In this document: in pieces, positions 1 through 64,000 of the stretch
How positions within the stretch are numbered: the stretch's first letter is position 1
How the letters are laid out: each line of letters begins with the position of its first letter
Translations under genes and position numbers: made by a program
Notes under the pieces: generated by a model
Seen by the model: only the letters and a program-made list of their open reading frames with translations
Told to the model about the DNA's origin: nothing
Databases searched by the model: none
From: Deltaproteobacteria bacterium
GTDB lineage: Bacteria; Desulfobacterota; Desulfomonilia; UBA1062
Direction: 5' to 3'
DNA length: 64,000 nt
NCBI GenBank assembly: GCA_018434685.1
Contig: JAHDOV010000014.1
Coordinates: 1 to 64,000, forward strand

Positions 1-2
1 CG

Positions 3-560
3 GCAATGGTCCGGACGATCAAGATGATGGCCGAGGGCGAGCTCAAGGAGCTCGAATACGCGAAGACCTTCCATGACAACAAGGATGTCTACCTCGACAT
101 CATCTATCTGAAAACAGCTACACTCTTCGAGTTCTGCACCTATGCCCCGGGGGCCCTGGCCGGACTGGCCCGGGGACCGCTCGATGCACTGAAGACATAT
201 GGAAGAGCTGTCGGCATGGGCTTCCAGATAGTGGATGATATCATCAACCTCACCCCGAGCTCCGAAGACAATAAGGATCCGTTCAACGATATCCTCGAGG
301 GGAAATCCACCCTGCCGCTGGTGCTCCTCTTTGAGGAGAAGCCGGAGCTGCTCGTTGAAGTCTCTGGCATGAAGGACCCTGTTGAGATACAGCACCTGCT
401 CGTCTCGCACATCGAGCCGGGAATCCTCAAGCAGAGCAGGGCGATGGCACGGGGTTATCTCGATGAGGCACTCGATGCGATGAAAGACACCGGGTATCTC
501 TCTGAAGAACTCAGGAAAATACCCGCTGCAATCATGGCCCAGATCGAGAACCGATTCTGA
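3..560 (+). CDS. Polyprenyl (isoprenyl) diphosphate synthase, 3' part
   Basis: The window begins inside this gene, so only about the C-terminal 185 residues are present. The part seen is all-alpha. It carries the second aspartate-rich region of trans-isoprenyl diphosphate synthases (GFQIVDDIIN), followed by the DILEGKSTLPLVLL segment typical of the family. The enzyme condenses allylic diphosphates with isopentenyl diphosphate to make quinone side chains or carrier lipids; chain length cannot be judged. The second motif reads DDIIN rather than the usual DDxxD, so the third acidic residue is Asn. The first DDxxD motif lies outside the window. The family assignment is secure, the substrate is not. 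Confidence 0.85.
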   Translation, partial: AMVRTIKMMAEGELKELEYAKTFHDNKDVYLDIIYLKTATLFEFCTYAPGALAGLARGPLDALKTYGRAVGMGFQIVDDIINLTPSSEDNKDPFNDILEGKSTLPLVLLFEEKPELLVEVSGMKDPVEIQHLLVSHIEPGILKQSRAMARGYLDEALDAMKDTGYLSEELRKIPAAIMAQIENRF

Positions 561-670
561 TTCCCGCGCCCCCCTCCGCGAGACACCCGATAGTGGAAAC
601 TGCACTGTTTCTATTGATTTTTCCAGGATTAAACCCTAACTAAGGTTAAGACATTTGTGTGTGAAAGGGT

Positions 671-1618
671 ATGACTTTGGAATTCAAGGATTACTACAAG
701 ATCCTGGGGGTAGACAGGAACGCCACCCAGGAAGAGATAAAAAAGAAATACCGCAAGCTCGCCCGGGAATGCCATCCGGACACCTGTAAAGACGACCCCA
801 GTGCAGAAAAGCGTTTCAAGGAGATCAATGAGGCCCATGAGGTCCTGCGTGACCCTGAGAAGCGAAGCCGCTACGATGCCCTGGGGAGCAACTGGCAGGA
901 GGGGCAGAGTTTCAGGCCGCCGCCGGGCTTTGAGAACATCTTCGGGGGAGATCCGTTCGGCAGGGGCTCGGGGAGAGGCGGGAGCAGCTTCTCGTTCGAA
1001 TTCGGCCCTGGAGCCGGTCGCCAGGGAGGGTTCTCCGACTTTTTCGAATCCCTGTTCGGGGATATCGGAATGAGAGGACACCCGACGGGAGGACGATCGA
1101 GCGCAGCCAGGGGCTCCGATCTGGAGACCGAGGTGAGCATCTCTTTGGAAGATGCTCACAGGGGTTCCACCAGGGAGATCCATCTCCAGGGTCCGGGAGG
1201 AGGCAAGAGGCTCAATGTCAAGATTCCTGCCGGTGCTTATGACGGGATGAAGATACGTCTTGCCGGACAGGGACATGAAGGTCGAGGCGGTTCCGGTGAT
1301 CTCTACCTGCATATCCGGCTCGCACAGAACGGGAAATACCGGCTCGAGGGCAACAACGATATCATCATGGATCTGCCGGTGACCCCCTGGGATGCTGCGC
1401 TCGGTACGACCAGGGAGATCGAGACGCTGGACGGGACGTGCAATATCAAGATCCCTGCCGGGGTTTCCTCGGGACAGCGGTTACGGCTCAAGGGAAGGGG
1501 GCTGGCCCACAAGGGAGATCTCTATGCCCAGATCAAGATCGTGACCCCGAAGAATCTGAGCGGTGAAGAGAAGAGGCTCTTCACGGAGCTGAAAAAGGTA
1601 TCCACCTTCAAGCCATAA
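671..1618 (+). CDS. cbpA: CbpA-type DnaJ-domain co-chaperone
   Basis: This 315-residue cytoplasmic protein has an N-terminal J domain (about residues 5-70) with the HPD motif at 35-37, which stimulates DnaK ATPase activity. A Gly/Phe-rich linker follows (about 75-150), then the two beta-barrel client-binding domains of the DnaJ C-terminal family. There is no four-repeat CxxCxGxG zinc domain, so it is a class II (CbpA-like) J protein rather than DnaJ itself. The start is the ATG after GAAAGGGT. It is monocistronic and runs into a bidirectional hairpin terminator shared with the convergent ComEA-like gene. Confidence 0.92.
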
Positions 1619-1620
1619 AA

Positions 1621-1649
1621 AAACCGGCGTCTGAGAAAGACGCCGGTTT
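1621..1649. terminator. Bidirectional rho-independent terminator between cbpA and comEA-like gene
   Basis: An 11-bp perfect stem (AAACCGGCGTC/GACGCCGGTTT) with a 7-base loop starts three bases after the cbpA stop. Read on the minus strand it is followed by an unbroken run of T, so it is a textbook terminator for the convergent ComEA-like gene. On the plus strand the downstream tract is T-rich but interrupted. A second hairpin (1661-1685, ten-base arms ACCCACAGGG/CCCTGTGGGT) lies between this one and the ComEA stop. Confidence 0.85.
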
Positions 1650-1692
1650 CTCGTTCCTTTACCCACAGGGTACTACCCTGTGGGTATGCTGC

Positions 1693-2034
1693 CTATTGTT
1701 TCTTTGCGGCAGCCTGAGCCTTCGCGGCCGGTTTGGGCTCGGCCGGTTCGAAATCGGACTTGCCCTCCAACTTGAGATATGCCTTTATCTTGTTGAGCTT
1801 TGCCTGTCCGATGCCCTTTACCTTGGTGAGGTCGTCTACGGAGGTGAATTCACCGTTGGCCGTCCTGAAATCAACGATGTTCCGAGCTGTTGCCTCTCCG
1901 ATTTGCGGCAGCATCGTGAGTTCTTCTGCTGTTGCCGTGTTTACGTTGATCTGCCCCTGCATTGCATACGCTGTTCCAACAAGTGTCAACAAAACCAACA
2001 AGATTCCAAAAACTACATGTGTAACTCTTTCCAT
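1693..2034 (-). CDS. Exported ComEA-like helix-hairpin-helix protein
   Basis: This 113-residue protein has an N-terminal hydrophobic signal sequence (residues 1 to about 24, ending TAYA) and a ComEA-type double helix-hairpin-helix domain. The domain shows the pattern INVNTATAEEL...LPQIGEATA...VKGIGQAKLNKI. It ends in a Lys/Ala/Pro-rich tail. The family binds double-stranded DNA without sequence preference; ComEA is the periplasmic DNA receptor in natural transformation. No other competence gene is nearby. Short stand-alone versions are common in deltaproteobacteria and may have other DNA-related roles. Fold and export are well supported; a role in DNA uptake is inference. Confidence 0.85.
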   Translation of the reverse strand: MERVTHVVFGILLVLLTLVGTAYAMQGQINVNTATAEELTMLPQIGEATARNIVDFRTANGEFTSVDDLTKVKGIGQAKLNKIKAYLKLEGKSDFEPAEPKPAAKAQAAAKKQ

Positions 2035-2139
2035 TTGTCCTCCTTACACCTTTTTTTGTTTCCTGATTAAATAAATAGCCGCCAGGATGTGAAAGTCAAG
2101 TGTGACTGATCAGTAAAAACAGATGGTTAGGGGTTAGCC

Positions 2140-2170
2140 TTGACAAAGAGATTTGCAGACATATTATAAT
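2140..2170 (+). promoter_or_regulatory. Sigma-70-type promoter for the trehalose operon
   Basis: A perfect TTGACA at 2140-2145 is followed by TATTAT (16-base spacer, 2162-2167) overlapping a perfect TATAAT (19-base spacer, 2165-2170). It lies about 135 bases before the first gene of the DUF5752/glycosyltransferase/otsB/otsA operon. That leaves an AT-rich leader of roughly 130 bases in which I recognise no riboswitch. Confidence 0.65.
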
Positions 2171-2305
2171 AGGAAAACAGGGATTTAACCTTCCAATATT
2201 ATATTATTTTTATCCTGAGATGAATTTCGAGATGTTCGAGAACCAATGAGGTTGCAATCATGGCATGGCCTTTCGTTGTGAAGGGATGTCCCAAGAGGCC
2301 GGATT

Positions 2306-2965
2306 ATGGGAGATGCCTTTACCGTAAAAGATTGCGCCCTGATCGCAATTGCCACCGGGCAGCTGGCTGAGACGCTGCGGGAGATGCGGGACCGGCTCGA
2401 GACAGCACCGGCCAGCTCCATCTACTACCATTTCTGGGGCGGCCTCCTGCGACCGCGCTTCGATGATCCCGAGTTTCAGAACGACTTTGCCATCTGGGTC
2501 AGGCACAGCCTTCACGACAAGCCCCTGGCAGAGCGGCTGGCCCTCATAGATCCCACCCACTTCGATGATCTCGAGGACCTGCGGCGGGAACTGATCGATG
2601 TGATTGAAGAGCGGCTCGACGAAAGTGAGCTGCTGCCGTGGACAAAGGCATCCCAGCGGTTCTACTTTGTCCGGTCGCAGATCGTCGTCTTCGATACCGG
2701 CAGGAGGGTCCATGAACCCGGTGAACTGGCTTCGCTGATTCCTCATCTGTCTGTCGGGAGCATCTTTTACCACTTCATCGATGCCAGGCGCCGCACCCCC
2801 ACCGGGAACGATGATTTCACCGAATGGATTCAGGGGTTCGGGGAGGAATATACCCGGCTGAAAAAAGGGATTGCAGCCATTGACCCCTATTTCACCAACC
2901 TGGTGGAACTGAGGGAAGAACTGTCCTGCGTGTTTGAAGAATATCGCGGGGGGAAGGGTGCATAA
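2306..2965 (+). CDS. DUF5752 family protein
   Basis: This 219-residue soluble protein has no signal peptide. It consists of two similar alpha-helical halves: SSIYYHFWGG...FAIWV at about residues 36-65 is echoed by GSIFYHFIDA...FTEWI at about 150-175, which suggests internal duplication. The family (DUF5752) has no established biochemical function and tends to lie beside TreT-like trehalose synthases, as here. The start is the ATG preceded by AAGAGG. Its stop overlaps the next ATG by one base, implying translational coupling. A regulatory or scaffolding role for the glycosyltransferase is only a guess. Confidence 0.75.
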   Translation: MGDAFTVKDCALIAIATGQLAETLREMRDRLETAPASSIYYHFWGGLLRPRFDDPEFQNDFAIWVRHSLHDKPLAERLALIDPTHFDDLEDLRRELIDVIEERLDESELLPWTKASQRFYFVRSQIVVFDTGRRVHEPGELASLIPHLSVGSIFYHFIDARRRTPTGNDDFTEWIQGFGEEYTRLKKGIAAIDPYFTNLVELREELSCVFEEYRGGKGA

Positions 2966-4203
2966 TGGCCGGGCTTCTTGAAGAGTATGAAAAGATCGTG
3001 GGGCCAGACGTTATCGATCAACTCCGCCAGCTCGCTACACTCCTGAAGGGCAGGAAGATCGTTCATGTGAACTCCACCCGGGAAGGCGGCGGGGTTGCAG
3101 AGATCCTCCACCGCCTCATACCCCTGCATTTCGAGTTGGGCCTGGATGTCCGATGGGACGTGATCACCGGCAACAGGGAATTCTATCAGTGCACCAAGCT
3201 CATGCACAATGCACTGCAGGGTGCCAGGGTGGATATCCCGTTGTCCCTGCTGCGGAACTATGAAGAGGCCGCACAGAAGAATTTCGAGGGGTTGCAGGAG
3301 CACCTTCAGGGCGCAGATCTCGTCTTCATTCACGACCCCCAGCCTGCCGCACTGATCAGGAGTTGCCCTGAACGCTGCGGCAAGTGGATCTGGCGCTGCC
3401 ACATCGATGTCAGTCACCCCTACCGCCCGGTGTGGCAATACCTGCGCAGGTATGTCCGGCAGTACGATGCGAGCATCTGGTCTCTTTCGGAATTTGCACA
3501 GCCCCTTCCGCACCCGCTCTTTCTCATTGCCCCGAGCATCGATCCCCTGAGCGAGAAGAACTCTGACGTGCCGCTCCGGGAGCTCGAGAAGATCTACGAG
3601 CGGTATCATCTCGATCCTGTCAGGCCGATCATCACCCAGATTTCACGCTTTGACCGGTTCAAGGATCCCATCGGGGTGATTCAGTCCTATAAGCTGGTGA
3701 AGGAGTTTCTCCCCATCCAGCTCGTCCTTGCAGGCGGGGGGGCAACCGACGACCCGGAGGGTGAGGAGGTTCTCATCAAGGTCAGGTCGGCCTCTGATAA
3801 TGATCCGGATATCCACGTGCTGCTCCTGCCCCCGGATGACCACCTCACCATCAATGCCCTGCAGCGGATATCCGATATTGTCCTGCAGAAATCGACCAGG
3901 GAGGGGTTCGGACTCACCGTGACCGAGGCCATGTGGAAGGGAAAGCCGGTGATCGGGGGAGATACGGGCGGCATCAGGCTCCAGGTGATCAACCATCATA
4001 CCGGATTCCTCGTAAACACGCCGGAAGGGGCTGCCCTGCGCATCAGGTACCTGCTGAAGCGCCGGGAAAAACTCCACGAAATAGGTGAGAAGGCCCACCA
4101 GTTCGTGCTGGAAAACTTTCTCATCACCCGGCACCTCCGTGAATACCTGACGCTCATGGTTGCCATCATGTATGAAACAGAAGACAGGATCGAGCCTCAA
4201 TGA
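2965..4203 (+). CDS. TreT-like trehalose synthase, GT4 glycosyltransferase
   Basis: This 412-residue GT-B glycosyltransferase has the TreT-type N-terminal signature HVNSTREGGGVAEIL (about residues 30-45). The C-terminal nucleotide-sugar site includes EGFGLTVTEAMWKGKPVI, with the Glu-rich E-x7-E motif. TreT enzymes join glucose from an NDP-glucose to free glucose to make trehalose in one reversible step. It overlaps the DUF5752 stop and the otsB start (ATGA), so it belongs to the same transcript as the otsB/otsA pathway. Relatives may use other acceptors such as glucose 1-phosphate or glycerol derivatives, so the exact product is not certain. Confidence 0.8.
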   Translation: MAGLLEEYEKIVGPDVIDQLRQLATLLKGRKIVHVNSTREGGGVAEILHRLIPLHFELGLDVRWDVITGNREFYQCTKLMHNALQGARVDIPLSLLRNYEEAAQKNFEGLQEHLQGADLVFIHDPQPAALIRSCPERCGKWIWRCHIDVSHPYRPVWQYLRRYVRQYDASIWSLSEFAQPLPHPLFLIAPSIDPLSEKNSDVPLRELEKIYERYHLDPVRPIITQISRFDRFKDPIGVIQSYKLVKEFLPIQLVLAGGGATDDPEGEEVLIKVRSASDNDPDIHVLLLPPDDHLTINALQRISDIVLQKSTREGFGLTVTEAMWKGKPVIGGDTGGIRLQVINHHTGFLVNTPEGAALRIRYLLKRREKLHEIGEKAHQFVLENFLITRHLREYLTLMVAIMYETEDRIEPQ

Positions 4204-5021
4204 TGCGTGAAGCCGAAGGAGAGCGGCCTGCCGTTCTTCATGTCCCCTGGTTCTGGGACCGTCTGGAAGCAGCCGCATACAAATTTCTCACCCTTGATTA
4301 TGACGGAACCCTTGCCCCGTTCCGGGTGGCGAGGATGGAGGCCACCCCGCTCGAGGGCATCCCCGACCTGATGAGACAGATTGAACAGCGCCGGGATACC
4401 GCGTTAGCGGTCATCTCCGGACGGCCTGTTTCCGAGCTTGTGGAACTCCTCGGTCAGGTGAGGCTCACCCTGGTAGGGAGCCATGGGTTTGAATACCGGG
4501 GTCCAGACGGTGCTGTCGAGGTGAAAACGATCATGGCCGAGCAACAGGCAGGTCTCCTGAAGGCACAGGAGATACCGGCAATACAGGGGCTGGGAGATCG
4601 TCTCGAGGCAAAGAGCGCAAACATCGCCCTGCACACCCGGGGTATGTCACCTGGCAGGGCCGCTCAAGAGGAAGCGGCCGTGTATCGTGAGTGGGAGACC
4701 CTGGCCGTTGAGCATCATCTCGAGGTTCGGAGGTTCAACGGCGGGGTGGAACTGCGGGCATCAGGCTGGAACAAGGGGGATGCCTGGGAGTCGCTGGTTC
4801 ACGGCCTTCCAGAGGAGACCCTGTGCGTATACATCGGCGATGATGAAACGGACGAGGACGTCTTCGCGAGGATACGGGCCTGTGGTGTCGGCATCAGGGT
4901 AGGGGTTCCCCCGGGGCCGTCAAAGGCGCTGGGATTTCTCCGGGATATCGAATCGGTAAAAGCCCTCCTTAAGGCGTGGGTACATCTTGCTCCCGGTGAT
5001 GCGCAGGGAGACCTGCCATGA
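4200..5021 (+). CDS. otsB: Trehalose-6-phosphate phosphatase
   Basis: This 273-residue HAD-superfamily phosphatase removes phosphate from trehalose 6-phosphate. HAD motif I is LDYDGT, with the nucleophile Asp33 and acid/base Asp35. The late acidic metal-binding motif is GDDETDEDVF (about residues 218-227), the form typical of OtsB. Length matches the family. The ATG overlaps the upstream stop (ATGA), and a second ATG follows at codon 2. Its own stop overlaps the otsA start in the same way. This supplies the second step of the OtsA-OtsB route. Confidence 0.93.
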   Translation: MMREAEGERPAVLHVPWFWDRLEAAAYKFLTLDYDGTLAPFRVARMEATPLEGIPDLMRQIEQRRDTALAVISGRPVSELVELLGQVRLTLVGSHGFEYRGPDGAVEVKTIMAEQQAGLLKAQEIPAIQGLGDRLEAKSANIALHTRGMSPGRAAQEEAAVYREWETLAVEHHLEVRRFNGGVELRASGWNKGDAWESLVHGLPEETLCVYIGDDETDEDVFARIRACGVGIRVGVPPGPSKALGFLRDIESVKALLKAWVHLAPGDAQGDLP

Positions 5022-6493
5022 CTGCAGAGAGGCTTGTTGTGGTATCGAACCGCCTGCCCGTTGTCTTGAAGAGGTCAGGTTCGGATACCTGGCAGATCAC
5101 CCCGGGGTCCGGGGGGCTCGTCACGGCCATGGGCCCCGTGCTGCGGAATCGAGGAGGCATGTGGATCGGGTGGCCGGGTCTGGCAAGTGAAGATTGTCCC
5201 GATGAGGAGTCCCTGGGCAGGCTCCTGACGGAGGGGGGAAGCCGCAGCGGATATGCCCTCAAGTATGTCTACCTCGACAGAGACGAGATCGACAGGTACT
5301 ATTACGGGTTTGCCAATGAGATTCTCTGGCCCCTCTTTCATGATCTTTTCCCCCAGTGCAATTTCGACCCGGTGTACTGGGAGGCCTATGAGGGCGTGAA
5401 CTGCAAGTTTGCCCGCTGTGTGGTCGAGCATGCCGGAAAGAACGATTACGTATGGGTCCACGACTACCACCTCATTCTCGTGGCACGCGAACTGAGGAGG
5501 ATGGGTCTCGGCCACCGGATCGGGTTCTTCCTCCATGTGCCGTTTCCTCCCCTGGACATCTTTCTCAAACTTCCCTGGCGGTTCCAGATTCTCGAGGCGC
5601 TGCTGGAGTACGATCTGATCGGATTCCAGACCGTGAGGGACCGGAGAAATTTCATCGGGTGCATTCGGGCCCTTCTCGGGTATAAGGTCAAGGGCAGAGG
5701 CCAGATCGGTTCAATCATCATGAATGATCGGGAGGTCCATGTGGGGGCCTTCCCGATAAGTATCGACTTCAAGGAATTCTCTGACCTGGCAAGATCCGGG
5801 GAGGTGGCGGACCAGGCGTGGATTGTCCATGCCAACCTTCCGAAGATGCAGCTTATCCTCGGTGTTGACCGGCTCGACTATACCAAGGGCATACCCCACA
5901 GGCTCCTTGCGTTCGATAATGCCCTGACGCGCTACCCTGAGCTGCGACGCAAGGTCACGCTCATCCAGGTTGTCGTTCCCAGCCGCAGGGAGGTGGAAGA
6001 ATACGAAAAGCTCAAGCAGGAAATCGAGCGGCTGGTGGGTGAGATAAACGGCAAGTATACGGAGGTGGGGTGGAGCCCCATACACTACATCTTCCACACC
6101 CTGACGCGTACGGAGCTGGTGGCATACTACCGGACGTGTGAGATTGCCCTGATTACGCCCCTGAAAGACGGCATGAACCTGGTGGCAAAGGAGTACTGCG
6201 CAAGCAGCATCGAAGACAACGGTGTGCTGATCCTGAGCGAGTTCGCAGGCGCTGCTGCCCAGCTGTACCAGGATGCGCTCCTCGTCAATCCCTATGACCG
6301 GCAGGGTGTTGCCGATGCCATTTACAAGGCCTTTTCCATGAACGAGGAACAGCGCCGGGAGAGGATGAGGCGGTTGAGGAACCAGATCCGGAGGCATGAT
6401 ATCATCGACTGGGTCGATTCGTTTCTCAGGGCGGGGATCGCAAAGGGCCTCGACGATTTTCCCCTGACGGAATTTTTCGTGCCGAGGCAGTAG
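5018..6493 (+). CDS. otsA: Trehalose-6-phosphate synthase (GT20)
   Basis: This 491-residue retaining GT20 enzyme transfers glucose from UDP- or ADP-glucose to glucose 6-phosphate. Family motifs are present in order: VVSNRLPVV (about residues 7-15), SGGLVTAM and WIGWPG near the N-terminal acceptor loop, [18 protein letters not shown], and [16 protein letters not shown] in the C-terminal donor domain. It is the last gene of the operon, and its ATG overlaps the otsB stop. Having both OtsAB and a TreT-like enzyme on one transcript suggests trehalose is a major compatible solute or that flux through it is reversible. Confidence 0.94.
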
Positions 6494-6617
6494 GGGGCAT
6501 GACCTGTCTGGAAAGATACCGGGGCGGCAGGGAACAGGTACGGTATGGTTTTTCTCATGCACGCATGAGATTATCCCGATTACATATACCAGGACCGGTC
6601 GGGTCAAGAGGTGAAAT

Positions 6618-7595
6618 ATGAAGAGAAGAGGGTTTTTCCTGGTGCTGGTTTTTTTTATGGCTGGGGTCGCTGCGTGCGGAACCCAATCGACGACCGACGA
6701 AGACAACGGTGCGGGAGCGCTATCCTCCCTGCAGACCTTTGGCGATGAGGTGAAACTGTGCACCCCGTATCTCGGGGACAGCACACTCGAGCAGTGGGCA
6801 GACTGGGATCCGGATGTATCGGGCAGTGTGCTCGGGAAACTCTTTGACCCTGATAACGGCGGATTCGAGTGCATCTACAGCCACATAGACCTCCTCGATG
6901 CCCACATCGAGATGGTAAACGAATTCGTGGAGGACTGGGATGAAGACGGGCAGTACATCCAGGGGGACATGACAGCCACCATTGACAACGATACCAGTGC
7001 GGTGACGATTCCCTATCTCGGCATTGATCTCTGGCCCATCAGCGTAGACAGGGTAATCACCCTGGAGAATGTTTCGCAGGATCTTGTCGTGCACATGGCA
7101 TTCTCCATAGATGGAGACCGGGAATATATCGTGGAACAGTATGCCATCGGGAACACGGATGCCGGGGTGTACTATACCGAGCGGGACGGCGATTCCCTGC
7201 GGATCTGGCATGCAAGCATCACCACGGGCAGCGTCCAGTTCGTGTGGGAAGGCGATGTCTACGAGGAATGGTTCAAGATCACCCAGTGCAGCGATGCCAC
7301 CGGGAACTGGGAGGCCATGGGAGGCGGAAGTGTCTCGACCTCCAGCAGCCAGATGGCCTTCATGGCGCGCAATGACGACACCAATGACTCGCTTGACGAA
7401 TACTACCTCACCCTCACGCTGAACGACCTGGTCACGGGTAACGAACCCTCAGGCGGCATTGTCGGGCCGAGAACAGACCCGCTGAGCGGCACCGGTGTCC
7501 TGGCGTACATTACACTAGGGAATGCCAAGTGCTTCGGGTTCCTCGGCATCGGTGAATACCCGGACAATACCGGGGATCTTGCCTGGGACCAGTAA
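6618..7595 (+). CDS. Hypothetical lipoprotein
   Basis: This 325-residue protein has a lipoprotein signal peptide (MKRRGFFLVL... with lipobox GVAAC and acylated Cys20) and a mature domain rich in Asp, Thr, Tyr and Trp, suggesting a beta-rich envelope protein. I do not recognise a family. It is preceded by GAGGTGAAAT and follows otsA by about 125 bases. That gap contains only a short perfect inverted repeat (6553-6570). It may be an independent unit. The next gene downstream is on the other strand. Confidence 0.75.
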   Translation: MKRRGFFLVLVFFMAGVAACGTQSTTDEDNGAGALSSLQTFGDEVKLCTPYLGDSTLEQWADWDPDVSGSVLGKLFDPDNGGFECIYSHIDLLDAHIEMVNEFVEDWDEDGQYIQGDMTATIDNDTSAVTIPYLGIDLWPISVDRVITLENVSQDLVVHMAFSIDGDREYIVEQYAIGNTDAGVYYTERDGDSLRIWHASITTGSVQFVWEGDVYEEWFKITQCSDATGNWEAMGGGSVSTSSSQMAFMARNDDTNDSLDEYYLTLTLNDLVTGNEPSGGIVGPRTDPLSGTGVLAYITLGNAKCFGFLGIGEYPDNTGDLAWDQ

Positions 7596-7689
7596 CCCCG
7601 TATCCCTCATGAAGACATCCCTGCAGCGGCGGACACTCACCCCTGCATGACCTGATCCGAGTTTCTCCGCACTGGCTCCGGGGGGATCA

Positions 7690-9111
7690 CTATTCCACCA
7701 GTTCCGGCAGCACCTTTACCCATCCCAGAGGGAAGTCCCGGGCAAAGGCCGTGTCAGCATAGCTTGGACGGTCCTCGTCGTAGAGGGCTCTGCTTCGGGG
7801 CAGGTAGATGGACAGGCCGGCGAGAGCGGTGTTGACGGAAAAGTGAGCTTTCAGGCCGGAATTCTCCGGCAGCTCCCCGGCATGCCCGGAGGCCTTCAGG
7901 TCGGAGACGAGCCGGAGGAGGTCGACCATCTTGTCACGGTGCTGCGACCTGGACAGGACATAGCGGGCCTGTGCCGCAGCTGTCCGCAGGGCAGGCAGGT
8001 TCGAGCCGGTTTCCGCGAATCCCTGGAATGACCGGACAAAGTCCTCGAATTCCTCTCCCAGGTGCAGTGCTGTTGCAGAGACCGGATATTGCCGCTGGCC
8101 ATAGGTCTTCCGGTAGCTTTCGACGGTCTCGATTGCCATATCTTCGGGGCTGAGGGATTGCCGGTTTCCGATTCTTTCCAGGAGATCGGCATAGTCGAGC
8201 CCCATGGACGGGATGGACGTCTGGTTGAAGACGATGTAGTCTGCGGTGTCCTTGAGCGCCCATGCCGTTTCTACATCAGCCATGAAGCAGAGGTCGAGGA
8301 TGAGCACGTCTACGCTGCAGAGCGAGAGCGCCTTGCCGATCATGGGCGTCTCGAAATCCCTGAAGAATTCATCGCTTCGCTTCTTCCTGGACGCCGGGGC
8401 AGGGGCATCCTCGACAAACCAGCCGTTTCCGTGGCCGGCCATGAAGAGTGCATAGTGTTCGGAGATGAAATTGTCCCGCACGAACCACACGAAGCCCGAG
8501 AGGGTGTCGGCATCGGTTGCATCGAGGTTCGCATAACCCTGGCCGTCAAGCGGGAGGAGGTAGTGGGCCTTCCGGGTCATGATGGTGTGGAGCCGCTGTG
8601 TGGACTCGGCATTCTGCTCCCTGAGCACGTAGCGGGCGTTGTCCCTGCTGTAGCTCTTCCTCAGGAGGTCCCTATCTTCCGGATCGGAAAGACGGGCCAT
8701 GAGGATCTGTTCATAACGGTCTGCCTCGATGGAGCGCGGTACCGGAACCGAGAGGGGATCACCGATGACTTGCCGGTATGTTCCCCGGACATGAAAGAGC
8801 CTGCTTCCCTTCCAGGCGGTGAAGAGGTTCTCGCGGCTGAGGTCGTCATCGCGGTCGAAGAACACGACTATGTTCGCATCCCTGAACTCTGCGGCGCCCT
8901 CACAGATCTCCTGGAGGTTGTCCACCTGGTCCTTTTCCAGGGAGTTCTCCCCTGCGAGGTAAAAGGCCAGGGTCCACTTTTTGCCCGTGACCGGAAATTG
9001 AGGGCTCACAGGGGCCGCATCTTCGGTTTGTGCGGAGGAGAAAAGCGGTGCCGGGCAGCCCGGGACAGCGGGCAGGCAGAAGAAGAGGACGATGACGAAA
9101 GAGATCTTCAC
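7690..9111 (-). CDS. Clostripain-family (C11) cysteine peptidase, probable lipoprotein
   Basis: This 473-residue protein has a signal peptide with a possible lipobox (AVPGC, Cys19) and a C11/caspase-fold domain. WTLAFYLAGENSLE (about residues 46-60) is the usual first strand. The catalytic dyad appears to be His227 in MAGHGNGW and Cys275 in LDLCFMADVETAW. C11 peptidases typically cleave after Arg or Lys. Export suggests a role at the cell surface or in the periplasm. The gene is monocistronic and convergent with the preceding lipoprotein gene. Family assignment is firm; substrate is unknown. Confidence 0.85.
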   Translation of the reverse strand: MKISFVIVLFFCLPAVPGCPAPLFSSAQTEDAAPVSPQFPVTGKKWTLAFYLAGENSLEKDQVDNLQEICEGAAEFRDANIVVFFDRDDDLSRENLFTAWKGSRLFHVRGTYRQVIGDPLSVPVPRSIEADRYEQILMARLSDPEDRDLLRKSYSRDNARYVLREQNAESTQRLHTIMTRKAHYLLPLDGQGYANLDATDADTLSGFVWFVRDNFISEHYALFMAGHGNGWFVEDAPAPASRKKRSDEFFRDFETPMIGKALSLCSVDVLILDLCFMADVETAWALKDTADYIVFNQTSIPSMGLDYADLLERIGNRQSLSPEDMAIETVESYRKTYGQRQYPVSATALHLGEEFEDFVRSFQGFAETGSNLPALRTAAAQARYVLSRSQHRDKMVDLLRLVSDLKASGHAGELPENSGLKAHFSVNTALAGLSIYLPRSRALYDEDRPSYADTAFARDFPLGWVKVLPELVE

Positions 9112-9250
9112 AGGGAGTACTCTAAACCTATTTTTGCCCTGTTTGTAAAGGCATGGTTATGGTAACACTCGAACACGGGCATAATCTCCCGGTGCCGGCG
9201 GTTTTCAAGTAAGGGGGAATGGTTTATTGTTATCTTCAACAGGTTGTGTA

Positions 9251-9259
9251 TGATATAAT
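9251..9259 (+). promoter_or_regulatory. Extended -10 promoter for the MoxR/CoxE pair
   Basis: TGATATAAT (9251-9259) is an extended -10 element (TGn plus perfect TATAAT) about 30 bases before the MoxR gene. No good -35 hexamer lies at normal spacing, which is common for extended -10 promoters. The next ribosome-binding sequence is GAGGAAAGG at 9274-9282. Confidence 0.55.
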
Positions 9260-9291
9260 AAAAGGATTACAACGAGGAAAGGTTGCTTGCC

Positions 9292-10209
9292 ATGAAATTC
9301 AAAGATGTTGAGGACGTACAGGAAAAACTGCAGAAGGCAGAGTATATCACCTCCCGGGAGATCGCAACCGTGGTCTTTCTCGCCAGCGCGACCGGGAAAC
9401 CCATACTGGTGGAGGGACCGGCAGGGGTAGGGAAGACCGAGCTGGCAAAGGCTGTAGCCAGGTCTCTCGGGCTGCAGCTGATCCGTCTCCAGTGCTACGA
9501 AGGGCTCGATGAATCCAAGGCCCTGTACGAGTGGGAGTATGCAAAGCAGCTGCTCTACACCCAGATGGTCAGGGAAAAGATCGGTGATGTCATCTCCGGT
9601 GCCCACACCCTTGCCGAGGCCGTGGACAGGATCGCCTCCCAGGAGGATGCCTTTTTCTCCGAGCGGTTCATTCAACCCCGGCCGCTGCTCCAGGCCATCT
9701 CTTCGGAGGAGACCGTGGTTCTCCTCATCGACGAGGTGGACAAGTCCGACCCGGAATTCGAGGCCTTTCTCCTGGAGCTCCTGAGCGACTTTCAGGTCTC
9801 CATACCGGAGATCGGCACCAAAAAGGCGAAGAATATCCCGTTTGTCGTGCTCACCTCCAATAATTACCGTGACATGAGCGATGCGCTGAAGAGAAGGTGC
9901 ATTCACATCTACATCGACTATCCCGAGCGGGAGCTCGAGATGCGTATCGTCACACTCAAGATACCCGGGATCACGGACAGGCTTGCCACCTCGCTCGTCG
10001 ATGCGGTCAGGAACATCCGGGAGCTGGATCTGAAAAAGCGGCCCTGCATCTCCGAGACCCTCGACTGGGCGCGATCCCTCCTGGCGCTCCAGGTCGAAGA
10101 CCTCACCCCCGACGTGCTTGTCACTACGCTCAACATGATATGCAAGTACAAGACCGACTCTGACATGGTGAAGGTGAACGCGGCGAACCTGGTGAATCAG
10201 GCACGGTGA
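9292..10209 (+). CDS. MoxR-family AAA+ ATPase
   Basis: This AAA+ ATPase of about 305 residues has Walker A GPAGVGKTE (about residues 43-51) and Walker B VVLLIDEVDKSD (about 150), with a winged C-terminal helical lid. MoxR proteins act as chaperone-like ATPases that insert metal cofactors or activate enzymes, working with a partner that carries a von Willebrand A domain. That partner follows after one intergenic base. The sequence resembles the CoxD-like subgroup. Translation may start at ATG 9292 or at TTG 9283, which is closer to the GAGG. I chose ATG. No obvious client enzyme is encoded nearby. Confidence 0.88.
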   Translation: MKFKDVEDVQEKLQKAEYITSREIATVVFLASATGKPILVEGPAGVGKTELAKAVARSLGLQLIRLQCYEGLDESKALYEWEYAKQLLYTQMVREKIGDVISGAHTLAEAVDRIASQEDAFFSERFIQPRPLLQAISSEETVVLLIDEVDKSDPEFEAFLLELLSDFQVSIPEIGTKKAKNIPFVVLTSNNYRDMSDALKRRCIHIYIDYPERELEMRIVTLKIPGITDRLATSLVDAVRNIRELDLKKRPCISETLDWARSLLALQVEDLTPDVLVTTLNMICKYKTDSDMVKVNAANLVNQAR

Positions 10210-10210
10210 C

Positions 10211-11593
10211 ATGGTAAAGGCCATCCTGAGATTCGTGGCATGCTGCCGCACCGCCGGCTACCGGGTCTCGACCTCGGAGGTGCTCGATTGCATCTCCCAG
10301 CTCGAACTGGTCGATCTGCTCGACGAGGCGGGGTTCAGGGCGGTGCTTCGGGCAAATTTCGCCAAGAGCAGGCGGGAGCAGGCACACTTCGATCAGCTCT
10401 ATCACCTCTTCTTCCATGAACTGCGCCAGGATATAAGCCTGGACGAACTGGATCCCCTGTCCGACAAGATGGACAAGGTCCTGGAGAAACTCCAGGAAAA
10501 GGCCAACGGAAACCGGTCGCACCGCGCGATACTCGATTTTCTCTCCGGCAATCCCCTGGCATTTCTCGAAATGATGCGCAGGATTCAAACCGAGCAGATC
10601 GATATGGGTCAGGGAAGGAAGTTCAACCTGGGGCCCCTGTCCAGCCGCCTGGAGGTCATGGTCCAGCTCAATGATGTCAGGGATGAGATAGACCGGTTTC
10701 TGTCCGATAATCCCCTGCACTTTGCTGCGGGGACACGCCGTGATCTTGCAAGCCGTTTCAACGAGCAGCTTGAAAATGCCTTTGCCCTCCTCCTGAGAGA
10801 ACCCCGTCCCCACAATGACGGGCTCAGGCAGGTGAAGACCCACGACCAGTACCTTCGGCAGCTCGGTGAGAGGCCGTTCACCTCGCTCACCCAGAAGGAA
10901 CTGGAGCAGATGCGGGAGATCATAGACAAGCTGGTGAGGAAATTGAAGGATGTCGTATCCCGCCGCTATGCCACAAACAAGCGCGGCATCCTGGATGTGA
11001 AGAAGACCCTCAGGAGGGCGGACCGGTACCAGGGGGTGCCCATGGAGATCCGGTTCAGGAAGAGGCCCCCGCGCAAAGGCAAGATCGTGACCCTGTGCGA
11101 CATATCCTCTTCGGTGTGGGCAGCCGCCCGGTTCATGCTCAATATCCTCTATTCCCTCCAGGAGTGTTTCACCAAGGTGAACAGCTTCGTGTTCGTCTCG
11201 GGGCTTGCCGAGGTCACCGATATCTTTGAGACAGAAGAGATCAACCACGCCATTGAAAAGGTCCTCAAAGAGGTGGCCATCGATTACCAGGCACCCACCG
11301 ACTACGGGGAGACGCTGCGTCATTTCAAGAGAGACTACATGGATCTCCTCAACAAGAAGACAACGCTCATCATCATAGGAGATGCCCGTTCGAACTACTT
11401 CCACCCGGAGGACAGGATCCTCGGGGAAATGAGGGAGAAATGCCGCAGGCTCATCTGGCTCAACCCCGAACCGGAGCAGATCTGGAATACCGGGGACAGC
11501 GAGATGTTCTCCTACAAGCCTCACTGCCATGAACTCAGGCAGTGCCGGAACCTCAACCAGCTCATCGATTTCGTCGAGGAGCTCATCCTCTGA
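10211..11593 (+). CDS. VWA-domain protein, CoxE-like partner of MoxR
   Basis: This 460-residue soluble protein has a helical N-terminal half and a C-terminal VWA domain of the CoxE type. The metal-ion-dependent adhesion site is intact: DISSS (about residue 297) provides the DxSxS motif, and further Thr and Asp ligands are available in PTDYGETL and IIGDARSNYF. Such proteins form a two-component machine with MoxR ATPases that remodels or metallates a target enzyme, for example CO dehydrogenase in the Cox system. It is transcribed with the ATPase. The client cannot be named from this window. Confidence 0.85.
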   Translation: MVKAILRFVACCRTAGYRVSTSEVLDCISQLELVDLLDEAGFRAVLRANFAKSRREQAHFDQLYHLFFHELRQDISLDELDPLSDKMDKVLEKLQEKANGNRSHRAILDFLSGNPLAFLEMMRRIQTEQIDMGQGRKFNLGPLSSRLEVMVQLNDVRDEIDRFLSDNPLHFAAGTRRDLASRFNEQLENAFALLLREPRPHNDGLRQVKTHDQYLRQLGERPFTSLTQKELEQMREIIDKLVRKLKDVVSRRYATNKRGILDVKKTLRRADRYQGVPMEIRFRKRPPRKGKIVTLCDISSSVWAAARFMLNILYSLQECFTKVNSFVFVSGLAEVTDIFETEEINHAIEKVLKEVAIDYQAPTDYGETLRHFKRDYMDLLNKKTTLIIIGDARSNYFHPEDRILGEMREKCRRLIWLNPEPEQIWNTGDSEMFSYKPHCHELRQCRNLNQLIDFVEELIL

Positions 11594-11643
11594 GAGGGAC
11601 ATGACTGCAGGGGGATCACTCCGGATCGATAAGGGGCACAGGT

Positions 11644-12771
11644 ATGGCAGTATCGTTAACCGGTAAGGAACATGCACTGAGGGCACAGGCGTTGGATTTC
11701 GCCAGGAAACACGTGGCGCCCCGGCCTGAACTCCATAGCCGGAAAGACTTTCCCCCGGATCTCTGGGAGGAGATGTGTTCCGCAGGGCTCTTCGGGGTCG
11801 GCATCCCTTTAGAGTACGGCGGTCAGGGCAGCGACTATCGCGGTATCTCGGTGGCCGGCCAGGCCCTGGTGAAAGGGGGAAACAACCTGGGCTTAGGCCT
11901 CGCCTGGCTCATGCACCAGATAATCGCCCGGTTCTATCTCCTGGGCCAGGGTTCAGGGCAGCAGCACCGGGCATACCTTCCTGACATGGCACAGGGAAGG
12001 ATCACGGCTTCTATCGCCATCTCCGAACCCTCTGGCGGCGGCCATCCCAAGTATCTGAAAACCACTGCAGAGCCCATTGGAACTGGTTACCGCATCACCG
12101 GGGAGAAGACCTTTATCACCAATGCCCCTATCGCCGGTTTATTCATCGTCTTTGCCGTAGTCGGCCAGGAGGGGGACAGGAAACGCTTCAGTGCATTCCT
12201 GGTGCCGAGGGCAACCCCGGGACTGACGCTTCGTGAGCCCCTGGACCTGGGCTTTCTCAACCCGTGTCCCCACGGAGGGATACTCCTCAAAGGGTGCGAG
12301 GTATCCGGGGGCGACATCCTCGGGAGACCGGGGAGCGCCTATGAGGATATGGCCCTGCCGTTTCGGGAGGTGGAGGATGCCCTCATGATGGGGCCTGTCA
12401 TCGGCGGGATCAGGGCCCAGCTGAATCACCTCCTGCGCCACATGAAGCTTCATTCCCCACCCCATGGCCAGGAGCTTGACTTTCTGCTGGGAGAGATCGA
12501 ATCCACCCTGTGCGCCCTGGAGGTGCTCGCGTATGAGGCTGCAGGGATGCTCGATGACGCAGAGCACCCGGGACTGCTGTCCCTCCTGTTGTTCTCCCGC
12601 AGGATCGCGGCAGAGACCCAGACACGATTTGAGGCTGTCGTGAGTGGGGCAGGTATTGAGGCCGACAGGCTCTATGAGAACATGACGAAAGACCTTGTCA
12701 GCACTATGAGCATTGCCTCTGGGGTGGCCCACATCAGGCAGCAGAAACTCGGGAGGTCGCTGCTCCCCTAG
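11644..12771 (+). CDS. Acyl-CoA dehydrogenase-like flavoprotein
   Basis: This 375-residue protein follows the acyl-CoA dehydrogenase fold: a helical N-terminal domain, then a middle flavin-binding beta domain (ASIAISEPSGGG... and YRITGEKTFITNAPIAGLFIV). The C-terminal helical domain is poorly conserved. It lacks the usual Gly-rich GGxGY segment and ends in VAHIRQQKLGRSLLP, and I cannot place the catalytic Glu. The enzyme may act on an unusual substrate or have lost classical dehydrogenase chemistry. It starts at an ATG after GGGGCACAGGT and precedes a TetR regulator, suggesting control by a fatty-acid-type CoA ligand. Confidence 0.75.
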   Translation: MAVSLTGKEHALRAQALDFARKHVAPRPELHSRKDFPPDLWEEMCSAGLFGVGIPLEYGGQGSDYRGISVAGQALVKGGNNLGLGLAWLMHQIIARFYLLGQGSGQQHRAYLPDMAQGRITASIAISEPSGGGHPKYLKTTAEPIGTGYRITGEKTFITNAPIAGLFIVFAVVGQEGDRKRFSAFLVPRATPGLTLREPLDLGFLNPCPHGGILLKGCEVSGGDILGRPGSAYEDMALPFREVEDALMMGPVIGGIRAQLNHLLRHMKLHSPPHGQELDFLLGEIESTLCALEVLAYEAAGMLDDAEHPGLLSLLLFSRRIAAETQTRFEAVVSGAGIEADRLYENMTKDLVSTMSIASGVAHIRQQKLGRSLLP

Positions 12772-12852
12772 CAGGTGGTTTCGCTCCCGGGCGGGGTGGT
12801 ATGGTTCGCTGAGGAAGGTGTCCGGGGGGTTAAACGGCTTGACTTCACCTCT

Positions 12853-12865
12853 GAACAAAGTTAAG
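12853..12865. promoter_or_regulatory. Putative TetR operator upstream of the tetR gene
   Basis: GAACAAAGTTAAG lies 11 bases before the tetR start codon. It matches 11 of 13 bases of GAACAATGTTAAA in front of the next gene (13580-13592). It also lies downstream of TTGACT (12839-12844), where a -10 element would be expected. A repressor bound here would block transcription, consistent with autoregulation. Confidence 0.45.
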
Positions 12866-12876
12866 TCTATGCTGTC

Positions 12877-13518
12877 ATGAAGACGGCGCGCAGCACGGAC
12901 GAGCTCGAGCAGGTCAGGGGAAAGATCCTCGATGCTGCCCTGGCAATCATTGTCAACGAGGGCTTCGATGCTCTTACCATGAGAAGGCTCGCTTCCCGGA
13001 TAGGGATGACGGCACCGAATATCTACAACTATTTCTCTGGCAAGGACGAGCTGTACATCACCATCGTGATTAAGGGATTCGAGATGCTTTTCGACCATCT
13101 CAAGCGTGCCTGCGAAGATCAGGCCGACCCTGTGGTGCGGGCCCGGTCGCTCATCGATGCCTACATGAAATTCGGCATGGAAAACAGCGCATACTACGAT
13201 ATCATGTTTACCCGTGCGACCCCGAAATACAACGACTATGTCGGGACCCCGTATGAAAAGCTCTCAGGGGTGGAGTACAGGATTTCCATGGAGATTGCCC
13301 GGCTTGCATCCGACGCTGTGCGGGACCTCGCGGGAGGGGAGCACTGTCCCTCGGATGAGGTCGTGCTCCATACCGTGGTCAAGGTGTGGTGTATGCTGCA
13401 CGGGATGATCTCGCTGTTCAACAGCCGGATTGTCGGATATGTGGCCCAGGGTCCTGACAGCGTGTATGCACGGATCATCGACGATCTCGTGAACTCGGTG
13501 ATCGGTATATCCTCATAG
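12877..13518 (+). CDS. TetR/AcrR-family transcriptional regulator
   Basis: This 213-residue protein has an N-terminal TetR helix-turn-helix (about residues 10-60; DALTMRRLASRIGMTAPNIYNYFSGKDELY). The C-terminal ligand/dimerisation domain resembles those of WHG/FadR-like TetR proteins. Such regulators usually respond to acyl-CoAs or related small molecules. Its position among an acyl-CoA dehydrogenase-like gene, an oxidoreductase, a kinase and an acyl-CoA ligase suggests it controls this cluster. The AACAATGTT-type sites at 12853-12865 and 13579-13606 are the candidate operators. Confidence 0.88.
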   Translation: MKTARSTDELEQVRGKILDAALAIIVNEGFDALTMRRLASRIGMTAPNIYNYFSGKDELYITIVIKGFEMLFDHLKRACEDQADPVVRARSLIDAYMKFGMENSAYYDIMFTRATPKYNDYVGTPYEKLSGVEYRISMEIARLASDAVRDLAGGEHCPSDEVVLHTVVKVWCMLHGMISLFNSRIVGYVAQGPDSVYARIIDDLVNSVIGISS

Positions 13519-13559
13519 AGCGTTGCCGGCCACGGTATCGCCCTGGGTGAGGATTTCCC

Positions 13560-13606
13560 TTGACAGTGAAATATGAATTGAACAATGTTAAATTAAACAA
13601 TGTTCA
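13560..13606 (+). promoter_or_regulatory. Promoter/operator region with paired AACAATGTT palindromes
   Basis: TTGACA at 13560-13565 is followed by two copies of the odd palindrome AACAATGTT (13581-13589 and 13596-13604), centres 15 bases apart. They sit inside a larger imperfect dyad bounded by TGAACA (13579-13584) and TGTTCA (13601-13606). The repeats occupy the spacer and -10 region of the likely promoter for the gene starting at 13623. A closely related site lies before tetR. This is the arrangement expected of a TetR-repressed operon. Confidence 0.6.
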
Positions 13607-13622
13607 TTTAGGAGGGCGGAAG

Positions 13623-14849
13623 ATGGCTCAGGTTGTCGTTCTCGGCGGCTGCGGCGCAGTGGGGAGTGTGGCGGTAAAGACCCTTGCTGCACAGGAACTG
13701 TTTTCAAGGGTGCTCATCGGCGACAGGAACATGGACCGGGCACGGGAGATCATCGCTGAAACCGGTTCCGACAAGGTGTCCGCCGTGAGGCTCGATGCGG
13801 ATGACCCTGAGAGCATCAGGGCTGCGGTCAGCGGATGCGACATTGTGCTCAACTGTGTGGGCCCGTTTTACAAGACCGTCAAGACCATACTGGAAACCGT
13901 GATCGGGCTCGGCATCAACTACGTGGACATCTGTGACGACGTGGACGTGACCCTCGAGATCCTTGCCATGGACGAGGCAGCCAGACGTGCCGGCATAACC
14001 GCGCTTATCGGCATGGGGAGTTCGCCCGGTGCCACGAACCTCCTGGCAAAGCTCGCCCACGACACGCTCCTGGACGAGACAGACTCCATCGACATCTTTC
14101 ACACCCACGGCGGGGAGGCCATCGAGGGTGAAGGGGTGATCGCCCACCGGTTCCACTGCATGAGTATCGATATCCCCATGTTTCTCGACGGCAGACTCAC
14201 CTATGTGAAGTATTTCGAGGATGACGGCATCGCGCTGAGGCAGACCTTCGATTTCCCGGTGGTGGGCGAGAATATCCCCCTCTACCCGTATCCCCACCCG
14301 GAGCAGGTGACCCTGCCCAGGTACCTGAGGGTGAAGAGCGTCACGAACAAGGGCTCGGTCCTGCCCAACGAGTACTATAACCTCACACGCGACCTCTGCG
14401 GGCTCGGCCTTGCAGACAGAGAGCCCCTCGATGTCAGGGGGCACCCGGTCGTCCCCTATGATTTTGCCGTGGCATACATCCTGCGCGAGCGGGAGAGGAT
14501 CCTGAGGAAGACCGGTTTCCAGGGTCCCTGCGGATGCTGTTCCGTGGTGGCCACGGGCAAAAAGGACGGGAAATATCAGGAGTACCGCTTCCACATGGCA
14601 TCGAGGTCCCAGGCCCTGGGGGAGGGGACCGGCATCCCTGCCGCGATGGGGGTCATGCTCATGCACCAGGGCAGGATCGGCGCTAAGGGGGTGCTCCCAC
14701 CCGAGGCGTGTGTGGATCCCATGGAGTTTGTCGGCCTCATATCGAAGGTGATGAAACTGGATGAAAAGAAAGACGACGGCGATTCCTTCGGCGGGGTCAT
14801 CGTGGAGAGCATCGATGAGACGGGCAAGATAACAACGCTCGATATCTGA
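13623..14849 (+). CDS. Saccharopine dehydrogenase-like NAD(P)-binding oxidoreductase
   Basis: This 408-residue protein begins with a Rossmann nucleotide-binding motif (VVVLGGCGAVGSVAVKTL, residues 4-21) and continues with the saccharopine dehydrogenase/homospermidine synthase-type fold (DDPESIRAAVSGCDIVLNCVGPFY, NYVDICDD, GSSPGATNLLAK). True saccharopine dehydrogenase is only one member; many bacterial members have unknown substrates. I start at ATG 13623, after AGGAGGGCGG. An in-frame TTG at 13560 would put the operator repeats inside the coding sequence and is unlikely. Followed by the kinase gene with a short gap. Confidence 0.8.
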   Translation: MAQVVVLGGCGAVGSVAVKTLAAQELFSRVLIGDRNMDRAREIIAETGSDKVSAVRLDADDPESIRAAVSGCDIVLNCVGPFYKTVKTILETVIGLGINYVDICDDVDVTLEILAMDEAARRAGITALIGMGSSPGATNLLAKLAHDTLLDETDSIDIFHTHGGEAIEGEGVIAHRFHCMSIDIPMFLDGRLTYVKYFEDDGIALRQTFDFPVVGENIPLYPYPHPEQVTLPRYLRVKSVTNKGSVLPNEYYNLTRDLCGLGLADREPLDVRGHPVVPYDFAVAYILRERERILRKTGFQGPCGCCSVVATGKKDGKYQEYRFHMASRSQALGEGTGIPAAMGVMLMHQGRIGAKGVLPPEACVDPMEFVGLISKVMKLDEKKDDGDSFGGVIVESIDETGKITTLDI

Positions 14850-14887
14850 ACTGCCGGAAAAGCCGCATGCAAGGCGGAGGTGAGGGG

Positions 14888-16474
14888 ATGGAGATGAGGA
14901 GAGGGCAGTATATCCTTGCCATTGACCACGGCACCTCAGGGATCAAGGCCTCGATCGTCTCGACCAGAGGCAGGGTCGAGGGCTCGGACTTTTACCGGAC
15001 CCCGATCTGTTTCCTGCCCGGCGGAGGGGCGGAGCAGGACCCGTGCCACTGGTGGGACGGGCTGTGCGCCACGGCAAAGAGACTGGTCGGGAGAAGGATC
15101 GTGGATCCCGGTGACATCATTGCCGTGTGCGTATCGAGCACGTTTTCGAGCACCGTGGCCGTGGATGAACACGGCAATCACCTCATGAATTCGCTGACCT
15201 GGATGGATTCCCGGGGGGCCCCGTATGTGAAAAGGCTCATGAAGGGATTCCCGAGCATTATGGGGTACGGGCTGCCCAAGATCCTCAGATGGCTGCCGAA
15301 GACCGCGGGCGGCCCCACACTGTCGGGAAAGGACGACATCGCCCACGTCCTGCTGATCAAGCATGAATTCCCCGAGGTATACGAGAAGACCCATATGTTC
15401 CTGCCGAGCAAGGACTACCTGAACCTGCGGCTCACCGGCCAGTTCGCTGCATCGTATGATTCCATACAGCTCTTCTGGCTCACCGATATCCGCCACATCG
15501 ATCATGTCCGCTACGATGAGGATCTCATTCGCATGGCTGGTATCGACAAGAGCAAGCTGCCCGTGCTGAAAAGGTCCACCGATATCCTGGGAACCCTGTC
15601 TCCTTCAGTGGCACGGGAGTTCGGCCTGTCACCGAAGGTGAAGGTGGTCATGGGCTCCCCTGACCACCAGGCAGCCTGCATCGGGTCCGGTGCGGTGCGG
15701 GATTACCAGGGGCATATCTACATCGGGACCTCATCGTGGGTTCAGTGTATCATCCCGTTCAAGAAGACCGACGTGTTCCACTCCATTGCCTCGTTTCCCA
15801 CGGCCATCCCGGGGAAGTACCAGAGTGTCAACGAGCAGGATATCGCAGGCGGCTGCCTGGATTTCCTCGTCAACAACATCATGTACGGCATGCAGGGGGT
15901 TGTCCCGGGAGATCCTCCCGGAGACGCCTACGAAAGGATCTCGGAGATGGCTCGCACCGTGCCTCCGGGGAGCCACAACCTGATCTTCACCCCCTGGCTC
16001 AACGGCGAGCGCACCCCGGTGGATGATCCGACGCTGCGGGCCGGGCTGTACAATATCTCGAAGACCACGACGTTTGAGCATATCGCGCGGGCCTTTCTGG
16101 AGGGGGTGGCTTACAACACCCGGTGGTCGCTGGGGTATGTGGAGAAGTTCATCAAAAAAACCATGAATCCGCTCAACATCATCGGTGGCGGTGCGCGCTC
16201 AGACCTGTGGTGCCAGATCTTTGCCGATGTGCTGGGCAGACAGATCCGGCAGGTCAAGGATCCCCAGCAGGCCAATGCTCGCGGTGCGGCGTTCATCGCC
16301 GCGGTGGGCCTCGGGGAGATATCGTTTGACGATGTCCCCGATCTCGTGGAATACACGCACACCTATGATCCCGGCAGGGAGAACGCACCGCTGTACAACC
16401 GGCTCTTCAGAGAATTTCAGCAGATCTACAGGAACAACCGGGGCATGTACGCGCGGCTGAACCGGGACGCCTGA
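14888..16474 (+). CDS. FGGY-family carbohydrate kinase (xylulokinase-like)
   Basis: This sugar kinase of about 528 residues has the FGGY architecture. The N-terminal phosphate-1 motif is YILAIDHGTSGIKASIV, and the C-terminal family segment is NPLNIIGGGARSDLWCQIFADVLG. Such enzymes phosphorylate pentoses, polyols or glycerol. The substrate is not predictable, and the subgroup resembles divergent xylulokinases. ATG 14888 follows GGAGGTGAGGGG; an ATG at 14867 is less well placed. Finding it between an NAD(P)-dependent oxidoreductase and a fatty-acyl-CoA ligase is unusual for a sugar pathway. Confidence 0.85.
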   Translation: MEMRRGQYILAIDHGTSGIKASIVSTRGRVEGSDFYRTPICFLPGGGAEQDPCHWWDGLCATAKRLVGRRIVDPGDIIAVCVSSTFSSTVAVDEHGNHLMNSLTWMDSRGAPYVKRLMKGFPSIMGYGLPKILRWLPKTAGGPTLSGKDDIAHVLLIKHEFPEVYEKTHMFLPSKDYLNLRLTGQFAASYDSIQLFWLTDIRHIDHVRYDEDLIRMAGIDKSKLPVLKRSTDILGTLSPSVAREFGLSPKVKVVMGSPDHQAACIGSGAVRDYQGHIYIGTSSWVQCIIPFKKTDVFHSIASFPTAIPGKYQSVNEQDIAGGCLDFLVNNIMYGMQGVVPGDPPGDAYERISEMARTVPPGSHNLIFTPWLNGERTPVDDPTLRAGLYNISKTTTFEHIARAFLEGVAYNTRWSLGYVEKFIKKTMNPLNIIGGGARSDLWCQIFADVLGRQIRQVKDPQQANARGAAFIAAVGLGEISFDDVPDLVEYTHTYDPGRENAPLYNRLFREFQQIYRNNRGMYARLNRDA

Positions 16475-16563
16475 TCCTGTTGGACCGGGGCGCCCCAGGG
16501 TGACAGTTCTCATTGAAAACCGCTGATATCCATGCTAACAGTCCTGAATCATGTAGTTTTTTA

Positions 16564-16597
16564 GCAGGCCGGGTAACGCTTGTATTGTCGGGCCTGC
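16564..16597 (+). other. Inverted repeat before the acyl-CoA ligase gene
   Basis: GCAGGCC (16564-16570) and GGCCTGC (16591-16597) form a 7-bp stem enclosing 20 bases in the 150-base gap between the kinase and ligase genes. No T-run follows, so it is not a clear terminator. It may be an attenuating leader hairpin or operator. Confidence 0.3.
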
Positions 16598-16625
16598 AGT
16601 TATTCGATAAAGGGAGGGGCTATCC

Positions 16626-18437
16626 GTGACGAACTACCAGGAGACATCGATTGCGGCAATTTTTCAGAACCGTGTTCAGGAACTGGGTGAAAAGGCATGC
16701 GTGGCATACAAGAATTCACACGGTACCTACGAGAATATCTCGTGGAACCGGATGAACACGATGGTGCGCTCTTTCGCGGGCTATCTCATTTCGCAGGGGA
16801 TCAGGAGCGGGGACAAGATAGCGCTGTTCTCCCCGAACCGCTACGAGTGGTGGGTTGCAGACCTGGCGATCCTTTCGGTGGGGGCGGTGAACGTGCCGAT
16901 CTATGCCACCAATTCGGCAGAAGAGGCCCGGTACATCATGGAGAATTCCGATGCCGTACTGAGCATCACCGGGGAGCAAGAACACCTCGACAAGGTCCTC
17001 GAGGTCAGAAACGATCTGCCGGGGATCAGGGGTGTCATATCCTTCGATGCGCTTGACGCCGCTGTCCCCGGGGTCATCGACCTGAAGACGGCCATGGAGG
17101 CGGGAGCACAGGCCGATGAAAAAAAGGAATTCGACAGGAGGCTTGCCGCCATAAAGCCATCGGATATGGCCACGATCATCTACACCTCAGGCACCACCGG
17201 AGACCCGAAGGGGGTCCTGCTCTCCCACCATAATTTCATCTCGAACGTCAACCAGCTCTACTCCGTAGACCCTGAACTCTTCAAGGAAGAACATACCCTC
17301 CTGTCGTTTCTCCCGCTCTCCCATTCCTTTGAGCGGACGGTGGGGTACTACTCGGCGCTTAATGCCGGCAAGACGGTCGCCTTTGCCGAGGATTTCTCCA
17401 GGATCATCAGCAACTTCCAGGAGGTGAGGCCGACCCTTATCGTGAGTGTGCCGAGACTGTACGAGAAGATCCATGCAGGCATCGCGGCTAAGGTCTCACA
17501 GGCGCCGTTTATCAAACGGATGCTGTTCAAGTGGGCAATGTCTCTGGCAAAGAAGAACCTGCCCTACATATGTGACGATATCCCGAGAACGGGCCTGTTT
17601 GCCTTCCAGTACAACCTGGCCGACAAGATCATATTCTCCAAGCTCAAGGCAGGGCTCGGCATGGACAGGCTCCGTTTTGCCCTCTCCGGCGGCGGCCCGC
17701 TTTCCGTGAGCGATGCCGAGTTTTTCCTGGGCATGGGGATCAAGGTGTGCGAGGGCTACGGGCTGAGCGAGACGAGCCCGGTAACCCATGGCAACCGGCC
17801 GCATCATATCAAGCCCGGGACCGTGGGCCCGCCCTTGAAGGATACCATCGTCAAGATCGGCGAAGGCGGCGAGGTGCTCATCAAGGGGCCTCAGGTCATG
17901 ATGGGTTACTACAAGAACGAGAAGGCAACGAAGGAGGTCTTTACCGAGGACGGGTTCTTCAAAACCGGTGATATCGGCGAGATAGATGACGAGGGGTATC
18001 TGAAGATTACCGGTCGCATCAAGGACCTCATCGTCACCTCGGGCGGGAAGAACATCTCCCCCCAGAACATCGAAAACAGCCTCAAGGCCTCGGGCTATGT
18101 CGAGCAGGTGGCAATCATCGGCGATAACCGGAAATACCTCTCGGCCCTGATCGTGCCCGCGTATTCCGAACTGGAGAACTGGGCGAAGGCCCAGGGCATG
18201 ACGTTCGGGTCGCGCAGCGAGCTCATAGCAAAGCCAGAGGTCATCAGGCTCTTTGAGGATGAGATTGCCCGGACCATGAAGAACTATGCCCGGGTGGAGC
18301 AGATTAGGAAGTTCACGCTGCTCGACGCCGAATGGTCTCAGGAGACGGAAGAGCTTACCCCGACGCTCAAGATCAAGCGGCGGGTCATCAACACCAAGTA
18401 TGCCCGGGAGATCCGGGCCATGTATCCGGACGACTGA
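16626..18437 (+). CDS. Long-chain acyl-CoA synthetase (AMP-forming)
   Basis: This 603-residue ANL-superfamily enzyme is of the FAA1 type. The P-loop-like motif TIIYTSGTTGDPKGVLLSH is near residue 185, the YGLSETSP motif near 380, and the adenylate-binding segment FFKTGDIGEIDDEGYLKITGRIKDLI near 440-465. It activates fatty acids with ATP and CoA for beta-oxidation or lipid synthesis. Translation begins at GTG 16626 behind AAGGGAGGGGC. It lies on the same strand as the TetR cluster but after a 150-base gap. A second paralogue converges on it from 20333. Confidence 0.92.
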   Translation: MTNYQETSIAAIFQNRVQELGEKACVAYKNSHGTYENISWNRMNTMVRSFAGYLISQGIRSGDKIALFSPNRYEWWVADLAILSVGAVNVPIYATNSAEEARYIMENSDAVLSITGEQEHLDKVLEVRNDLPGIRGVISFDALDAAVPGVIDLKTAMEAGAQADEKKEFDRRLAAIKPSDMATIIYTSGTTGDPKGVLLSHHNFISNVNQLYSVDPELFKEEHTLLSFLPLSHSFERTVGYYSALNAGKTVAFAEDFSRIISNFQEVRPTLIVSVPRLYEKIHAGIAAKVSQAPFIKRMLFKWAMSLAKKNLPYICDDIPRTGLFAFQYNLADKIIFSKLKAGLGMDRLRFALSGGGPLSVSDAEFFLGMGIKVCEGYGLSETSPVTHGNRPHHIKPGTVGPPLKDTIVKIGEGGEVLIKGPQVMMGYYKNEKATKEVFTEDGFFKTGDIGEIDDEGYLKITGRIKDLIVTSGGKNISPQNIENSLKASGYVEQVAIIGDNRKYLSALIVPAYSELENWAKAQGMTFGSRSELIAKPEVIRLFEDEIARTMKNYARVEQIRKFTLLDAEWSQETEELTPTLKIKRRVINTKYAREIRAMYPDD

Positions 18438-18488
18438 AGTCCGGTCCATGACCGACCATGATCCCTGGCTGAACTTCAGCGGTGATGC

Positions 18489-20333
18489 TCACTTCTCACG
18501 GTACATCGCATCGATGTCGTCTGTGTAGTGCTCGTCGATCACCTTTCTGCGGATCTTCTGTGTCGGGGTGACTTCCCCGGCATCCTGGCTGAACTCCCGT
18601 GCAATGAGGGTGAACCTCTTGATCTTTTCCACCTGGCCCAGGCGCTGGGTCAGGTGGTCGATCCGGGCACGGTAAAAGTCCTGCACCTCCTGGCGGTTAA
18701 TGAGTTCTTCACGCGAGGAAAAGGCAATACCCTGATTGCGGGCATATTTCTCGAGCTGGTCAAAGGCAGGGACGATGAGGGCCGACACGAAATTTCTGCC
18801 GCTGCCGATGGCGGCAGACTGCTCGATAAAGAGGTCTTCGTTGAGCAGGATCTCGATCTTCTGGGGGGCAATGTATTTTCCCCCGGAGGTCTTCATGAGG
18901 TCTTTTATCCGGTCGGTAATGGTTATATAGCCCTCTTCGTCGATGGTGCCGACGTCACCGGTCCGTATCCAGCCGTCAGGGGTGAAGGCCTCCCTGGTGA
19001 GCTCGGGCTTCTTGTAATAGCCGACCATCATGGAAGGACTTCGGGCCTGGATCTCGCCCTGGTCGGAGATCCGCACCTCCACCATGGGCAGGACCGGGCC
19101 GCTCGTCCCGAACTTGTTGTGCGTGGCATTGGCGATGCAGATGGGGAAACACTCGGTGAGGCCGTATCCGAGGAGCAGGAGAATCCCCGCCTTGAAGAAG
19201 AATTCGGCAATCTCTGCGGAAAAGGCTGCTCCGCCGACGTTGTAGAATACCGTCCTGCCGCCGAAGAGGGCCTTGATCTTCTTCAGGACCAGGGCATCGG
19301 CAAGACCGTACTGGGCCTTGAGCAGGAGAGGTATGGGCCTCTGATCGCGCCTGCACGAAGCAACACGGCCTCCCACCTCGAGCGCCCAGGTGAAGAGCTT
19401 TCTCTTCAGAGGCGGTGCCGTACTCACCCCCTCCATGACCGTTGCATAGACCTTCTCCCACATCCTCGGCACGCTGCACATGTACATGGGCCGGGATTCC
19501 TTGAGAAATTCCAGGATCTTCTTCGTGTCATGGCAGTAGTGATTCTCCGCGCTGCGCAGGAAGATGAAGTAGGTCCAGGCCCGTTCAAACACATGGGAGA
19601 GCGGCAGGAACGCCAGGTTCACGTCGCGCTCTCCCAGCAACAGGTGGCCTTCGGGATCGAACATCATGGCCAGGATGTTCCTGTGGCTGAGCATCACCCC
19701 TTTGGGGTCCCCGGTAGTGCCCGAGGTGTAAATGAGGGTGGCGAGATCATCGGATTCAAGCCTGGCGAGTCTCTGCTCCAGGCCGGCATCCTGGCCGGAG
19801 GTGCGCCCCATTTCCAGGAAGTCGCCGAAGAACATGACATCGTCGCCCTTTTGCAACGAGACGGTCTTGTCAAAGACGATTATCTTCTCCAGCACGGTCG
19901 AGGTGTCCAGGATGGCACGGGCCTTGTCGTACTGGTCCTGGTTTTCCACGAAGAGGACCCTGATCCCGGCATCGGCAACGATATACTCGGCCTCTTCCCT
20001 TGAATCGGTGCCGTAGATCGGGACGGAAACAGCGCGGATGCTCAGCGCGGCGAGATCGGCGATCGACCATTCCACGCGGTTGTTGGAGAAGATGCCCACC
20101 ATCTCGGTCTCCTTGACACCAAAGGCGAGAAGCCCTTTGGCAGCGTCGTCGATCTGCTCCCCGAAGTCCGCCCACGTGTAGGAGATCCATGCCCCGTAGG
20201 GCTTGTGTCTCACGGCAATCTTGGAGCCCTTCCATCTGTTCACGCGGGTCCTCACCATGAGCGCCAGATGCTTCTCCTCCTGCAGGAAGTTTTCGAACTC
20301 CCTTTCAAATCTGTGGGCCTTCTTCTCGTTCAC
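18489..20333 (-). CDS. Long-chain acyl-CoA synthetase (AMP-forming), second paralogue
   Basis: This 614-residue FAA1-type acyl-CoA ligase has TLIYTSGTTGDPKGVMLSH, LGYGLTECFP and GWIRTGDVGTIDEEGYITITDRIKDLMKT in the expected order. I start at GTG 20333, preceded by AAAGGGGG. The open frame extends upstream to 20504, but the extra residues do not resemble the family. It is convergent with the 16626-18437 paralogue, and only about 50 bases separate the two stops. The pair differs clearly in sequence, so this is not a recent duplication; they may handle different chain lengths. Confidence 0.9.
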   Translation of the reverse strand: MNEKKAHRFEREFENFLQEEKHLALMVRTRVNRWKGSKIAVRHKPYGAWISYTWADFGEQIDDAAKGLLAFGVKETEMVGIFSNNRVEWSIADLAALSIRAVSVPIYGTDSREEAEYIVADAGIRVLFVENQDQYDKARAILDTSTVLEKIIVFDKTVSLQKGDDVMFFGDFLEMGRTSGQDAGLEQRLARLESDDLATLIYTSGTTGDPKGVMLSHRNILAMMFDPEGHLLLGERDVNLAFLPLSHVFERAWTYFIFLRSAENHYCHDTKKILEFLKESRPMYMCSVPRMWEKVYATVMEGVSTAPPLKRKLFTWALEVGGRVASCRRDQRPIPLLLKAQYGLADALVLKKIKALFGGRTVFYNVGGAAFSAEIAEFFFKAGILLLLGYGLTECFPICIANATHNKFGTSGPVLPMVEVRISDQGEIQARSPSMMVGYYKKPELTREAFTPDGWIRTGDVGTIDEEGYITITDRIKDLMKTSGGKYIAPQKIEILLNEDLFIEQSAAIGSGRNFVSALIVPAFDQLEKYARNQGIAFSSREELINRQEVQDFYRARIDHLTQRLGQVEKIKRFTLIAREFSQDAGEVTPTQKIRRKVIDEHYTDDIDAMYREK

Positions 20334-20445
20334 GATTTTCCCCCTTTGGCATGGTTTTTTAAGCCAGCAGTTCACCAGTATATAATAATACGTTCGGATG
20401 TCAGAGCAAAAAAGCACGCTGCTGGAATGCTGCGGCTCAGCGATC

Positions 20446-22116
20446 CTATCCCGCCGCTCCTTCCTTGGTGCCTGCCCTCGATGATTTGCCCAGGAGATAG
20501 CCATATGCGCTCAGGGCTGCCTTTGCGCCTGCGCCTGCAGCGACCACGATCTGCTTTTCGGTCTCATCCGTGACATCTCCGGCTGCAAAGAATCCGGGCA
20601 GTGCCGTGGACTGGTCGCGTTCCACCGGGATCTCCCCCAGCTCATTGAGTTCGATGAAGCCCTTCAGACAGGTGGTGTTGGGGATGAGCCCGATCTCCAG
20701 GAACACCCCTTGGACGGCCAGATCGAGGCGTTCCTTTCCGTCATTGGACTCGATACGGACCCCCTGCAGACTATCCTGGCCGAGAAATTCTCTCACCTGC
20801 ATGCCGGGGTGGAGTCTGACCTGGCGGGCATTGTTCACCTCTTCGAAGAGGATGGGGTCTGCCTGGAACTCCTTTAAAATGTTGATGACGTGTATCTCCC
20901 GGGCGTAGCCGGTCAGGTCGCGTGCCGCAGTGAATGCGGAATTGCCGCCGCCGATGACCGCCACACGCTTGTCGCGGAAGAGCGGGGCATCGCACGTGGC
21001 ACAAAACGCAATGCCCTTGCCGATGAAACGGTTTTCTCCGGGTACGCCGAGTTTCCGGTATTCCTTGCCTGCGCAGTAGATGAGACTTTCTGCTGTGAAG
21101 ACAGGCCCTCCCGAGGTCTTCACCCTGAAGATCCCGTTGTGTTTCTCCACTGACGCTACACTCACGCCCAGCTTCTCGGCGATGGGGTAGTGTTCTGTAT
21201 GATTGCGGAAGAGAACGGCCAGGTCCTGGCCGCTGATGCTCGGAATGCCGAGCCAGTTCTCGATGCTGGCGGTATTGTTGATCTGTCCCCCGATCTTTCC
21301 CCCAACGAGCGCGACGTCGAGATTTTTCCGGGAGGCATAGATGGCGGCGGACAAGGCTGCAGGACCGGCTCCGACTATGATGACCTGATAGGTGTGGTCA
21401 GGGTCTGCAACAGAGGCTGAACGTTCTCCGCGACCCTCACGCATCTGTGCATCGATCCGCTCGTATTCTTCGGGCTTCACTGCCTTTAGGATCTCCAGGA
21501 CGGCATCGAGGGCAGGCAGGGCACCTTCGAAGGCAGGCACCTCATTGATGATGGTGCGCGGTACCCCGTTGACTGCATAGCGCTGTACGAGCTGGGGGAA
21601 CGCTGAAGACTCCACCATGTCGGAGCGTATGTTGTCGTTTGCCACGGCCATCTGGTGAGCCACGTGCACCATCTTCGGGCAGTAGGGGCAGGTGAGCGTC
21701 ACCATGACCTCCAGGTGCACCGGCTCATCGATGAGCCCCAGGAGTGCTTCGATCTCGGAATCGAGCCCGGAGCTGCCCTGGGAGACCATGACGATGGCCT
21801 CCACCAGGGACCCGAACTCATACCCGGTAGTCATGCCGTAAAAGCGGATGCCGTAATCCTTTCCGGAAATGACCGCTGTTGCCGGCACCTTGGTTATCCC
21901 GTGTTCCCGTGCCAGGTCGGCATCGGATACCAGGTCATAGACCTCGGTGGTGATCTTCCCGGAGATGCCGGCGAGTTCCCTGAGCAGGGTTTCCTGATCG
22001 TGGCAGGCCCCGCAGGCATGGGTCTGGGTAAAGTATAGGAGCCTGACCGGATCTCTGAGTCCTGCCAGGATCGTGCTCAGTTCCTTCCTTGTCTTGTCAT
22101 CGATCACGGTCGGCAT
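20446..22116 (-). CDS. Thioredoxin reductase-like flavoprotein with two N-terminal thioredoxin folds
   Basis: This 556-residue protein has two tandem thioredoxin/glutaredoxin-like folds, each keeping a CxxC (Cys35/Cys38 in ACGACHD; Cys143/Cys146 in TCPYCPK). They are followed by an FAD/NAD(P)H thioredoxin-reductase module with GAGPAALSAAIYASR and the redox pair CATC. The layout resembles AhpF, but in classical AhpF the first fold has lost its CxxC. Here the N-terminal half looks like an archaeal-type protein disulfide oxidoreductase fused to its reductase. The start at 22116 follows AGGAGG. No peroxiredoxin is adjacent. Likely role: NAD(P)H-driven thiol reduction. Confidence 0.88.
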   Translation of the reverse strand: MPTVIDDKTRKELSTILAGLRDPVRLLYFTQTHACGACHDQETLLRELAGISGKITTEVYDLVSDADLAREHGITKVPATAVISGKDYGIRFYGMTTGYEFGSLVEAIVMVSQGSSGLDSEIEALLGLIDEPVHLEVMVTLTCPYCPKMVHVAHQMAVANDNIRSDMVESSAFPQLVQRYAVNGVPRTIINEVPAFEGALPALDAVLEILKAVKPEEYERIDAQMREGRGERSASVADPDHTYQVIIVGAGPAALSAAIYASRKNLDVALVGGKIGGQINNTASIENWLGIPSISGQDLAVLFRNHTEHYPIAEKLGVSVASVEKHNGIFRVKTSGGPVFTAESLIYCAGKEYRKLGVPGENRFIGKGIAFCATCDAPLFRDKRVAVIGGGNSAFTAARDLTGYAREIHVINILKEFQADPILFEEVNNARQVRLHPGMQVREFLGQDSLQGVRIESNDGKERLDLAVQGVFLEIGLIPNTTCLKGFIELNELGEIPVERDQSTALPGFFAAGDVTDETEKQIVVAAGAGAKAALSAYGYLLGKSSRAGTKEGAAG

Positions 22117-22252
22117 GGGTGATCCTCCTTTGCCTGCATCTTCCTTCAATAGTAAAAAATAATGAGTTCTGCTTCCCTGTCCAGAACGCACCCCGGCAAG
22201 ACACGATTTTTTCACAAAGGGGGCAGGGTGCGCGAGGCCGTTAAGGAGACAA

Positions 22253-22282
22253 TAAAAAAGCCCCCCGGAATCGGGGGGCTTC
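22253..22282 (-). terminator. Rho-independent terminator of the V-ATPase operon
   Basis: AAGCCCCCCG/CGGGGGGCTT forms a 10-bp GC-rich stem with a four-base loop at 22259-22282. On the minus strand it is followed directly by TTTTTTATT. It lies about 100 bases past the last gene of the ATPase operon (22384-22881) and isolates that operon from the thioredoxin-reductase gene downstream. Confidence 0.92.
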
Positions 22283-22383
22283 GTGGGCCATAGGGGTACT
22301 GAGTTTAGTGGGTATGAGCGGCTGTTCTCAACGGCCTCCTGGTTTGTATGATCCGGATGCGGGTGAGCGCGATCCGGTCAGGG

Positions 22384-22881
22384 TCATGCCTGGATGCCGG
22401 CGGGCTTTGTAGCCGGGTCCTGTTCCGGTTCTTCCTGTTCTTTTCTCGCCCTGCTCTGGGCCTCATCATAGCCCATGGCGGTAAAGTAGATCGCCCGGTC
22501 AAAGAACAGCACCACGCGGTTGTTCATCTCGAGGCTCTGGTAGATCTGGAAGGTGGAATTGAAGAGGTGTGTCTCGAGGAGATAGAGCCAGAGAAATTTT
22601 TTGATGAGCATGAGGGCCATCACCACCTCCTGCAGGGGGATACCTTCCTCGAAACGTCTCTTCCCGAGGAGCAGGTAGTGCTCCCGGAGTTCGTCTTTGG
22701 GGGTATCCTTGCTGAGCCATGATCCCAGATTGTTGTAGACCTCGTATGCACGCCGGTACACCTCTTTTTCCTGGAGTTTTGCGTAAGACCGGGTTTCCTT
22801 TCTGCTGAGCAGCTCTTTCACCGCGCGGTGCGACAACTGCTCCGAATGATCCTGTATCAGATCCACTAATTTTGAATACAT
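22384..22881 (-). CDS. RsbRD N-terminal-domain-like protein
   Basis: This 165-residue helical protein starts at ATG 22881 behind AAGGAGGGG. Its sequence (YSKLVDLIQDHSEQLSHRAV... and RRFEEGIPLQEVVMALMLIKKFLW) resembles the globin-like sensor domain at the N-terminus of RsbR-type stressosome proteins (RsbRD_N family). No STAS domain follows; the C-terminus is a charged, Glu/Gln/Pro-rich tail. It is the last gene before the ATPase-operon terminator. A sensory or regulatory role for the ATPase is inference. Family assignment is moderate. Confidence 0.6.
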   Translation of the reverse strand: MYSKLVDLIQDHSEQLSHRAVKELLSRKETRSYAKLQEKEVYRRAYEVYNNLGSWLSKDTPKDELREHYLLLGKRRFEEGIPLQEVVMALMLIKKFLWLYLLETHLFNSTFQIYQSLEMNNRVVLFFDRAIYFTAMGYDEAQSRARKEQEEPEQDPATKPAGIQA

Positions 22882-23038
22882 AGCTACCCCTCCTTGACTC
22901 TTTTGTTCTGGCTGTTGCCACCGGTTACGGGCGCCTGCACAGAGGCTGCCACACCCACCGGGTGCTCCCCTGATTCCGTAGTGAAGCCTGTGCTGCTCCT
23001 GTGCGGGAGGTCCGGGTCTTCCAGGGCGGGAACAATGA

Positions 23039-23350
23039 TCACGAGCGGCCCTGCACGTGGCTGAGGATGAATTGTACCGTCTCGTCGGATTTCGATTCAA
23101 ACAGCTCGGCGAGTCTCGTTTGTTCGTGCCTGGAATTCTCGATGAGTTCCTCTGAGCGCGCCTGGGCTTCCCGGATGATTTTCTCGCGTTCCTGTTCGAG
23201 CTCCTGTGTTGAAAACTCCTGCCCCGCTATTGCCCTGGACTGTTTCCTGGCCTCTTCGAGGATCTGCCGGGCCTGGTTTCTGGCCTCGGCAATGATTTCC
23301 TCGGCGTCACTCTCGATCGCACGCAGCGTGCTGTACATCTCTTCCGGCAT
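23039..23350 (-). CDS. V/A-type ATPase peripheral-stalk subunit G/H-like
   Basis: This 103-residue, almost entirely helical, highly charged protein has a heptad-like coiled coil (AEEIIAEARNQARQILEEAR, then EREKIIREAQARSEELIEN). It matches the size and character of the short stalk subunit (AhaH/NtpF/V-type G) that pairs with subunit E to hold the A3B3 head against subunit I. No other stalk partner for E is encoded in the operon, which supports the call. It lies after DUF61 rather than first, where many operons place it. Sequence similarity of coiled coils is weak evidence alone. Confidence 0.72.
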   Translation of the reverse strand: MPEEMYSTLRAIESDAEEIIAEARNQARQILEEARKQSRAIAGQEFSTQELEQEREKIIREAQARSEELIENSRHEQTRLAELFESKSDETVQFILSHVQGRS

Positions 23351-23468
23351 GGATGGTCTCCTTTGGCATCAGGATTGATATGGCAGGTATGCCTGCCGTT
23401 GTCGTATCATCTTGAAATCCCCGGAAAACAGAGGGGATTAAAACAGAGTGCACCATCGTATGACCGCT

Positions 23469-23894
23469 TCAGATCCTGAATACGTATTGCGTGGTTGTCT
23501 TCAGGGAGGAGCGGAGCACCTGTACCTGAGGCCGGTATATCCTCAGGCTCATATTTCTCACCACCAGCGGCATGTCTAGAATGGCGGAGAGGACCTTTGC
23601 CTCGATGCCCTGTTTCGAGTGTACGACGATGTCGCCCTGTTCGGACTGGACTTCGAGGATAATGGGCAGCAGGAGGAGGGACTGTTCCTCCTCGGATACC
23701 AGTTCAGCCAGGTGCCGCAGTTCTTTCTTCCTGAAGTGATGCTCAGACCCGTCGTTGCAGAGCACGTAGGGATAGGGTTCGTCCATGAGTTCGGCGAGGG
23801 TCTTCCTGCTGCGGGGGAGGTGGGCGTTGACGGTCTTGAGCTCATCGGTGAGATATCCTTCGATGGCCTCGTCCCGTTCCTTATCAGTACGCAT
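23469..23894 (-). CDS. DUF61/UPF0216 family protein (archaeal-type)
   Basis: This 141-residue soluble protein shows the pattern I associate with UPF0216/DUF61: VNAHLPRSRKTLAELMDEPYPYV near the N-terminus, a GSEHHFRKKELRHLAELVSEEE block, LLLPIILEV in the middle, and a C-terminal KTTTQYVF. The family has been described mainly from archaea and has no known function. Its start overlaps the end of the ATPase subunit D gene by 11 bases, so the two are translationally coupled. That is unexpected and suggests a function connected with the ATPase. Family assignment is by recall, not a search. Confidence 0.7.
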   Translation of the reverse strand: MRTDKERDEAIEGYLTDELKTVNAHLPRSRKTLAELMDEPYPYVLCNDGSEHHFRKKELRHLAELVSEEEQSLLLLPIILEVQSEQGDIVVHSKQGIEAKVLSAILDMPLVVRNMSLRIYRPQVQVLRSSLKTTTQYVFRI

Positions 23895-24534
23895 AGGCCT
23901 CTCTCTGCTCGATGAGCATCTTTACCCGCTTGAGGCGTGCTGCCTCTTCCCGGTCCCGTTCCTCGAACTTCATGTTCAGGTATTTGATGGTCATATCGAG
24001 GCCGGGGATGACGACATATTCCAGGGCATTGTTTATCCGCTTCACCTTGTTGATCTCGATGCCCAGGAGATCGAGAGATTTCTGGAGCTCTGCGAGCTCG
24101 ATGAGGGTCTCGAGAAAGCGGCGGGAGAGATCCCGGGTATGCTCCAGGTGGGCCGAGTACTCCAGGGGGTTGGAGAGTTCATCGGGTGGCCGCGCATCCT
24201 CATCGCTTTCAAACAGCGGTATCCTCACCCCGGCCACATTGCGTGTCCCGGCATGGATCATGACCGCTGTTTCCCTGCCGAGGAGATCCTTCTTCACCGG
24301 TTCATACCCGAGATAGCCCGCGGTCAGGAAAAATGAGGTCTGTGCCCGGGACATCTCCTCGTAGAGCCTGCTGCGCACCCGGGCGCTGGCCTTGATGGTC
24401 TGGATGAATTCCATGACCAGTATGGAGAGCCGGTCCTTGACGATCTTCTGGATACGCAGCGCGAGGCGCAGGCGTTTCTTGAGCCGTGCAAGCTCCATCT
24501 TGGTGGGTCTGGCTATCTGTATCTTCCGGGCCAT
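23884..24534 (-). CDS. atpD: V/A-type ATP synthase subunit D (central stalk)
   Basis: This 216-residue protein begins with the characteristic IQIARPTKMELARLKKRLRLA segment (from residue 6) and is dominated by two long helices, as expected for the rotor shaft that turns inside the A3B3 head. The C-terminal helix contains INKVKRINNALEYVVIPG, a well conserved subunit D segment. It lies 6 bases after subunit B and overlaps the following DUF61 gene by 11 bases. The symbol follows the archaeal/V-type nomenclature, not the F-type beta subunit. Confidence 0.93.
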   Translation of the reverse strand: MARKIQIARPTKMELARLKKRLRLALRIQKIVKDRLSILVMEFIQTIKASARVRSRLYEEMSRAQTSFFLTAGYLGYEPVKKDLLGRETAVMIHAGTRNVAGVRIPLFESDEDARPPDELSNPLEYSAHLEHTRDLSRRFLETLIELAELQKSLDLLGIEINKVKRINNALEYVVIPGLDMTIKYLNMKFEERDREEAARLKRVKMLIEQREAYAY

Positions 24535-24540
24535 GCGTCT

Positions 24541-25953
24541 CTACTCCGTCAGTTCGTGCTCCTCGGCCTTGGGGAGGTAGCGGTCTATGAACTCCTGCCG
24601 GATGAGCTTCAGGTCTTCCACCGGCAGCTTCGAGAATATCCGCCATCCGATCCCCAGGGTCTCCTCGACCGTCCTGCGTTCGGTTTCACCCTGGGATATG
24701 AATTCCTGCTCGAAGGCATCTGCCGAGTCCAGGTAGATCTTGTCCCGTTCACTCAGGCCCTCCGCGCCGATGACCGTCGATATCTCCCTCAGGTAGTTGC
24801 CCTCTGCATATGCGGCGTAGGACTGCATGAACACGTTGTTGTGGTCATCCCTGGTCTTTTCTTCTCCGATGCCCTCGCGCATCATTCTCGACAGGGAGAG
24901 GAAGACATCGATGGGAGGGTAGATGCGCTTGCGTTCCAGGGCCCGGGAAAGGACGATCTGCCCCTCGGTGATGTAGCCCGTCAGGTCGGGGATGGGGTGG
25001 GTGATATCGTCGTCCGGCATGGTGAGGATCGGCATGATGGTGACCGACCCCTGCCTGCCCGATATCCTGCCTGCCCGCTCGTAGATGGAGGACAGGTCGG
25101 TGTACATGTATCCGGGGTAGCCCCGCCTGCTCGGGATCTCGCCCCTCATGGCCGCGAGTTCCCGCAACGCGTCGCAGTAGTTCGTGATGTCCGAGAGGAT
25201 CACGAGCACGTGCATGCCGTGCTCCCATGCCAGGTAGTCGGCCGCGGTCAGTGCGAGCCTCGGGGTGGACAGGCGTTCGATGACCGGCGCGGATGCCGTG
25301 TTGATAAACCCCACCGATCTGCTCAGCGCGCCGGTCTCCTCGAGGTTCGAGATGAAATAGGCGGCATCGTCGTAGCTCACCCCGATGGCGCCGAACACGA
25401 TGGCAAATGATTCGTCCTTGCCCTTAAGTGCTGCCTGCCGCACTATCTGTGATGCGATCTTGTTGTGGGGGAGCCCTGATCCGCTGAAGATGGGCAGCTT
25501 CTGGCCGCGAACCAGGACGTTCAGCCCGTCGATCGCCGAGATGCCGGTTTCGATGAACTCTGCGGGTGGCTGCCTCGATGCCGGGTTGATGGGGGAGCCG
25601 TTGATGTCCAGGTAGTCATCGGCGACAATGGCGGGCCCGCCGTCTATGGGCCGGCCGCTGCCGTCGAAGATCCTGCCGAGGATATCGAGTGACACGGGCA
25701 GCTTCAAAACCTCACCCTTGTACCGCACCGTGCTCTCGAGGAGGTCCACCTCGCTGACGCCTTCGAATACCTGTACGATGGTGGTCTCCTTCCCCACCTC
25801 GATGACCTGGCCGCTGCGGACCTCACCGGTTCCCAGGCGTACATCCACGATCTCGTTGTACTTGATCCCGGGGATACTCTCGATCATGAGCAGAGACCGT
25901 CGTGCCGTGGAGATCGCCTTGGTCTCGCGCGTGAAAAGCTGTTCCGCTCTCAT
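24541..25953 (-). CDS. atpB: V/A-type ATP synthase subunit B (non-catalytic)
   Basis: This 470-residue regulatory head subunit has the beta-barrel N-terminus ([22 protein letters not shown]) and a RecA-like core with [14 protein letters not shown] where subunit A has a P-loop. It thus lacks the Walker lysine, as B subunits do. [20 protein letters not shown] and [23 protein letters not shown] are standard B-subunit blocks. Its start overlaps the stop of subunit A by four bases (ATGA), giving coupled translation and suiting the 3:3 stoichiometry. Confidence 0.95.
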
Positions 25954-27698
25954 TTCAGACCCTCCCCCGGCGCAGCCGATTCGATGTCCGAAACAAGCCC
26001 GCCGATATAGTGGTCGAATTCTTCGTTCGGGATATCCTTCATCCGTGAGATCTTTCGTATGACGGGCGAGGCGGATATCTCCGCCACGGTGGTCCCGGCC
26101 AAAGCCATGCCTTTGGCCAGCTCGTAGAACTTCATGATGGCGGTGAGCATCGTATGGGCCCTCTTCGGGGTGGTGTAGGTGTCAACGGGGTGGTAGGCGC
26201 TCTGCATGAGGAAGTCCTCGCGGATCATCTTTGAGGCGAGGAGCGTGAGCTTGTCGTCCTCGGGCAGGGCCTCGGGCCCCACGAGGCGCACGATCTCCTC
26301 CAACTCGGCCTCCTGCTGGAGTATCTTCAGCGCCATATCCCGCATGGGAGACCACTGCGTACTCACCGAATTCCACCAGTCACGCGTGGCATCGGCATAG
26401 AGCGAGTAGCTCGTCAGCCAGTTGATGGTAGGGAAGTGGCGCTTGTTCGCCAGGGACACGTCGAGGGAATAGAGAGCCTCGACGATCCGGAGCGTGCTCT
26501 GGGTAACCGGTTCCGAGAAGTCTGCCCCGGGCGGGCTCACCGCACCGATGACCGTGACGGAACCTGCTCGCTCCGGACTGCCCATGCACTGGACCCTGCC
26601 GGCGCGTTCATAGAATGAGGCGAGCCTCGATCCGAGATAGGTGGGGAACCCCTCTTCGCCAGGCGTCTCTTCGAGCCGGGCGCCGATCTCCCGCATCGCC
26701 TCTGCCCACCGGGAGGTCGAATCTGCCACCAGGAGGACATCGTAGCCCATATCCCTGAAGTATTCGGCTATGGTGATGCCGATGAAGATGCTGATCTCCC
26801 GGGCCACGACCGGCATGTTCGAGGTGTTGGCGATAAAGATCTCTTTTTCCTGCAGGAGCCGGTCAGTCTGGGGATCCTTGAGCTGGCGGAAGCTGTGCAG
26901 GACGTCGGACATCTCGTTGCCCCGCTCGCCGCAGCCAACGTAGAGGTTGAGGTGCGTCTGGGACCACCTGGCCATCTGCTGCAGGGTCACGGTCTTGCCC
27001 GTGCCGAAGCCGCCGGGAATGGCCGCCTTTCCACCGAGGGCCAGCGGGAACATGTAGTCGATGATCCTCGTTCCGGTCACGAGCAGGTTGCCCGGCTTGA
27101 GCCGTTTTGCGTATACCCTCGGTTTTCTGGCCGGCCAGCGCTGCATGAGGAAGAGGTCCTTCTTTCTCTCCCCCTCCTGTACCACGGCAATGCTCTCCTC
27201 AATGGTAAAGTCACCTTCCCGGATCTCCAGGAGCGTGCCCTGGGTGCCGATGGGGACCATGATCCGGTGTTCCAGCAGGCCGGTCTCCTGGACCGTGCCG
27301 ATGATGTCTCCCTCAGCCACCGTGTCGCCGGCGGACCGGGCAGGGACGAAATGCCACCTGGCATCGCGGTCCAGGGGGAAGGTCCGTGCCCCCCTGGAGA
27401 GAAAGTCCCCGATGTCGTCCTTCATGCTCACCAGCGACCGCTGCACGCCGTCGAAGATGCTGCCCACGATGCCCGGCCCCAGTTCCACCATGAGGATCTC
27501 TCCGGTCCTGGCAACCGGTTCGCCCACCTTGAGCCCGGTGGTGTCCTCGTAGACCTGGATGACGGCCTTGTCCTGCTCCAGGCCGATAATCTCGCCGGCA
27601 AGCCTGATATCTCCCACCTCGACAACCTCGTAGACCCGGGAACCGCGCATGTCCTCCGCAATCACCACGGGTCCGGAGATTTTCCAGATCTTACCCAT
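25950..27698 (-). CDS. atpA: V/A-type ATP synthase subunit A (catalytic)
   Basis: This 582-residue catalytic subunit has the Walker A motif [13 protein letters not shown] (about residues 230-242), preceded by the large non-homologous insert unique to V/A-type A subunits. The catalytic-glutamate region is [11 protein letters not shown], and [19 protein letters not shown] carries the Walker B side. The N-terminus [17 protein letters not shown] is typical. It follows subunit F by 23 bases. It hydrolyses or makes ATP at the A/B interface. Confidence 0.96.
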
Positions 27699-27721
27699 GT
27701 GCCATCTCCTTGTTAACAGAA

Positions 27722-28075
27722 CTAGATTTCAATGCTAAAGCCGATTAATCTCTTGGCGTACGACTGATAGAATTCCTTTATGTCCGAAGCCTTCTGATCA
27801 AGACTGGTCGGGATCTCCACGATGACCGGGACCGTACTTTTTCGCCTGGAGTACTCCTCGAGGATATCGCGTATGTGCCGGGCACATTCCTCGGGGATGA
27901 TGATAATCCCTACGGAGGGGTCGCTGCTGAGATCGTTCAGGGCGGTACGCACCTGGTCGGCCACCGTGCTGTCTTCCCGGATGATCCGCCATGCGCCGAT
28001 ACCGGCAAGGCGCATGAAGGTGACCTGGTCGGCGGTGCCGATCATCCCCATCATAAGGTCTCTGTCGTGCGTCAT
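27722..28075 (-). CDS. atpF: V/A-type ATP synthase subunit F
   Basis: This 117-residue Rossmann-like protein ([16 protein letters not shown]..., then [18 protein letters not shown]) is typical of the small central-stalk subunit F that binds subunit D and modulates ATPase activity. Length and operon position (between C and A, with three bases separating it from C) match the family. The C-terminal helix is short. Confidence 0.92.
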
Positions 28076-28078
28076 GTC

Positions 28079-29110
28079 TTACCCTTCGAGATATGCGGCA
28101 GCCTCGGCTGCCGGGAGTGATTCCGTGACGGACTTGAGGACAAGCCGTACACAGCGCACCTCCCACTCCTTGGTCGTGAGCAGAAACAGTACCATGGCCG
28201 GTGAAAACACCTTGGGCGAGAGGAGCTCCCTGAGGGATCGTGCCTGGTGGATGTCGCTGATCCGTTCGATGGCGCGGATATCCTGCTGGGCATCATAGTC
28301 TTTGACGATATCGCGTATCATGTTCGCATAGCGGGTGTACTCGAGGGCGGAAACCAGTTCGGGCGGCTTGAGCGATGCCAGTGACGTGAGCTTTTCGGGA
28401 GAGAACCACTCGCCTCCCCGAAGATAGTGGTCTTCCCTTGTGGCTCCCTCGGTGAGAACCGCGCGCACTGCGGTGCGAAGGTTTGCGATATCGATCATGA
28501 TGCCGAAAGCCTTGGTGAGCACGGGTGCATCATCCGTTCGTGCGAGCAGGTTTCTCAGCTGAGAGTAGTAGGTGACATCCAGATGCATCTCCGCATTCAC
28601 CACGGACCTCAGATCGAGATCGACCAGCTCATCAATTGCAGGGATGTATGCCTTGAGAGAGCAGTTCCTGAGGACCCCTGCAATATCATCGGGGCCCTGT
28701 GCAAGGGCCAGGTCACTCAGGAGCCCTGCCTCGTGGATCGTGCCTGCTGCAACAAACGGTGGAGGGTCTTCGGACATGAGGCGCCTCAGGGCGGTCTTGA
28801 TATTGAAGACATCGTACTTCTGCATGTAGACCCCTGCAATGCGCCTCATGTCGGGAGGCGACCGGAATTTCAGCATGCGCCCCAGGCAATCGTCCACATA
28901 CGACTGGAGATACCGGTTTGCCTCGTCAAAGGTTTTTACGGAATTCCTCTCCAGATACGCCCCGATGGATGAACCCTTCATCGCCGTGACCGCATCGTCA
29001 AGGGCCGCCTTGCTCAAGGCATCTTTCATCATCGGCGTGGTTATGCCTGCTGCCTCTTCGGCCTTGAAGAGCGCGGTGGCATAGGCATAGCAGGGGCTTA
29101 CCAGGTTCAC
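28079..29110 (-). CDS. atpC: V/A-type ATP synthase subunit C (rotor collar)
   Basis: This 343-residue helical protein is of the V-ATPase C/d (AC39) family. It shows the repeating helical blocks (SYVDDCLGRMLKFRSPPDMRRIAG..., YFNIKTALR-like segment VFNIKTALRRLM, DIANLRTAVRA). It is the socket that couples the K ring to the D/F shaft. Its start overlaps the end of the subunit E gene by four bases and it is followed at once by subunit F. Sequence is diverged, as usual for this subunit, but context is decisive. Confidence 0.9.
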   Translation of the reverse strand: MNLVSPCYAYATALFKAEEAAGITTPMMKDALSKAALDDAVTAMKGSSIGAYLERNSVKTFDEANRYLQSYVDDCLGRMLKFRSPPDMRRIAGVYMQKYDVFNIKTALRRLMSEDPPPFVAAGTIHEAGLLSDLALAQGPDDIAGVLRNCSLKAYIPAIDELVDLDLRSVVNAEMHLDVTYYSQLRNLLARTDDAPVLTKAFGIMIDIANLRTAVRAVLTEGATREDHYLRGGEWFSPEKLTSLASLKPPELVSALEYTRYANMIRDIVKDYDAQQDIRAIERISDIHQARSLRELLSPKVFSPAMVLFLLTTKEWEVRCVRLVLKSVTESLPAAEAAAYLEG

Positions 29111-29703
29111 CGGGTTCCGTCTCCGAAGAGTTTCTGCCCGACTTCGGGCAGGATCTTGTTCAGGAGCATCTCGAGCCGGGTGTCATAGGTGTTGTCGATA
29201 CTCACCTTGCCCTGTGTATCCTCGGCCAGGAGACCGCCGAGGCAGTCTACCTCCGTGATCTCCCGGATCTGTTTTTTCAGCCATTCGTCGCGGGCGACAA
29301 GTTCCTTGATAGCCGAGAGGTCTTTGGCCGCCACCCGGAGTCTGAGCACGTGGGAATCCTCCAGCCCCGAAATGGTCTCCTCGATCAACCCGGCCCAGGT
29401 CTGCGGATGGGTGACATTCCCGGAGAGCTCCTGCTTCACCCGTGAGATGACCTCTCTCAGGAGGGTATCCTTCTGCCTCAGAACGGCAAGACGGGCGTCG
29501 ACAGCACCCTTTGCGAGGACCTTCTCTGCCTGCTGTCTGGCCTCGGAGAGGATCTTGGTCCTGATCTGCTCAAACCTGAGATCCCTGGTCTTGTTTGCCT
29601 TTTCGATGAGGTCGCGGGCCTTTGCCTGCGCCTCTGCAACAATCCCTGCCGCCTCTTGTTCGGCCTTGCCGAGGATGGCCTGGCGTATTTTATCTGCTTC
29701 CAT
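29107..29703 (-). CDS. atpE: V/A-type ATP synthase subunit E (peripheral stalk)
   Basis: This 198-residue protein has a long N-terminal coiled coil (ADKIRQAILGKAEQEAAGIVAEA..., residues 2 to about 105) and a small globular C-terminal domain containing the conserved VDCLGGLLAEDTQGKVSIDNTYDTRLE stretch. It forms the peripheral stator stalk with the G/H-type subunit. I start at ATG 29703, behind AAAGGGTGA. The open frame reaches 29760, but the extra residues are not family-like. The stop overlaps subunit C. Confidence 0.92.
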   Translation of the reverse strand: MEADKIRQAILGKAEQEAAGIVAEAQAKARDLIEKANKTRDLRFEQIRTKILSEARQQAEKVLAKGAVDARLAVLRQKDTLLREVISRVKQELSGNVTHPQTWAGLIEETISGLEDSHVLRLRVAAKDLSAIKELVARDEWLKKQIREITEVDCLGGLLAEDTQGKVSIDNTYDTRLEMLLNKILPEVGQKLFGDGTR

Positions 29704-29832
29704 GGAATCACCCTTTCCCGCTCGGGTTACGGGTATGAGACACCCGAATGACGTATGCACACTCGCGGATACATAAGACGCTGTCAGTATGGAGAAGGTT
29801 TTTCCCCGGTGCCGAGAGCACGTGCAGCCCTG

Positions 29833-30300
29833 CTACATGAGTTTGAGGATACTGAATGCCATGATGACGAAGACCAGTCCCAGCACGCCGATGAGCTCCA
29901 CGAAGACCGCAAGCATCATGGAGGAGGTGAGAATCATCCCCTTGGTCTTTGGCAACAGCGCTATGCCCGAGGCACAGACAGACCCCTGAAAGATCGCGGA
30001 GAAGAGCTCGGCAGCCCCGCCCATGGTTCCGATGGCAGCAACGGCGAGGCCGGCACTGCCCGTTTCCGGCATGTTGGGGATGACGACCGTGAGGATGATG
30101 ATCAGAATGATAAGACCGTAAAAGGTCTGGGTCATGGGCAGCGATGCAAGCACGACCACGTTTCTCAGCTGCCCGGAATCCTCGGACAGGGTCGCCACCC
30201 CGGCCGTCGCTGCAATGCCTATCCCTATGGCCGAGCCGGCCAGACCGCCGATCAGCGCAAGAGAACCCCCTATAGTGGCCAAAGCCTGTAATTCATTCAT
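29833..30300 (-). CDS. atpK: V/A-type ATP synthase subunit K (proteolipid ring), Na+-type site
   Basis: This 155-residue membrane protein has four transmembrane helices arranged as two hairpins. Only the second hairpin carries the ion-binding carboxylate, Glu135 in FVELIGVLG. The remaining ligand residues match those of the Enterococcus hirae Na+-ATPase rotor NtpK: Leu54-Pro-x-Thr57-Gln58 with Tyr61 in helix 2, and Gln105 in AIFQGSV of helix 3. This pattern argues for Na+ rather than H+ coupling. It starts at ATG 30300 after GAGGTGAG. Confidence 0.93.
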   Translation of the reverse strand: MNELQALATIGGSLALIGGLAGSAIGIGIAATAGVATLSEDSGQLRNVVVLASLPMTQTFYGLIILIIILTVVIPNMPETGSAGLAVAAIGTMGGAAELFSAIFQGSVCASGIALLPKTKGMILTSSMMLAVFVELIGVLGLVFVIMAFSILKLM

Positions 30301-30314
30301 ACACTCACCTCACT

Positions 30315-32318
30315 TTATGATCTCGTACCCACCACTACCTTCTTGTGCTGGCGTACCTGAAACGGCGCATATTCCCTGCCGCCGCCTTCGTAGAACTTCA
30401 TGAGAAACTCCACGAAACACAGCCTGAGCGAATGGATAAAGGCGGCAAGGCTGCTCAGGAGCATGTTGAAGGTGTGGAGAACAATCAGCAGGGTTGTCCC
30501 CACGATAAAGGCCACGATGAAACCGGCTATGCCGGGGATGATCCCGGCAAGGATGGAGGAGAACCAGTCGGCGAGGAGATTGAACGAGGAGGCCAGGTAA
30601 TAGGTGGCCAGGCCGACCCCTGCCAGCCGCGAGTAGGACATGATATCCCCCAGGATACCGGTCAGGTCGAAGATCCAGAAGAGTGCACCGAGATAGCCCA
30701 TCTGCATGAAGGCACTAATCACGATCAACACCAGGCCGATGGCGAGGGGGTAGACAAAGACCGCATAGATCGAGGCATCAAGGGGCAGCAGCGGGATATT
30801 CAGCAGTGCCCAGAAGAGGTACGGGATCCCGAAGACTTCCGTGATAAACAGGCCGATCTTGCTCAGGATCAACCCGGTGTTTCGCTGGCGAACGCCCCTG
30901 ATCAGGGAGAGGATGTGAGCGGCGTTCACGTGGATGATCCCGATCATGAGGGCAATGACGATAAAGGTTATGGGATCGGAGAGCTGCTTCTGCACCCAGG
31001 TCACCGCCGAGAGGCTTTCCAGATCGATCTCGAAGTATCTGTTCAGAAAGTCGCCCAGGTAGGTGCCGCTCAAGAGGCCGAAGAGGAGGCCCACGGTGCC
31101 GCCGATGTAGAGCACGTTCCGGAAGAGGCGTACGTTTGGTGAGGCCGGGTCGTCAACGAGCCTGTCGAGGAAGTACCGGGTCACCAGGAGGAGCCCGAGC
31201 GCATAGACGGCGTCGTTGAGCATCAGCCCGAAGAAAAAGGCAAAGAAGTATGCCACCACCGGTGTCGGGTCCCAGTCACCGTATTTGGGAATGCTGAAGA
31301 GATTTACGATGACCTGGAACGGCTTGATCATGGCAGGATTCCTGAGTTCTGTCGGCGGCTGTTCCGTTTCCTTGGGCTCGAGCATCTCGAGGAAGTGGTA
31401 TTCCTGGGATCGCTCGAGGGATGCCTTGAGTTCCTGGGAGCGGGCCAGGGGAACCCATCCCTCGATCACCGTGGCATAGTGGAGGAACGAGAGCCCCTCG
31501 AGGACCAGCAGGCGTTCGTTGTGTTCCGTGAGGACCTCCCGGAAGGCCACAATCTCCTGGAGATGGTCTTCTGTGGCGGCAGAGAGCAGTTCCTCGATCT
31601 TCCCTGCCTCCGCTTCGAGCTGATCCTGGAGCGATCGATGCTCCCGCAGGAAGGCCGCGAGCGTCAGGTTCTCCTCAGGCAGCCTCAACTCCATGGCCCC
31701 GAGGTCCAGCGCGAGCTTCTTGATGATCTTCTTGTGGTCTGTTCTGGCAATGATCAGGGTCACGGCCTCGCCATCTGTTTGGGCTGATACGCTTTCGAGC
31801 AGGCCCTGGCCTGCCTTTTCCAGAAAGTGACGGTGTGCCTCAATGGAGAATACCAGGACTCTCGTGAAGAGATACTCCCCGTCGTAGCGGAGGTCTTCGA
31901 ACGAGAGATCGACTTCGCTGGTCAGCGGCCCCAGGTACCGTACCAGGGCCTGAAGATTCGCTATCCGGTCCTGTACCTGCGTGTGGCTCCTGGAGAGCCG
32001 CAGGTAGTGATCATGCAGCGCGCCGATGCGGGAAGCCATTTCCTCGATGCTTATCTGCGGGGTGTCCTCGGGCACCAGGACCGTACGCTCCCCCTGAAGG
32101 CCCGAGAGGATATCCTGTATCCTGGAGAGTGCCTGGGAGGTCTGCTCCCTCCGGAGCCTCAGGGCACCTTGTTCTCCCTCTGAGAGCTCCTTTGAAGGTT
32201 CTACATGGAGCATGCCCGAGGCCTGGAGGTTCTTGAGCGTACCTGTGGTATCATCCCTGAGGGATGCCAGCCTCACCTTGTACATGGGCTCGGGAGAGTT
32301 AATGATGATGGGGATCAT
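30315..32318 (-). CDS. atpI: V/A-type ATP synthase subunit I (membrane stator)
   Basis: This 667-residue protein has a cytoplasmic coiled-coil N-terminal half (about residues 1-340) that anchors the stator stalks. The C-terminal membrane half has seven to eight helices (for example YGDWDPTPVVAYFFAFFFGLMLNDAVYAL), forming the half-channels beside the K ring. It is the first gene of the operon. The start at 32318 gives a leader MIPIIINSPEP before the conserved MYKVRLASL; an internal ATG at 32285 is possible, and neither has a strong ribosome-binding site. Confidence 0.92.
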   Translation of the reverse strand: MIPIIINSPEPMYKVRLASLRDDTTGTLKNLQASGMLHVEPSKELSEGEQGALRLRREQTSQALSRIQDILSGLQGERTVLVPEDTPQISIEEMASRIGALHDHYLRLSRSHTQVQDRIANLQALVRYLGPLTSEVDLSFEDLRYDGEYLFTRVLVFSIEAHRHFLEKAGQGLLESVSAQTDGEAVTLIIARTDHKKIIKKLALDLGAMELRLPEENLTLAAFLREHRSLQDQLEAEAGKIEELLSAATEDHLQEIVAFREVLTEHNERLLVLEGLSFLHYATVIEGWVPLARSQELKASLERSQEYHFLEMLEPKETEQPPTELRNPAMIKPFQVIVNLFSIPKYGDWDPTPVVAYFFAFFFGLMLNDAVYALGLLLVTRYFLDRLVDDPASPNVRLFRNVLYIGGTVGLLFGLLSGTYLGDFLNRYFEIDLESLSAVTWVQKQLSDPITFIVIALMIGIIHVNAAHILSLIRGVRQRNTGLILSKIGLFITEVFGIPYLFWALLNIPLLPLDASIYAVFVYPLAIGLVLIVISAFMQMGYLGALFWIFDLTGILGDIMSYSRLAGVGLATYYLASSFNLLADWFSSILAGIIPGIAGFIVAFIVGTTLLIVLHTFNMLLSSLAAFIHSLRLCFVEFLMKFYEGGGREYAPFQVRQHKKVVVGTRS

Positions 32319-32771
32319 GACAGGTACCCTGACGATTGCAATGAATGTTCATCCTGTTAAAACGACGCTCTTCACCCCGTATAACGCTCGGGAGGGGGAG
32401 AGAAACACCGGGATTTCCTGGAAAAACTCAAGGGGTAGCGGGAAGGGACCCCTGAACGCAGACTCCGTCCATGTGGGTGAAAACCGGGGTAAAGAGCCCA
32501 TCTCCCACTCGAATGCGTGATGCGGATTATGTTTTGAGCTGGTCTTCATGCCATTAAAATTATCTACACAAATCCAATTCGATCAGTTCATGATGAGTAC
32601 ATGAAACGAAAAATGTAATATATATAACTAATTAATTTCGCTTAACAGAAAGTCAAGAGATGCATGCCAAGATTATTATCCAAGGGTGTCTGGGTGCCCC
32701 TGTTAAAGGGGCTCACCGGTGAAACCGATTAATCCGGGGGGCTCATGTTTCCGAGGAACCCCGGGTCTGCC
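32319..32771 (-). promoter_or_regulatory. Upstream region of the V-ATPase operon
   Basis: This stretch of about 450 bases has no convincing gene. It holds an AT-rich block (about 32575-32660) that contrasts with the surrounding GC-rich DNA and probably contains the ATPase-operon promoter. On the minus strand there is TTGACT at 32656-32651, but no clear -10 hexamer at normal spacing. A 6-bp hairpin GCCCCT/AGGGGC near 32695-32712, just downstream of the GH13 gene, may help end that transcript but has no T-run. The leader of the atpI mRNA would be about 300 bases long. Confidence 0.4.
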
Positions 32772-34265
32772 TCATGCGATGTGGAACAGGTGCGCCTGCC
32801 ATGGACCCAGCTCGATATAGAGCCCGGATTGAACCAGATCCGATGGCTGCCGTTCGTAGGATGCATCGGAGAGCATATCGTGGAACACCATGGTGGTCTT
32901 TCGGATGAGGGCTTTGGGCAGATAGAGTCTGCCCTGGGTATGATCCGGAGAATAATTGACGATAACGAGCCTGAACTCTCCATCCCGGTGCCATATCCAG
33001 GACAGGAGACTCCTGTAGGTCGGGTTGCCCTCCCAGGCAGGAGCAGGATTTAAGAGCATCCAGTCACCGGACCGGAGCAGTCGGTGCCTGGTGTATCCCA
33101 GGAGGCGGTCATAGAACCGGTATATTCTCCGGTCGGTTTCTTCCTGCCGCTGCCTGCAGAGCTGGACGGGCTGTCTGATGGTGCTGCCCTCCATCTGCCC
33201 ATCGTGGAAGAAGTGCATCCCCGGGACGGTAGCTGCAACAATGGCTGCGGCCGTTGACCGATCCCTGCCGAAGGCTGCGGCTGCCCGAGGTTCGTCGTGG
33301 TTCTCGATAAACCGCACCGAGCTGCTCTGGTACGATGGTTCTGCCCACAGATGTTCCTGTATCTGCTGTGCCTGGGTTTTCTGGAGAAGGTCGTAGAGTT
33401 TTTTGTCATAGGTATAGTCAAAGCCGAGCTGCTGGAGTTTCCACTCGAGGTCCCAGTACGCCTCTGCAATGAAGATGAAGGACGGATACCGGGATTTCAC
33501 CCTTGAGATGGCCTCGGACCAGAATTCTTCCGTGGGCCGCGGCGCACCGTCCAGGAACGCGCCCCAGGTCTGTTCGAATACACTGTTCAGGACGAGCATG
33601 GCCATGTCGCAGCGCATGCCGTCTGCAGAGCGGGCAATGCGCAGCATCTCGTCGATCAGGGCATCGCGGGCACTGGGAGAGAAGTAGTTTATCTGTGCCG
33701 TGTCTTTCCACGAAGGGAAGTTCGGGTCTTTTCCATGGGCAAGGATGTCACCCTGTTTCGTCTGAAAGAACATATCAGGGTTGTTCCGGAGGTTGTGCCT
33801 CGTGCCCCGGATGAAGTTTTCGGGACAGGTCAGTGTCCAGAGATGATCCAGCGCCAGGTGGTTGGGAACGAAATCGAGGACAAGGCCGATCCCTGCTTCG
33901 TTCAGGCCGGCCTTCAACGTCCGGAGGTCCTCCTGCGTGCCGAATGTGGGGTCGGGCAGGTAGGAGTGCACGGCATACGGAGACCCGGTCACATCATCTT
34001 CATTCCATCCGGGCAGGGCCCGTTCATAGGCCTGGAGGAGTCCGGTATCTCCGAGCGCACTGATTTTCGAACCGGGACTGCGCTCCCAGACGCCCATGCA
34101 CCACAGGAGATCGAATCCCTTGTGCCTGAGGTCCTGCCACTGCTCCTTCGGTATGGTTCCGAGATCGATGTCCTGCCGGTACAAGGTGCGCATTCTCTTG
34201 AGAAAAACAGCGGTGTTTATTTCCAGCAGCGCAGGGTTTTTTGAAACAGGAGACCGCATCTTCAT
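32772..34265 (-). CDS. GH13 alpha-amylase-family protein
   Basis: This 497-residue (beta/alpha)8 enzyme has the family's conserved regions: DFVPNH (region I, near residue 131), the nucleophile Asp220 in GMRCDMAML, the acid/base Glu268 in FIAEAYW, and the transition-state Asp324 in FIENHDEPR. There is no signal peptide, so it acts in the cytoplasm on alpha-glucans or small glucosides. Substrate preference (maltodextrin, trehalose-related or glycogen) cannot be read from the sequence. It is transcribed toward, but about 450 bases from, the ATPase operon. Confidence 0.88.
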   Translation of the reverse strand: MKMRSPVSKNPALLEINTAVFLKRMRTLYRQDIDLGTIPKEQWQDLRHKGFDLLWCMGVWERSPGSKISALGDTGLLQAYERALPGWNEDDVTGSPYAVHSYLPDPTFGTQEDLRTLKAGLNEAGIGLVLDFVPNHLALDHLWTLTCPENFIRGTRHNLRNNPDMFFQTKQGDILAHGKDPNFPSWKDTAQINYFSPSARDALIDEMLRIARSADGMRCDMAMLVLNSVFEQTWGAFLDGAPRPTEEFWSEAISRVKSRYPSFIFIAEAYWDLEWKLQQLGFDYTYDKKLYDLLQKTQAQQIQEHLWAEPSYQSSSVRFIENHDEPRAAAAFGRDRSTAAAIVAATVPGMHFFHDGQMEGSTIRQPVQLCRQRQEETDRRIYRFYDRLLGYTRHRLLRSGDWMLLNPAPAWEGNPTYRSLLSWIWHRDGEFRLVIVNYSPDHTQGRLYLPKALIRKTTMVFHDMLSDASYERQPSDLVQSGLYIELGPWQAHLFHIA

Positions 34266-34397
34266 CCTCCCTTTCTTCCGGGCAGCAGCGGTATGCCCGC
34301 GTGACAGCCGGTACGTTCGTCCCGGAACCGATCATGCCCGGGCTGCACCCTTGCCCTTTGTTCCACCCTCACATACCTATCCCTGTTCCTGTCCGGA

Positions 34398-34886
34398 TCA
34401 GGGTTTTATGGCAACATCGACGGGTTTGACTCCCAGCGCCCTTTTCAGGTCGGAGGGGCTGATCTCCACCATGAATCCGCGTTTTCCGCCATTGATATAT
34501 ATCTTCTCGAGGCTCAGTATGGAGGACTCGGCGTATACCGGAAGCCTCACCCGGGTACCGAAAGGACTGATCCCGCCGACCTGGTACCCGGTATGTTTCT
34601 CTGCGGATTGCGGATCGCACGGGGTCACGCGCTTTACCCCGAGCTGGCGGGCGAGCTGTTTCACGGACACCTCGCAGTCCCCGTGCATGAGCACGATGAA
34701 GGGGTGTTTTTCATCGATCTCCATCAGCAGGGTCTTTATCACGAGGTGTTCCGGCACCTGAATGGTCAGGGCCACCTGGTTGGTGCCGCCGTGGTCCACG
34801 TAGGGATAGAGGTGCGGAACAAAGGAGACCTGTTTCTGCCTCAGGAACCTGATTGCCTGGGTTGTGGGATACTCTGTCCTTGCCAT
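34398..34886 (-). CDS. ybaK: YbaK/EbsC-family aminoacyl-tRNA deacylase
   Basis: This 162-residue protein has the YbaK/ProX editing-domain fold: a conserved Lys region near residue 50 (HLVIKTLLMEID), VSVKQLARQLGVKRV, and the hallmark GYQVGGISPFG (about residues 102-112). These proteins clear Cys mis-attached to tRNA-Pro in trans. It is preceded by CGGGGAG at normal spacing and seems monocistronic. The general role is secure; exact tRNA specificity is inferred from the family. Confidence 0.9.
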   Translation of the reverse strand: MARTEYPTTQAIRFLRQKQVSFVPHLYPYVDHGGTNQVALTIQVPEHLVIKTLLMEIDEKHPFIVLMHGDCEVSVKQLARQLGVKRVTPCDPQSAEKHTGYQVGGISPFGTRVRLPVYAESSILSLEKIYINGGKRGFMVEISPSDLKRALGVKPVDVAIKP

Positions 34887-35035
34887 CTCCCCGCATCCTC
34901 AATCCGTCTTCGGGTCCTTATTTGCATCGCGCCGAACTCTTCAGGGCAGGGCCCTGAGCGGCCGAAGGACAGGAGGCTCCGGACCTCGTTCTAAGACGTT
35001 ACGTCAGGAGGTGCGAGTGCCTCAACCTGCACCAA

Positions 35036-35071
35036 AGACCATACCCTTCAATACACCAAAGGGCATGGTCT
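35036..35071 (-). terminator. Long hairpin, likely terminator of the selenoprotein gene
   Basis: Thirteen-base arms AGACCATACCCTT and AAGGGCATGGTCT pair with one mismatch around a 10-base loop, about 105 bases beyond the HesB-like gene. On the minus strand only a short TTT follows, so termination may be partial. No gene is apparent in the surrounding 34887-35177 interval. A further 11-base palindrome, GACGTTACGTC, lies at 34995-35005. Confidence 0.5.
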
Positions 35072-35177
35072 GCTCAAGTGTTTCCGTTGTCTTCAGGCCC
35101 GGGGATGAGATCTCTCCTGCCGGATGCCCTGTGGCGTACCGAGCAGGAGTGAGTCTTCCCCTGAGCACCAGGGGGCC

Positions 35178-35471
35178 TCAACCGGAACACGATCCCGATG
35201 AATCTTTCGGGTTCAGGCCGCTATAGACCAGTATTCCACCGGCAGACCCGTCGATGGTGATCGCTCCTGCAAGGTCCATGAGTTCCGTATCTACCATGAA
35301 TTTGAATTCTTCCACATGGAAGATGTGATCGTCTTTTTTCGGCTCATCCAGAGCCAGCCGCAGTTGCGGTCCCCCTCAGCCGTAATTCATATACACCCGC
35401 AGCGGAGAGAGCCTCCTGGTGCTGAAGTATTTTCTCAGGTGTGTTTTTCCCCCTTCGGTTATGGTTATCAT
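35178..35471 (-). CDS. HesB-like (IscA-type) selenoprotein with in-frame UGA as Sec
   Basis: Read through a single TGA at 35378-35376, this frame encodes 97 residues of an iron-sulfur A-type carrier (HesB/IscA-like) protein. It starts MITITEGGKTHLRKYF and continues VYMNYG-U32-GGPQLRLALDEP, then HVEEFKFMVDTELMDLAGAITID to a TGA stop. U32 occupies the place where Cys homologues have the first cluster-ligand Cys. The start ATG 35471 is preceded by AGGGGG. A hairpin matching bacterial SECIS rules follows the UGA. The family is known to contain selenoproteins in anaerobes. The C-terminal CGC pair of IscA is missing; only Cys95 remains. Standard gene calling would miss or truncate this gene. Confidence 0.85.
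35341..35378 (-). promoter_or_regulatory. Bacterial SECIS element after the UGA codon
   Basis: Downstream of the in-frame UGA (35378-35376) the mRNA can form GGCTC-TGGAT-GAGCC (35355-35341): a 5-bp stem with a five-base apical loop. The loop starts 25 nucleotides after the UGA, and its second base is G. This fits the accepted bacterial SECIS pattern, in which a G lies in the first two loop positions and the apical loop is roughly 16-37 nucleotides from the UGA. It would bind SelB. A competing hairpin CCGC-AACT-GCGG lies between. Confidence 0.7.
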
Positions 35472-35552
35472 GCCGGTATCCCCCTGTCTTTTTTGTGTGC
35501 TTTCTGATACTGTTTCCTGGGCACATGTTCCTACAGGTGAGAAGAAATGGCA

Positions 35553-35566
35553 TTGATGTAGATCAA
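35553..35566. promoter_or_regulatory. FNR-type palindromic site
   Basis: TTGATGTAGATCAA is an exact match to the FNR/Dnr consensus TTGAT-N4-ATCAA. It lies between the divergent selenoprotein gene and the Crp/Fnr-family gene. The centre is about 34 bases before the regulator's ATG, suggesting autoregulation. It is about 88 bases before the selenoprotein's ATG, a plausible activator position. Confidence 0.75.
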
Positions 35567-35592
35567 TACCTGTTCAGAAAGAGTGGCAAGTC

Positions 35593-36273
35593 ATGGATGC
35601 AGAAGAAATTCTCAAGTTCATCCCGCTGTTTAAGGGGCTTCCCGCCAATCAGCGGCAGATCCTCGCGCAGTGTGCGCAGGAAAAGCGCTACAGCGCAGGA
35701 CAGACCATCTTTATCGATACCCAGGCGTCCCAGGCATTCTACCTCGTTGTGTGGGGAAGGGTGAAGATCTTCAAGAGTGCGAGCGACGGCAAGGAACAGA
35801 CCATATTCCTCTTCGGCCCGGGTGAGCCGTTCTGCCTCACGGCCCTGACGGACGAGTTCTCTCCGGCCAGTGCCATGGCCCTTGAGGATACCCGCATCCT
35901 CATGTTTCCCGCGCAGGTCCTGGAGGACATGGCAAAGGAGGAACCCTCGCTGCTGTTCAATATGCTCCTCGTGCTCTCCCGGCGCCTGAAGGAATCGCTC
36001 AGTCTCATAGAATCACTGTCATTGAAGGAGATCCCCCAGCGGCTGGCGGCATTCCTGCTCCACTCCTCGCGGCAGAAAAGCAACCCGGATACGGTCGAGC
36101 TGGGTTTTTCGCAGCGGGAGCTGGCAAAGATCCTCGGTGCAACGCCCGAGACCCTGTCCCGGGTATTCAGGAAATTCAGCACGGAGGGGATCCTGAGTGT
36201 CGAAGGCCGGACCATCACCATCCGCGACCATGGTGCCCTCAAGAAACTCTCTCGCGGGGAAACGGATCAATAA
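35593..36273 (+). CDS. Crp/Fnr-family transcriptional regulator
   Basis: This 226-residue regulator has an N-terminal cyclic-nucleotide-binding-like beta-barrel (about residues 5-120; KRYSAGQTIFIDTQASQAFYLVVWGRVKIF), a long dimer helix, and a C-terminal winged helix whose recognition helix lies in GFSQRELAKILGATPETLSRVFRKF. There is no N-terminal Cys cluster, so it is not a canonical oxygen-sensing FNR. It is closer to the Dnr/NnrR group, which respond to NO through haem or to other signals. The FNR-type palindrome directly upstream is its likely target. It is divergent from the selenoprotein gene. Confidence 0.88.
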   Translation: MDAEEILKFIPLFKGLPANQRQILAQCAQEKRYSAGQTIFIDTQASQAFYLVVWGRVKIFKSASDGKEQTIFLFGPGEPFCLTALTDEFSPASAMALEDTRILMFPAQVLEDMAKEEPSLLFNMLLVLSRRLKESLSLIESLSLKEIPQRLAAFLLHSSRQKSNPDTVELGFSQRELAKILGATPETLSRVFRKFSTEGILSVEGRTITIRDHGALKKLSRGETDQ

Positions 36274-36274
36274 C

Positions 36275-36766
36275 CTAGTCGTGCTGCCTGATGACCTGGC
36301 CCTCGCGTACAAAGGAAATTCCCTGCCCTGATGAAACCCCGATCATGAGGCTTTCCACGATGGGCACATTGATCGGACGTGCGGCCTTCCAGGTAACGAT
36401 AAAATTCGCCCCGGAGCCGCCCGAGGTGTCCGATTCCTTGACGTAGAGATGCGTAGAGGCCAGGGGCTTGAGCTCGAGGGGTTTCTGTACATACTCGCGT
36501 ACCAGGGTCCCGTCCGAGTCATAATAGGTCGCCGTGACGATGGTGAGGGGATATCCCGGGTCTGTGTTGCGTATGCTCAACATGACCGCCAGGTTGAACG
36601 GCTTGGTCCTGTCACCATAATAGATGTGAGAATAAACGGGAACATAGAGGGTCTGTCCATCGGAAAGGTTCTCGTCGCCGGCTCCCCATGCAGCGCCTGT
36701 CTGGAGCATCAGGATAAGAAGGAAACACCCCGGTATGAGTGTATGTGCATTGAGTCGTGTCCTCAT
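36275..36766 (-). CDS. DUF3124 family exported protein
   Basis: This 163-residue protein has a cleavable signal peptide (about residues 1-29, ending AAWGA) and a DUF3124 domain (TLYVPVYSHIYYGDRTKPFNLAVMLSIRNTD...). The family is periplasmic and of unknown function, and the domain looks like an immunoglobulin-type beta sandwich. I start at ATG 36766 behind GGGGAGGA, because upstream residues in the same frame are not family-like. It is 49 bases downstream of the HExxH-motif gene on the same strand, so the two may be co-transcribed. Confidence 0.8.
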   Translation of the reverse strand: MRTRLNAHTLIPGCFLLILMLQTGAAWGAGDENLSDGQTLYVPVYSHIYYGDRTKPFNLAVMLSIRNTDPGYPLTIVTATYYDSDGTLVREYVQKPLELKPLASTHLYVKESDTSGGSGANFIVTWKAARPINVPIVESLMIGVSSGQGISFVREGQVIRQHD

Positions 36767-36815
36767 ATGGTCCTCCCCTGCAGGTTTTCTCTCGGGTGAT
36801 TGTAGCACGATTGTC

Positions 36816-37532
36816 TCAGCGTTTCGATATGATATCGGCAAATGCATCGAGGTGTGACCGGAGGCGGGCGGCAGGACCGCACCGGATTTTCTGCTGCTGG
36901 TAGTTTTTCTCAATCCAGAACACGTCATCCGCTGTCTTATCATAGTGCTGTGCGGGAACCAGGTCAGGATAAAATCGCTGTATGCAGTCGATGATCTTTT
37001 GCCTGTTCTGCTCCGGTGAGCGCCTGCCTCTGTCTGACAGGACGCTGTTCCGGACTCTCTTGTCCAGGTGGAGAGAGAAATACCAGATGGAGACGATGAG
37101 GCCCGGCCTGCCCATCTTTTCCACCATGAACCTGTTCGCCTCCGCCTCCCTGGTGTCGAGATCCTCTAAGGATGCCAGATGCTGGTGCAGGTGCTTATAT
37201 TCATGCCACAGTGCCGTATCCAGGAAAAATTCGCCCAGCTCGGGCCAGGTTCTGCAGACACTGCACAGGCTGCGCACAAAGGTGTAGGAGACGACCAGGG
37301 TCTTCGTGGTGGGGATATGCCCATAGCGCAGGGCATGTTTGATGCGCGTTCGCAGTCTCAGTTCGGCGTAGCCGGACAGCGGGGTGTCGAACAGGGTAAA
37401 ACCGAATTGCCCCGCACGCTTCAGGATGTGTTTCTTCAGGCCCCATACAGACCTGACGGGCCTCTCGGGCAGGGTCACCTTCTGGAGGGCGTCCCTGAGT
37501 TCAGTCGTTGTCCGGGAACAGTCTTTGACCAT
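36816..37532 (-). CDS. Hypothetical protein with HExxH motif
   Basis: This 238-residue protein without signal peptide contains HEYKH (an HExxH zinc-peptidase motif) in ALWHEYKHLHQHL near residue 109, followed by EAEAN about 20 residues later. That Glu could serve as the third ligand of a gluzincin-like site. I do not recognise the family. The rest is rich in Arg, Leu and His and predicted helical. The start ATG 37532 follows GGGGAGAAC. A metallopeptidase function is inferred only from the motif. Confidence 0.6.
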   Translation of the reverse strand: MVKDCSRTTTELRDALQKVTLPERPVRSVWGLKKHILKRAGQFGFTLFDTPLSGYAELRLRTRIKHALRYGHIPTTKTLVVSYTFVRSLCSVCRTWPELGEFFLDTALWHEYKHLHQHLASLEDLDTREAEANRFMVEKMGRPGLIVSIWYFSLHLDKRVRNSVLSDRGRRSPEQNRQKIIDCIQRFYPDLVPAQHYDKTADDVFWIEKNYQQQKIRCGPAARLRSHLDAFADIISKR

Positions 37533-37810
37533 GACAGGTTCTCCCCTGAGCCCCTTTCCGGACAGGCCCGCCTCCCCTCAGAAGGTGCTTCTTTGCGCCG
37601 AGCCGGGGCTCTGTGTGCCTGTCCTGGCGAAGGGTAGGCACACAGCTCGTATAGCTGCTATAATAACTGCCGCCGGGTATTTTTCCAGGGTGAGGCGGGA
37701 ACAGTTCCGGGAGGTGCCCCGTGAATCAGGGAAATTCAGGGATTACGAGGGCCGGGGGCTGAAGCGGGTACTGACCGGCTGTCCATGCCGGATCTCACGG
37801 CCGGTTCGGG

Positions 37811-38332
37811 CTACAGGGAGCCGTCGAGCTCGTCGGCAACGGTTTTTTTACAGGCCCTGCAGCGTTGTGCACCACGAAACAGCGGGCCACCGCACGACGA
37901 ACAGTGGTAACGCTCGCATTCCGACCTGGCCCATTCTATGCTGCCTTGTTCATCGCCGAGCAGGGCCACCTTTTCACGCCACAGGGGGATCGTCCGCTGC
38001 ATCACCCGCCGGCCCGTGGCCAGCCCGAAGTTCTCGATCATCTCGCAGGGCCAGTCGGTGCACTGGTGGCAGGAGTAGTATCCCTTGTGCTTCACGCAAT
38101 CACGTATCGTGCACATCCGGCAGTACCCGTAGAGCTTTTCGGGCGGATCGGGCTGCATGCACCCGAGGCACCCGGTTTCTTCAGGCCTTGTTCCGTAGAG
38201 GTTTCCCATGACTTCCCTGAACTTGGCGTTATTATCCCTCGTTGCGATATACACGCCGCAAAGACCGCAGTACAGGCCACAGGGCGCCATCAGGTTCCTG
38301 TTCGCGAATTCCTCCTCAGACCAACCCTCCAT
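37811..38332 (-). CDS. DUF3795 cysteine-rich protein
   Basis: This 173-residue protein has many paired cysteines: APCGLYCGLCGVYIA near the start, CLGC, YCRMC, CHQC and a C-terminal zinc-ribbon-like CSSC...CRAC. The N-terminal part matches DUF3795, a family common in anaerobes and thought to bind a metal or Fe-S cluster; function is unknown. ATG 38332 follows AAGGAG at eight bases; a GTG nine bases earlier is less likely. A TTGACA lies just upstream on the same strand. Confidence 0.8.
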   Translation of the reverse strand: MEGWSEEEFANRNLMAPCGLYCGLCGVYIATRDNNAKFREVMGNLYGTRPEETGCLGCMQPDPPEKLYGYCRMCTIRDCVKHKGYYSCHQCTDWPCEMIENFGLATGRRVMQRTIPLWREKVALLGDEQGSIEWARSECERYHCSSCGGPLFRGAQRCRACKKTVADELDGSL

Positions 38333-38554
38333 AAGCAGCACTCCTTGTCAACAGGATCTATGACAGCGGATTGTAGCACCTTTTCGCTCACCAGCCAATG
38401 ACAAGACGTGATTTACCCGGAGATGATGACGCAGAACTGACGGAGGCAAAACCTGCAGCGAAGATTCGTGGACCCGGCTTCGCCAGGTGCCAGGAGCAGC
38501 TGGTGGAGCCGGGTCCGATAGATCCTGATGTGTTGCCGGGAACAGGGAGAAAGA

Positions 38555-39088
38555 CTACTGGATATCGAGTACCTTCACGTCGAAGAACAGAGTCTTGCCC
38601 GCCAGGGGGTGGTTGAAGTCGATGATGGCCTTATCGTCTTTCAGTTCGGTGACCTGTCCGCGCAGGATCTGCCCGTCCGGGCCCTGGGCCTGGACATGCG
38701 CGTTGACCTCGCGGGTGTTCGGAGGGAGCTGCTCCGCATCGACCTCGACGATCGCTTCCTTGATGAGGGGGCCATAGCCGTCTTCCGGATCGACCTTGAC
38801 CTGCTTGGTGTCGCCGACCTTCATGCCCGTCAGGGCCGACTCAAGTCCCGGGATAATCTGGCTGGAGCCCTGGACGTAGGTCAGGGGTTCTCCGCCCACA
38901 TTGGTATCGATAACCTCTTTGTTTTCGAGCGTGAGGGTGTACTCGATGGAAACGGTGCTGCCTGTAGCAATGGTCATAGGTAATTCTCCTTTCGGGGTTT
39001 CAGCCGCTAAGGCCGGTGCTGTGGCGGCAATACCCAGAATGCCGCATAAGACTAAGGCCAAGCAAATTCGTATTGTCTTCATCATCAT
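38555..39088 (-). CDS. Exported FKBP-type peptidyl-prolyl isomerase (SlyD-like)
   Basis: This 177-residue protein has a signal peptide (MMMKTIRICLALVL...APALA) and a SlyD-type FKBP domain. VSIEYTLTLENKEVIDT is the first strand, QIIPGLESALTGMKVGDTKQV the prolyl-site core, and the inserted flap carries PEDGYGP...NAHVQAQGP. It ends without the His-rich metal tail of SlyD. SlyD-like proteins are usually cytoplasmic; the signal peptide predicts a periplasmic folding catalyst. ATG 39088 (the first of three) follows AGAGGAC. Confidence 0.88.
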   Translation of the reverse strand: MMMKTIRICLALVLCGILGIAATAPALAAETPKGELPMTIATGSTVSIEYTLTLENKEVIDTNVGGEPLTYVQGSSQIIPGLESALTGMKVGDTKQVKVDPEDGYGPLIKEAIVEVDAEQLPPNTREVNAHVQAQGPDGQILRGQVTELKDDKAIIDFNHPLAGKTLFFDVKVLDIQ

Positions 39089-39171
39089 GCTGTCCTCTTT
39101 TTCAATCATCAGTGTTTGTTCGTGATCAAGGGTACGTGCAGAAAAGAGACGAGATGTGGGCGTTGGCCTGA

Positions 39172-39273
39172 TCAGCGGCTAAAGGTTCTTCCATCTGTTC
39201 TCTTTTTCTGGGGGCGTGCCTCGTTGACGGTGACCTCGCGCCCCTGGACAGGTTCGCCGTTCAGTTCCTTCAT
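39172..39273 (-). pseudogene. Remnant of an RRM-type RNA-binding protein gene
   Basis: A 33-codon frame (MKELNGEPVQGREV..., then NEARPQKKR) matches the last third of the small bacterial RNA-recognition-motif proteins, which end with a similar LNGKEL.GR.L.VNEARP block. An in-frame TAA seven codons upstream of the ATG and AT-rich non-coding DNA beyond it show that the N-terminal RNP strands are absent. An AAAGGAGG precedes the ATG, so a short peptide could still be made. Most likely a decayed gene. Confidence 0.6.
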
Positions 39274-39425
39274 GGCTCGAGGCCTCCTTTAACGGTAAAA
39301 GCTCATTACTATATGAGAACTGCAATGGCAAATAAAAATAAATAAACGATATTTTACAACCAATTATCAGCGTATTAGAGGAAGGACCACCCGGGACACG
39401 ATGCTCCCGGCTGAGGGCCTTTTGG

Positions 39426-40952
39426 TCAGGAGGGTCTGTTCATTACGAAGAACGGCGCATGATTCGAGGTGAAGACCGGCGGGTCGTTCCTGATGATGCG
39501 GGCGACGAGCGGCTGACGCTTGAACTCCTTGTCGAGGAACTGCCGGACGTGGTTCCTGTCCCAGGCCTTGGGATGGTTGAATCCCAGGTTGAGTGAGAGG
39601 TCACCATCGGAAAAATCAAAGGTGCTCAGGTCGTTCGCCTCGATACTCCCCCGGGGGAGATTGAAGATCGACAGGTTGAGGAAATCTATGAGGCTGCTGT
39701 GGCTGATCACGAACTCCATGGTTTTTCGGGCGGCCGAGAGGTCTTCCGCCGGGGTTCCGAAGAGCAGGTATACATAGGTGGCTATCCCGGCACGCTTGAG
39801 TTCCCGCAGTGCCCCGGATGCCACCTCGAGCATGATCCCCTTGCCCAGTTCGTCGAGAACCCCCTGGTCCCCGGATTCCAGGCCGAGCTTGAGCATCACG
39901 CAGCCTGATTTTTTCAGTGCCTGGCAGAAGTCCCCATCGGTGAGGTGGGGGGTAATCCTGGCGAACCCGTACCAGGGTGCCTTCATGCTGCCGAGAGCCA
40001 GGGAGGTGAGCAGCGCCGGGCTCAGGGCATTGTCGCAGAGGTGGACGAGACCGGGCGATTCCTTTTCCACCAGGGTATCGATCTCAGAGAGAACGCGTGT
40101 GGTCGGGATGCACGAGTAGGGCGTTCCCTCCGCCTTCTCCGGACAGAACGAGCACCTTCCCCAGTAGCATCCGGACGAGGTGCTCAGGGGAATCACGCGG
40201 TCCGGAGAGAGATAGGCGTTGTCGTGGAAGGGGCTGTAGTCGGGCAGCGGTACCTTGCCGGAGTATTCAGCCCCGGCAAGGCGGACGATCCGCTCTTCCC
40301 CCGGGCCTGCCACCAGTTCGTCCACCAGTCCTGAAAAGGGGTTCTGCCAGTGAGGGCTCCTGATCCACGAGGTGACGAGCCCCCCGCCGAGAACGATCTT
40401 GACCCCCGGGTTCATGCGCCTGATGAACCCGATCATGGCAAAGCAGGTCAGGGCCTGGCTCAGGTAATTGAGCGAAAAACCGATGAGGCGCGGGGCATGC
40501 TCTTCCAGCAGGGCGCTGAACCTCCCGGCGAAGTAGGGATAGAACACGTTGGCCTCAGGGTGCTCCGCAGAGCGGATGAGGTCAGTGCTCTTCACCGGGG
40601 TGAGCGAGCCCTGGGAATAGTTGCCGAGGCTTACCTGCGTGTGGAACTGTGCCGACACGACGGCCAGGATGCGGTTCAGGTCGGCGACGGAGCGGGTATA
40701 CCGGCCCGGATTCCGGTAGGTGTCTTTCTCGCGCAGTCCGGTAAGATTCTTCTCCCGGTGACGCAGTGCCCGCCTGGTCCAGGTGTCCTCTGCCGTGTTC
40801 GTGGCGCCCAGGAGGTACAGCACCCCCTCGATGTCTGCATCGACGATGAGGCAGGCACGGCCATGATCCGCCAGTGCCCCGGCAAGCCTTGCCAATCCTG
40901 CAGGTGGCTCACACGGGCGCGAGACCGGGGGGTGGATGAGCAGGATATCCAT
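39426..40952 (-). CDS. Radical SAM protein with N-terminal B12-binding-like domain
   Basis: This 508-residue protein starts with a Rossmann-like segment typical of cobalamin-binding radical SAM proteins (MDILLIHPPVSRPCEPPAGLARLAGAL) and then has a radical SAM barrel. The cluster cysteines are Cys262, Cys267 and Cys270 in SGCYWGRCSFC, spaced C-x4-C-x2-C instead of the usual C-x3-C-x2-C. Later KLGLESGDQGVLDELGKG is a standard barrel strand. The substrate is unknown. The gene is monocistronic. ATG 40952 is supported by conservation of the first strand. Confidence 0.85.
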   Translation of the reverse strand: MDILLIHPPVSRPCEPPAGLARLAGALADHGRACLIVDADIEGVLYLLGATNTAEDTWTRRALRHREKNLTGLREKDTYRNPGRYTRSVADLNRILAVVSAQFHTQVSLGNYSQGSLTPVKSTDLIRSAEHPEANVFYPYFAGRFSALLEEHAPRLIGFSLNYLSQALTCFAMIGFIRRMNPGVKIVLGGGLVTSWIRSPHWQNPFSGLVDELVAGPGEERIVRLAGAEYSGKVPLPDYSPFHDNAYLSPDRVIPLSTSSGCYWGRCSFCPEKAEGTPYSCIPTTRVLSEIDTLVEKESPGLVHLCDNALSPALLTSLALGSMKAPWYGFARITPHLTDGDFCQALKKSGCVMLKLGLESGDQGVLDELGKGIMLEVASGALRELKRAGIATYVYLLFGTPAEDLSAARKTMEFVISHSSLIDFLNLSIFNLPRGSIEANDLSTFDFSDGDLSLNLGFNHPKAWDRNHVRQFLDKEFKRQPLVARIIRNDPPVFTSNHAPFFVMNRPS

Positions 40953-41169
40953 GGGATGTCTTTGAACCAGTTTCGCCTCTCATTGTCAATCACCCGATAG
41001 CTCTCCCTGCTGCAATTCAGGCACCCGTACCGGCAGTGTGCCCTGAAATGAAGGCCCGGGCTTTACATCACCTGCCTCGCGAATAATATAGTGCAGGAGC
41101 ACCGCACGGGTTTTCTCCACCCTGAGGCCACGCTCTTGTGGGGAAGAATCTGAAAGGAGGGCCCGGGTC

Positions 41170-41355
41170 ATGACAGAGCAGGTAAACGGGTTGTCGAGCA
41201 TAGGGCTGGGGGTGATTGCCGGGCTGATCGGCATAGGATTCGTCTTTTATCTCGCCCGGAAGATCCTCAGGAAAGAGGGCATGCCTTGCCCGCTCCTCAC
41301 GCCCGCAGCCGGGTGGTTCGCTGCCGGGTATCCCCGGGAACAGACCTTCCCCTAG
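41170..41355 (+). CDS. Small single-pass membrane protein
   Basis: A 61-codon frame has one predicted transmembrane helix (about residues 10-30, GLGVIAGLIGIGFVFYLA) followed by a basic stretch RKILRK. ATG 41170 is well placed behind GAAAGGAGGGC. I recognise no family. The C-terminal part (CPLLTPAAGWF...) looks less protein-like, so the true gene might be spurious or recently extended. Confidence 0.5.
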   Translation: MTEQVNGLSSIGLGVIAGLIGIGFVFYLARKILRKEGMPCPLLTPAAGWFAAGYPREQTFP

Positions 41356-41480
41356 TCAGGGCAGAAAAACGCCTGACTCCTCGCCCGGGGCACATGCCCT
41401 GCTCGAGCCTGGTCCGGGATCGGTGTACGGAATCGTCAGGGACGGGCAGGAGAAAAGCTGTCCGGGTATATCCGGTTGTC

Positions 41481-41645
41481 CTAGTGATGCGTATGTTTAT
41501 GCAGGTGCTGGATCACACCCTCTTCAAACATCCTCTTGTACTCGCCAGAGTTGTCAATAACACGATGCGCCCTCCTGGAATCGATCACGAGCGCCATTAC
41601 ACAGAGCACAATAATACCGCCAAATCCAATGCCGAATTCGACCAT
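41481..41645 (-). CDS. 54-residue membrane protein with His-rich tail
   Basis: ATG 41645 lies 7 bases after an excellent AAGGAGGGG. The 54-residue product has a transmembrane helix (residues 5-20, GIGFGGIIVLCVMALV), a charged middle (DSRRAHRVI...EYKRMFEEGV) and ends HLHKHTHH. Six of the last ten residues are His, suggesting metal binding. Strong ribosome-binding site, clean helix and charged tail make it a likely real gene below the usual size cut-off. Family unknown. It is convergent with the small gene at 41170. Confidence 0.65.
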   Translation of the reverse strand: MVEFGIGFGGIIVLCVMALVIDSRRAHRVIDNSGEYKRMFEEGVIQHLHKHTHH

Positions 41646-41897
41646 ACCTGCACCCCTCCTTGCGGGCGAATATTCTCATACTCCTGTTTTTCGCCCAATG
41701 CAATCTAACAGGAGAGACACTGTTCAGGAGCCTGAGGCAATGCCCGGGACAAAGATATCACGGCTGCCGGGGGGGACTGTGCCCGGAGAATCAGGACCGG
41801 TGTTTTTATGAAGCGCTCAACATGACTGAGGTGTTTTCCGATACAGCAGGCAAGGTGTTGTAATATTCAGGGCTCTGAGCCGGAGATCGTGGAGACG

Positions 41898-43079
41898 ATG
41901 AGAACCTTGCTCGATGATATTGCCGAGAAACAGAAACGGGATCGTTTTCTGTTCGATCAGCGCATCAGGTATGTCCTGAATAACCCTGTCAGCTCCCTGA
42001 TAACCAACATGGCCCTGGGCCTGGTTCTCTGCTTCCTGCTCGTACCGGTGTTCGACCAAGGCCGGTTGTGTACCTGGGTCCTGTGCCTGCTGGCCGTCTG
42101 CCTCGGCCGGGTTTTTATCGCATGGATGTACGATCGCCACAACGATGTCTGCTCACCGAAGACGTGGTTCAGGCTCTACTGCACGGGCACCGAGGTATCG
42201 GCCCTGGTCTGGGCCAGCACGGCCCTCTTCTTATTCCCTGCAGATTCCCCCGGCGTTCAGCTGTACCTCGTAGCCGTCCTCGCGGGCCTTGTCCATGGTG
42301 CCGGCCACAACCAGGCACCGTTTCGCAGGGTTCACTACCTCTATGCGGTGACCGTGATGGGCCCCATTATCCTGCGGTTTGTCTCGATGGGCACGATTTA
42401 CCACTGGACCCTTGCCCTGGCGCTGATTTTTCTCATCGCAGCGGTACTGGTCAGTACGCGGACCATGCGCCGGATCCTCGGGGATTCCCTGGAGCTGCGC
42501 TATGAAATGTCTCAGATGGCGCTGATCGACTCGCTCACCTCCGTAGCCAACAGGCGTCACTTCGACATGTTCATCTACCAGGAGTGGAGAAAGGCACAGC
42601 GGGAAGGGGTCCCCATCGCGATGCTCATGGTGGATGTAGACCACTTCAAGCTCTATAACGATGTCTACGGGCACCAGAAAGGCGATCAATGCCTGGTGGA
42701 TGTTGCCAGGGCAATCGAGGGCGTCATTCATCGCCCGTCGGATCTGGTGGCCAGGTATGGCGGGGAGGAGTTCGGGGTGATACTCGCCAACACCCCGCTG
42801 GCCGGTGCCCGCAGCGTCGCCGAACAGATGCGGCAGGCAGTGGAGGCCCTCGGTATCGAACACCATAAGAGCCAGGTGGCGCCCTTTGTCACGGTGTCCA
42901 TCGGGGTGGCGGTGATGTGTCCCGGCCGCGACGGGCACCTCAACGCACTGGTCTCGGCTGCAGACGAGGCCCTGTACCGTGCAAAGGAATACGGCCGGAA
43001 CCGGGTCTGCGTGTATCGGGATGATGCAGGCAGCCAGTACGATGCCCCCCAGGGCCGGTTCAGCCGTTCTTCACCGTGA
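41898..43079 (+). CDS. Membrane-bound diguanylate cyclase (GGDEF)
   Basis: This protein of about 393 residues has an N-terminal membrane domain with five to six helices (about residues 35-190) and a C-terminal GGDEF domain with the active-site signature RYGGEEF. It makes cyclic di-GMP. The inhibitory I-site RPSD lies exactly five residues before GGEEF, so product feedback is expected. VDVDHFKLYND is the metal-binding strand. The start may be ATG 41898 (GTGGAG upstream) or GTG 41889. Its 3' end overlaps the convergent tex gene by 20 bases. Confidence 0.9.
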   Translation: MRTLLDDIAEKQKRDRFLFDQRIRYVLNNPVSSLITNMALGLVLCFLLVPVFDQGRLCTWVLCLLAVCLGRVFIAWMYDRHNDVCSPKTWFRLYCTGTEVSALVWASTALFLFPADSPGVQLYLVAVLAGLVHGAGHNQAPFRRVHYLYAVTVMGPIILRFVSMGTIYHWTLALALIFLIAAVLVSTRTMRRILGDSLELRYEMSQMALIDSLTSVANRRHFDMFIYQEWRKAQREGVPIAMLMVDVDHFKLYNDVYGHQKGDQCLVDVARAIEGVIHRPSDLVARYGGEEFGVILANTPLAGARSVAEQMRQAVEALGIEHHKSQVAPFVTVSIGVAVMCPGRDGHLNALVSAADEALYRAKEYGRNRVCVYRDDAGSQYDAPQGRFSRSSP

Positions 43080-45204
43080 GACCGCGCATGGACAGCGAAA
43101 TCCTCTTGCGTTTCGTGTCCACCTCGAGCACCCTGACCGTGACCTTCTGATTCACCTTGACCACCTCGCCTGGATCCTTGACAAAGCGGTCTGCAAGCTG
43201 GCTGATGTGTACCAGGCCGTCCTGATGAACGCCGATATCCACGAACGCCCCGAAATTGGTGACGTTCGTGACAATACCGGGGAGCTGCATACCTTCGGCC
43301 AGGTCTTGAATGCTGCTGATACCCTCTGCAAAGCTGAAGGCCTCGAATGCCTGCCTCGGGTCCCTGCCGGGCTTGGCGAGCTCGGCCAGGATGTCCCGGA
43401 GGGTGGGCATGCCCACCGAATCGTTCTCGTAGCGCTTTAGGTCGATCCGCGCGCGCAGGGTGCCGTCGTTCATGAGATCGTCCACCGAGCAGGCAAGGTC
43501 ATGGGCCATCTGCTCCACCAGGGCGTAGCGCTCCGGGTGTACGGCACTCGCATCGAGCGGATGGGAGCCGTCCCTGATCCGCAGGAATCCGGCCGAGAGT
43601 TCAAAGGCCTTTGCCCCGAGCCGGGGGACCTTTCTCAGCTCGTGGCGGCTTCGAAACGGGCCGTTTTCCGTGCGGAAGGAAACAATATTTCCTGCCAGGG
43701 TCGCTCCGAGCCCGGACACATAGGTGAGCAGTTCCCTGCTGGCGGTATTGACCTCCACCCCCACGGCATTGACGCAGCTCATGACCACGTCGTCGAGCTT
43801 CGATTTAAGCCTGGCCTGGTCCACGTCGTGCTGGTACTGTCCCACGCCGATGGCCTTCGGGTCGATCTTGACCAGTTCTGCCAGGGGGTCCATGAGCCTC
43901 CTGCCGATGGACACCGATCCCCTGACGGTCACGTCATGATCTGGGAACTCCTGGCGCGCGGCCTCGGAGGCTGAGTAGACCGAGGCACCGCTCTCGTTGA
44001 CCATGACGATCGGTATACGGGGCTCGATCTCCCGGACAAAGGCCTCGGTCTCGCGGCCTGCCGTGCCGTTTCCTATGGCAATTGCCTCGATATGATAGCT
44101 CTCGAGAAGCCCCCGGAGGATATCCCCGGCCTCTTTGACCCTGGCTGCCGACTGGGTGGGATAGATCACGTCGTGGTGCAGGAGCGCCCCCTGGGCATCG
44201 AGACAGACCACCTTGCACCCGGTCCTGAATCCGGGATCGATGGCAAGCACGCGTTTGCGGCCCAGGGGAGAGGCCATGAGGAGTTCCCGCAGGTTTGTGG
44301 CAAAGACCCTGATTGCCTCCTCGTCGGCGCGGGTCTTCATCATGCCGCGGATCTCGTTCTCCATGGAGGGCCCTAACAGCCGCTTGTAACTGTCGATGCC
44401 CGCGAGGCGGACCTGTTCGGTGCAGGGATTTCTTCCCTTGCAGGTCTGAGCGGTCATGACGGCAAGGGCCCTGTCCTCGCCGGGGCGGATGGTGAGCCTG
44501 AGAAAGGCCTCCTTGCTTCCCCTGAGCATTGCCAGGACCCGGTGGGAGGGGGCCTTTGCGGCCGGTTCTTCCCAGTTATAGTAATCCCGGTACGTTGCAG
44601 CGTCTTCCTCGGCGCCGGTATAGACCTCCGATCTGATGGTCGCCTCTCTCTCAAAGAGGGCGCGCATGGAGGATCGGATGTCGGCATCCTCTGCGATCTG
44701 TTCGGCAAGGATGTCCCGTGCCCCTGCCAGGGCATCGTCAGTGCCCTCTATTCCCTTGTCGCTGTCGATAAAGACGTGTGCCTCATGGAGAGGGTCCACG
44801 CCATCGGCCTGGGAAAAGATGATCTCTGCCAGGGGCAGGAGGCCCTTTTCCCGGGCGATGGTTGCCCGGGTCCTGCGTTTCGGGCGGTAGGGCAGGTAGA
44901 TATCTTCCAGCTCTGCCAGGCTCTGTGCCGTCTCCAGGGCTGTGCCCAGTTCGTCGGTGAACAGGTTCTGCTCGGACAGGGATTTGACGATGGCCTCCCT
45001 GCGGGCGTCCAGATGCTCCAGCTCCTTGAGACGGTCTTTTATCACCCCGATGACCACCTCATCCAGTGAGCCTGTCAGCTCCTTGCGGTAGCGGGCGATG
45101 AACGGCACTGTGGCGCCGTCGGCCAGGAGTGTGGCCACGGCCTGTACCTGACGGGGTTTTATGCCTGTTTCTTCGGCAATTTTCGTGCAGTACGTTTCAT
45201 TCAT
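43060..45204 (-). CDS. tex: Tex-family RNA-binding protein
   Basis: This 714-residue protein has the full Tex architecture: an N-terminal helical region (IAEETGIKPRQVQAVATLLADGATVPFIARYRKE), a YqgF-like RNase-H fold (VLAIDPGFRTGCKVVCLD), helix-hairpin-helix repeats (VSGLGATLAGNIVSFR... and VPRLGAKAFE) and a C-terminal S1 domain (LPGIVTNVTNFGAFVDIGVHQDGLVHIS). Tex proteins bind nucleic acid and the transcription machinery. ATG 45204 is chosen; an in-frame TTG lies two codons earlier. Confidence 0.95.
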   Translation of the reverse strand: MNETYCTKIAEETGIKPRQVQAVATLLADGATVPFIARYRKELTGSLDEVVIGVIKDRLKELEHLDARREAIVKSLSEQNLFTDELGTALETAQSLAELEDIYLPYRPKRRTRATIAREKGLLPLAEIIFSQADGVDPLHEAHVFIDSDKGIEGTDDALAGARDILAEQIAEDADIRSSMRALFEREATIRSEVYTGAEEDAATYRDYYNWEEPAAKAPSHRVLAMLRGSKEAFLRLTIRPGEDRALAVMTAQTCKGRNPCTEQVRLAGIDSYKRLLGPSMENEIRGMMKTRADEEAIRVFATNLRELLMASPLGRKRVLAIDPGFRTGCKVVCLDAQGALLHHDVIYPTQSAARVKEAGDILRGLLESYHIEAIAIGNGTAGRETEAFVREIEPRIPIVMVNESGASVYSASEAARQEFPDHDVTVRGSVSIGRRLMDPLAELVKIDPKAIGVGQYQHDVDQARLKSKLDDVVMSCVNAVGVEVNTASRELLTYVSGLGATLAGNIVSFRTENGPFRSRHELRKVPRLGAKAFELSAGFLRIRDGSHPLDASAVHPERYALVEQMAHDLACSVDDLMNDGTLRARIDLKRYENDSVGMPTLRDILAELAKPGRDPRQAFEAFSFAEGISSIQDLAEGMQLPGIVTNVTNFGAFVDIGVHQDGLVHISQLADRFVKDPGEVVKVNQKVTVRVLEVDTKRKRISLSMRGLTVKNG

Positions 45205-45399
45205 GGACAATGTCTATCCCCCCCGGCCTCGTCTGTCAATTCAAACAGGCAACCCGAGGCATGATATGCTGACCATGACGGTTTCCCCACAGCGGTGACA
45301 TTGCCGGCCCGGCCGGGGGAGTATTCCTTTGCCAGGATCCGTTGTGCTCGGCGCCACAGGGGGAGAGAGTGAAAAGGTATAGTTACAGTAAGACGCACA

Positions 45400-45428
45400 T
45401 TGACACAATGGGGAGGCCGCACCATTAT
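45400..45428 (+). promoter_or_regulatory. Promoter for the NDP-forming acyl-CoA synthetase gene
   Basis: TTGACA (45400-45405), a 17-base spacer and CATTAT (45423-45428) form a good sigma-70-type promoter about 85 bases before the gene at 45512. It sits in the roughly 300-base gap after tex, which otherwise contains nothing I can name. Confidence 0.55.
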
Positions 45429-45511
45429 CTTTTATGTCAGGAGAAAGCGCTTCCGGGGGGAGAAGGCTCCTGCTGTATAAGCCGACCGGAACCGTGAAAT
45501 GGAGGAAGGTG

Positions 45512-47008
45512 ATGGAGCATGACAGTACCGGGAAAAGGGGAGATCTCCGGGCCAGGCTCGACAGGATGTTCTTCCCGGGATCGGTGGCCGTGGTGGGGGC
45601 ATCGGACGTGCCCGGCAAGTGGGGGAACCTCATCCTGACCTCGATCATCGGGTGGAGGTATCAGGGCAAGGTGTTTCCCGTAAACCCCGGCAAGGAGAGT
45701 ATCCTCGGCCTCAAGGCATACCCGAGTGTGCTCGATATTCCCGGGGATGTGGACCTGGCGGTGTTTGCCATCCCGGCGAGGCTCATTCCCGATGGCCTGA
45801 GAGACTGCATCAGAAAGGGTATTTCTGCAGCGGTGGTGATCTCTTCGGGCTTCAAGGAGGCAGGGGCAGAGGGCAAGGCCCTGGAGGAGGAGATCGTCGA
45901 GATCGCTCGGCAGGGGGGTATGACGTTTATCGGGCCGAATACCATGGGCATCGCCTCGGCCCACCACTTCTTCGAGGCCATCCCCACACCGACCGAAATA
46001 CATCCCGGTGGCCTTGCCATTGTTTCCCAGAGCGGCAACCTGGGGCTCCAGATCCTCAAGTGGACGGCACACAAGGATATCGGGCTCAATATCTATGCCG
46101 GCACCGGCAACGAGGCGCTGCTCACGGCCGGTGACCTCCTGCAGTATCTGGGGCAGCGCGATGACGTCACGTCAGTTGCCATGTATCTCGAGGGCCTGGC
46201 AGACGGGAGGGAATTCTTGGAGACCGCACGAACGATAACGAGGAAGAAGCCGGTGATCGTCCTGAAGGCCGGCAGATCGAAAACCGGGTCGATCTCGGCA
46301 CAATCCCATACCGGGTCTCTGGCAGGGTCATATGCCGCCTACTGTGCCATGTTCAAACAGGCCGGCATCATCCAGGTCAGGACTCCTACCGAACTCCTGA
46401 ATGTCGCAGCGGCAATGACCCACCTGCCTGTGCCGAGATCGAACCGGCTGGGCATCATGACCATGGGCGGAGGATGGGGTATCGTTGCTGCGGATGAGTG
46501 TGAGGACTCCGGCCTGGTGCTGCCCGAGCTCACCGGAGAGATAATCAGCCGGCTCGACGGTCTCCTGCCGGATTACTGGAACAGGCGCAATCCGGTGGAT
46601 GTGGTTGGCGAGGGCGATGCGGATATGTACCTGCAGATAATCGAGGCGCTTGCGCGCTGGGAAGAGGTCGATGCCGTGATACCGCTGGGGATCGTCGGGA
46701 GGTCGGGGTACCTGGAGGACTTCATTGCCTGTCAGGAAAATATCGACGGCAAGCTCTACAGCCGCGAGCTGAAACTGGCTGCGCTCAAGGGCCAGATCCA
46801 GTCGGAGAACCGGATCCTCTCGGGCATAGGAAGGCTGCAGAAGGAGACCGGCAAACCCATCGTGGCGGTATCCCTGACCGACACGGGACTGAGTCTCATC
46901 GATACGGGGCACGGCAAGGTCATCAGCCTCTCGAGTCCGGAGCAGGCAGTAACCATCATTGCCCACATGGCACGATACGGCAGGTATCTCCGGGATAAGT
47001 GGGACTGA
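45512..47008 (+). CDS. NDP-forming acyl-CoA synthetase, alpha-type subunit
   Basis: This 498-residue protein has a CoA-binding Rossmann domain (FFPGSVAVVGASDVPGKWGN), then two succinyl-CoA-ligase-type domains. The phosphorylated His is expected in SAQSHTGSLAGS (about residue 260). GGLAIVSQSGNLG and TMGGGWGIVAADECEDSGL are typical. Such enzymes convert acyl-CoA, phosphate and ADP to acid, CoA and ATP, conserving energy in anaerobes. The ATP-grasp (beta) subunit is not fused and not nearby, so a partner must be encoded elsewhere. I start at ATG 45512 after GGAGGAAGG rather than at upstream ATG 45434. Confidence 0.85.
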   Translation: MEHDSTGKRGDLRARLDRMFFPGSVAVVGASDVPGKWGNLILTSIIGWRYQGKVFPVNPGKESILGLKAYPSVLDIPGDVDLAVFAIPARLIPDGLRDCIRKGISAAVVISSGFKEAGAEGKALEEEIVEIARQGGMTFIGPNTMGIASAHHFFEAIPTPTEIHPGGLAIVSQSGNLGLQILKWTAHKDIGLNIYAGTGNEALLTAGDLLQYLGQRDDVTSVAMYLEGLADGREFLETARTITRKKPVIVLKAGRSKTGSISAQSHTGSLAGSYAAYCAMFKQAGIIQVRTPTELLNVAAAMTHLPVPRSNRLGIMTMGGGWGIVAADECEDSGLVLPELTGEIISRLDGLLPDYWNRRNPVDVVGEGDADMYLQIIEALARWEEVDAVIPLGIVGRSGYLEDFIACQENIDGKLYSRELKLAALKGQIQSENRILSGIGRLQKETGKPIVAVSLTDTGLSLIDTGHGKVISLSSPEQAVTIIAHMARYGRYLRDKWD

Positions 47009-47079
47009 GGAGGCGAGTTCATCGCCCCGATCCCGGCAGAGAATCGCGAGAGCCGGTTCACTCTGAGGCCCGGTTCGCG

Positions 47080-47772
47080 CTACCTGGTGATCTCGATCAG
47101 GTCTGTCAGGGTCAGCGTGGTCCGGTTCCTCGACCCCGGGGCGTTGAGGAGGTGCCAGCACACGTACTGCTCCGCATAGAGGTCCGAGGATGATATGCCG
47201 TCTACCGGAACGATGACGGCAAGGGACCGCATTGACGCTGCCGTGGCGGTATGCACCACAGCCCCTTCTGCAGCGGTTCCCACTACGATGACCGTGGTGA
47301 TCCCCTTCTTCCTGAGTATGTCATCGAGGTTGGTCATGAAGAATTTGTCCACACTCGATTTGACCACCTGCTCGTCTTTGTGGGGAGTGACCTCGGGCAG
47401 GATATCTTCGGGGTTTCCCATGCTCGTCGTGCTGAACACGACCAGCATCCCCGCCTGGCGCGCCCGGTCCAGAAATTTCCTGATGACAGGCACCGATGCT
47501 ACGGCCCGGGGCCTTCTTTCCATGTTTGTGGTTCGTTTTTCAATATCCAGAATCAGCAGCGCGGTGGTCTTCGGGCTCACCTCGACCGATGCCAGTTCCG
47601 GCGCCGGCGGGACCTTCACCTCGGCCCATAAGTCAATAACGGTGGGTTGATCTGTCGCCAAGGCACAGGGGAGCCACAGAGGGCATGCTGTAAGAATGAG
47701 AGCGGCACTGATGACAAGCGTGCACAGGGGCGCGCCGGTTCTTTTCAACGGGACTCGTCCGTAATCGATCAT
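47080..47772 (-). CDS. Exported isochorismatase-like protein lacking the catalytic Cys
   Basis: This 230-residue protein has a signal sequence or membrane anchor (about residues 10-40) and an isochorismatase-type hydrolase fold. Asp76 (LLILDIEK) and Lys143 (VDKFF) of the usual Asp-Lys-Cys triad are present. In VVGTAAEGAVVHTA the nucleophilic Cys position is Ala171. It may therefore be a non-catalytic or mechanistically different member. Its gene starts at 47772 and is followed by a convergent synthetase gene. Function unknown. Confidence 0.78.
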   Translation of the reverse strand: MIDYGRVPLKRTGAPLCTLVISAALILTACPLWLPCALATDQPTVIDLWAEVKVPPAPELASVEVSPKTTALLILDIEKRTTNMERRPRAVASVPVIRKFLDRARQAGMLVVFSTTSMGNPEDILPEVTPHKDEQVVKSSVDKFFMTNLDDILRKKGITTVIVVGTAAEGAVVHTATAASMRSLAVIVPVDGISSSDLYAEQYVCWHLLNAPGSRNRTTLTLTDLIEITR

Positions 47773-47928
47773 ATATCCCTCCTGGCCTGGTGAAAAACGG
47801 TATACAGTTAAAATAACTCCTGAGCTATCTATGCCAAGTCCTCAGAGAAGGAAAAGATATCGAGCAACGAGATCAGGGACAGTGCCTTCCGGAGTGGAGC
47901 TTTTATCGGCAGTTCGAGCAATTGCATA

Positions 47929-48273
47929 TCATTTACGGGATTCAAGCCACGTGCGCATGAAGGCGATCTCTCTTTCCTGCGCCTCGATAATCGCCCTGCT
48001 CAGGCTCTTGAGTTCTTCATCCGTGCCATAGGTCAGCTGAGTCTTTGCCATGTCGACGGCTCCCTGATGGTGGGGGATCATCCCCCTGACAAAATCCAGG
48101 TCTGCATCGCCGGTATACTCTATGGTCATGCCGTGATGCATCTTCTTGTTCGCCTCGATGTACTCCCTTGTTGCCTGATCCTTGCCTTCGGCATGGATGG
48201 CGCCGGCGGCCAGAACGATTGCGAAGGCTGCAGCCAGGATAGCTGCCGGGTCGATTCGAAGCATGTCTTTCAT
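47929..48273 (-). CDS. DUF305 (CopM-like) exported protein
   Basis: This 114-residue protein has a signal peptide (ending AIHAEG near residue 29) and a DUF305 four-helix domain with its His/Met-rich motifs: MHHGM near residue 46 and DFVRGMIPHHQGAVDMA near 60-76. DUF305 proteins in several bacteria bind copper or silver in the periplasm. It is monocistronic, preceded by GGGGGG at the ATG. Copper handling is inferred from the family. Confidence 0.88.
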   Translation of the reverse strand: MKDMLRIDPAAILAAAFAIVLAAGAIHAEGKDQATREYIEANKKMHHGMTIEYTGDADLDFVRGMIPHHQGAVDMAKTQLTYGTDEELKSLSRAIIEAQEREIAFMRTWLESRK

Positions 48274-48542
48274 GTCCCCCCCTTGTCCAGCGTAAAGGCC
48301 CCCGGAAGCCCTGTCGGTATACGATCAGGGTCGGGATACGCTGATTGACGTATAAGGTTAGTGCGGGCGGGGCAGAACGCAAGGCCTGCCCCGGGATTAT
48401 TTCTGGGGCTGGCGGCATTTTCCCGGCAGAGACGGGAGATCAAAGTCCTGCCCCGCGCACCGGAGGCTTCATGGGCGACACAAGCCGGAAGAATGCCTTA
48501 AGCCCTGCCGCGGCTTGCCCCAGGCTATGAGCTGCTCAGGAG

Positions 48543-49481
48543 CTATCCCTTGTCTTCTCCGTGCAGTTTTCCCTCGACAACCACTCTGGTGGCGGCAACG
48601 ATTCCTGCGATATCCGAGAGGTTGCTCGGGATGATCATCGTGTTGTTCTCCTTGGCCAGTTTTCCGAACTCGGCAAGGTACTGCTCGGCGATCCTGAGGT
48701 TCATGGCGTGCTGGCCGCCTTCGGTGGTGATGGACGCAGCGATTTTCCGCAGACCCTCGGCCGTTGCCTCTGCGACCTTCTGAATCTCTGCAGCCCGTCC
48801 CTCGGCCTCATTGATGCGCCGCTGTTTTTCACCCTCGGACTTCTTGATGGCCTCCTGTTTTTCACCCTCGGCCCGGTTTACCTTGGCCTCTTTGTACCCC
48901 TCGGATTCTGCGATCACGGCGCGTTTTTCCCGCTCTGCCTTCATCTGCTTTTCCATGGCATCCTTGATGGAATCCGGCGGCACGATGTTCTTGACCTCGT
49001 AGCGGGTCACCTTGACCCCCCACGGGTCAGAGGCAAGGTCAACGGCAGAGACGATCTCGGCGTTGATCTTTTCCCGTTCTTCAAAGGTCTTGTCCAGATC
49101 CAGCGTCCCGATAACGCTTCGCATGGTGGTCTGCGCAAGCTGGGACGAGGCGAACCGGTAATTGTCTATCCCGTAGGAGGCCTTCTGCGGATCGACGACC
49201 TGCATATAGAGGATCCCGTCTACCACCACGGCGATATTGTCCCTGGTGATGCAGGTCTGGGGAAGGACATCGATGGCTTCCTCCTTGAGCGTGTGTCTGT
49301 AGGCAATCCGGTCGATGAACGGGATGAGGATATGAAACCCCGCCTCTAACGTATCGGAAAACTTGCCGAGCCGTTCCACGATGAATGCGGACTTCTGGGG
49401 GACAATGGTTATGGTCCTGTAGAATGCGATGAAGACCAGGATAATGACGAGTGTCATGATAACGGTGGTTATGGTGATCAT
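48543..49481 (-). CDS. SPFH/band-7 protein (stomatin/QmcA-like)
   Basis: This 312-residue protein has an N-terminal membrane helix (residues 5-27), a band-7 domain (SAFIVERLGKFSDTLEAGFHILIPFIDRI) and a long Ala/Glu/Lys-rich coiled coil (REKRAVIAESEGYKEAKVNRAEGEKQ), the paraslipin layout. These proteins form membrane-associated ring or cage assemblies and often work with NfeD. The NfeD-family gene precedes it with one base between, so the two are an operon. A GC-rich inverted repeat (CGGGGCAG/CTGCCCCG near 48375-48400) lies downstream. Confidence 0.92.
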   Translation of the reverse strand: MITITTVIMTLVIILVFIAFYRTITIVPQKSAFIVERLGKFSDTLEAGFHILIPFIDRIAYRHTLKEEAIDVLPQTCITRDNIAVVVDGILYMQVVDPQKASYGIDNYRFASSQLAQTTMRSVIGTLDLDKTFEEREKINAEIVSAVDLASDPWGVKVTRYEVKNIVPPDSIKDAMEKQMKAEREKRAVIAESEGYKEAKVNRAEGEKQEAIKKSEGEKQRRINEAEGRAAEIQKVAEATAEGLRKIAASITTEGGQHAMNLRIAEQYLAEFGKLAKENNTMIIPSNLSDIAGIVAATRVVVEGKLHGEDKG

Positions 49482-49482
49482 A

Positions 49483-49944
49483 TCAGCTCCTTTCGATCTT
49501 TTTGACGTTCAGGACAAGACTGCTGCGGCCGGTTATTTCCACGTAGACGTTTTCCTCGATGGATTCGTCGGCACGCGCTGTCCAGTTGCTGCCGTGAAAC
49601 TCCACTTTGCCGGGGTGTTCCGGGGTTATCCTGCTCTTTACCAGGGCCTTTTCGCCGATGAATTCATCGGCGGGCATTTCATGTGATTTTCCCGATACGC
49701 CGGTGAAGATGGCCTGGAACTTCTTCCGCAGCAGGAGGAGGGTCAGTACCGAGGAGATCAGGAAGATGAAGAGCTGCCCGGTCAGGGGGATATCGAAGAC
49801 GAGACAGGCAATCGCCACGAGCCATGCCCCGATGGCAAAGAACACAAAAAAGATCCCCGGGGCTGCAAATTCCACGAGAAGCATGAAAAAACCCACCAGA
49901 AACCAGATCAGCTCGGGCTTGAAAAGGCCCTGCATTGTCTCCAT
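49483..49944 (-). CDS. NfeD-family membrane protein
   Basis: This 153-residue protein has two to three transmembrane helices (about residues 10-75) and a C-terminal OB-fold domain (IGEKALVKSRITPEHPGKVEFHGSNWTARADE), the short NfeD1b form without the serine-protease domain. It partners with SPFH proteins; the SPFH gene follows immediately. The ATG at 49944 is nine bases from AAAGGAG; a GTG six bases upstream is possible. Confidence 0.9.
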   Translation of the reverse strand: METMQGLFKPELIWFLVGFFMLLVEFAAPGIFFVFFAIGAWLVAIACLVFDIPLTGQLFIFLISSVLTLLLLRKKFQAIFTGVSGKSHEMPADEFIGEKALVKSRITPEHPGKVEFHGSNWTARADESIEENVYVEITGRSSLVLNVKKIERS

Positions 49945-50095
49945 ACCCACCTGCTCCTTTCATGAACGGATATGTCTGAAAGTATAAACGTTCTTTGAGT
50001 GTGTTTCCATACCTATGTTTCGATTGCATCCCGTGGCAGCATTGGAGACCCTGTGCTGCACAGCACCGTGGTGATCCCGAAAGCATCGCTGCCGG

Positions 50096-50656
50096 TTACC
50101 CGGCAAGGCCCTTGAGCCATTCCATGCAGGTGCGGAATCCCTGCCGGTCAAAATGAACGGAGCGTTCGTTCATGAATCCGTGCAGAAACTGTGTCCTGAT
50201 GCAGGTAAGGTTTTTCCTGCCGGAGAGCGTCTCTGCCAGTTCGTCTACGTCAAAGGAATCTTCGTGGCGCGGTAACAGGAGGATTGTCTCGCAGCAAGGC
50301 TCGATAAACGCCGTGTCCCTGATCCGGGAACCGTAAAAGCAGACAGCCCTGGCGATCCTGCGGGATACTTCCGTGTCCGTGAGATCCCAGACGGCGGACG
50401 CGCCGACGCTGAACCCCACCACGAGGGGCCTGGTGTCACTCTGCTCCAGCGCGATCCTGATGAGCCGGCTCAGCTCCGCCAGGCCGGTGTTCTCCTTAAA
50501 ATATATGTAGGCCTCGTGCTCGGATTTGAAATCGAGGTCTCTGCCGCCATAGGGGTCGACAATCTCGACAGGCGAGAATACGCTGGAGAGCTCTTGTGCA
50601 ATACGGCCGACGTGATCCGTCAGCCCGAAGATATCGGTGGCGAGAATGAGCTTCAT
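50096..50656 (-). CDS. Alpha/beta hydrolase, dienelactone hydrolase-like
   Basis: This 186-residue protein has a minimal alpha/beta-hydrolase fold. ATDIFGLTDHVGRIAQEL opens the domain, the nucleophile elbow is GFSVGAS (Ser near residue 84), an acid lies in PRHEDSFDV and a His in FLHGFMNE. Cys often replaces Ser in true dienelactone hydrolases; here it is Ser, so a general esterase or thioesterase is equally likely. It follows the dehydratase pair on the same strand with 55 bases between. Confidence 0.75.
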   Translation of the reverse strand: MKLILATDIFGLTDHVGRIAQELSSVFSPVEIVDPYGGRDLDFKSEHEAYIYFKENTGLAELSRLIRIALEQSDTRPLVVGFSVGASAVWDLTDTEVSRRIARAVCFYGSRIRDTAFIEPCCETILLLPRHEDSFDVDELAETLSGRKNLTCIRTQFLHGFMNERSVHFDRQGFRTCMEWLKGLAG

Positions 50657-50711
50657 GGCTGACCCCAGCGTCTACCACACGGTCCTAGAAGAGCACAATA
50701 CACGGTTGAGC

Positions 50712-51977
50712 CTAGCTGGTCCGGTCCGTTTTCAGGCGTTTCTTTTCGAGGAGCATTTCCATGAAGGCGTCCGCCCTGGTCTGAAACTGGGCAAGGGAGA
50801 AATTGCGGGCATCCATGTGGCAGGCATCGATGGTCACCGAAGGGACCCCGAGTTCGCTGAGCAGGGCCTGCTGTATGTCTGCCTGGCCGAGGGTAATGGG
50901 GACGCAGGACTTGTTCCGGTGGAAGACCGCCCCGTCGATGGCGTAGTCCCTGCAGGCCTTGAGCACCATCTCCCTACGCCGGTCAATGGACAGGCAGGAA
51001 ACGAGGGAGTAGGACATGAGGCTCTTGCGGGCGAGCGCCTCGATCGGGTTTCTGGTGTCCAGGCGCAGCGACCATGCCGCAGAATAGGTCTCGGCAACGA
51101 AGACTCCCCCCATCTTCTCGAAGTAGTTGAACAGGCCCATGTTGTACCACAGGGGTATGTTGTCCCAGAACAGGCGGATCTTTTCGTCTTCGATAACGCC
51201 CCTGCCGGCCTCGGCCCTTTCCCTGACCTCGTCCCTCATCCTGGTGAGAAAGTCCACGGCTGTCCTGGTGCCCTGCCTGGTCACCATGACGAACATGATA
51301 CCGATCTCCGCGGCCGAAAAGGGCACGGGCAGATACCTGCGGTACGACATGATCTCGTCCCACAGCTCGCAGGCCCGGTCGGAGACCTCCACCACCTCTT
51401 TGAGCCGGTCATAGTCCATGGTATGTCCGGTGGTTTCGGTGAGAAACTCTATGAGGCGCTCCATCTCGCTCACCGCGTACTTCACGTGATGCTCCCGGAT
51501 ATCCTCCACGGCAACCTGGGGCAGGTCTGCGCTGAAGACCTTTGCGCCGGGGAAACGCTGCTCCAGGATCTGAAAGATCTTCATGGCAGGGATGCACCCG
51601 CCGCCGAACGATATGAGCAGGTCGGGCTCGGGAAGACCCCCGAGCGGGACACCCTCACCGTTCATGTCCCCGTGAACGTAGCCGACGATGTTTCTCAGGT
51701 AGCCGCATAAATCCGGGGAATAGCCCATCTTCTCGGAGCGTTCGAAATTGTCCGGCGCAAGCCCGAAGGCAGCGCATACCGGTGACCAGTTCTCGGGGAA
51801 TACCGGCTGCAGGTCCATGGCATAGAAGACCTCGATGGCACCGTTCATGGGGGGCATCCAGCCGACCGGCCTGCCTTCGTGGCGTGCCCGGGCGCACTCG
51901 AGGTAGTAGTCGAGCACCACCGTGTTGAGCTCCCTGGCCGTAGTGAGCCGTTTTGTGGATTTGCCCGTCTTGTCCAT
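50712..51977 (-). CDS. 2-hydroxyacyl-CoA dehydratase / benzoyl-CoA reductase-family subunit (BcrB-like)
   Basis: This 421-residue protein is of the HgdB/BcrB family. Cysteine contexts suited to binding a [4Fe-4S] cluster include SPVCAAFGLAP, SPDLCGYLRN and SFGGGCIPAMK. GWMPPMNGAIEVFYAMDLQPVFPENW is the family N-terminus. It follows its partner gene by one base, so they form an alpha/beta dehydratase core. Such enzymes need an ATP-driven activator ATPase (HgdC/BcrAD), which is not in the window. Substrate could be a 2-hydroxyacyl-CoA or an aromatic acyl-CoA. Confidence 0.85.
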   Translation of the reverse strand: MDKTGKSTKRLTTARELNTVVLDYYLECARARHEGRPVGWMPPMNGAIEVFYAMDLQPVFPENWSPVCAAFGLAPDNFERSEKMGYSPDLCGYLRNIVGYVHGDMNGEGVPLGGLPEPDLLISFGGGCIPAMKIFQILEQRFPGAKVFSADLPQVAVEDIREHHVKYAVSEMERLIEFLTETTGHTMDYDRLKEVVEVSDRACELWDEIMSYRRYLPVPFSAAEIGIMFVMVTRQGTRTAVDFLTRMRDEVRERAEAGRGVIEDEKIRLFWDNIPLWYNMGLFNYFEKMGGVFVAETYSAAWSLRLDTRNPIEALARKSLMSYSLVSCLSIDRRREMVLKACRDYAIDGAVFHRNKSCVPITLGQADIQQALLSELGVPSVTIDACHMDARNFSLAQFQTRADAFMEMLLEKKRLKTDRTS

Positions 51978-51978
51978 G

Positions 51979-53097
51979 TCAGGCCTCCAGCATGCTGAAA
52001 AAGGTTTCCAGCCTGGTCCTCAGCTGTCCCTCCATAATCCCTGTCTCTTCCATCTCGATGACAATGCTCGGAATACCCCGGCTCCTGAGCGCCTGGGAGA
52101 CGATCGGGTAGTCGGCAAGGTGTGGGGTGCAGAACTTCTGGAACGCAAAGACAACCCCCCGTGCCCCCGACCGCCCGATGAGTTCCATGAGCAGGGGCAC
52201 CCGCTGCGCTGCGCGCACCCGGGACGGGCAGGGGAAGCGGTTCATGTACCGGTCGACCAGACGGTCAAGGGGGATCGTGCCGCTGCCCGAGGGAGGTGAG
52301 AAGTGCCGCAGCCCGGTGCACAGATCGTCTGCCACGACCCTGTGGCCATAGCCCTCAATGATTTCGATGAGGGCCGGGTCTTCCAGGAGACTGCCGGATA
52401 TGAGGATCGGAATGCCCCGGGGTTCAGGCGGTGTGTCCGTGTCGAGGTGGTTTTCCATCCCCTCAAGCAGGGCCGAGTATTCTTCGGGCCTCATGACGAA
52501 GCCTGCATGCACGATGGTGAGCAGGTCTGCGGCAGAAAAGGGCAGGGCCCCGGCATAGCGCATCTCGTACAGGTTCAATACCCGGCAGCGGATCTGTTCG
52601 TAGAGGGCCAGCGACTCATGGAGCGCCTGTTCGGAAAAGGTTCCGCCAATATCCCTCAGCCTGATCACCGTCTCTTTGAGGGCTGAGGCGAAGAACTCCC
52701 TGGATTCGGCGCTGTCGTTGTAGGGAAGGGCAATGGAATGGTACATCTGCATACCGATATGCCCTTTCCAGATATTCATGAGGCCGCAGGCGACATCGCA
52801 GGTGTATCCCTGGATAATGCCCGTGAGAAAGTCGAACTCGCCCTTAAGGGCCCTTTCCATGGAAAACCGCATGTACGGGCAGATGAAGTTCGGAACGAGG
52901 GAATAGGCCCTGTCAACCTCGACCTGGCCGCCCCAGATCCTTATGGGCAGAAAGCCGCAGGCATGGATGATCTCTACGGGTGTATAGGTGCAGAAATAAC
53001 CGATGATCCTCTCTCCGCACTCAGATGCCTTGCGGAGATTGTTCGGCTTGTCCCGGACGGCCTGGCTGAACCGGGACAGGTATGCACCAAGATCCAT
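51979..53097 (-). CDS. 2-hydroxyacyl-CoA dehydratase / benzoyl-CoA reductase-family subunit (BcrC-like)
   Basis: This 372-residue companion subunit has the HgdB-type signature GYFCTYTPVEIIHACGFLPIR (about residues 32-52), with further Cys in FICPYMR and YTCDVACGLMN. It is the first gene of the pair. Length and order (C-like then B-like) resemble bcrC-bcrB of benzoyl-CoA reductase, but family members of similar size act on 2-hydroxyglutaryl-, lactoyl- and phenyllactyl-CoA. Neighbouring genes for an activator or CoA transferase are absent. Confidence 0.85.
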   Translation of the reverse strand: MDLGAYLSRFSQAVRDKPNNLRKASECGERIIGYFCTYTPVEIIHACGFLPIRIWGGQVEVDRAYSLVPNFICPYMRFSMERALKGEFDFLTGIIQGYTCDVACGLMNIWKGHIGMQMYHSIALPYNDSAESREFFASALKETVIRLRDIGGTFSEQALHESLALYEQIRCRVLNLYEMRYAGALPFSAADLLTIVHAGFVMRPEEYSALLEGMENHLDTDTPPEPRGIPILISGSLLEDPALIEIIEGYGHRVVADDLCTGLRHFSPPSGSGTIPLDRLVDRYMNRFPCPSRVRAAQRVPLLMELIGRSGARGVVFAFQKFCTPHLADYPIVSQALRSRGIPSIVIEMEETGIMEGQLRTRLETFFSMLEA

Positions 53098-53286
53098 GCG
53101 CCCCCTCTTATGGGGAAAATACTACCTGATTTTTCGATGCGTGTATACTATCAATTAGTTACATGAATTGTGCGATCATCAGAACAACCTTTCCGCACGA
53201 TCTTTCCGCAGCTGGTTTTCCCGCTTGCTTCGCAGGCGGATACGACGATATAGTACCGGCGACGGTGCAATTAACGCGAAGAAGGT

Positions 53287-53514
53287 ATGGGATTGTTCAA
53301 GATCGATGTCCAGTATCTCATCATAGTGGCAGTGGTTTCGCTCGTGGCAACCATTGCCATCGTCTTTGTCGTGAACCTGGTGCAGCCGGGGTTGATCGTC
53401 TCAAAAGGCGGCACCGCACTGTTTATCTACATCGGCGTCTTTACCGCCAACCTCATCGTGGAGGCGGCCCACAACAGGCTGAAGAAGGTTCCTGATGACA
53501 GGGATGAACGGTGA
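53287..53514 (+). CDS. Small two-helix membrane protein
   Basis: This 75-residue protein has two predicted transmembrane helices (about residues 10-32, YLIIVAVVSLVATIAIVFVV, and 43-60, TALFIYIGVFTANLIVE) and a charged C-terminal tail (RLKKVPDDRDER). ATG 53287 follows GAAGAAGG closely. No family recognised. It lies alone between two minus-strand units. Confidence 0.6.
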   Translation: MGLFKIDVQYLIIVAVVSLVATIAIVFVVNLVQPGLIVSKGGTALFIYIGVFTANLIVEAAHNRLKKVPDDRDER

Positions 53515-53598
53515 AGTGTTCTGCGGCCGGGGCCTGATACAAGGACCCTGACCGCCATCGCTCGTGCCGGTTTTTTTCCTGTTGCGCCGTGCTGACCA

Positions 53599-56142
53599 TC
53601 AGAAGAGGTCTCTGATTGCAGCCGCTATCTGATCAGGGGAAGGGAGCATGGCGTTCTCCAGGTTCTTGGCATAGGGGATCGGGCATTCAGGCGCCGCTAT
53701 GCGTACCGGCGGCGCTTTCAAGACGCTGAGCGCAGCCGTTGCGGTGCGTGCAATCACCTCGGCCCCGATACCCCCTGTGCACGGGCCTTCTTCCACCGTG
53801 ACCAGTCTCCCGGTCTTTCTGAGAGAGTTCAGGATCGTCCGGGTGTCCAGGGGGTAGAGGGTGCACAGATCGATCACCTCGACGCTGAGCCCCTCGCGCT
53901 GAAGGATTGCCGCCGCCTCGAGAGACACCCCGACGCCGAGCAGGTGCGTCACGATCGTCACCATATCGCCGGGCTTTTTGATCAGCGCCTTTCCCAGGGG
54001 CAGCGTATATTCCCTGTCCGGGATCTTGCCCGTCTCGGCATAGAGCAGCTTGTGCTCGAAGAAGATGACCGGATTGTTCACCCGGATTGCCGACTTGAGC
54101 AGACCTTTGGCGGTGTAGGCGTCGGACGGCGCCACCACCATGAGCCCGGGTACCCCGAAAAAGAACCGTTCCATGGACTGGGAATGCTGGGCGGCCATAC
54201 CGATGCCGCTGCCCAGGGGCGTCCGGATCGTCAGCGGAATCGACACCTGTCCTCCTGTCATGTACCTGAGCTTGGCGGCCTGGTTGAGGATCGGGTCCAT
54301 GCAGCAGGTGAGAAAATCGGCAAACAGGATCTCGGCAACGGGACGCAAGCCGGTCATGGCTGCACCGACCGCACCGCCCACGATCCCGTTTTCGCTGATG
54401 GGGGTGTCGATGATGCGCTCTTTCCCAAAGCGTTCCACCAGACCCTCGGTCACGTTGAAGTACCCGCCCAGGGTCACGTCCTCGCCCCAGAGGAACACGT
54501 CGGGGTCGCGCTGCATCTCTTCGGCAAGGGCCTCGTTGATGGCCTGGGAAACGGAGACCTCCCTTTGTCCCGCAAAGACAGGGTGGGACATGGTGCCGGA
54601 GAAGAGAGTCTTGTCCTCCGGGCTATACACATCCATCATGAGCGCGGCCGCTCCGGGTTCCTGGGCCTTGAGCGCAAAGGCAACCGCCTTGCCGACCTCC
54701 TTCGATGCGGACTTCTGTATCGCTTCGATCTCGGCACTGGTGGCGGATTCGTTCCTGATCATATCCTTTATCAGGCGTGCGATGGGGTCCAGCTTCCGGT
54801 ATTTCTTTCTTTCTGCGTCGTCGCGGTACAGTTCGGGATCGCCTTCCATGTGACCGTGCCAGCGGTAGGTCATGAGTTCCACGAGCCGTGGCCTGCCGTC
54901 TTTTCTCATCGCAGCGATCACGTCCCCTGTCCGATCATAGACCTCCCTGGCATTGTTGCCATCGATCCGCAGGGACTGGATCCCGTAGGCCAGGGAACGT
55001 TTGTGCAGCTCAGGCACGCCTGAGTGCTGCTCCAGGCGGGTAAACTCACCGTACAGGTTGTTTTCCACCACCACGAGGACCGGCAGGCCGAACACGGAGA
55101 TCATGTTCATGGCCTCGTGAAACATGCCCTGGTTCACGCTGCCGTCTCCTGCGATGACAACTGAGATGTCGCTGCGCCGGCGGTGCTTGATGGTCATGGC
55201 GGCACCCATGGCCAGCAGGTATCCGGCACCCACGATGCCGTTTGCGCCGAGAACCCCCCGGGAGCCGTCAGTCACGTGCATGGAGCCCCCTTTCCCGGCA
55301 CACAGCCCGTCGGACTTTCCGTAGAGTTCAGCCATCATCCTGTTCAGGTCCGCGCCTTTTGCGATGATATGTCCGTGGCCGCGGTGCGTGGTATTGAGGT
55401 AGTCCGTATCTCTCAGGTTCATGCATACCCCGGCAGCCACCGCCTCCTGACCGATGGACAGGTGGATAGCCTCGGTGGGGAGCCGGCCCTCCTTGAAGGC
55501 ACCTGCCAGGTGTTCCTCGAAGGCGCGGATGAGGCACATGGTCTTCAATAGATCGCTGTCGGTCGCCTTCCTGGCAGTTCTCCTCTTCGACGCAGGCGTC
55601 CTGGCCGGTTTTCTCTCCCCGAACACCAGGGGGAAGGTGGGAAGCACCTCCATCCGGATCTCCTTTTTCTTGAAAAGATCAATAAGGGCCGGGATCGAGA
55701 ATTTTCTCTTTGCCTTTGTCCTGCCTGTTCTCTCCAGCAGATCCTGCCTGCCGAAGTCTTTGAGTACCTCGGGGTATATGGCAAAGGCGGGTTTCAAGGC
55801 CGGCAGCAGCTTCAGCGCCTTCTGCACCGAACCCTTGGGGATGATCTTCCGGCTGGCGATAGCCATGGGAACATTGAGTTGTTCCATCCAGAACAAATGG
55901 CTTGTCTCCGTCGAGAGGATCATGTCCACATCGGGTTTCACCTCCACTGCGGGGTTCCAGTAATAGGTGGGCTTGTCGCCGGAGAGGTCGATGTAGAGTT
56001 CGGAGGGATAATCCGTATAGCGGAACCGGGCAATGAGCCTGGCTCCCGAGACGGCCCGGACGATTGCAGGCGTGTCCAGAATTCTGTCCCACAGCATAGA
56101 TAAAATGGCTTCAAGCTCTTCCTTGCTCTTATACGGTTTCAT
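53599..56142 (-). CDS. Fused SCP2-like / 2-oxoacid dehydrogenase E1 alpha-beta protein
   Basis: This 847-residue protein joins three parts. Residues about 10-135 resemble an SCP2/sterol-carrier-type domain (SELYIDLSGDKPTYYWNP...VDMILSTETSHLFWMEQLNVPMAIASRKI). A basic linker follows. Residues about 195-500 are a TPP-dependent E1-alpha with GDGS (332-335)...ENN, and about 528-847 an E1-beta with a pyrimidine-binding and a transketolase C-terminal domain (VFLWGEDVTLGGYFNVTEGL). E1 enzymes decarboxylate 2-oxo acids or acetoin. No E2/E3 genes are nearby. ATG 56142 follows GGGGGTGG. Confidence 0.8.
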   Translation of the reverse strand: MKPYKSKEELEAILSMLWDRILDTPAIVRAVSGARLIARFRYTDYPSELYIDLSGDKPTYYWNPAVEVKPDVDMILSTETSHLFWMEQLNVPMAIASRKIIPKGSVQKALKLLPALKPAFAIYPEVLKDFGRQDLLERTGRTKAKRKFSIPALIDLFKKKEIRMEVLPTFPLVFGERKPARTPASKRRTARKATDSDLLKTMCLIRAFEEHLAGAFKEGRLPTEAIHLSIGQEAVAAGVCMNLRDTDYLNTTHRGHGHIIAKGADLNRMMAELYGKSDGLCAGKGGSMHVTDGSRGVLGANGIVGAGYLLAMGAAMTIKHRRRSDISVVIAGDGSVNQGMFHEAMNMISVFGLPVLVVVENNLYGEFTRLEQHSGVPELHKRSLAYGIQSLRIDGNNAREVYDRTGDVIAAMRKDGRPRLVELMTYRWHGHMEGDPELYRDDAERKKYRKLDPIARLIKDMIRNESATSAEIEAIQKSASKEVGKAVAFALKAQEPGAAALMMDVYSPEDKTLFSGTMSHPVFAGQREVSVSQAINEALAEEMQRDPDVFLWGEDVTLGGYFNVTEGLVERFGKERIIDTPISENGIVGGAVGAAMTGLRPVAEILFADFLTCCMDPILNQAAKLRYMTGGQVSIPLTIRTPLGSGIGMAAQHSQSMERFFFGVPGLMVVAPSDAYTAKGLLKSAIRVNNPVIFFEHKLLYAETGKIPDREYTLPLGKALIKKPGDMVTIVTHLLGVGVSLEAAAILQREGLSVEVIDLCTLYPLDTRTILNSLRKTGRLVTVEEGPCTGGIGAEVIARTATAALSVLKAPPVRIAAPECPIPYAKNLENAMLPSPDQIAAAIRDLF

Positions 56143-56418
56143 ACCACCACCCCCATGGAATATGATGCCCTTTTCACGGGCAGCAACGTATCGGAATTGC
56201 AACTATTGTAGTGAAGATAACCTATGAGATCCCTGCAGGCAAGCAGATGATGCACCCCCGCTGCAAATAGTGCTCTCAAAACGGAGTTCCTCCACTCTTG
56301 GTTTGACAATGCCGGGACAAGTGTATATGCAAACCAGAGCATAATACAAGGTCTCTGTATTTGCCCGGAACCGAGGTGTTCCTGCATCACCAGAGCGTAC
56401 GCAACAGGAGAGATTGCC

Positions 56419-57078
56419 ATGAAACAAACACGTTCGGCCACGTCTGGGTATCCTTTGTTGATTATCCTGGCACTGATCATGACACTGCCTGCTTCTGCCA
56501 GGAATTTGCCGGAGGACATGCCGGCGATCGAGAAGCTCGAGGAGCGCATCTATTCATTCATACCCGATCCTCGCTACCGGGATGATCCGTATGCCCTGGT
56601 GACCCTGAAGGAGGGCATCGCTGCGCTGAAATCCGGTTCCGGCGGCATCGGGGCCTGTCTGGTGGATGAGCGGACGGGCCGGGTCGTGGAACTGGGCAGA
56701 AACAGGCAGTATGCGTCCTATTTCCGCAGTGATCTGCATGCCGAGATGGACCTGCTCACCCGCTATGAAGACCGCATGAAGAAACCTGCCGGCAATGCCG
56801 GCTGCAACCCGCGCACCTGCGAGGGCCTCGTGCTCTACAGTTCGCTCGAGCCGTGCCCGATGTGCCTGACCCGGATCATCAACTCCGGCATCAAGAAGAT
56901 GTATTACGTGGCACCCGACCCCGAGGGGGGCATGGTGACACGCCAGGAGTGCCTGCCGCCGTTCTGGCAGAGATTCGCCCGGGACCGGGAGTTTGCCCGG
57001 GCAAGGTGCTCGCCCGGGCTGTGCGAGATGGCGAGCGAGCTCTTCCACTTCTCCGCGAGGAATTTCAAGAGGGAATAG
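56419..57078 (+). CDS. Cytidine/deoxycytidylate deaminase-fold protein with signal peptide
   Basis: This 219-residue protein has an N-terminal hydrophobic signal sequence (residues 11-28, ending PASA) followed by a CDA-fold zinc deaminase domain. His107-Ala-Glu109 (LHAEMD) and Cys146-Pro-Met-Cys149 (EPCPMC) form the canonical zinc site. These enzymes deaminate cytosine, guanine, tRNA adenosine or related bases, normally in the cytoplasm. Export to the periplasm is unexpected. Extra Cys residues (128, 134, 197, 202) might form disulfides outside the cell. Substrate unknown. Confidence 0.82.
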   Translation: MKQTRSATSGYPLLIILALIMTLPASARNLPEDMPAIEKLEERIYSFIPDPRYRDDPYALVTLKEGIAALKSGSGGIGACLVDERTGRVVELGRNRQYASYFRSDLHAEMDLLTRYEDRMKKPAGNAGCNPRTCEGLVLYSSLEPCPMCLTRIINSGIKKMYYVAPDPEGGMVTRQECLPPFWQRFARDREFARARCSPGLCEMASELFHFSARNFKRE

Positions 57079-57121
57079 CTCGCCGCACAATTCCGCGCTT
57101 CGGCATCGACAGGGCCGATGA

Positions 57122-57904
57122 TCACCGGGAGTTCAACACATCCTCAAGGAGGATCTCGGGATGATGGTACCGCTCATAGCCCGGTGTTTTCCTGCCGTAT
57201 TGGATCGCCTCAGCCGGGCACCACTGCAGACAGGCAAAACACTGCTCGCATTGGTGATGCCACAGCGGTCTGCCCTCCTGGAGGGTGACATTTTGTGCAG
57301 GACACACCCTCACACAGATCCCGCACGCAGTGCACGTGTCATCCACCCGGAAGTTCCTGTCCATGGTCGGCACGTGGGAAAAACTCATCTTATACATCAC
57401 ACTGAAGAGGAGTCTCTGCCAGAGCGGCCCCTTTTCCACGGGCAGCGATTCGCGCCCCTTTATGGACCGGGCGATGCGGGCGATCTTGAGGCGGGCGAGT
57501 TCGAAGCGGCGAGACTGTTCCTCCCTGGGTCCCGGACCTCCCCAGGGTATGTAGTTGGACGGCATTCTTATTTCAAAGCCGGCCGAAAGGGCAACGGAGT
57601 TTTTCGCGAGGATCGTCTTGAGCTGCACGAGTGTATTGGAAACCTGGCCTGCGTTGACCGCAATGGCAAAGGTATATTCCGGTTCCCGGCCTGTGAGCGT
57701 GTCGACAAATCGGATTACCGGGGCCGGCACACCCCAGATATACACCGGAAAGACCAACCCGAGGGTTCCGGATTCGATCGAGGGGTGAAGGTCAGTGCGG
57801 GCAGATATCGAACGGAGATCGGCCCCGGCCAGTTCGCCTGCTACCTGGCGCGCCACCCACAATGAGTTCCCTGTTCCGGTGTAGTAAAAGATCCTTGTGC
57901 CCAC
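57122..57904 (-). CDS. EFR1-family flavodoxin-ferredoxin fusion
   Basis: This 260-residue protein joins an N-terminal flavodoxin-like domain (RIFYYTGTGNSLWVARQVA; FPVYIWGVPAPVIRFVDTL) to a C-terminal pair of [4Fe-4S] clusters (DDTCTACGICVRVCPAQNV and CEQCFACLQWCPAEAI). EFR1 proteins are electron carriers of anaerobes that probably shuttle low-potential electrons. Start ATG 57904. It is convergent with the deaminase gene. Partner enzyme unknown. Confidence 0.88.
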   Translation of the reverse strand: MGTRIFYYTGTGNSLWVARQVAGELAGADLRSISARTDLHPSIESGTLGLVFPVYIWGVPAPVIRFVDTLTGREPEYTFAIAVNAGQVSNTLVQLKTILAKNSVALSAGFEIRMPSNYIPWGGPGPREEQSRRFELARLKIARIARSIKGRESLPVEKGPLWQRLLFSVMYKMSFSHVPTMDRNFRVDDTCTACGICVRVCPAQNVTLQEGRPLWHHQCEQCFACLQWCPAEAIQYGRKTPGYERYHHPEILLEDVLNSR

Positions 57905-58066
57905 CGTGCTCTCCCGGGGAAAAAGGGTAGCAGCAATGGAAAGGCCCTGTCAATGTCTCTGCAGGGGTGTTCCGCAGACCAGAGATCTGATGCCCCTGAG
58001 ATACGATGCCTCCTTGGGAGTGTCAGAGGGCTCAGGCTCTTCATCTCAATATTCCGGAGTTTTCCA

Positions 58067-58106
58067 TTGACAGGAGGGCCGCGGTTTAATATGTCATGCA
58101 ATGCAT
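58067..58106 (+). promoter_or_regulatory. Promoter with overlapping palindrome before the TonB receptor gene
   Basis: TTGACA (58067-58072), a 17-base spacer and TATGTC (58090-58095) are followed at once by the 11-base perfect odd palindrome ATGCAATGCAT (58096-58106). The palindrome lies where a repressor would block transcription start. It is not a standard Fur box. It is a candidate operator for a metal or cofactor regulator. Confidence 0.45.
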
Positions 58107-58137
58107 ATGTACCATTAAACATAATGGAGGATTAGCA

Positions 58138-60153
58138 ATGAGGAGATTATGCATCGCTGTTGTTTTCGTATTCATTCTTGCCCCGTTTGTTTTGGCGCAG
58201 GACATGGATACTTCGGCATCCGAACCGGGAGTGTTTCAACTGGGCGAAATCCTGGTAACGGCCAAGCAGGAGAAGGTGGACCCGGCCACCACCGTCACCA
58301 CCTTCAGCCAGGAAGACATCAAGGCTCAGGGTTCTCAGACAGTGGCCGATGCCCTGTCCAAGCTTCCCGGTGTAGATGTTCAGACCACCGGAAAGGGCGA
58401 GTCGCACGTGACCATTCGAGGGTTTGACCAGGACAGCGTCAAGGTGCTCATCGACGGTGTTCCGGTCTACGAGCAGTACTACCGCACCCTTGACCTCTCG
58501 CTCATCCCGGTGGATGCCATTTCCAAGATCGTGGTGACCAAGGGTGCCTCTTCGGTTCTCTACGGCGCCAATACCATGGGTGGTGTCATCAATATCATCA
58601 CCAAGAAGGGGGGTAAGGTTCCGGTTACCAGCATGGCCGCCTCCTACGGCAACAACAATACCCAGGCATACATCTTCAATCACGGCGCTACGGTCGGCGA
58701 CTTCAACTACTGGCTCACGGCCAGCTACCGGTCATCCGACGGCTTTGAGCTCTCCGACGATTTCAATGAAAACAATCCCTACACCGGCATCGGAAGTGAT
58801 TACAACGAAGACGGCGGGACACGGGACCTGAGCGAGTATATCAAGCGCACCATCAATGCCAAGATCGGCTATGAACCCGATGCCGATACCCAGCTCTACC
58901 TCTCCTTCGACTACCACAACAATGAGCGCGGCGTTCCATCGGAATTCTCCCGGTACTGGTACTTCACCATCTGGGACCAGTGGCACCTCAATCTTGTCGG
59001 TCAGAAGAAACTCTCTGACCTGACAACTTTAAAAGGCCGGGCATTCTACACCAAGCACAACGACCGGCTTACCGATGTCAGCTGGGACGCAGACCATACC
59101 ACGAGCATGAAATGGTTCGAGACCAGCGAGTATGACGGCTATTCCGAGGGCGGAGAACTCCAGGCATCCTTTGATTTCGGCGCTGCCAGCCTTGTGAAGA
59201 TGGGGTTCAACTACACAAAGGACTACACCGAACAGAAGGAATTCTATGATGAGACTACCCGCGGCGTGGTCATGGGCTGGAACGATTACGGGTGGCAGCC
59301 GAGACAGGAGTATGAGACCGACACCTACACCATGGCCATCGAGGATGAGATCAACCCGACAGACCGGCTGTCACTGGTCGTTGGGGCAAGTTATGATTAC
59401 TACGATCCCAAAGATGCGAGTTCGCTCGACGAACTCCCCGACAGCATCGAGTCGTTCAATCCCCAGGCAGGCATCGTGTATGATCTTACCGACGACACCT
59501 CACTGCATGCCTCGGTGGGAAAGAAGACCCGGTTCCCCCACATGAAAGAGCTCTACAGCTACTATGCGGGCGGCAATGCCGAACTCGATCCCCAGCAGAC
59601 CATCTCATACGAAGTTGGGGCCGATCACGCCTTCGCCACGGGCATCACCGGATCGGTTGCCTATTTCTATAACGACATCAGCGACCTGATCCAGAGGGTG
59701 CGGGTTGATGGCGACTGGCAATATGTCAATGTCAGTGACGCCATGACCCAGGGTGTCGAGCTCGATCTCGCTATGAGGCTCACCGACAGCTTCTCTGTCG
59801 GCGCCAACTACACCTACCTGTCCACCCGTGACAAGGAAGCGGATCACGAGCTCTCCTTCAAGCCCCGGCACAAGGCGAACATCGATCTGCGCTATGGGTT
59901 CCCATTCGGGCTGACGACCACGCTCCAGGGTTCCTATACCCAGAGACAGTCTGACTACGACCAGGATCCGGTCAGGAAGATGCCGGACTTCTTCCTGCTG
60001 AACGCCAGACTCGAGCAGGAGATCTCCCTGACAGGGAAACTGAAGACAACCTTGTTTGTCCAGGGAACCAATCTGACCGACAAGGATTATCAAGTGGATA
60101 ACGGGCCCGAGGCAGGCAGGATGTACCTTGCCGGCCTTCAGGTCAGTTTTTAA
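58138..60153 (+). CDS. TonB-dependent outer-membrane receptor
   Basis: This 671-residue receptor has a signal peptide (MRRLCIAVVFVFILAPFVLA), a Ton-box-like GEILVTA, a plug domain (TTFSQEDIKAQGSQTVADALSKLPGVDV...VLIDGVPV) and a 22-strand barrel ending YLAGLQVSF with a terminal Phe. It takes up a ligand such as a siderophore, cobalamin or another chelate using TonB energy; the plug is of the FepA/CirA/BtuB class. ATG 58138 follows GGAGG; the open frame begins earlier at 58096. No transporter or TonB gene is adjacent. Confidence 0.93.
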   Translation: MRRLCIAVVFVFILAPFVLAQDMDTSASEPGVFQLGEILVTAKQEKVDPATTVTTFSQEDIKAQGSQTVADALSKLPGVDVQTTGKGESHVTIRGFDQDSVKVLIDGVPVYEQYYRTLDLSLIPVDAISKIVVTKGASSVLYGANTMGGVINIITKKGGKVPVTSMAASYGNNNTQAYIFNHGATVGDFNYWLTASYRSSDGFELSDDFNENNPYTGIGSDYNEDGGTRDLSEYIKRTINAKIGYEPDADTQLYLSFDYHNNERGVPSEFSRYWYFTIWDQWHLNLVGQKKLSDLTTLKGRAFYTKHNDRLTDVSWDADHTTSMKWFETSEYDGYSEGGELQASFDFGAASLVKMGFNYTKDYTEQKEFYDETTRGVVMGWNDYGWQPRQEYETDTYTMAIEDEINPTDRLSLVVGASYDYYDPKDASSLDELPDSIESFNPQAGIVYDLTDDTSLHASVGKKTRFPHMKELYSYYAGGNAELDPQQTISYEVGADHAFATGITGSVAYFYNDISDLIQRVRVDGDWQYVNVSDAMTQGVELDLAMRLTDSFSVGANYTYLSTRDKEADHELSFKPRHKANIDLRYGFPFGLTTTLQGSYTQRQSDYDQDPVRKMPDFFLLNARLEQEISLTGKLKTTLFVQGTNLTDKDYQVDNGPEAGRMYLAGLQVSF

Positions 60154-60265
60154 AGGGCAGCAGAGACCAGAAAAGAGATAAGCCATTGCGTGGTCAGGTC
60201 TTGCCAGGTGAATCCGTCTGAGGTTCACCAGCCAGGGCCTGACCCGAGGGTTCCCTTATGTGCTG

Positions 60266-60303
60266 GGGTGCCGGGGAAATTTAGCGTTCCCCGGCACCCT
60301 TTT
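60266..60303 (+). terminator. Rho-independent terminator of the TonB receptor gene
   Basis: A 13-bp stem (GGGTGCCGGGGAA / TTCCCCGGCACCC, 60266-60278 and 60287-60299) with an 8-base loop runs directly into TTTT. It is on the plus strand about 110 bases after the receptor stop. Confidence 0.93.
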
Positions 60304-60367
60304 AACGTTTAAGGGATGTCTGTGAAGTGAAGGATGAGAAGGTGGCCCCTGCCTGCCTGGAAACGGG

Positions 60368-61000
60368 CTATCGATCCACGGCGAGCATGATCCCCAGAAG
60401 CATGATTATGGATCCGCTCAAGGCGTCGAGGACCCGGTGGGTCATGGGGTGACTGAGCAGTTGTTTGGCCTGATCGACGATCCCTGCAAGAAAGCACTGC
60501 CAGATCATGGCGATGGTAAAGTGCAGCCCTGCCAGAAACAGGGACCGGAGAAGTGCCGATCGTGCAGGATCGATGAACTGGGGCAGAAAGGCCATGTAAA
60601 AGATCACCGCCTTGGGGTTGAGCACGTTGGACAGGAAGCCTTCCAGAAGCGAGCGCCGGGTGCTGAAGGCGTACGCGGGGCTGGTATGTATTTCTGCTTC
60701 CCAGTGCCGCATCCCGGTCAGGGCATGGCGCAGGCTGGTGATGCCAAGCCAGATCAGATACCCGGCCCCGGCGAGCTTGAGTGCGCTGAAGGCCAGCGCG
60801 GAATGGAGCAGGATCACCGAGATGCCCACTGCCGAGACAGAGGCATGGACGAACAGCCCTGAGCAGATGCCCAGGCTGCTGACAGCCCCGTCCCTCCATC
60901 CGCCCCGGGTGGTGTTGCGGATGATGAGCATGGTGTCCACGCCCGGTGTTATGGTCAGCAGCGTAATGGCAATCACGTACGCCCAGAGTTGATTTTCCAC
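60368..61000 (-). CDS. LysE/RhtB-family amino-acid exporter
   Basis: This 210-residue inner-membrane protein has six predicted helices and the family N-terminal signature ITLLTITPGVDTMLIIRNTTRGG (about residues 11-33), with the LNPKAVIFYMAFLPQF motif in the middle. LysE/RhtB proteins export amino acids such as lysine, homoserine or threonine. Translation is best started at GTG 61000; the open frame extends upstream with residues unlike the family. Substrate unknown. Confidence 0.9.
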   Translation of the reverse strand: MENQLWAYVIAITLLTITPGVDTMLIIRNTTRGGWRDGAVSSLGICSGLFVHASVSAVGISVILLHSALAFSALKLAGAGYLIWLGITSLRHALTGMRHWEAEIHTSPAYAFSTRRSLLEGFLSNVLNPKAVIFYMAFLPQFIDPARSALLRSLFLAGLHFTIAMIWQCFLAGIVDQAKQLLSHPMTHRVLDALSGSIIMLLGIMLAVDR

Positions 61001-61148
61001 GGATATCCGTCTCCCGCCCTTGTCGATTGGCCCGTATGCCGAAGGTGCCGGAATTGAGCCGGCTCTGTTCTCCCTCAAAGATGGGGGGAACGCAAGCTTA
61101 AAAGAAGTGCCTTCCGCTCCAGACGGACACCCTTGGTGCCGCCGGCTG

Positions 61149-62777
61149 CTAGTTGATCCCCTCCCGGTCCATGATGAGCCGTGCCGCGCGCCAGCCATTG
61201 ACCTGGGCGGAGGCCATGCCGTGCCATGCCTGCGACCAGTTGCTTGCGATATAGACATTGGATACAGGCGTATCGTTGGGGATTTTCTCCCACTGCTGCG
61301 GTGAGAGATAGAACCCGTAGACGATCCCGTCGCGGTTCATGGTGAACCGTTTCAAGGTCCTGGGCGTGAACCCTTCTTTCACAGCAACGTACTTCGCCTC
61401 GGCCAGTTCCGGTATCACCCGTGCGGCAAGTGCCACGAGCTCGTCGACCTTCTTCTCTTTGAGGGCATGATACGGTGCCCCCTCTTGTGGCCAGAAGGCA
61501 TAGTCCGAGTAGCCGGTCAGGGTGACGACGGATTTGCCCGGCGGTGCATAGACCGGATCTCCGTAATTGGAGTAGATGGTGATGGCAACGGCGCCGCGGG
61601 TGAAATCACCCTTCATCATGCTGTCGTGGAGCGCAACCGTGTCCGTGGTCGGGTTATAGAAGATCTCGGTGTCCGTATAGCCACGGGCCTTCAGGTCGAT
61701 ATTGAGCCCCAGGTAGACTCCGAAGAGAGAATTGGCCGGCCTGAGGTCGTTGAGTTTCTTCACATACTCCTGAGGGAAATGCTCCTGGCCGATGAGATTG
61801 AAGGTCAGCTGATAGGGGTCGGTGTTGGCAATGATGTACCGGGCTGTATAGGTCTTGCCGGTGGCGGTCTTAACCCCGGTGGCGATCTGGTTGTCCATGA
61901 TCACCCTGGTCACCAGGGTGCCTGTTTCAATCACGCCGCCAAGTTCCCTGATCCGTTCGGCATAGGCATCGGAAAGCGCCTGGGAGGTGCCCTTGATGTG
62001 CCAGATGCCGTCGCCGAGGTACGCCTCGGTGGCAGCCAGGGTGATGAGCGCGCTCTGGTCCGGTACCGGGGCGCCATAGTAGACCCACAGCTGGGAGACG
62101 ACCGCCTTGATGTCTTCATGAGTAAAGCACTCGTCGAGCACGTCCTGGAGGCTCTTGTCCTTATACGTAAAGAACGTGCTCTGCCGCAGCGGGACCAGGG
62201 CCTTGAGAGCGAACGCCTTCAGACCCCGGTAACGGAACAGGTCTTTCAGGGACATGAGATCGTCCATGGTGGCTGAACAGATGGCGTGGAACTTCTCGAT
62301 ACCGGCTGACTCATCGGGCCATTCTTCCTTGAGCGCTTGTTTGTAGCCGTCCCAGTTGTTCGGCAGCCTGATATCCACCCCCGGAAAGATGGATCGATAG
62401 AATTCTGGAAGCTCGTAGAGCTCCACGTTCCTGTCAACCCCGCAGGCCTTGAGCAGCTGATAGAGGCCGCGGTCCTTCTTGCCGGGGCCGCCGCCGGCCA
62501 TTTCGTGGAGGCTGGCATCGAAGGTGAACCCTCCCCGCTCGAAACTGGTGGCACACCCGCCCACCCTTGAGTGCTGCTCCAGGACAAGCACCTTCAGGCT
62601 GTTGGAGGCCAGGTGCGCAGCGGCCGAAAGCCCGCCGAGCCCGGCACCGACAATGATCACATCGTAGTCCGCTTCACCGGTTGCCGGTTTGGGCTCTGTG
62701 CACCCGGCGAGCAGTGACAGGGAGAAGATGACCACCAGGCAGATACCTGCATACCGTGTTCCCGGGTTTCGTGCCAT
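61149..62777 (-). CDS. FAD-dependent oxidoreductase of the phytoene desaturase / retinol saturase type, lipoprotein
   Basis: This 542-residue protein has a lipoprotein signal (SLLAGC, acylated Cys26) and a large FAD-binding fold. The dinucleotide motif is VIIVGAGLGGLSAAAHLA (about residues 40-57), with the second motif LEQHSRVGGCATSFERGGFTFDASLHEM typical of carotenoid desaturase/saturase and related enzymes. A flavoenzyme anchored outside the cytoplasmic membrane is unusual and would need Tat or other handling of FAD. Its substrate may be a membrane isoprenoid. ATG 62777 follows AGGAGGG. The OmpLA gene is immediately upstream on the same strand. Confidence 0.82.
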   Translation of the reverse strand: MARNPGTRYAGICLVVIFSLSLLAGCTEPKPATGEADYDVIIVGAGLGGLSAAAHLASNSLKVLVLEQHSRVGGCATSFERGGFTFDASLHEMAGGGPGKKDRGLYQLLKACGVDRNVELYELPEFYRSIFPGVDIRLPNNWDGYKQALKEEWPDESAGIEKFHAICSATMDDLMSLKDLFRYRGLKAFALKALVPLRQSTFFTYKDKSLQDVLDECFTHEDIKAVVSQLWVYYGAPVPDQSALITLAATEAYLGDGIWHIKGTSQALSDAYAERIRELGGVIETGTLVTRVIMDNQIATGVKTATGKTYTARYIIANTDPYQLTFNLIGQEHFPQEYVKKLNDLRPANSLFGVYLGLNIDLKARGYTDTEIFYNPTTDTVALHDSMMKGDFTRGAVAITIYSNYGDPVYAPPGKSVVTLTGYSDYAFWPQEGAPYHALKEKKVDELVALAARVIPELAEAKYVAVKEGFTPRTLKRFTMNRDGIVYGFYLSPQQWEKIPNDTPVSNVYIASNWSQAWHGMASAQVNGWRAARLIMDREGIN

Positions 62778-62902
62778 TGGAACCCTCCTTATATCAGTGT
62801 GCAGCAAAATATCAGAGTTGAACGACCCCTGAGGGATTATATGGGGGTAGAGCTTAGCTGATTCCCGGCAAAAGTGCAATCAAGGCCTTGGGCGAGAGGA
62901 TT

Positions 62903-63925
62903 TCAGTTCCAGTCCTTGAGAATAAACCCGATGCTTATCCGGTTAACCCGGTGATCGTAGTCGATGAGGCTCTCGCCGAACCCGTTGAAGTACTGGATGT
63001 AGCCGGTGACCAAACTGATCAGGGGGAAACACCACTCGAGCTGCAGGGCGCCGCGGTTGTCGCTGAGGTTGAGGTTGTTGCGCACCATTACCCCGAACCG
63101 GTGCCCGTCCCGTGTATAGTAACCCCAGACCTCGCCATTGCCGAGATAATCATCGATATCCGGATTGTCATCGTCTGCCGAACTCTCGGGGATGCGGTAC
63201 CAGGTCTTCAAAAGCAGGGTGAGATCGCCCCGCTCGAAACCCACATTTCCCACGATGCGGTTCCAACTCCTGGAGAGCGGCTCCGGGCGACCGTTGGATT
63301 GATGGTTGAAGCCCACCTGTACGGTTCGTCCCTTCATCCCGAACAGGCCGAAATTCGTGCGGAAGTTCAGGAGCATCTCCGGCTCGTAATCGGTCTCGCG
63401 GAAGGGTGCCGAGTCTGCTAAGTTGTAGAGCTGCCAGAACGAGAGCTGGGTGTACCCGAACCACAGGTCCATATTTTGACCGAGGATGTCCTGCCAGAGC
63501 TTCACCTTCAGGCTTATCTGGAATTTCACCTCGTTGTGTTTGACGTCCTGGCCGGGGGATTCCTGGATGGGCTCTTTGTTCGGAGAGGTGTTGTAGGCCA
63601 CGGGCAGGATGTAGTTGGGTCGGTGGGCCATGATGGCGTATCTGCCCCGCGGCTTCTTCTCGTTGAGCTCCCACAGTCTGGTGAGGTAGGAATCACTCGT
63701 TGATTCGCGCTGTGCCGTATCAAAGGAGGGCTCTGCAGCCGAAGCTGCAATGCCGGCCTGCCGGGAGAAGTATTCATCGTAGCACTTGAGCCGCTGTTCA
63801 TCATCTTCAAGGCGGGAACAATCAGTCAGTTCTTGCGAGTCTTCTGCCAGAACGATGCTTCCCTGCATGAGGAGGAGCATGGCTGCAATGATAAAGATCA
63901 GGCAGTGCCTCAGACGGTTCTTCAT
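62903..63925 (-). CDS. pldA: Outer-membrane phospholipase A (OmpLA)
   Basis: This protein of about 340 residues has a signal peptide (ending SIVLAED), a short linker and a beta-barrel of the OmpLA family. GFNHQSNGRPEPLSRSWNRI holds the catalytic His and Ser, with the Asn completing the triad elsewhere in this family. The enzyme hydrolyses misplaced phospholipids in the outer leaflet, activated by Ca2+-driven dimerisation. ATG 63925 is chosen; an upstream start at 63964 is possible and the ribosome-binding site is weak. The last 75 bases of the window contain no further gene. Confidence 0.88.
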   Translation of the reverse strand: MKNRLRHCLIFIIAAMLLLMQGSIVLAEDSQELTDCSRLEDDEQRLKCYDEYFSRQAGIAASAAEPSFDTAQRESTSDSYLTRLWELNEKKPRGRYAIMAHRPNYILPVAYNTSPNKEPIQESPGQDVKHNEVKFQISLKVKLWQDILGQNMDLWFGYTQLSFWQLYNLADSAPFRETDYEPEMLLNFRTNFGLFGMKGRTVQVGFNHQSNGRPEPLSRSWNRIVGNVGFERGDLTLLLKTWYRIPESSADDDNPDIDDYLGNGEVWGYYTRDGHRFGVMVRNNLNLSDNRGALQLEWCFPLISLVTGYIQYFNGFGESLIDYDHRVNRISIGFILKDWN

Positions 63926-64000
63926 CTCTCGAGACACCTGCCTGTCCACAGTGTCAGCCGGCAAGGTGCAGGGGAGGTTCCAGCCGTTACAAGAAGCATG

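Follow-up and report, generated by a model that had tools for sequence, protein, structure and literature searches.

A very probable HesB-like selenoprotein gene divergently paired with a Crp/Fnr-type regulator

The window, that is, the whole 64,000-nucleotide stretch that was analysed, carries on its minus strand (35178..35471) a gene for a HesB-like protein with an A-type carrier fold, recognised from its translation with TGA read as U, its match to the family model NF038090 and its predicted IscA fold. The gene consists of 97 codons and a TGA stop at 35178-35180, and a direct reading places a ribosome binding site, AGGGGG (35480..35485, minus strand), 8 nt ahead of the ATG. Codon 32 is an in-frame UGA (35376..35378, minus strand), assigned to selenocysteine from the homologue column and lying in the motif GUGGP (residues 31-35). 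The translation is MITITEGGKTHLRKYFSTRRLSPLRVYMNYGUGGPQLRLALDEPKKDDHIFHVEEFKFMVDTELMDLAGAITIDGSAGGILVYSGLNPKDSSGSCSG, in which Sec32 and Cys95 are the sole Sec/Cys residues. The first-pass annotation had proposed a complete 97-residue read-through product of this kind, leaving the minus strand unstated, with U standing where the first cluster Cys would be; the translation bears out the former, and GUGGP aligns at that Cys in IscA. The terminal TGA was also considered as a second Sec codon and rejected, because orthologues terminate at the identical place with TAA, TAG or TGA. Divergent from the selenoprotein gene is a gene for a Crp/Fnr-family regulator of 226 aa (35593..36273, plus strand; PF00027 and PF13545), which is kept beside the orthologues, and between the two lies an FNR-type palindrome, TTGATCTACATCAA (35553..35566).

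The protein matches NF038090 (IscA_HesB_Se) over its full length, with residues 1-96 aligned on profile positions 1-100 of 101 (E = 1.3e-20), at a score of 73.5 bits, below the curated cut-off of 85. TIGR01911 (HesB_rel_seleno) gives a weaker match of 31.6, below its curated cut-off of 66.35. A Pfam search of the selenoprotein returned no match, and an Rfam search of the stretch returned nothing relevant. On the two profile scores we place the gene in a diverged branch of the broader HesB-like family, outside the named models. Because it scores under the curated models and the UGA splits its frame, ordinary annotation is likely to overlook it. A structure model predicted using 78 family sequences has a mean pLDDT of 91, which drops to a low-confidence 50 in the tail that bears Cys95. 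The best solved structures matching this model are E. coli IscA (1s98; Z = 10.9, rmsd 2.6 over 90 residues), cluster-bound IscA and SufA (2d2a; Z = 10.0), and the family profile retrieves the same kind of protein by sequence. The HesB/IscA relationship claimed earlier is thus upheld by the full-length profile match together with the predicted fold.

The HesB-like family has been known for about two decades and is little understood; since it is already known, the window gene is a new member of it. Reviews count the family among the prokaryotic selenoproteins (PMC13188914; PMC1794560). The window protein resembles its HesB-like relatives (NF038090, TIGR01911; PMC1794560, PMC13188914) in length, fold, bSECIS element and alternation of Sec and Cys, and their UxGP motif, which holds the Sec, appears here as UGGP. 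It differs from them in scoring under both cut-offs, in a tail cut to one Cys (SCSG), and in the Crp/Fnr-type regulator gene and FNR-type box that accompany its own gene. With IscA, SufA and ErpA it shares the predicted A-type fold, but it has Sec for the first Cys and no C-terminal CGC (CxC). For the HesB-like selenoprotein MMJJ_08070 of Methanococcus maripaludis evidence is reported from 75Se labelling and mutagenesis, and nitrogen fixation was not impaired in the disruption mutant (PMC11097638). We liken the two by description, through the shared name; MMJJ_08070 is archaeal, and hence has an archaeal SECIS.

A set of 116 homologous genes from relatives, the window gene included, was used to examine codon 32. 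At this column 93 genes have Sec (TGA), 18 have Cys, four have Trp and one, a pseudogene, has Asp, so that the U or C looked for in homologues is found at the site. Five of the 18 Cys genes resemble ordinary IscA-type proteins with CGCG tails, and the result is unchanged when they are omitted. A scan of the genome contigs gave one distant relative, and the plasmid collection gave one.

Just past the UGA lies a bSECIS hairpin (35340..35356, minus strand), GGCUC-UGGAU-GAGCC, with the 5-nt loop UGGAU, assigned from its register in homologues and from covariation. It is as the first-pass annotation described it, with five Watson-Crick base pairs, a gap of 25 nt from UGA to loop and G at loop position 2, and a U-G pair extends the stem to 6 bp (-8.5 kcal/mol). 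These values satisfy the published bSECIS limits, namely a loop of 3-9 nt, a stem of 4-16 bp, a spacing of 16-37 nt and an MFE <= -7.5 (PMC13188914). When the window gene is recoded synonymously, such a hairpin survives in only 0.55% of cases. When a hairpin was required to have five or more stem pairs, a loop exactly 25 nt past the UGA and G within the first two loop positions, 88 Sec genes out of 93 had it in register, versus 1.3 expected under synonymous recoding, and 0 of the 23 non-Sec genes had it; these counts come from related genes and are hence not independent events. Several of the 23 non-Sec genes retain the LALDE-type peptide yet have no hairpin. The five exceptions among the Sec genes include two with an insertion and two (G086 and G049) whose hairpin is weaker and has a spacing of 20, and all five were omitted from the covariation set. 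Among 72 aligned Sec genes, both sides have changed at four of the six stem pairs, a level reached in 0 of 500 shuffles; compensatory examples are GGCUC/GAGCC to GGUUC/GAACC and to UUCUC/GAGAA.

The selenium machinery that a check of the genome should reveal is present, with selB (345 bits), selA (526), selD (383) and tRNA-Sec (71.8) each above the family cut-off. Taken together, the family match, the fold, the sel genes, the homologue column and the conserved hairpin make the window gene very probably a working HesB-like selenoprotein, as judged from sequence. It is hardly credible that the UGA is a nonsense mutation in a decaying locus: although one true orthologue pseudogene does exist, the UGA stands at the matching codon in orthologues 44-56% identical to the window protein, the part of the gene after the UGA is under purifying selection (dN/dS of 0.28-0.51 against the orthologues, so that the loss of coding potential looked for there is not seen), the hairpin is conserved and the Sec machinery is intact. 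Decoding of the UGA as Trp, or by some near-cognate tRNA, deserves just as little credence; Trp (TGG) does occur at the site in four paralogues from another family of the same class, but these have no hairpin, whereas in the Sec genes it stays in register, and selB and tRNA-Sec are in the genome.

Several observations on related genes are added here. The broken orthologue (L103, G015:C61, 4184-4543) has lost both the Sec codon and the frame, with its regulator and box intact. The Trp paralogues (L104, L105, L106 and L107, in G031, G032 and G026) are otherwise intact, lack the SECIS hairpin and form one supported clade, in which Sec has apparently been replaced by Trp. The genome of the window holds four HesB-Se genes in total, each with one internal TGA. 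Its selD (G000:C22:160214-161134) has an in-frame TGA as well, so SelD is probably itself a selenoprotein on the evidence of that codon.

The regulator and its putative operator were absent from the first-pass annotation, and the clade linked to this regulator is the finding that adds most. Orthologous loci keep the selenoprotein gene divergent from a Crp/Fnr-type regulator, which in L088 seems shortened to its first part, and at six loci the far side of the selenoprotein gene is occupied by a YbaK-type deacylase and an alpha-amylase-family gene. The box TTGATNNNNATCAA is exact in the window and at nine other loci, the pseudogene locus included, and is degenerate in L088. No such box was found within 300 bases upstream of the other family members examined. 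The recognition helix of the regulator reads ATPETLSR and is kept in most orthologues; its E..SR corresponds to the residues through which FNR of E. coli recognises TTGAT. The regulator shows no N-terminal cysteine cluster of the FNR kind, so its sensing mode likely differs from that of FNR. The consensus FNR box is TTGATnnnnATCAA, and the NO-responsive DNR binds a similar motif (PMC1274295). The window locus shares this type of site with DNR and HcpR, and in two cyanobacteria HcpR genes are likewise transcribed divergently from their target (PMC1274295), but what adjoins the regulator here is a selenoprotein gene, not hcp or nor.

Genome-wide there are three exact palindromes, that of the window among them, versus one for the reversed control. 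A second exact FNR-type box (L162, near 1501) stands upstream of a small sulfite/nitrite-reductase-like gene, and the remaining one is near an unknown gene. With exact sites so few, and two of them near those genes, the inference of a regulon is unwarranted.

In the tree, the window gene falls in a supported clade of eight genes of the box-linked group (100/85), within a larger clade of 12 (97/87) made up of these eight, two further box-bearing genes and two box-less ones. What is new, as far as gene order and sequence conservation indicate, is a small clade whose genes stand divergent from a Crp/Fnr-type regulator, with a conserved TTGATNNNNATCAA box between the two, and our literature search found no paper joining HesB-like, selenocysteine and Fnr. 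The regulator looks to be of a redox- or nitric-oxide-responsive kind and is apparently dedicated to the selenoprotein gene. The identity of the gene, its Sec decoding and its regulatory pairing, taken jointly, are held with high confidence. Having a neighbouring regulator of its own and one conserved operator, this clade offers a direct way into HesB-like function, and finding the signal of the regulator would reveal when the HesB-like protein is needed.

The chemistry is much less certain, and any single version of the role is given at best somewhat less than an even chance. The IscA CGC pair, which had been noted as missing, is indeed absent, leaving Sec32 and Cys95 only, and a non-standard chemistry is possible with these two. 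At least 90% of the aligned members retain Cys95. A single Cys among the last 25 residues is found in 18 of the 93 Sec members, and the tails of close orthologues are CC or CSG; the single-Cys tail, on this comparison of sequences, is therefore a property of the sub-branch and not unique to the window protein. On one reading, the protein may be mainly an IscA-like A-type carrier of Fe-S clusters or iron with a selenolate ligand. The IscA/SufA fold, the Sec at the first ligand position and the retention of Cys95 are consistent with this; on the other side stand the absent CGC pair and the presence of DsrR, an IscA-fold protein, among the structure matches, given which cluster binding cannot be read from the fold alone. 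Such a carrier is a plausible minority view. Weighed slightly above it, and still tentative, is the view that the protein is a factor of thiol/selenol redox or metal(loid)-binding type, which would use Sec32 and the tail Cys in stress defence and not in cluster assembly. The apparently dedicated regulator, whose pairing hints at a stress role, and the Cys-rich tails of most family members argue for such a factor, as do the surroundings of the paralogue C10:16089, yet these ars-type surroundings belong to another paralogue, and the tail in the clade of the window is poor in Cys.

Our best guess is a Sec/Cys protein handling redox, metal or Fe-S chemistry, induced under redox or nitrosative change. 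SelB and tRNA-Sec, together with the hairpin just past codon 32, would insert selenocysteine at the position that in IscA is taken by the first cluster Cys. The divergent regulator probably controls transcription through the shared TTGATNNNNATCAA box, as its conservation suggests, and production of the protein would follow a change in oxygen, redox state or nitric oxide sensed by the regulator. Sec32, perhaps with Cys95 of the flexible tail, would then most likely hold a metal, an Fe-S cluster or a redox state. A more specific, and unlikely, proposal is that the regulator and the selenoprotein make up a dedicated module of two genes. Its A-type protein, whose only chalcogen ligands would be Sec32 and Cys95, would repair or buffer iron or Fe-S chemistry in anaerobes under nitric-oxide or oxygen stress.

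Two observations concern other copies of the family. At L095 (G000:C10; 2742-3600 and 4090-4401), the paralogue C10:16089, which at 105 bits clears the NF038090 cut-off, adjoins a permease, an ArsR-type regulator and an arsenite methyltransferase-like gene, the last with an in-frame TGA of its own (AYTA-U-ISGA). In eight genomes (L028, L030, L035, L057, L082, L084, L098 and L109), a family copy with Sec and one with Cys stand in tandem or as near neighbours, where they are perhaps hetero-oligomers or selenium-dependent alternates.
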